This document shows positions 1-21,844 of a DNA stretch of 21,844 bases, piece after piece (the stretch's first letter is position 1; the number at the start of each line of letters is the position of its first letter). Below the pieces are notes generated by a model. That model did no database searches. It was not told where the DNA came from and saw only the letters and a program-made list of their open reading frames with translations. The translations under genes were made by a program, and so were the position numbers. Source of the DNA: a virus; the IMG/VR virus record IMGVR_UViG_3300017743_000159, positions 1-21,844 of that record, one strand, 5' to 3'.

Positions 1-3000
1 AGCATCCTCTGCGGAATCATTGTTTATTTTATTTAAAACAAGTGAATGATCTCTGTCTGTTTGTTTCTCAGCACTGTTCCATGCAAAGTTCATCAAGTCA
101 CGCTCCTGCTGCCACAACTCATTTAGACCTTGCACAGTCAAAGCATTAGCTGCCATAACCTCTGACATATTTGCTTCATTAAGAGCAGCAGTATTAGCTG
201 TAGCTACACTCTGTCTCCATACGGTAGTAGCTTGTGCAACTACAAGTTCATTCTGTGCATTAAACATGTCACGTTGGTTATCAAGCTCAGCTTGGAACTT
301 AGCCATAGTGTTTTCTTCACCAGCGTTAAACTGCTCCATAGCATTAGATTGTGCTGTATTAAACTGCTGTACCTGTGTAGACATACCCTCAAAGAACTGG
401 TTGACTTGGTTAATACTCTCAGCGTTAAACTGCATCTGTGCATTCTCTGCAGCTTGATCACTAAATATACTCTGCACTAGAGACTGAGCTTCAAACATAA
501 CAGCCTGTTGCTCATTGTCTAAGTTAGCCATGTCCATCTCTAGGAAAGCAGACGCCTGTTGTGCTGCAGCCTGTTGTCTATTGTTAAGGTTAGCCATGTC
601 AAGCTGAGCCATAGACGCTACGTCAGCCATAAGCTTAGCTTGTTCGTTTGACAGGTTAGCTAAGTCTACTGTCTGTGCAAGCTGTGCATTCTGTAAAGCA
701 CGAGACTGTTCAGCAGTAAAGTTCATATTAGCTACTTCAGCAATACGCTCAGCACGTACAATGTTTGTCTGCTGTTTATTGCTAAGCTCTTGACCTTTCA
801 TTGCTGCTTCTATCTGAGCGTTAGCTAGTGCAGTCTGTTGACGGTTAGACATCTCTGACATATCAACTTGTAGCTTATTGCTCATGTTGAAGACAGCAGT
901 TTGTTGTTCGTTGTTTAACTCAATACCACGCTCAGCTACAACGTTAGATACATTAAACAATGCAGTCTGTTGTTTGTTATCTAAGACACGCCCTTCCATA
1001 GCTGCACGAGCTACAGCATCTTGGATAAACGCCTGTTGCTTCATGGTAGCGTCCTGCATCTCAGACTCAAACGCCTGTGTACTTTCTAGTACAGCCACCT
1101 GTTGCTCATTCGTCAACTCTTGGCCCATCATAGATGCTTGTACTTGTAAGTTAGATAGTGCAGTCTGCTGTGAGTTAGACAAGTTAGCCATCTCTACTTC
1201 TAAGTTCTGCGTAGATTTAAGCAATGTAGTTTGCTGTCTGTTTGTCAAGTTAATATCGTTTACTGCAGCATAACGTGCAGCATTAGATAGTGCAACGTTA
1301 GCACTGATACTTAGCTCTTGGCCTTGAAGTGCAGCCTTGAATTGTGCAGTGGCTAGTACAGCTTCCTGCTCATTAGATAAGTTCTTTAACTGTAAGTTAG
1401 CATTGTTCATAGAGTTCTGAATACGTACAGCTTGTTCATTAGACAAGTTAGCTAACTCAAAGTTCTGTGCTGCAGCAGCATTAGCTAGAGCTACAGCTTG
1501 CTCATTACGGACATTCTCCATATCCATTGCAGCAAAGGTAGATGCATCCTGCTGAGCTATAGGGATAGCACTCTCAAGTGTAGCTTGTATGATAGCTGCA
1601 GAAGCCATAGAGCTATTGCCTAAACCACGAGCACTCATGGCTGCATTAGCTTTACGTAAAGCACCAGCCGCCCATGCAGGTGTACCATCATCGAAGGAAG
1701 CCATAAGCTTCTCCATCTGGCCCTGTACAGTAGAGTTAGCGCCTACGTCACCCTTAACAGCTTTAGCTTGTAGCTGTTGACTAAACGTTGCAGTTGCAGC
1801 TTTAGCAATAGATGCCTCATTAAGAGCTTCAAGTGTTTTAGCTGCGACAATTACAGACTCTTCATTGATAATCTTATTTACATCTACTACTTCATCTGCA
1901 CCTACAGTAGTTTCTTCTGCTGTGACTTCAGGTACAAACTCAGACTTCTTCTCTTCTGCTGTAGCGTATTCGTCAAACTTAGCAGCTTCTTCTACTTTAG
2001 TTGCTTCTGTCTCAGCTACTTGTGTAGGTGGTAAATTGTAGTCTACTTCAGCTTCTGCTTTAGGAGTTTCAGTCTCAAACTTAGCTGGGTCAATCTCTTC
2101 AACTTCGCCCTCAAACTCAGCGGCTTCTGACTTTGTATATTCATTAAATAAAGCTGCAGTAGGTATCTCACCTGCATCTAGTTGCCTCTTCATCTCAGGG
2201 ATTTGACGTATAGTATCTAGAGTTACAGCATCTAAACCTAGCTGAGCTAACTCTTCAGAGTCCATCGTTTCAGCTTTCATCAAAGCCTGATCTGATGGTG
2301 TACCTGTAGCTGCAGCAAAAGTTTCTAATGCAGTCTTAACTTTAGGTTGTGATGTTACAGCCGTGTATGTCTCAGCACGATCAGCTACAGCGTCCTGCTC
2401 AATCTGAGCCTGTTGCCGTTCATAGTAATCAGCTATATCTTTTACAACACTTTCAGGTAATGGTGTAACTGCTGGAACAGCGTTTGGATAGGGCGGGTAT
2501 TTTCCACCAAGAAAAAACTCAGAATCATCTAAGCCTTGTACATAAGCCATAGCAGACTTAACAGCAGGATCATCTACTGCATCTGCAGCCTGTGCTTGCT
2601 TAACTAAGAGTGTAGCTGCAGTTACTACTTGACCAGTACCCTCATCAATAAGCTGATTGTCTTCTACCTTCAGGCCATACACTGTAGGCTGTGATAGTAC
2701 AGAGCTAGGGTTAGTTATAGCTTTACCTAGAGCCTCACTCGTAGAGGGGATCTCTGTAGTTTCAAACTGTTTCTGTTTAGTTGATACGTCAGCCTGTGTC
2801 TGCGTAGTTAAAAGTTCAGCATCCTCTACATCTTTAGTAAGTTGTTCATATGCATCAAACTCTTGTTGTTTTTCATCTGTAAATATAAAAGGATCGTCTT
2901 CTGCCTTTCTTTGTGTAAAGGCATTATACAGAGCCTGTATCTGATCTGGATTAGTTGCAGTACCATCTGGGTTCATTTCTAAACCACCAGAAAGTAAATT

Positions 3001-3600
3001 ATTTAAAATAGCTTTTGTAGATTGGTCTGCATTAATGTAATACTTTGCAGCATCAAAGTTATCTACATTTTCAACTGGTTGTTCTGCACCACTTAATGCT
3101 TTCTGTGCCTCTGTAAGTGTACCCATAGCATCACTGTAGGCTGTCTGTGCAGCGTCTAAGTCAGTAGAGGCTTGTGTAGTCTCAGGGGTAGGTGTGCCTG
3201 TCTTGAGTACTTGTGAACCTTCAGGTGGGTCTGGTTGATCTTCTGGTGGTTGAACGTCAGAGTCAGGTGGAGCAACACCATAATCTGGAAATACATCATC
3301 TGGGTTAATAGGCAAAGTTGTATATACTGGCTTATTCGCAATCTCTGGCTTAATTCTAGATACTTCCTTATAACCTTCAGGTGTTGTTGAACCACCCTCT
3401 TGCATACCCATACCAGCTAAAGGCCCACCCTCTACACGTTGCCTAGCTATGTCAGCATAACGGCCTATCTTAGATGCAGCAGCAGGGCTAGATGCTAAGA
3501 ATAGATCCATGTCATCCTTCTGCGCTGGGCCTGTGTATCCCATCTCACTAAGTAGTTGATGTGTTTGTTGGTTACTAAAACCTTTAAACTGTTTTGCCAT
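1..3600 (-). CDS. Giant repeat-rich putative virion protein (partial, C-terminus beyond left edge)
   Basis: The minus-strand frame starting with ATG at 3600 (MAKQFKGFSN) runs to position 1 without a stop, giving at least 1200 residues; I checked every in-frame triplet. Residues 1-120 hold a Gly/Pro-rich stretch with MQEGG (66-70). Residues about 120-500 are acidic and Gln/Ala-rich, then a very Glu-rich linker follows (about 500-580). Residues 698-1049 are sixteen gap-free 22-residue repeats of the type SNEQQTALxxAQxxAAxxGQEL. After a short link come six 11-residue units starting QFNA/KFQA/MFNA (about 1057-1122). This predicts a very long alpha-helical, hendecad-type rod. It starts 6 nt after the 155-aa gene, with only a weak ribosome site. 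No catalytic motif is seen. A structural or DNA-ejection role is inferred from position, size and repeats. The function is unknown. Confidence 0.85.
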   Translation of the reverse strand, partial: MAKQFKGFSNQQTHQLLSEMGYTGPAQKDDMDLFLASSPAAASKIGRYADIARQRVEGGPLAGMGMQEGGSTTPEGYKEVSRIKPEIANKPVYTTLPINPDDVFPDYGVAPPDSDVQPPEDQPDPPEGSQVLKTGTPTPETTQASTDLDAAQTAYSDAMGTLTEAQKALSGAEQPVENVDNFDAAKYYINADQSTKAILNNLLSGGLEMNPDGTATNPDQIQALYNAFTQRKAEDDPFIFTDEKQQEFDAYEQLTKDVEDAELLTTQTQADVSTKQKQFETTEIPSTSEALGKAITNPSSVLSQPTVYGLKVEDNQLIDEGTGQVVTAATLLVKQAQAADAVDDPAVKSAMAYVQGLDDSEFFLGGKYPPYPNAVPAVTPLPESVVKDIADYYERQQAQIEQDAVADRAETYTAVTSQPKVKTALETFAAATGTPSDQALMKAETMDSEELAQLGLDAVTLDTIRQIPEMKRQLDAGEIPTAALFNEYTKSEAAEFEGEVEEIDPAKFETETPKAEAEVDYNLPPTQVAETEATKVEEAAKFDEYATAEEKKSEFVPEVTAEETTVGADEVVDVNKIINEESVIVAAKTLEALNEASIAKAATATFSQQLQAKAVKGDVGANSTVQGQMEKLMASFDDGTPAWAAGALRKANAAMSARGLGNSSMASAAIIQATLESAIPIAQQDASTFAAMDMENVRNEQAVALANAAAAQNFELANLSNEQAVRIQNSMNNANLQLKNLSNEQEAVLATAQFKAALQGQELSISANVALSNAARYAAVNDINLTNRQQTTLLKSTQNLEVEMANLSNSQQTALSNLQVQASMMGQELTNEQQVAVLESTQAFESEMQDATMKQQAFIQDAVARAAMEGRVLDNKQQTALFNVSNVVAERGIELNNEQQTAVFNMSNKLQVDMSEMSNRQQTALANAQIEAAMKGQELSNKQQTNIVRAERIAEVANMNFTAEQSRALQNAQLAQTVDLANLSNEQAKLMADVASMAQLDMANLNNRQQAAAQQASAFLEMDMANLDNEQQAVMFEAQSLVQSIFSDQAAENAQMQFNAESINQVNQFFEGMSTQVQQFNTAQSNAMEQFNAGEENTMAKFQAELDNQRDMFNAQNELVVAQATTVWRQSVATANTAALNEANMSEVMAANALTVQGLNELWQQERDLMNFAWNSAEKQTDRDHSLVLNKINNDSAEDA
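235..432 (-). repeat. Six 11-codon repeats after the 22-mers
   Basis: Six consecutive 11-residue units begin QFNAESINQVN, QFFEGMSTQVQ, QFNTAQSNAME, QFNAGEENTMA, KFQAELDNQRD and MFNAQNELVVA. The 11-residue period is half of the 22-residue unit upstream, and is a known period for extended amphipathic or right-handed coiled-coil helices. Confidence 0.85.
454..1509 (-). repeat. 16 tandem 22-codon repeats (66-nt period)
   Basis: Inside the giant protein, 1056 nt encode exactly 16 x 22 residues with no indel. The most regular positions are an N-E/R/K-Q-Q core at residues 2-5, small residues in the middle, and N-L or E-L at the end of each unit (for example copies 6, 9, 10 and 11). DNA copies are diverged, so the array looks old and held by protein selection rather than recently amplified. 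Copy 4 has lost the NxQQ core. Confidence 0.9.
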
Positions 3601-3606
3601 TATTCT

Positions 3607-4074
3607 TTATCCATTCACTACTTCGTTTAAACCCCAGATCATAGCACCTGTACCACCTAAGAATAGTATCACACCTACTGCTAAAGATATACCCCAGAAC
3701 AATCTATCTCTAGCTTTGGCTTGTGCCTCTAGTGCTTCTTTGTGTCTTTGCCTAGCTGCAGCTTGCTCTTTTACGACAAGATCCCACATGCCAGGTGGTC
3801 CATATAGTTGACAAGCTGACCTTAGCTCATCCATACATTCTTTGTGCTTCATCTTAGCTTGGGCTATAGCAAAGCCCTCTTCTTCAGATGAGCTTAGTCT
3901 ACCTAGTGGGCCTTTGTGTTGCCCCTTCTCAGCTAGTTGTATCTCACTGTCAAGCTTTGCAAGCTTACCAAAGTGAGGCAGTAAGTCTGCTACATCACTA
4001 CCAGCTTTAACTGCAGAACTAACTGCACCAGCTATTTTAGTTACTGCACCTGCTAAGGCTAATACTTCTATCAT
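3607..4074 (-). CDS. 155-aa protein with hydrophobic N- and C-terminal segments
   Basis: Residues 1-25 are Ala/Val-rich and hydrophobic. The middle is charged and helical, with the motif YGPPGMW near residue 91 and a Lys/Arg/Ala-rich helix after it. Residues about 127-150 form a strong transmembrane segment (WGISLAVGVILFLGGTGAMI). From memory, proteins with this architecture and a YGPPG.W motif recur beside tail genes in marine phages, with no established function. It lies 11 nt after the 88-aa membrane protein, with an AGGG about 9 nt before the ATG, and 6 nt before the giant repeat protein. It could be a membrane-active virion or lysis-associated protein; neither is proven here. Confidence 0.8.
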   Translation of the reverse strand: MIEVLALAGAVTKIAGAVSSAVKAGSDVADLLPHFGKLAKLDSEIQLAEKGQHKGPLGRLSSSEEEGFAIAQAKMKHKECMDELRSACQLYGPPGMWDLVVKEQAAARQRHKEALEAQAKARDRLFWGISLAVGVILFLGGTGAMIWGLNEVVNG

Positions 4075-4085
4075 TATGGCAAACC

Positions 4086-4352
4086 CTATTGTTGTTCATT
4101 TGCCATCTTTTCTACTGATGATCTTATTGCTTTTATGTTTTCATCAATACGGGCAAGTGCTATTGCTTGACTTTGTACAGATGTTTCTAACCTGCCCATA
4201 CGTTCTTCTAGTGCTATGATATCTTCTCTGTTATCTTCAATGTCAGACATCATCATTGATACTGTCCATACGATAGCTGCCCCTTGAACAAGTAATCCAA
4301 AGATTAGTGTAATTGGTACAGACTTGCTCAAGTGCCAGTTATCGTTGTCCAT
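4086..4352 (-). CDS. Single-pass membrane protein with coiled coil, holin-like candidate
   Basis: 88 residues. A short N-terminal segment (MDNDNWHLSKS) is followed by one transmembrane helix at about residues 12-34, then a charged heptad-like helix (about 36-85) suited to coiled-coil oligomerisation. Its start overlaps the stop of the 89-aa gene by one base (TAATG), so translation is probably coupled. Small one-pass proteins of this design in phage late regions are often annotated as holins or membrane-anchored accessory proteins. No endolysin is visible nearby, so the holin reading is only a suggestion. Confidence 0.8.
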   Translation of the reverse strand: MDNDNWHLSKSVPITLIFGLLVQGAAIVWTVSMMMSDIEDNREDIIALEERMGRLETSVQSQAIALARIDENIKAIRSSVEKMANEQQ

Positions 4353-4621
4353 TATCCTGTGAACGCATCTGCCGCAGAGATAGCTGCATCAATGTCAGTA
4401 AAGCTTTCTGAACCCCAATCGGTCAAAGCTTTCTGATGCTTTAAGTAGCCTACACTACGTTCCACACGTTCTTTCTTTTCGTCATGCGTTAGGTCATGCC
4501 CAAAGTCTTCACTTGTGGCACCTGCACCTTTATTGTGTGTAGCAATAACACTGTTGATAGTGCTTGCTCCACCTAGACAAGCTGCGTGTGCTTGTGCGAT
4601 TTCTTCTGCTGTACGGCTCAT
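4352..4621 (-). CDS. 89-aa conserved-type small phage protein, unknown function
   Basis: This mainly helical small soluble protein has no signal or membrane segment. Its C-terminal half carries RSVGYLKHQKALTDWGSES followed by FTDIDAAI. From memory this resembles short proteins with an 'N..HL..ML.KTDW..ED.T...' pattern found near tail-fibre genes of marine phages, but I cannot name a family. The start overlaps the stop of the oxygenase-like gene as ATGA (4618-4621). An AGGAG about 7 nt upstream lies inside that gene's 3' end, so the start is well supported and translation is coupled. Confidence 0.8.
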   Translation of the reverse strand: MSRTAEEIAQAHAACLGGASTINSVIATHNKGAGATSEDFGHDLTHDEKKERVERSVGYLKHQKALTDWGSESFTDIDAAISAADAFTG

Positions 4622-5256
4622 TGTAGTTCTCCTATATTAATGTTGCCTGAGATTGATATACGTTCCCCATCGTTTTCATAGAATGGGAACACCTGATGAA
4701 GCATTGCTGATGGGAACATAACCATATATCCTTCTGCTTCTTTTTCCATGTTATATGCAAAGGTACTTACTCTGCCTAACGTATTGGTGTAGCTAAATGC
4801 AAAGTTACTAATGTGGTTATCTGCATTTGATTCTACAGCAATAGGAAGCTTACGTTGCTCTTCATAGGATGTAGGTATCTGCATCCAGATTACAAAGCTG
4901 TACACACCAGCATGATCATGCGGTGGATTAAACTCATGTTGCCTTTGAAAGTTTACCCATAGACTTTCTAGGTAGAACTGCTCACCTTCCTTCATAGCCA
5001 TTCTGTATGGTGGGCCATAGGCTTCCATGTGCTGCTTCATAAAGGCTGGTATTGTTTCACCTGTAAAGTCTTTAAGCAGTTCAGAGTTACGATCTAACTT
5101 AATAGAAGAACTGATGTTACCTGCTAGTTCAGGCTTAGAGTCCACAGGGTTATCCCTTGCTTCATCTATGGCAGACCATATATTAGTGATCGTATCTGTT
5201 GGTAGCTGTCCTTCAACTACACCTATGTTTGGAAAGTTTCGTGCTAGTAGTTCCAT
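4618..5256 (-). CDS. 2OG-Fe(II) oxygenase-like protein (prolyl-4-hydroxylase-like fold)
   Basis: 212 residues. The core carries SLWVNFQRQHEFNPPHDHAG then a hydrophobic strand (VYSFVIWMQIP), the signature of the phage/bacterial putative 2OG-Fe(II) oxygenases. Candidate iron ligands are in the H113-D114-H115 cluster plus H187 (FPSAMLHQVFPF), and R199 (GERISISGNI) is placed to bind the 2-oxoglutarate carboxylate. Expected chemistry is 2-oxoglutarate-, O2- and Fe(II)-dependent hydroxylation; the substrate is unknown. It begins 2 nt after the tail-fibre stop with AAGGG 5 nt before the ATG, and overlaps the next gene by 4 nt. That makes virion or fibre modification a reasonable guess. The family call is from recognised motifs and has not been searched. 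Confidence 0.85.
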   Translation of the reverse strand: MELLARNFPNIGVVEGQLPTDTITNIWSAIDEARDNPVDSKPELAGNISSSIKLDRNSELLKDFTGETIPAFMKQHMEAYGPPYRMAMKEGEQFYLESLWVNFQRQHEFNPPHDHAGVYSFVIWMQIPTSYEEQRKLPIAVESNADNHISNFAFSYTNTLGRVSTFAYNMEKEAEGYMVMFPSAMLHQVFPFYENDGERISISGNINIGELQ

Positions 5257-5258
5257 GT

Positions 5259-8200
5259 TTACCCTTCTAATGTGGCTATGCGAGCTTCAAGTGCATCGTT
5301 CTTTGCGGATAGTTCTTGGATTGCTTTGACTAAGATTGGTACAAGTGATGATTCTCCAACTCTTTGCCTTCCGTCCATTGCATCAGCAGACCACATTTTA
5401 AACCCATCTTTTATTTCTGAGTGAGCATCTATGGCAGTTTTTACTTCTTGTGCTATAAAACCATGATTAGTTTCACCGTTACTACACATAACCCTTGTTT
5501 CAGAACCTTCCACAAAAGAACGATGATCTGATGGAATGTCTTTTTCTTTTTTCCATTTAAAAGTTACAGGACGTAAATCCTTTATAAAAGCTAAACCTGC
5601 TGTAGATGTTGTAATCTCTTCTTTATATCGTTCATCAGATGGAGCAGAAATAGAAGTAGCACCTGCAAGTATTAAACTATCTGAAGTTCCAATACCAAAG
5701 GTAAATGAATTGTTTTGATTACCAACAACACCTTTACCGAAAACATTTTGACCTGTGGCATTTTCTGCTGAAACACCTGTTTCTCTTCCAACCAAAGTAT
5801 TATTATCACCTGTAGCTAAATCAGTGCCTTGTCTACCTGCATCATGCCCTATAACTGTATTACCGTCACCTGACGTTATATTTACTCCTGCTGCTACACC
5901 CATTACGGTGTTTAGTGTACCTGTAATGGCTGTTCCAGCCTGTTTACCTACTGCTGTATTTTCACTTCCACAGTTACCACTAAGAGCTAAGTAACCAACG
6001 GCTGTGTTACTACCACCATCATCAGTACCATCTCCTGCTAAAGCACCAATAAATGTATTTTGTATGCCTGTTGTAACTGCTACTCCTGAGTTGTATCCTA
6101 CTGCTACATTGTAATTATTTGCATGATGGTTTTGTACTTTTAAAGCTCCTGCTCCTATTGCAACATTGTACCATCCAGTATCTTCACCACTTAATGCTTC
6201 ATACCCTAGTGCTACGCTACTACCACCAGTAGTTAAAGCATCACCTGCTAGACCACCGATTAGTGTATTTTGTACGCCTGTTGTGACTGCATAACCTGCA
6301 AAATGACCAACCGCTGTATTAAAGGTTTCAGTAGCAGTTGTAAAATTTTGAGTAGCTAAAGTTTGATGACCAATTGCAGTAGATTTACTACCTAATGTAT
6401 CTGCTCCTAAAGCAGCCTTACCAACTGCCACGTTTTCATCAGCATCAGTAAGAGCATCACCAGCAGATGCTCCTATTAAAGTATTATTAATACCTGTTGT
6501 GACTGCTATACCTGCTTGCCATCCTAGCGCAGTATTATACGCTAAAGCACCCGCATTTAATGTTTGTAAAGTTTGGTATCCAACGGCTGTATTTCTTCCG
6601 TGACCATCTTCAGTTTTTAAGGAATCAACACCAATTGCTACATTTTCTTGTGTATTGCTACTTGCTGCACCTAAAGAACCATATCCAACCGCAACATTAA
6701 GTCCATCACCAGAAGTTATACCATCACCTGCTAGTCCACCTATAAGAGTGTTTTTTAGAGATGTTGTGACTGATACTCCTGCTCTGTACCCAACAGCTAC
6801 ATTGTACACATCTGTGGCTGTAGTGAAGTTTTGAGTAACCAATGCTCCTTGACCAATGGCTACACTATATTTACCTTTTGTATCTGCTCCTAAAGAGAAA
6901 GCACCAAGAGCAGTATTAGCTAAACCTGTAGTTAAAGCATCGCCAGCTTGTCCACCAATTAAGGTGTTTTCTACACCTGTTGTGACTGATGCTCCCGCAT
7001 TTCTACCAATAGCAATATTGTAGCTATTTGTGGCAGTAGTGAAATTTTGAACAGCCAATGCACTTGTACCAATAGCAACAGAACTGCTGCCTAAAGTATC
7101 GGAACTTAAAGCTACATAACCAATAGCGATATTATTATCAGCATCTGTTAAAGCATCACCTGCAAGTCCACCAACAAGTGTGTTTTGTATACCTGTTGTG
7201 ACTGCTACACCTGCGGCATGTCCAACCGCTGTATTATAGCTATCTGTAGCTGTAGTGAAGTTTTGACTAAATAAAGCTCCATTACCTATAGCAGTGGTTT
7301 TGCTTCCAAGGGTGTCTGTGGTTAGTGCGTATGCTCCAAGTGCTGTGTTGTTACCTGCACTAGTTAAAGCATCACCTGCTAGTCCTCCAATGAGTGTGTT
7401 TTCTATACCTGTTGTGACTTCTGCTCCTGCATTATGTCCAACTGCTGTATTGTAAGTATTTGTAGCTGTAGTAAAATTTTGTGCTTGAAGGCTATTCATA
7501 CCAATAGCAACGGACCTACTGCCTAGAGTATCAGCAGTTAACGCTAAATAACCAATTGCTACATTCATATCAGCATCAGTGAGTGCATCACCAGCTAAAG
7601 AACCAACAAGGGTGTTTTGTACACCTGTTGTGACATCATTACCTGCGTTATGTCCTACGGCTGTGTTGTGAGAATCAGTAGCTGTTGTGAAGTTCTGAGC
7701 TTGTAAAGCAGCAGTTCCTACTGCAACTGATTTACTACCTAGTGTATCTGCACCTAAAGAACCTAACCCAATAGCTACGTTAAAGTCTGCATCTGTAAGA
7801 GCATCACCTGCTAGACCACCTATAATAGTATTTGATATTCCTGTTGTGACTGCTGAACCTGCAGAATCCCCTACAGCTACATTATAAGTATTAGTGGCTG
7901 TGGTGAAGTTTTGTGTAGCTAACGCACGTTTACCTATTGCAACAGACCTGCTACCTAATGTGTCTGAACTTAAAGCATTTGCACCCAATATAGTATTATT
8001 TGTACCTGTTGTGACTAAATGTCCTGCTTCATAACCAACAGCAACATTAAAAGTATCTGTGGCAGTAGTAAAGTTTTGAGTTTCTAGAGCAGAAAAACCT
8101 AATGCCGTGGATTTACTACCTAATGTATCTCCACTTAAAGCAGCATAACCTAATGCAACATTAAAGTCAGCATCTGTTAAAACGTCACCAGCTAGACCAC

Positions 8201-10466
8201 CAATAAGAGTATTTTGTATACCTGTTGTAATTGCTCTACCTGCTATATGACCAACTGCTGTATTATAAACATCTGTAGCTGTAGTGAAGTTTTGTGTTTC
8301 TAAAGCCGCTGTTCCAATAGCAACACTTCTACTACCTAGAGTATCTGAGGTTAAAGCTAAGTACCCTAGTGCAACATCACTGGCACCAGTAGTAATAGCA
8401 TCTCCTGCTAGGCCACCTATTAAGGTATTGAGTGTGCCTGTTGTGACTGATATCCCTGCTTCAAAGCCAACTGCTGTATTGTAAGTATCTGTAGCTGTAG
8501 TGAAGTTTTGATTAGTTAAAACGTTGTAGCCTATAGCTGTACTTCTACTACCCCTTACATCTTGTGATAATGCATTATTTCCAACAGCGGTATTAAAATC
8601 AGCATCAGTTAAAGCGTCACCAGTTGATACACCTATGGCAACGTTTCTTACCCCTGTATCAACAGATTTACCTGCATCAAAACCCAAAAATGTATTTTGA
8701 TCACCAGTAGTAATAGCAGTACCAGCTCCATCACCTACAACCGTATTATAGTTACCGCCAGAAGCAATGCTGTTACCTGCGTTTACACCTGCACGAAAGT
8801 TAGATGTACCTGCTGTGGCTGTTTGTAGTGTACCGCCTGTGGATGCTATTATGAGGTTACCGCTGCTGTCGATGCGCATACGTTCAGAAGCAGCCGTTCC
8901 AAATTGCATAAACTGACTACCGTGGTTGAAAGATATAAAACCATCCTCATCTGCACCACTATCTTTAAATGCTATGGTGCTGCCGTTAGAAGCACCTGAG
9001 AAAATGGTAATACCTTGGTTTCCACTCCCAGAACCAACCACTAATTCGTCTGCATTTGTTGAACCAGTAGAAGAAGATTGACCAATTAACACCCGACCAG
9101 CACTGTCGATGCGCATACGTTCTGTGTTGGCTGTACTAAAAGCTAACTGATTGTCAGCGGGTCTGTATATTGCAGCGGCGGTTGAAGGGGTAGAAATTGA
9201 ACCACCAAAATGTATGTAGTTATCAAACTTTGCAGTTCCGTTGACGTGTAACGGATCAGACGGAGAACTCGTACCAATCCCAACCCGATCATTGCCACCA
9301 TCAACAAACAGCATATTAGCGTTGCCATTAGACTCAACACGGAAGTCTATGTCTATACTTTCTTCATTTATAACAACTTCAGCTTGAGTGCTATCATGTG
9401 TCATATTAATAAAACTTCTATCTGCACCAGCAGTAATAATATTAAATGACATACGGCCATCTTCAGTGCCGTTGCTTGCGTCTTTTATTTGATTGACGAT
9501 TTGACTATACACTGTAGAATTATCTGCATCATCCTCACCTAGAAACTGTATTTTACCTAATTGATCACTATCAGCAGGGCTACTAGAGTTACGGTTCATT
9601 ACAAACAAAGGACCAATAGATGCATCAGCATCAGTAGAAACAAGAGTAAGTTGTGCAGTATTATCAGCAGTTGTAATAGTAGCACCAGAAGACGATGTAA
9701 TAGCACCATCAACTTGTAGAGTAGATGCCATATCAACAGCACCATCTATGTCCACCACATCTAGGTTGGTTGTACCGTCTACGTCTATGTCACCAGAGAT
9801 GTCTAATGAAGCAAAGACAGATGTACCTGTTCCAGTGATAGTACCAGATACGTCTAGGTTAGCATTAACATCTACTAATGTAGCATTAAGTTCAATCTCA
9901 TCTGTAGCATTAATATCTAGTACAGTTGCGCTGGGGGCATTGATGAACTGTGAAGCATCATTGAACTGAATAGCCATTGTACTGTTAAGCAGTAGTCCTG
10001 TGTCAGCTACGTGTGTCAGTGTAACATCTGTATCTGCACCAAAGCCTAGTACGGCAGCATCACTGTCTAGCGTAAGGTCATCACCAACTAACAGATCATT
10101 GTTAATATCAACTGCACCAGTTACAGCTAGAGTACCTGTAATGCTTGCGTTTTCGTCAACATCAAGAGTATCTATATGGGCTGTACCATCAAGGAACAGG
10201 TCTTTATACTCTAAGGAAGATGTACCCAGATCAACCGTATTATCAGTCTTAGGACGAAGTACAGAAGCTGTAGCTACAACATCTTGGCTAGGGCCAATCG
10301 TTTCAATAGGAGCACCCTCACCAGCAGTACCATCGTGGGTATGACCTGATGAATTGTTAAATGCAGATTGTACTGCGTCAAACTCACCATCTAAGTCAGA
10401 CGCATTGATAATGTTTCCGTCAGCAATATTGTTTGCTGTATCGTTACGTGTGTAACCTGTTCCCAT
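5259..10466 (-). CDS. Tail fibre / adhesin with YadA-like head repeats and C-terminal S74 chaperone peptidase
   Basis: 1735 residues. The N-terminus (YTRNDTANNIADGNIINASD, then GHTHDGT) is a recurrent phage fibre attachment-type domain. Residues about 80-240 are repetitive beta/coiled segments (TGTLAVTGAVDINNDL and similar). Next come stalk motifs with ERMRIDS (about 445 and 525). Residues about 555-1580 are many NTAVGxxAGxxxTTG-type units, as in trimeric autotransporter (YadA-like) heads. The last 126 residues, from SDERYKEEI at S1610, match the intramolecular chaperone/auto-protease S74 domain, ending in a coiled coil (LEARIATLEG). Known S74 proteins trimerise and then cleave just before that Ser. 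A strong ribosome site (AGGAAGAGAG) precedes the ATG. It lies directly after the nozzle-like gene. Role: host receptor binding. Confidence 0.93.
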   Translation of the reverse strand: MGTGYTRNDTANNIADGNIINASDLDGEFDAVQSAFNNSSGHTHDGTAGEGAPIETIGPSQDVVATASVLRPKTDNTVDLGTSSLEYKDLFLDGTAHIDTLDVDENASITGTLAVTGAVDINNDLLVGDDLTLDSDAAVLGFGADTDVTLTHVADTGLLLNSTMAIQFNDASQFINAPSATVLDINATDEIELNATLVDVNANLDVSGTITGTGTSVFASLDISGDIDVDGTTNLDVVDIDGAVDMASTLQVDGAITSSSGATITTADNTAQLTLVSTDADASIGPLFVMNRNSSSPADSDQLGKIQFLGEDDADNSTVYSQIVNQIKDASNGTEDGRMSFNIITAGADRSFINMTHDSTQAEVVINEESIDIDFRVESNGNANMLFVDGGNDRVGIGTSSPSDPLHVNGTAKFDNYIHFGGSISTPSTAAAIYRPADNQLAFSTANTERMRIDSAGRVLIGQSSSTGSTNADELVVGSGSGNQGITIFSGASNGSTIAFKDSGADEDGFISFNHGSQFMQFGTAASERMRIDSSGNLIIASTGGTLQTATAGTSNFRAGVNAGNSIASGGNYNTVVGDGAGTAITTGDQNTFLGFDAGKSVDTGVRNVAIGVSTGDALTDADFNTAVGNNALSQDVRGSRSTAIGYNVLTNQNFTTATDTYNTAVGFEAGISVTTGTLNTLIGGLAGDAITTGASDVALGYLALTSDTLGSRSVAIGTAALETQNFTTATDVYNTAVGHIAGRAITTGIQNTLIGGLAGDVLTDADFNVALGYAALSGDTLGSKSTALGFSALETQNFTTATDTFNVAVGYEAGHLVTTGTNNTILGANALSSDTLGSRSVAIGKRALATQNFTTATNTYNVAVGDSAGSAVTTGISNTIIGGLAGDALTDADFNVAIGLGSLGADTLGSKSVAVGTAALQAQNFTTATDSHNTAVGHNAGNDVTTGVQNTLVGSLAGDALTDADMNVAIGYLALTADTLGSRSVAIGMNSLQAQNFTTATNTYNTAVGHNAGAEVTTGIENTLIGGLAGDALTSAGNNTALGAYALTTDTLGSKTTAIGNGALFSQNFTTATDSYNTAVGHAAGVAVTTGIQNTLVGGLAGDALTDADNNIAIGYVALSSDTLGSSSVAIGTSALAVQNFTTATNSYNIAIGRNAGASVTTGVENTLIGGQAGDALTTGLANTALGAFSLGADTKGKYSVAIGQGALVTQNFTTATDVYNVAVGYRAGVSVTTSLKNTLIGGLAGDGITSGDGLNVAVGYGSLGAASSNTQENVAIGVDSLKTEDGHGRNTAVGYQTLQTLNAGALAYNTALGWQAGIAVTTGINNTLIGASAGDALTDADENVAVGKAALGADTLGSKSTAIGHQTLATQNFTTATETFNTAVGHFAGYAVTTGVQNTLIGGLAGDALTTGGSSVALGYEALSGEDTGWYNVAIGAGALKVQNHHANNYNVAVGYNSGVAVTTGIQNTFIGALAGDGTDDGGSNTAVGYLALSGNCGSENTAVGKQAGTAITGTLNTVMGVAAGVNITSGDGNTVIGHDAGRQGTDLATGDNNTLVGRETGVSAENATGQNVFGKGVVGNQNNSFTFGIGTSDSLILAGATSISAPSDERYKEEITTSTAGLAFIKDLRPVTFKWKKEKDIPSDHRSFVEGSETRVMCSNGETNHGFIAQEVKTAIDAHSEIKDGFKMWSADAMDGRQRVGESSLVPILVKAIQELSAKNDALEARIATLEG
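5262..5639 (-). other. S74 intramolecular chaperone domain with predicted self-cleavage site
   Basis: This is the C-terminal 126 codons of the fibre. The SD.R.K core at S1610-D1611-E-R1613-Y-K1615 marks the expected cleavage point just before S1610 (codon 5637-5639). LRPVTFKWK, NHGFIAQEV and LVPILVKAIQEL are the usual conserved blocks of the domain. The assignment rests on motif recognition. Confidence 0.85.
6330..8510 (-). repeat. 216-nt (72-codon) tandem repeats in the tail fibre
   Basis: The heptapeptide QNFTTAT occurs ten times, at 8490-8510, 8274-8294, 8058-8078, 7893-7913, 7677-7697, 7461-7481, 7245-7265, 7029-7049, 6813-6833 and 6330-6350. Spacings are 216 nt except one of 165 (216 minus 51) and one of 483 (two units plus 51). 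Each 72-residue unit is 21+17+17+17 residues. Degenerate units without QNFTTAT lie near 6110-6170 and 6540-6620. Confidence 0.9.
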
Positions 10467-10483
10467 AACTTACTCTCTCTTCC

Positions 10484-12463
10484 TTATTGCCTGTCGTGCG
10501 CTGCAAACTCTAGTGTAGCTGCGTCTAGTGAGAACGGTGGATCTGTTCCCTCAAAGATATATTGTATTGATATAACAAAACCTGAACCTACTACTTGATT
10601 ATTAAATACAGATATTAGTTTACCACCATAACTACCTGTACCAAAAGATGATACACCATAAAATGCAACAGTAGCTGTTGTATTAGCTATAGGTACAGAT
10701 GTAGGCTGTATCTTATTAGGTTCATCAAAATCAAACTTTAATGTTGCGTTACCATCTACTGAACCTTCAGGGTCAATGTATGTAGACAGTTTATACATTG
10801 TCTTTCTTATACGTGGATCACTCATAGCAAAGAAAGGTGTACTAAATGAAGATAGTATATTTGAACCATCAAAGCTATTACCGCTCTCCATGCGATAAAC
10901 GTAACCGTCACTATTAGCAAATATAATTACTTCATCTGCATCGTTAGTAGAGAATACACTATCCGCTATATAAGAACGTATACCCCTAGTTTCAGCCCAA
11001 GCCATACCTTGAGAGGTCTGATCAGCAAACTGCGTACCAAGTATACCTTGTGATGAATCCTCACTAATAGCTGCAGCATAACCAAATAATCTGTACTGGT
11101 TTTTCTTTCTAATTACACACGAGCTAAACTTAGTATTAGAACTAAACAGTTGATTTGTTTCACCTTGAATAGGTCTTGACGCAACAGCTAAACCAAAGTC
11201 ACCAATACGATCAGTTGCACTTAATAGTCTAATACCGTCAGGCCCAACAAATGCAATGTCACCACCTACCTCTTGAATAGTATCTTCTTTAATACAACCA
11301 ATGTCTAGTGATATAGGTTGCAACTGAAAGTCAGCTATTGTATTACCTACAAGCCTATGTATTTTACCACGGCTAAAGATAACTAACTGTTCACGAAAAA
11401 CTATTAAACCTGTTATGTCATCTGTGACATTTATAACACCCGCACCATTAGCTGCAGTGAAGTCATTATCTGTAAATGGTGCAGTAAAACTTAATGTACT
11501 ACCTTTACCAAAGAATAATTGGCTTTTAAAGGATACTACATGATCAGCACCATCTACATCACTTGGTGCAGCAGTAAGTTCTGTAAAAGTTGTACCGTCA
11601 TACTTGTAAGGTTTATTAGTACCGTCCACTACCATAACCTCAGGTGTACCGCTAAAGTTATATCTAGTAAATCTGTTTACACCGCCCAGCGCCCTCTCTG
11701 TAGCTAAGAACGTAATAGCTGCATTATTAGCAGGGCTAGAAGCTAGGGCAGGGTTAATTGCTAGAGTAGAACCACCAGAGCTTACTGTAGCATCTGACGT
11801 AACCGTGTAAACTTTCTCAATACCTGCTACAGTAAATGTATCACCTGCCTGTGGTGTACCTGTAAGTCCATCTACTGCTAGACTTGTACCAGTTTGACTT
11901 GCACCGTTTACTAGTACAGTTCCATATGAAGGTACGTTTATTTGTGTCCAACCTGATCCGCTAGACTTAAATATATCACCGTTACGATAAGCTACGGCAT
12001 TCTGATTAAAGTAGTACAAACCCTCTATTAAATCAGATGTATTAGTAAAAGTAATTGCAGCCTTGTCAGCAGGTGAACTAGCTAATGATGTAGTAAGTGT
12101 AATAGCTGCTGAGTTATTAGCTGCACTAAATGTTACACCTGATGTAGCAATAGTGTAGGTTCCTGTTACACCAGCTATCGTTAGTGTGTCACCATCCTGT
12201 GGCGTAGTATTAATATTAGCTATGTTTAGCGTAGTACCAGACTGACCACTACCTTGTACTTTAGGCATACCATATGGTGGTACAGTAGTAGAGTCAAATT
12301 TATTAAACCCCTCTATACGTCTATAGCCACCCTCAATAGATGGCTCAAAGTTACGCAAAGTTCGAGCAGAGCCAGGAGAGTTAATACCTTGCTGTAAAGG
12401 GCTTATGTTTGTTATTAAGCCACCCTTGAACTCAACAGGGTATGTCTGCCACTGTGTAGGCAT
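10484..12463 (-). CDS. Tail nozzle / stabilisation-like protein (P22 gp10-type role)
   Basis: 659 residues. The N-terminus (FKGGLITNISPLQQGINSPG, then NFEPSIEGGYRRIEGF) is characteristic of podovirus 'stabilisation' or tail-hub/nozzle proteins that close the tail. The body is beta-rich, with propeller-like strands such as LIVFREQLVIFSRGKIHRL and DIAFVGPDGIRLLS. Residues about 62-139 and 176-252 are two copies of one beta domain (QSGTTL.., PQDGDTLTIAGV, ASSPADKAAITF against QTGTSL.., PQAGDTFTVAGI, ASSPANNAAITF). It lies 2 nt after the 240-aa adaptor and is followed at 17 nt by the fibre, which fits a tube-nozzle-fibre order. The ribosome site is weak (GAG), so translation may be coupled. The family call is by recognition. 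Confidence 0.8.
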   Translation of the reverse strand: MPTQWQTYPVEFKGGLITNISPLQQGINSPGSARTLRNFEPSIEGGYRRIEGFNKFDSTTVPPYGMPKVQGSGQSGTTLNIANINTTPQDGDTLTIAGVTGTYTIATSGVTFSAANNSAAITLTTSLASSPADKAAITFTNTSDLIEGLYYFNQNAVAYRNGDIFKSSGSGWTQINVPSYGTVLVNGASQTGTSLAVDGLTGTPQAGDTFTVAGIEKVYTVTSDATVSSGGSTLAINPALASSPANNAAITFLATERALGGVNRFTRYNFSGTPEVMVVDGTNKPYKYDGTTFTELTAAPSDVDGADHVVSFKSQLFFGKGSTLSFTAPFTDNDFTAANGAGVINVTDDITGLIVFREQLVIFSRGKIHRLVGNTIADFQLQPISLDIGCIKEDTIQEVGGDIAFVGPDGIRLLSATDRIGDFGLAVASRPIQGETNQLFSSNTKFSSCVIRKKNQYRLFGYAAAISEDSSQGILGTQFADQTSQGMAWAETRGIRSYIADSVFSTNDADEVIIFANSDGYVYRMESGNSFDGSNILSSFSTPFFAMSDPRIRKTMYKLSTYIDPEGSVDGNATLKFDFDEPNKIQPTSVPIANTTATVAFYGVSSFGTGSYGGKLISVFNNQVVGSGFVISIQYIFEGTDPPFSLDAATLEFAAHDRQ

Positions 12464-12465
12464 AC

Positions 12466-13188
12466 TTAGCTAACTCTCGATGCATTTGATTTACGGGCAA
12501 TGTGGTAGATACGTGTATCCCTCAAGTAGTCATAACGATTAATATAAAGTGTACGCATGTTCTTTATACCAGCTTCAAACTTCTGTTGTTGTATATTTGC
12601 ATCTTGAGTATTACCTCTAAATAAATATGCGTAATACATAGATCCATCTACAATAACATAACGGAACTGTTCAGGTACACTAGGTACATCAGTTGCATTA
12701 ATTAAATCTACAGGCAATCTATAATACTCATACACTAATTCGTAAGCTTTATCTGGGGGTGGTACTACACCATACTCCATATTAGGTGTACGGAATACAC
12801 TCTTAGGCAAACCTCTTATAGTATCACTAGTATTATACTCATTATCAATGAACTTGTCAAGGTATTCTTCGTAAGAAAGTATTTTTAATTTTTCTGTTTG
12901 ATTATTAAATGTAGAGTTACGCTTAATGCGAAAGGTATCCATGTCAGGTGTTTTCATATCACTAGGTAAAGCGTACCGTGTTTCACCTGCAGTAAGTGTA
13001 TCTTCTTGTTCTACGTGGTTAAAGGGCCACTCAAACTCATGCTGATTAACAAAACGTATAGCTGCATTCACACTGTCTTTAGCTGCACTGTAAAAACCTA
13101 CAGCGTTACCAAAGTTAGAACTTGTAAGCTCAACTTCGTTTAAACGCTTGTTGACATCATTTACTAAACCTAAAAAGTCATATGCCAT
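12466..13188 (-). CDS. Head-to-tail adaptor / tail-tube-like protein (SU10/P22 gp4-type)
   Basis: 240 residues. A helical N-terminus (FLGLVNDVNKRLNEVELTSS) and a W-rich segment (NQHEFEWPFNHVEQEDTLTA) are followed by GETRYALPSDMKTPDMDTFR and an aromatic YELVYEYYRLP segment. The C-terminal helix carries QQQKFEAGIKNM. This pattern, placed just before the nozzle-like gene, matches adaptor proteins that sit beneath the portal in short-tailed phages. It starts 1 nt after the stop of the 115-aa gene, with AAGGG about 10 nt before the ATG. An alternative reading is a tail tubular protein A-like role. The function is inferred from family resemblance and gene order. Confidence 0.75.
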   Translation of the reverse strand: MAYDFLGLVNDVNKRLNEVELTSSNFGNAVGFYSAAKDSVNAAIRFVNQHEFEWPFNHVEQEDTLTAGETRYALPSDMKTPDMDTFRIKRNSTFNNQTEKLKILSYEEYLDKFIDNEYNTSDTIRGLPKSVFRTPNMEYGVVPPPDKAYELVYEYYRLPVDLINATDVPSVPEQFRYVIVDGSMYYAYLFRGNTQDANIQQQKFEAGIKNMRTLYINRYDYLRDTRIYHIARKSNASRVS

Positions 13189-13189
13189 A

Positions 13190-13537
13190 TTAGCGTTCCC
13201 TTACACGAAGCTTAATACTTCTTTCAGCTATACTACCTGTACTATCAGTCATAGTACAAAAGAAAGTATACTCTTCATTATTTGTACCGCCAGCTACATT
13301 AATTGTAGCAACTGTGGTTGTAGAAGACTGAGCAGTGTTTTGAATAGTATCAGTGCTTGCACCACTTGATGCAGTATTTAAATCTTGTCCTGCAGCTAAG
13401 GTAGTTTTTGTAGTATATGATGTAGTTTTAACTGACCAAACAACACTTGCTATAGTTGCACTACCTAAGAAACGTGACCAGTCTACACTGTAATCTAACG
13501 TTTCATCTGGGTCTTTATTAGGCCATCTAAAACTCAT
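13190..13537 (-). CDS. Fibre-tail adaptor-like protein
   Basis: 115 residues. It starts with FRWPNKDPDETLDYSVDWSR then FLG, a pattern I associate with phage fibre-tail adaptor proteins. A single beta-sandwich-like domain follows (ASVVWSVKTTS, STTTVATINVAGGTNNEEYT, CTMTDSTGSIAERSIKLRVRER), ending in a sequence typical of Ig-like domains. The ribosome site GAGG is 7 nt before the ATG. It lies 2 nt after the 58-aa gene and just before the adaptor gene. It may connect fibres to the tail; this is a family-level inference. Confidence 0.7.
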   Translation of the reverse strand: MSFRWPNKDPDETLDYSVDWSRFLGSATIASVVWSVKTTSYTTKTTLAAGQDLNTASSGASTDTIQNTAQSSTTTVATINVAGGTNNEEYTFFCTMTDSTGSIAERSIKLRVRER

Positions 13538-13539
13538 AT

Positions 13540-13716
13540 CTAGTCCTCAGTTGCATGTACAGTACGTTCCGCTGCAGTAGTTTGTCTTTCTATAAAGATT
13601 AATCTAGACTGCTGAGAAATACGTATTGTTCTATCTTTTGTTGTAGTACCACGTTCAATAAATATAATTCTATTCTCTTGAGGTACTCTAGCTGTTCTTT
13701 CCGCTGATGTAGTCAT
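13540..13716 (-). CDS. 58-aa beta-repeat small protein
   Basis: This short ORF runs from ATG at 13716, directly abutting the stop of the 235-aa gene, to TAG at 13540-13542. A GAGGG lies 8 nt upstream, so the gene is well supported despite its length. Apart from the first six residues it consists of two 22-residue units (RTARVPQENRIIFIERGTTT... and RTIRISQQSRLIFIERQTTA...) and a third partial one (RTVHATED). The alternating pattern suggests short beta strands. The 235-aa protein just upstream ends in the similar RRRTIYIARAA. From memory, tiny Arg/Glu/Val repeat proteins of this style occur in head-tail clusters of many short-tailed phages, without known function. Confidence 0.75.
   Translation of the reverse strand: MTTSAERTARVPQENRIIFIERGTTTKDRTIRISQQSRLIFIERQTTAAERTVHATED
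13567..13698 (-). repeat. Two 22-codon repeats in the 58-aa protein
   Basis: These are two adjacent 66-nt units. Shared positions are R-T-x-R-V/I-x-Q-x-x-R-I/L-I-F-I-E-R-x-T-T. Confidence 0.85.
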
Positions 13717-14424
13717 CTATGCAGCCCTCGCTATATAAATAGTCCTACGTCTGCTGTACTGTTCTTTAAAGGCATCAAAGTTAAATACAACACCTGTGGC
13801 TGTTATTGAACCTGCTTGACCTAAAGCATTTACACCAGTAGGGAATACTTCTGATCCGTACTCTATTTGACCTAGTGCAGTAGTTCCTACAACGTCTACA
13901 AGAGTTACAGTGTTGGATAAGGTTACTGTACCTACTTGACCTGTAGCTAATACAGAAGCCATAGCCTCAGATGTATTCTCTACTACAGTGCCTACTGCAC
14001 CTGTTGCACTTACGCCAGTTAAACCTGCAGCAGTATGAGTTTGTACAGTGTTTACTTGACCTGTGGCACTTACACTTTCAAGTACCTCAGTAGGTTTCTC
14101 TTCTACTGTATTTACTTGTCCTGTACCTGCAACACCAGTAAGTGTAACTGTGTTGCTGTGCTCTAAGGCTCCTATTGCCCCTGTACCTGCAATACCTGCA
14201 AGACCAGCAGCAGTATTAACTTGTATCGTACCTAGAGCGGTAGTACCAAGAGTATTGTCAGTAACCCGCTCTGTTATATCTATCTCAAAGCCATTAACAC
14301 TTACAGGTTGTAATGCGGATGTTCCAGCTACACCTGTAAGACTTGCTGAGATAGTTGTTACACCATACTCTGCTACACCGTATCTACCAGTGCCGTAACG
14401 TGCAGAGGTGGCGATAAAAGCCAT
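13717..14424 (-). CDS. 235-aa repeat protein of the head/neck module
   Basis: After an N-terminal stretch rich in Gly and Tyr (ARYGTGRYGVAEYG), residues 75-214 are seven 20-residue units of the type L-x-G-V-x-A-T-G-x-V-G-T-V-x-x-N-T. Two looser units precede them. The C-terminus is charged (FDAFKEQYSRRRTIYIARAA). The pattern predicts a repetitive beta structure such as a rod or solenoid. No enzymatic motif is visible. The ribosome site AAGGG is 6 nt before the ATG. It lies 10 nt after the 145-aa gene and abuts the 58-aa gene. A virion surface or fibre role is inferred from position; the exact function is unknown. Confidence 0.8.
   Translation of the reverse strand: MAFIATSARYGTGRYGVAEYGVTTISASLTGVAGTSALQPVSVNGFEIDITERVTDNTLGTTALGTIQVNTAAGLAGIAGTGAIGALEHSNTVTLTGVAGTGQVNTVEEKPTEVLESVSATGQVNTVQTHTAAGLTGVSATGAVGTVVENTSEAMASVLATGQVGTVTLSNTVTLVDVVGTTALGQIEYGSEVFPTGVNALGQAGSITATGVVFNFDAFKEQYSRRRTIYIARAA
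13783..14202 (-). repeat. Seven 20-codon (60-nt) repeats
   Basis: Exact 20-residue spacing is kept across seven units in the 235-aa protein. Conserved positions are V4, T/A6-G/T7, G/N11 and V/I/L13, and several units end NTxx. Confidence 0.85.
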
Positions 14425-14434
14425 AGTCTACCCT

Positions 14435-14872
14435 TTAAGCAATACGAATGATTGCTGTGCTTGCTCCTGCAGCAGGAAACTCAATAGTTAAATCACCTGC
14501 AGTGGCACTTACTGTACCACCAAAGTCAACTACTGCAATAGCTTTATTAGATTGTGATGCGTTATAAATAATACAACCATCTGCTGATGTAGTCACATTT
14601 GCAAAAGTCTCATCTGCAAAGTCCACAATAGCTGTTGTACCACTTACTGAGATAGATGCACTATCAAGTACATTACCACCTGCACTATAGTTTGTACCAG
14701 ATGACTCATCAGAGTTACCTGTTACATCACTGTAATTAGTTGTAGCTGCACCATATGTGCCGCTAGGTGAAGCCTTAATCAAAGCAAGTTTAATACTATT
14801 AGTATCCAAATCATGGATACCACCAAGTAGCTCTGACTTGAAACTTGTACACATTGCTGTTGTAATACCCAT
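14435..14872 (-). CDS. 145-aa conserved-type virion structural protein
   Basis: The frame opens with GTG at 14908, but the better start is ATG at 14872, with AAAGGA and a 7-nt spacer before MGITTAMCTSFKSELLGG. The GTG lies inside a hairpin and lacks a ribosome site. Recognisable segments are IKLALIKASPSGTYGAATTN, YSDVTGNSDESSGTNYSAGG and a beta-rich C-terminus ending AAGASTAIIRIA. From memory this 'TAMCTSFK.ELL.G...F.IALIK' pattern recurs downstream of capsid genes in short-tailed phages as an unassigned virion protein, possibly an accessory capsid or neck protein. I cannot name a function. Confidence 0.8.
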   Translation of the reverse strand: MGITTAMCTSFKSELLGGIHDLDTNSIKLALIKASPSGTYGAATTNYSDVTGNSDESSGTNYSAGGNVLDSASISVSGTTAIVDFADETFANVTTSADGCIIYNASQSNKAIAVVDFGGTVSATAGDLTIEFPAAGASTAIIRIA

Positions 14873-14899
14873 AATAAATCCTTTTGATAGGTAGCCTAA

Positions 14900-14923
14900 A
14901 GGGGCCACTCGAAAGTAGCCCCT
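14900..14923 (-). other. RNA hairpin between the 177-aa and 145-aa genes
   Basis: On the minus strand AGGGGCTAC and GTGGCCCCT pair as a 9-bp stem (one G-U) around a 6-nt loop, starting 10 nt after the stop of the 177-aa gene. No U-run follows, so it is not a canonical Rho-independent terminator. It may stabilise or delimit the capsid mRNA, or cause partial termination. Confidence 0.55.
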
Positions 14924-14932
14924 AAAGTTATT

Positions 14933-15466
14933 TTAGATTTGATCACGCTGGGCAATAGCAGCCTCTGTGTGAGCAGCAGAAATATCTGCAATTACTGCAT
15001 ACACACGTAAGCGTCCAGTTGCAGCAGCGGCACCAGCGATTGTTACATCAATGGTATCAGCAGCACCAACAAGAGCCAATGCAGCAGCAGCATAAGTAGA
15101 AGCTGCACCTGTATTAACAACGTTAGCTTCACCGTTAGTACCTTTTGCAAGATACGTACCTGCAGCAGCATCTAAAGCTGCACCATCGATGATGTCATCA
15201 CCGCCAGCAAAGTCAATATTACAAGTACATGATGCAGTAAAAGATTTCATAATCTCTGCACCACCTGCAAGCATTACAGACTCTGCTGGAATCTCCAACA
15301 GTTGAAAAATGTCACCGTCTGCAATAGTAGCACCTGCAGCAATCATGGCATCAATATCCAAGATAGCTTCAATGGTACGTACTGCGTTACCTACTACAGT
15401 GGGAACAGCAAGAACGTCTGCACCAACACCAGCAGTATCAACGGAAGTCATGTCAAAAGTAGCCAT
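14933..15466 (-). CDS. 177-aa Ala/Gly/Asp-rich protein, putative capsid accessory (decoration) protein
   Basis: It follows the coat gene by 15 nt with a strong ribosome site (GGAGGG). The sequence is small-residue-rich and acidic (ATFDMTSVDTAGVGADVLAV, MIAAGATIADGDIFQLLEIP), with predicted beta strands near the C-terminus (ATGRLRVYAVIADI). There is no membrane or signal segment and no catalytic motif. Proteins of this composition directly after the coat gene are commonly seen in virions, where decoration or head-fibre roles are usual. The role here is inferred from position and expected high expression only. Confidence 0.75.
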   Translation of the reverse strand: MATFDMTSVDTAGVGADVLAVPTVVGNAVRTIEAILDIDAMIAAGATIADGDIFQLLEIPAESVMLAGGAEIMKSFTASCTCNIDFAGGDDIIDGAALDAAAGTYLAKGTNGEANVVNTGAASTYAAAALALVGAADTIDVTIAGAAAATGRLRVYAVIADISAAHTEAAIAQRDQI

Positions 15467-15481
15467 AAGTTATCCCTCCCC

Positions 15482-16555
15482 TTACGCTGCGTTATATTTG
15501 GCAGTAACGATTGCTTCTGGGCGAAGAATCTTTCTACCGTATAGGTGCATACCACGAACAATGTCAGCAAAGCTGTCAGGGTCACGATATGTTTCCGTCT
15601 TGTTGATTTGCTCAGCAGTTGCTACAGCAGAATCATGTCCACCAACAATAACACCATAGTTAGTGTTCTGGTTTGCAGAACCTGTGGTTCCTGGACCAGT
15701 ACCTACCGCTGGCAGGTTTGATGAAGTGTACATACGGAAACCGTGGAAGTTATTAACGACAAGGCCGTTACGCAGTCCACCTGATTCACCGTAGTCTGCA
15801 TTTAGGAAGCGTGAATCTTCGTCACGAAGAAGCTCCATAAATACCGGGTCAACTACCAGCCAACGTCCTTGAGTATCAACTTGCTGTTGATCCAAGAGGC
15901 GAGCCATACGAGCAACAACCATTGCTGGTGAAGCTGTAGCAGTTGGTAGTGCAGTAGCACCAGGCAAACGTGCTGCCAGTGGGATCGAATGATCACCAGC
16001 AGAACCAGTTGTGATATTGCCCATAGAACCCTTGATGATCTTCATTGATGTCAACAATTCATCACTACCAGCAGTGCTAACAGACTTGCTGCCATTTACG
16101 ACATCATTAGCTGTATCTGCTTGAGAATGCAAAGAAGACTGTTTGAAGCCAGACAAATAACCTAGAACGTCTTGGTCATACTGGTCAGCCAAACGATAAG
16201 CTGCACGATCCGTTGCAAGACTCATAAAATTGATGTGACTATGAGCCTCTTCAATATCATCCATCTTAAACGCAAAGTAGTTAGCTTTGTCTACAGTCAA
16301 CTGAAAATCATCATCTTCAAGATCTTGTGCTGTAACCTGAGTACCACGAGCGTATTGGCTAACGGAAATTTCAGGTTCTTTAATAATTCTGACTGTATCG
16401 CCTTGAGCAGCAATCTCGCCAAAATAATCTGAGTTAGTAATTTCTCCTACTACAGTAGACTTGCGAAAGGCAAGCTGTACCTGCTTGGAGTAGATTACGG
16501 GGCTAAAGTTACCATTAGGTAAATTCCCATAACCTGTTGCGGATGTAAAAGCCAT
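15482..16555 (-). CDS. Major capsid (coat) protein, P22/N4-like HK97-fold type
   Basis: 357 residues. The N-terminal part (FSPVIYSKQVQLAFRKSTVV, then GEITNSDYFGEIAAQGDTVR) and the segments QLTVDKANYFAFKMDDIEEA and GRWLVVDPVFMELLRDEDSR are typical of the P22/N4-like coat family. The C-terminus contains NFHGFRMYTSSNLP and ends RKILRPEAIVTAKYNAA. It lies downstream of the scaffold and upstream of the 177-aa protein. It has a perfect AAGGAGG 7 nt before the ATG and its own sigma70-like promoter about 225 nt upstream, fitting the need for hundreds of copies per virion. Confidence 0.93.
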   Translation of the reverse strand: MAFTSATGYGNLPNGNFSPVIYSKQVQLAFRKSTVVGEITNSDYFGEIAAQGDTVRIIKEPEISVSQYARGTQVTAQDLEDDDFQLTVDKANYFAFKMDDIEEAHSHINFMSLATDRAAYRLADQYDQDVLGYLSGFKQSSLHSQADTANDVVNGSKSVSTAGSDELLTSMKIIKGSMGNITTGSAGDHSIPLAARLPGATALPTATASPAMVVARMARLLDQQQVDTQGRWLVVDPVFMELLRDEDSRFLNADYGESGGLRNGLVVNNFHGFRMYTSSNLPAVGTGPGTTGSANQNTNYGVIVGGHDSAVATAEQINKTETYRDPDSFADIVRGMHLYGRKILRPEAIVTAKYNAA

Positions 16556-16562
16556 AATAAAT

Positions 16563-16569
16563 CCTCCTT
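16563..16569 (-). promoter_or_regulatory. Perfect Shine-Dalgarno site of the capsid gene
   Basis: AAGGAGG on the minus strand, spaced 7 nt from the capsid ATG (16553-16555). It is the strongest ribosome site seen in the window and overlaps the stop codon (16568-16570) of the small leader ORF. Confidence 0.9.
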
Positions 16570-16657
16570 AGATGTTTGTTGGCTTATGATATTTAAGCCC
16601 AAACTTAACGTAAGAGGCTAATCTTTCTAGGGTGCAATCTATTCTATCAAGGGCCAT
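16568..16657 (-). CDS. Possible 29-codon leader ORF upstream of the capsid gene
   Basis: ATG at 16657 opens 29 sense codons (starting MALDRIDCTLERLASY) and ends with a TAA that overlaps the capsid Shine-Dalgarno site. The product looks amphipathic and basic near its end (FGLKYHKPTNI). Its ATG sits in the loop of an inverted repeat. There is no clear ribosome site before it, so expression is uncertain. If translated, it could couple ribosome arrival to capsid initiation. It could also be a chance ORF in the leader. Confidence 0.35.
   Translation of the reverse strand: MALDRIDCTLERLASYVKFGLKYHKPTNI
16574..16604 (-). promoter_or_regulatory. Leader hairpin just upstream of the capsid ribosome site
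   Basis: On the minus strand GTTTG+GGCTTA pairs with TAAGCC+CAAAC (11 bp with a 2-nt AA bulge) around a 7-nt loop. It ends 4 nt before AAGGAGG. It could keep the ribosome site single-stranded or influence initiation; this is inference. Confidence 0.55.
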
Positions 16658-16668
16658 TGTTAGAATAG
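16639..16668 (-). repeat. Perfect 8-bp inverted repeat in the capsid leader
   Basis: CTATTCTA and TAGAATAG are separated by 14 nt that contain the ATG of the 29-codon ORF. It may form a stem-loop in the leader RNA, or be a protein-binding palindrome. Confidence 0.5.
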
Positions 16669-16723
16669 TTGGGCCTATACTTAACTAGGTAGGTCTTATC
16701 TTAATTGTTTGGCTTAGTTGGTT

Positions 16724-16764
16724 AGAGTATAAAGGTAGCTAATATCATTAGGGCTTTACACTCT
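16724..16764 (-). promoter_or_regulatory. 5'-proximal mRNA hairpin of the capsid transcript
   Basis: On the minus strand AGAGTGTAAAG pairs with CTTTATACTCT (11 bp, one G-U), with an inner CTAAT/ATTAG 5-bp stem. It starts about 10 nt after the predicted transcription start, so it could protect the 5' end of the capsid mRNA or be an RNase III-type processing site. Confidence 0.6.
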
Positions 16765-16780
16765 TTTCTTAACATACACA

Positions 16781-16808
16781 GTTATACATATTAATTCTGT
16801 GATGTCAA
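16781..16808 (-). promoter_or_regulatory. Sigma70-type promoter for the capsid gene
   Basis: On the minus strand a consensus -35 TTGACA (16808-16803) and -10 TATAAC (16786-16781) are spaced by 16 nt, with a TG directly before the -10. The predicted start is near 16774, giving a leader of about 220 nt. It begins 7 nt after the scaffold stop. This is the only good promoter I found in the window, and it points at the capsid gene. Confidence 0.7.
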
Positions 16809-16815
16809 TACTTTT

Positions 16816-17694
16816 TTAACGTGCACCCCCAGAAATATCATAAATAAACTTGCCACTACGGATAGCTTCCATGATTGAGTCTGAGTTAGCCTCATACTGT
16901 TGTGCTGTCATCTTTTGTACAGCAGACTCACGGATACTCCCTGACAGGTCATTATTCTCTGGCTTGGTAGTACGTCTTGTTTTAACTTCTGATGCAGCCT
17001 GTTTAGTAGAACGCTGTTTACCTTTTACGTCCATATTGTTATCAATCTTGTACAGATCAATTACCCTGATTACAGACTTAGGGTCATCTTGGTTTTCATA
17101 TAGGGCATCCTGTACCCACTTAGGTTGTTCTTCTGCCCAATTGTGAAACTCATCACTTGATCGTAAGTCATCAAAGTCTGAGTGCATAGAGCGTATCTCA
17201 TCTTCTGACTTACTGCGCTGGGCTTGTGCTGTAAGCTTGTCTATCTCTTGTAGTCTAGCATCAGCATTCTTAAACTTTTCTTCTGCTTTTTGATTAGCAA
17301 TAGTTTCTACAATAGAAGCAATCTCTGGATACTTATTAGACCACGCCTCAATGCTTTCATCACTAGCAGGTGGACGAACTGGACCACTAGTCTTTGCTTT
17401 ATCTAGCTGTGCCTTTAGTTCTTTTAACTCTTCAGACTGCTTGTTTAGGTGGCTTCGTAGATCACTATATCGTTTCTTAAACGATCTCTCTTCTGCAGAT
17501 AACGCTTCTTCTTTAATTTCTGTATTGGACGCTTCCTCTTGGGAACCCTCTTGTTCTTCTGGTTCTCCCCCTTCAATAAGGGCTTTGAGTTCTGCCTCAT
17601 CCTTTTCTATACGTTTCTGGTTTGCATTACGCTTTGGTTTAGCTTGTACAAATCCTGCATTCTTTGGTGTTTCCACTTCTGCTAGTTCTGCCAT
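16816..17694 (-). CDS. Capsid scaffolding protein
   Basis: 292 residues, highly charged and mostly helical. The N-terminal part is Lys/Glu-rich (PKRNANQKRIEKDEAELKAL) with a Glu-rich stretch (EEQEGSQEEASNTEIKEEAL). A coiled coil lies at about residues 78-106 (SDLRSHLNKQSEELKELKAQ). The C-terminal region is basic (QRSTKQAASEVKTRRTTKPE). Composition, length and position just before the coat gene are typical of scaffolds that direct procapsid assembly. AAGGA lies 8 nt before the ATG. No protease motif is seen. The capsid promoter starts just after its stop, so scaffold and coat can be expressed at different levels. Confidence 0.85.
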   Translation of the reverse strand: MAELAEVETPKNAGFVQAKPKRNANQKRIEKDEAELKALIEGGEPEEQEGSQEEASNTEIKEEALSAEERSFKKRYSDLRSHLNKQSEELKELKAQLDKAKTSGPVRPPASDESIEAWSNKYPEIASIVETIANQKAEEKFKNADARLQEIDKLTAQAQRSKSEDEIRSMHSDFDDLRSSDEFHNWAEEQPKWVQDALYENQDDPKSVIRVIDLYKIDNNMDVKGKQRSTKQAASEVKTRRTTKPENNDLSGSIRESAVQKMTAQQYEANSDSIMEAIRSGKFIYDISGGAR

Positions 17695-17718
17695 GTTGTA
17701 TTTCCTTTTATGTTGGGG

Positions 17719-17734
17719 CCAGCATTATTGCCGG
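17719..17734 (-). other. Small hairpin between the large virion gene and the scaffold
   Basis: CCGGCA and TGCTGG form a 6-bp stem (one G-U) with an ATAA loop in the 57-nt gap. No U-run follows it, so termination is unlikely. It may be chance. Confidence 0.3.
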
Positions 17735-17751
17735 GTAGCCTTATAGTTATT

Positions 17752-20535
17752 TTAACCTGCTGCTGCAGATATTACAGCATCAAACTCTCGTTCTTCATCT
17801 GTATCTTTAGGTTTTATAGCACCTGAAACTATGTCACGTATTCTTTGTTCTTGTCTTTGTTTATCTATTCTGTCACCTGAAGCACCACCACCTAAAGCTT
17901 GATCTCTTTCATATTTTTCAGTAGTAGTAAGTGTAGGTTCTGGTGAGGCAGCCGCTGCAGCAGATTCAGTAAATTTAGGAGTTAAACTACCTGAAGGTGT
18001 ATATGCAGAAACGTCAAATTCACCTTTGTTAGTTCTAGTATCTTGTGTACCGCCAAGAGAAGATCCTGTTGTAGATGCATACCAATCAGAGAAAGACATA
18101 TCATCTGTTACTACAGACTCAGGTGTAGTAGTACTAGCTGCTCCTCCACCCCAAGTAGATGGGTCAAATAAATTAAAGCTACTGCTTGATACAGGCATAG
18201 ACATAGCTACATCTTCACCTGCTGTCATTATTATTGTTTGTGTGTCATCGTCAGAGTTATCATATAATGTTTGTATTGTACCCTTTTGTGCATCAGAATA
18301 TTTTTTTTGTCCTGCTGTATATGTGAAGTCTGTTTGACCTGTTATATTTAAGCCTCCCGCAGTTAGAAACATAGATTCAGCTAGATCTTTTTTGTTAGTT
18401 GCATTACCTTCTAGTAAAGAATTTACAGAAAAACTATATACAGACTCTGCTTGTTTTTGCTTAGCTTTTTTAGCTAAGGCAGTCATACCTAAAGCACCTG
18501 CAGGACCGCCTATAACACCGCCTACTAAGCTCAATACACCAGACTCTAATGCAGATAAAGATAGGGGATCTTTACCTTTACTTAGATTATCCATCATACT
18601 TTTATTGTATGCAGTAAAATCTTCTGGCTCCCATTCATTCGTAGGTTTATTCCAGTACCCATCTCTGGTTTCAACAACTGGACCTTTATCATCATCATCA
18701 TCACGCTCACGTTGTACTTGCTGTTGCTCTTCTACAACATTCTGTGATACTTCACGAAAGCCAGCAGGTATACGGCTCATAGGTCTACCATTAAAGTAGT
18801 ATATTATAATCTGTTGACCTGTCTCAGGATTAGTAAAAGTTTTAGACTCAAAGCCCATAAAAGGTGAACCTGTACCACCGTAACGTCCATAGCCACCACC
18901 TACAGGTTTAGGTACAGTTATACCTTCACCCGGTACAGCACCACCCTCTTGCATGTTTATAGGTTTATCTCTGTCACCTTTTTCATCATCCATTACTTCT
19001 AGTTCATCATCTCTGAAGTAAGATTCTTCACCATCCCTGATACGTTTCCAACCTTCTTCTGCAGACTTTTGTAGCTCTTCAAAAAACTCTGTACCAAAGT
19101 AACGTCTAGTTGCAGCATTAATCATAAACTCATTAGGACTAGCATTAATAGGTACATCATCACGTACCTCTTCTGGTTTGGCTCCAAGAGGTGCAGTGTT
19201 GCCACTTACAGGATCTTTAGTCTCACTCATAATGAGATCCATTTCTGTTTGTATGGGTTCGTTATTATTAGATATAGATCCACCAACAGCCATATCCGTA
19301 CCAGAACTAGACGTTAATAAATAATCTTGTTGGCCTGTATACATATCTTCTTCCCCTATTAATCCACCTTGAGCAAATTTTTTACCAAGTATATTTTCTA
19401 CTTCATCTCTGTATGGTAAATCTTTTACCCCTGCAGCTTCTTGTGCAGATTTTGCTTCTTCTCTACTCAATACTCGTGATACTTTCATATCACCACCAAC
19501 TACCCATGTATCTCCATCTGCTTGACCATCTACGTATGAGTAGCTACCACCTTTAGGTACTTTATCATTAATGTCAGTACGGCCTCTTTCTTTCATATAA
19601 GTAAGTAGCTCATCACTTGTATCGTCTGCCATTTCTACTTCTGCCCAGACTTGATCTTCAGCCCTACGTTTTACGTAGTATTGATCACCACGGGTTCTTA
19701 TAGCTTTTGGATTGATACCTGCATTAACAAGTTGTTCTGCTTCTTTTTTAGTTATTTTTAAATCCTGTGGACCTAAATGTTCTGCTACAGGATTCATACT
19801 AGCATGCCATCCAGGTCTAGCAGCAACAGCAGTCACTTTACCATAGGGTGCATCTTTAGTACGTTTTGTTTTTTCTGTAATGTACCCTGAATCAATAAGT
19901 TTTTTTCTTGTTTCTTCATCTGGTATATTTATAGAATCTCCAGTTTTTTTTGTTTTTTCACCCTTTTTACGTTTAGCACCCTTAGTAGGTACGTAAAATC
20001 CTTCTTTACCTGCTTTTGTAGTTCCTTTAAAAGCTACATCAGGAAAGTCTGCTTCTAAAAAAGACCCTTGAGGTACTTCATCTGCAGCATTTACAAATAA
20101 AGGATATAGCTTGTCATCTGATTGTACAAATAATTTATATGCCTTACGAGTTTTTTTAAAAGGTTCATCTACAACAGAAGATGAAGAAGGTTTTAATTTA
20201 ATATTTCCACCTAAACTACCTAAAGCATTAGGATCAACTTCAATACGCTTACCTACATCTAAAGCTTTCTTGGCACCTGATCTTATAGCACTGGCTGCAG
20301 CATCACCTAATCCTGGAATAAGTCCTATCATTGCTGCACCGCCCAGCGCACCAACTAAAATATAGTTAGGGTCATCTTTCTGTAACTCATCGTAAACTTC
20401 TTTAGCTGCCATAGCATCACCAATGATAGGTGTAGCTGAAGCAACAAAGGTAGCAGCATCTTCTAATGTAATATTATCCACACGCTCTGCATAACGCCCC
20501 TCAGGGTCTTGTCTTCTTTTAGGATTTAGGGCCAT
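17752..20535 (-). CDS. Large multi-domain virion protein between portal and scaffold
   Basis: 927 residues from ATG 20535, which has AGGG 9 nt upstream. An in-frame ATG at 20544 has its ribosome site too close. Residues about 56-82 are a Gly/Ala-rich hydrophobic segment (ILVGALGGAAMIGLIPGLGD). Residues about 130-359 match a domain I recognise from phage polyvalent proteins (KAYKLFV..DDKLYPLFVNA, ARPGWHASMN, DQVWAEVE, DTWVVGGDMKVSRVLS). A block at about 459-495 (RDDVPINASPNEFMINAATR) recurs in marine-phage virion proteins. A second Gly-zipper-like segment lies at about 661-687 (VLSLVGGVIGGPAGALGMTA). The C-terminus is low-complexity and acidic. Its start overlaps the 65-aa gene by 17 nt. An ejection or portal-associated internal protein is plausible. 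The function is unproven. Confidence 0.85.
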   Translation of the reverse strand: MALNPKRRQDPEGRYAERVDNITLEDAATFVASATPIIGDAMAAKEVYDELQKDDPNYILVGALGGAAMIGLIPGLGDAAASAIRSGAKKALDVGKRIEVDPNALGSLGGNIKLKPSSSSVVDEPFKKTRKAYKLFVQSDDKLYPLFVNAADEVPQGSFLEADFPDVAFKGTTKAGKEGFYVPTKGAKRKKGEKTKKTGDSINIPDEETRKKLIDSGYITEKTKRTKDAPYGKVTAVAARPGWHASMNPVAEHLGPQDLKITKKEAEQLVNAGINPKAIRTRGDQYYVKRRAEDQVWAEVEMADDTSDELLTYMKERGRTDINDKVPKGGSYSYVDGQADGDTWVVGGDMKVSRVLSREEAKSAQEAAGVKDLPYRDEVENILGKKFAQGGLIGEEDMYTGQQDYLLTSSSGTDMAVGGSISNNNEPIQTEMDLIMSETKDPVSGNTAPLGAKPEEVRDDVPINASPNEFMINAATRRYFGTEFFEELQKSAEEGWKRIRDGEESYFRDDELEVMDDEKGDRDKPINMQEGGAVPGEGITVPKPVGGGYGRYGGTGSPFMGFESKTFTNPETGQQIIIYYFNGRPMSRIPAGFREVSQNVVEEQQQVQRERDDDDDKGPVVETRDGYWNKPTNEWEPEDFTAYNKSMMDNLSKGKDPLSLSALESGVLSLVGGVIGGPAGALGMTALAKKAKQKQAESVYSFSVNSLLEGNATNKKDLAESMFLTAGGLNITGQTDFTYTAGQKKYSDAQKGTIQTLYDNSDDDTQTIIMTAGEDVAMSMPVSSSSFNLFDPSTWGGGAASTTTPESVVTDDMSFSDWYASTTGSSLGGTQDTRTNKGEFDVSAYTPSGSLTPKFTESAAAAASPEPTLTTTEKYERDQALGGGASGDRIDKQRQEQRIRDIVSGAIKPKDTDEEREFDAVISAAAG

Positions 20536-20716
20536 TAATTTCATCCCTTAAATAGGTTAATCTACGTAGAGCAGCTATCTCACCTTGAGCACGATATATG
20601 TCTTCCATAGACACTGCCTGTTCTAACTTGCGCTGGGCAGTGTCAATCTTTTTGTTTAGTACATCAAGGAAGCCATCCCATAGGGGCTTATCGTTTACGA
20701 GTTTCTTTACTATCAT
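20519..20716 (-). CDS. 65-aa helical protein after the portal
   Basis: Almost wholly helical and charged (WDGFLDVLNKKIDTAQRKLE, then MEDIYRAQGEIAALRRLTYLRDEINGP). Its ATG shares one base with the portal stop (TAATG), so translation is probably coupled to the portal. Small helical proteins in this position are common in short-tailed phages and are usually unassigned. They may act in portal or procapsid assembly. I do not recognise a named family. Confidence 0.8.
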   Translation of the reverse strand: MIVKKLVNDKPLWDGFLDVLNKKIDTAQRKLEQAVSMEDIYRAQGEIAALRRLTYLRDEINGPKS

Positions 20717-21844
20717 TATGTACCAGTAAACCCTTGCTCACCAGGAGTTGGTGCTGTTCCTGTACCAATGTTACCACCACCTGCACCTGTAGTGTCTTGT
20801 ACGCCTACACCAGCTTGCTCTGGCCCAGCGCCCGGACTAGGTGGTGGGGGTGGACCTTGAGGTGCTCCCTCTGCTCCCTCAGGTGGGGGTGGGGGCTGTG
20901 TAAACTTCTTAAGTATCTCAGCCTGTATAGCTGCATCACTCAGAGAGTTAGTAACCTTGTCTGGGTCTAGATCCATTGACTTAGCTATCTCACGAATGAT
21001 GTAGTCACTCTTAACGAATGGCATCAGTGCTGGGTTAGATGCTACACCCATAAACTGCATCAGACGTTGTGAGCGTACCTCATTAGCCATCAAGCTTTCT
21101 GTGCCAGATGCCTTAACCTCTAAGTCACCCTTGATGTCTGTATCAAAGTCAAACTGCATATTAAATGAAAAGAATGCTTTACCTATTGGACCAATGAGGT
21201 AATCATCCACGTTTTTAACAACATTTCGTATGCTGCCATTAGCTGCAGACATAAGCATAGAGATGCCAGAAGCAGTTCGCCCCACTCCACTGACACCTGT
21301 TTGACCATGTGCGAAACTTGGAAAGCCTGTACTTTCATCTGCTAAAACCCTAGCCTTATCAAAGAGTTGCATGTTCTCGCCAGCTACATTAGGGAACTTA
21401 GTGCCAAAGATGCCTTGTCCTGGTGCACCCCCCTGTCTGCGAAACACCTTGCCAGGGTACACACTTAAGTCCTGCCCCGGCACCAAGTTTGTCTCATCAA
21501 CTTCAATGATAAGATTACCAGAAAGTGCAGCATTATCAATAGCCATACGCATAAAGCCATTCATTAAGGTCTGCGTATCGTCCATATTCTCAGCAATACC
21601 TACACCAAAGAAGCTGTACGGGTTAAGCTCATAGGGTACAGCATAGTAAGGAATACGTGCTGGCTTAAATGGGTTAAGAACTAAACGTAATACTTTACCG
21701 TTACAAACCCATGCATTCACACTAACCTGCTCAGAGTTTTTTAACTCCTTAGGGATAGTTACACCATTCTCAGCTAGGATGTCTGTATCTACATAACCCC
21801 AGAACTCTAGTACTTCATAACGGTAGGGGCTAGAACTATACTGG
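20716..21844 (-). CDS. Portal protein (C-terminal part; N-terminus beyond right edge)
   Basis: The frame is open from the right edge (QYSSSPYRYEVLEFWGYVDT) to TAA at 20716-20718, so about 375 residues are visible. The GTG at 21720 is internal, not the start. Typical podovirus portal segments are RIPYYAVPYELNPYSFFGVG, IAENMDDTQTLMNGFMRMAI, TGVSGVGRTASGISMLMSAA and a wing/stem-like helical region after it. The last 65 or so residues are a Pro/Gly-rich disordered tail (PPPPPEGAEGAP, GPPPPPSPGAGPEQAG). The portal forms the dodecameric DNA gate at the head vertex. Terminase genes are expected upstream, outside the window. Confidence 0.9.
   Translation of the reverse strand, partial: QYSSSPYRYEVLEFWGYVDTDILAENGVTIPKELKNSEQVSVNAWVCNGKVLRLVLNPFKPARIPYYAVPYELNPYSFFGVGIAENMDDTQTLMNGFMRMAIDNAALSGNLIIEVDETNLVPGQDLSVYPGKVFRRQGGAPGQGIFGTKFPNVAGENMQLFDKARVLADESTGFPSFAHGQTGVSGVGRTASGISMLMSAANGSIRNVVKNVDDYLIGPIGKAFFSFNMQFDFDTDIKGDLEVKASGTESLMANEVRSQRLMQFMGVASNPALMPFVKSDYIIREIAKSMDLDPDKVTNSLSDAAIQAEILKKFTQPPPPPEGAEGAPQGPPPPPSPGAGPEQAGVGVQDTTGAGGGNIGTGTAPTPGEQGFTGT

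Follow-up and report, generated by a model that had tools for sequence, protein, structure and literature searches.

The stretch of viral DNA analysed here (the window, 21,844 nucleotides, from a 21.8 kb IMG/VR virus record) encodes a protein with a long array of 22- and 11-residue units. It belongs to an uncharacterised virion-module family of HMO-2011-like short-tailed phages whose arrays differ in length by whole multiples of 11 residues only, in most cases multiples of 22 and frequently of 110. The family is real, unusually regular and undescribed; as for its mechanism, which we infer from sequence and from analogy with known systems, our best guess is an internal, probably ejected, conduit or ruler, to which we give a probability of about 0.45.

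The repeat protein gene occupies positions 1-3600 of the window (minus strand, like all of its parts) and comprises 1200 residues there; the C-terminal 20 residues lie beyond the window end, and the full-length protein has 1220 residues in L002, a relative 99% identical to the window. Residues 1-639 (1684-3600) form the N-terminal region (5.6% proline), which includes a linker rich in proline and glycine and varies widely in length among relatives, and are followed by a conserved cap (residues 640-686, 1543-1683; TPAWAAGALRKANAAMSARGLGNSSMASAA...PIAQQDA), predicted to be a helical hairpin with a GxSS turn. Motif periodicity delimits array 1, sixteen 22-residue units of two hendecads each (residues 697-1048, 457-1512), after which seven 11-residue units, mostly with x-F-N at their end, make up array 2 in the same register (residues 1049-1125, 226-456). 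Alignment of relatives defines a conserved C-terminal module (VWRQ...LWQQERDLM..., 1-225), and in L002 the protein ends in a hydrophobic tail (FLSAIVGAIWNS) that falls outside the window. This anatomy of variable N-terminal region, cap, two arrays and C-terminal module is common to the relatives, with the consensus WAAGA...ARGL..SSM...PIAQxDA for the cap and WRR...LWQ..RD for the C-terminal module. Motifs of the type M-x-x-G-G (MAKGG, MARGG, MQEGG) recur in the linkers of the N-terminal regions of the family and also in a 930-residue protein of the window (17752-20544); they could be cleavage or binding sites.

The sixteen units without length variation and the subsequent array of half the period, as given in a preliminary description of this DNA, were borne out, with the array boundary one residue earlier than had been placed. 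That description had called the repeats exact, which holds for their length (no indel over the 16 units) but not for their sequence, the mean pairwise identity of the units being 28%. Identity at a lag of 22 residues was found at 95 of 330 positions (shuffled mean 31, maximum 51 in 5000 shuffles), and an L/S-N-x-Q-Q motif recurs at residues 719+22n. Four units (3, 6, 8 and 11, thus spaced 3-2-3; 787-1380) are special in carrying glycine at position 20 (G760, G826, G870, and G936).

No match to the repeat protein was found in Pfam, PHROG, NCBIfam or PDB, nor to solved structures at E ≤ 0.001, and Foldseek returned weak matches to helical proteins only; within these family and structure libraries no homologue was detectable among ejection proteins, tape measures or proteins of solved structure. 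A full-text literature search did not retrieve 22-residue phage repeats, no virion proteomics covering the protein was found, and term searches of two HMO-2011-group papers, PMC9038755 included, turned up no reference to it. The family is nevertheless abundant in viromes, with at least 500 confirmed relatives from one scan; a scan of cellular genomes gave six MAG contigs with relatives, which are probably phage. One homologue (L024, MW202701.1, 3930-6521) was deposited under the product name 'huntingtin', surely a misannotation.

Relatives came from annotated phages and from seven scans, six of them viral and one of genomes, and spacing counts were taken from the 388 genes (337 distinct cores) carrying all three anchors, with search patterns that left the spacing length free. 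The cap-to-mid spacing took 21 values between 65 and 769 residues, all of them 10 modulo 11 (337/337 cores) and 21 modulo 22 in 316 cores (94%), whereas the N-terminal length was flat modulo 11, the start of the cap being uniformly distributed. The mid-to-Trp spacing, which reports on array 2, took six values, all 9 modulo 11. Were the lengths independent, the chance of such modulo-11 agreement would be about 11^-25, a figure that serves only as a guide because the proteins are kin by descent. Indels of non-multiples of 11, which would have spoken against the continuous 11-residue register first proposed for the two arrays, were absent from all 337 cores. Together with the scarcity of proline described next, this quantisation speaks for a hendecad helical rod whose length can be adjusted.

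Composition agreed with a continuous register. Proline was nearly absent from the arrays (2 among the 65,201 residues of array 1 and none among the 28,698 of array 2, or 2 in 93,899 in total) as compared to 5-5.6% in the cap and N-terminal region. Successive 11-mers can each carry the LS(N/A) motif, and half-unit shifts are present inside the arrays, both of which are difficult to reconcile with one loop per unit. Each 22-residue unit could instead be a helix plus a turn, stacked into an α-solenoid whose role would be that of a compact platform or core inside the particle. The AlphaFold2 monomer of L002 shows such a fold, every unit having a loop between helices of 16-17 residues (pLDDT 53 for the whole model and about 70 in the array). 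Moreover, 85% of units have at position 2 one of the classic N-capping residues S/N/D/T, and together with Asn at position 22 this resembles helix caps. The model of a second relative, L068, keeps similar units helical, as a broken helix through array 1 (pLDDT about 50), and both models predict a long helix for array 2, with which array 1 shares its register; neither carries a single helix through array 1, and both are weak monomer models (pLDDT 53 and 63, built on 35 and 50 sequences for L002 and L068, respectively). In L068 the cap region is modelled as helices H49-64 and H71-121, and a break at MGMEFD matches the units with glycine at position 20, which are perhaps hinges. Considering the scarcity of proline, the consecutive 11-mer motifs, the half-unit shifts and the common register, we favour a continuous helix over loops per unit by roughly 3 to 1; the solenoid, for which no solved structure matched at the threshold given above, appears rather unlikely. 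The arrays would thus form one long hendecad α-helix (11 residues per 3 turns), perhaps with glycine hinges.

On an 11/3 wheel, hydrophobic residues lie at 0-65 and at 229 degrees, with Asn and Gln between them. The hydrophobicity power of array 1 peaked at 2.75 residues (11/4) and was lower at 11/3, where it was exceeded by one of about 2000 shuffles (maximum 90.7 vs. 77.8). We read the 11/4 peak as a reflection of this two-seam pattern, which cautions against the label of an ordinary amphipathic helix. Helices of the apolipoprotein or LEA type also show 11- and 22-residue periodicity, and a membrane-facing amphipathic helix had been suggested at the outset. That suggestion was not supported, since hydrophobic side chains are gathered in two distinct seams and the other positions are rich in Asn and Gln and weakly charged, unlike a lipid-binding amphipathic face; homology to those proteins was likewise lacking. 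Two seams are better suited to helices that pack side by side, the arrangement found in tubes, than to a simple dimer, so that copies of the helix may pack through them into an Asn/Gln-rich multi-helix rod or tube. Assignment of one polar face as the lumen was dropped, as the seam geometry fails to decide between faces.

The main rival to an internal conduit or ruler is a tail needle (or central fibre): three chains in a coiled coil would plug or extend the tail tip outside the head, in the manner of P22 gp26, over a length given by the repeats. The S74 chaperone domain is typical of trimeric fibres, and a Peptidase_S74 intramolecular chaperone was identified by Pfam on the CRP-3 and CRP-738 homologues; an S74-like C-terminal motif appeared on 24 of the 3-unit members (L031 and L032 among them; Pfam-confirmed in two). 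However, the motif was seen in this 3-unit subgroup only, most members being devoid of S74, while 146 of 333 members carry a strongly hydrophobic C-terminal stretch. The place of the repeat gene, which follows the genes for nozzle and fibre and precedes the last module, would suit a needle, whereas two separated seams instead of one stripe, and a cap with a GxSS hairpin behind a very long N-terminal linker, would not. P22 gp26 would share with the repeat protein an elongated helical rod, and its gene holds a neighbouring position, before the ejection genes, but it follows a heptad rather than an 11/22 pattern and no homology to it was found. We regard the needle as unlikely, though worth keeping in view.

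Array length varied considerably across the family. The cap and the C-terminal module lie 2 to 34 units apart in the 337 distinct relatives, while exactly 16 units occur in 35 distinct family members and the alignment of close relatives is gap-free over the array. The selected rod length put forward in the preliminary description is therefore supported in part: the close relatives keep a constant 16 units, but in the family at large the number of units switched repeatedly, mostly by five. With the copy number k taken as (d1-21)/22, d1 being the cap-to-mid spacing, the lineage with a shorter array 2 presented k values of mostly 6, 11, 16, 21, and 26, and that with a longer array 2 mostly 9, 14, 19, 24, 29, and 34; a further group had k = 3, and some members k = 5.5. 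Fitch counting gave 39 changes in k, 23 of them multiples of five units; these counts are approximate, the tree having been built from 198 columns with little array sequence (those of the cap, the final two units, and the anchors in the middle and at the C-terminus), and the step size of five was chosen after seeing the data.

Such changes could be neutral, recombination expanding and contracting the repeats under selection for the 11/22 register only, a reading compatible with the others. In arrays of 21, 24, 26, and 34 units, the likeness of units five apart exceeded that under permuted order, which is what duplication of blocks would leave behind, and k switches many times on the tree. In contrast, arrays of 16 and 29 units showed no lag-five likeness beyond 1000 permutations, those of 11 and 14 units had no elevated mean DNA identity at lag five, the close relatives of the window share one k despite their divergence, and two lineages hold one five-unit step from different bases. 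In the shorter-array-2 lineage, units marked by glycine at position 20 stand alternately 3 and 2 apart, in a pattern alike in 16-, 21-, and 26-unit arrays. Block duplication explains part of the five-unit pattern, and the step may reflect the manner of that duplication and not a functional ruler; a neutral length seems to us rather doubtful. A superhelical pitch as cause of the 110-residue step (about 16.5 nm of helix) did not fit by our own arithmetic. It is conceivable, if unlikely, that the protein is an adjustable helical ruler with discrete settings. As a hendecad protein that forms tubes or rods, it would have its reach matched, in steps of 16.5 nm (110 residues), to a dimension of the host envelope or the virion, and it may fold at its glycine hinges in the head and straighten on ejection.

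The nearest isolates to the window were Roseobacter CRP phages and Puniceispirillum phage HMO-2011, and the window derives from a phage related to HMO-2011, within a group of marine podoviruses; phages of this type are described as short-tailed (PMC9038755). The portal (partial; 20716-21843, minus strand) and the adaptor (12466-13188, minus strand) match SU10-type families, the latter pointing to the tail module of a short-tailed phage, and the coat, nozzle-position and scaffold-position genes match phage PHROGs. The nozzle role of the tail protein at 10484-12463 (minus strand; phrog_5107) is inferred from its place beside the adaptor. This protein contains two similar inserted segments matching distal-tail-protein domain profiles. 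Profile matching detected no tail tube family above chance in the window, where adaptor and nozzle genes are adjacent. A 1735-residue fibre (5259-10466, minus strand) ends S74-like at its C-terminus and has repeats of about 72 residues (NTAVG..AG..VTTG.NTLIGGLAGDALTDAD.NVAIG; DNA period 216/432) that recall those of YadA-type heads. Between the fibre and the repeat protein lies a 2OG-Fe(II) oxygenase (4618-5256, minus strand), of which HTVC033P has two genes in the corresponding region.

At loci with enough flank, the repeat gene stands just upstream of a constant set of genes, encoding about 180, 370-900, and 820-1900 residues, that end the virion module, with one or more optional genes in between. 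The cluster thus terminates in the largest virion gene, as in an ejection-cluster-like gene order, which makes presence in the virion and ejection of the repeat protein plausible. Homology of the neighbouring genes to T7 gp15/gp16 was not detectable, and, on comparison by eye, the number of repeats showed no relation to how long the following genes are. In L002, a peptidoglycan-binding protein directly follows the repeat gene (4160-5842), and an endolysin-like domain lies near the last gene (8511-9158). Contigs with long arrays (14-29 units) and enough sequence retain podovirus-type portal, adaptor or nozzle genes, so array length is not obviously tail length. Position in the virion module would also suit an internal packaging or core protein around the portal, measured by head or portal and not ejected. 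A straight array of 34 units, about 112 nm, would nevertheless exceed the interior of a podovirus head and would have to fold. DEV gp72 does ring the portal before ejection (PMC10925440), but it is itself an ejection protein, and we consider a core that stays behind improbable.

The guess of a conduit or ruler rests on the gene order beside the last and largest virion genes, on a likeness to tape measures in 11-residue repeats, and on the amide-rich composition. Siphophage tape measures (TP901-1, PMC5099701; 11/18-residue repeats) are long and helical, with 11-residue repeats marked by aromatic residues and a length set by repeat number, and are thought to be ejected as a channel; array 2, with its x-F-N every 11 residues, has both the periodicity and the aromatic marker. 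Unlike them, the phages considered here are short-tailed, judging from their relatives and gene content, with no tail tube gene seen; the main repeat is of 22 residues and rich in Asn and Gln, and no homology to a known tape-measure family was found in Pfam, PHROG or NCBIfam. The gp14-gp15-gp16 ejection cluster of T7 (reviewed in PMC8954989) and gp73-gp72-gp71 of DEV share helical character and a place in the gene order beside the last and largest genes of the virion module, podovirus ejection genes lying in a comparable place. Both belong to podoviruses of Gram-negative hosts, as, probably, do the repeat proteins. No similarity to these ejection proteins was detectable (PHROGs, NCBIfam, PDB), no repeat ladder is known in them, and gp14 is nearly constant at about 200 residues whereas the repeat protein varies widely. 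The DNA pilot protein H of phiX174, which forms a 170 Å tube for DNA with hendecads and an amide-lined lumen (PMC7354561), is similar in its hendecad helices and amide-rich composition, but virus and sequence are unrelated, H has a fixed length and mixes heptads with hendecads, and the tube proposed here is putative.

Most likely, the repeat protein would be carried within the virion and released with the DNA, serving as an envelope-spanning conduit or a length ruler as tape-measure and ejection proteins do, and repeat number would set the reach of the rod or conduit. With its strict quantisation by 11 residues, copy numbers that span a 17-fold range and the 110-residue step, this family makes a rare natural rod-length series. 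Through comparison of isolates with 2, 3, 6, and 9 units, what sets the length of a DNA-delivery conduit in short-tailed phages becomes testable.
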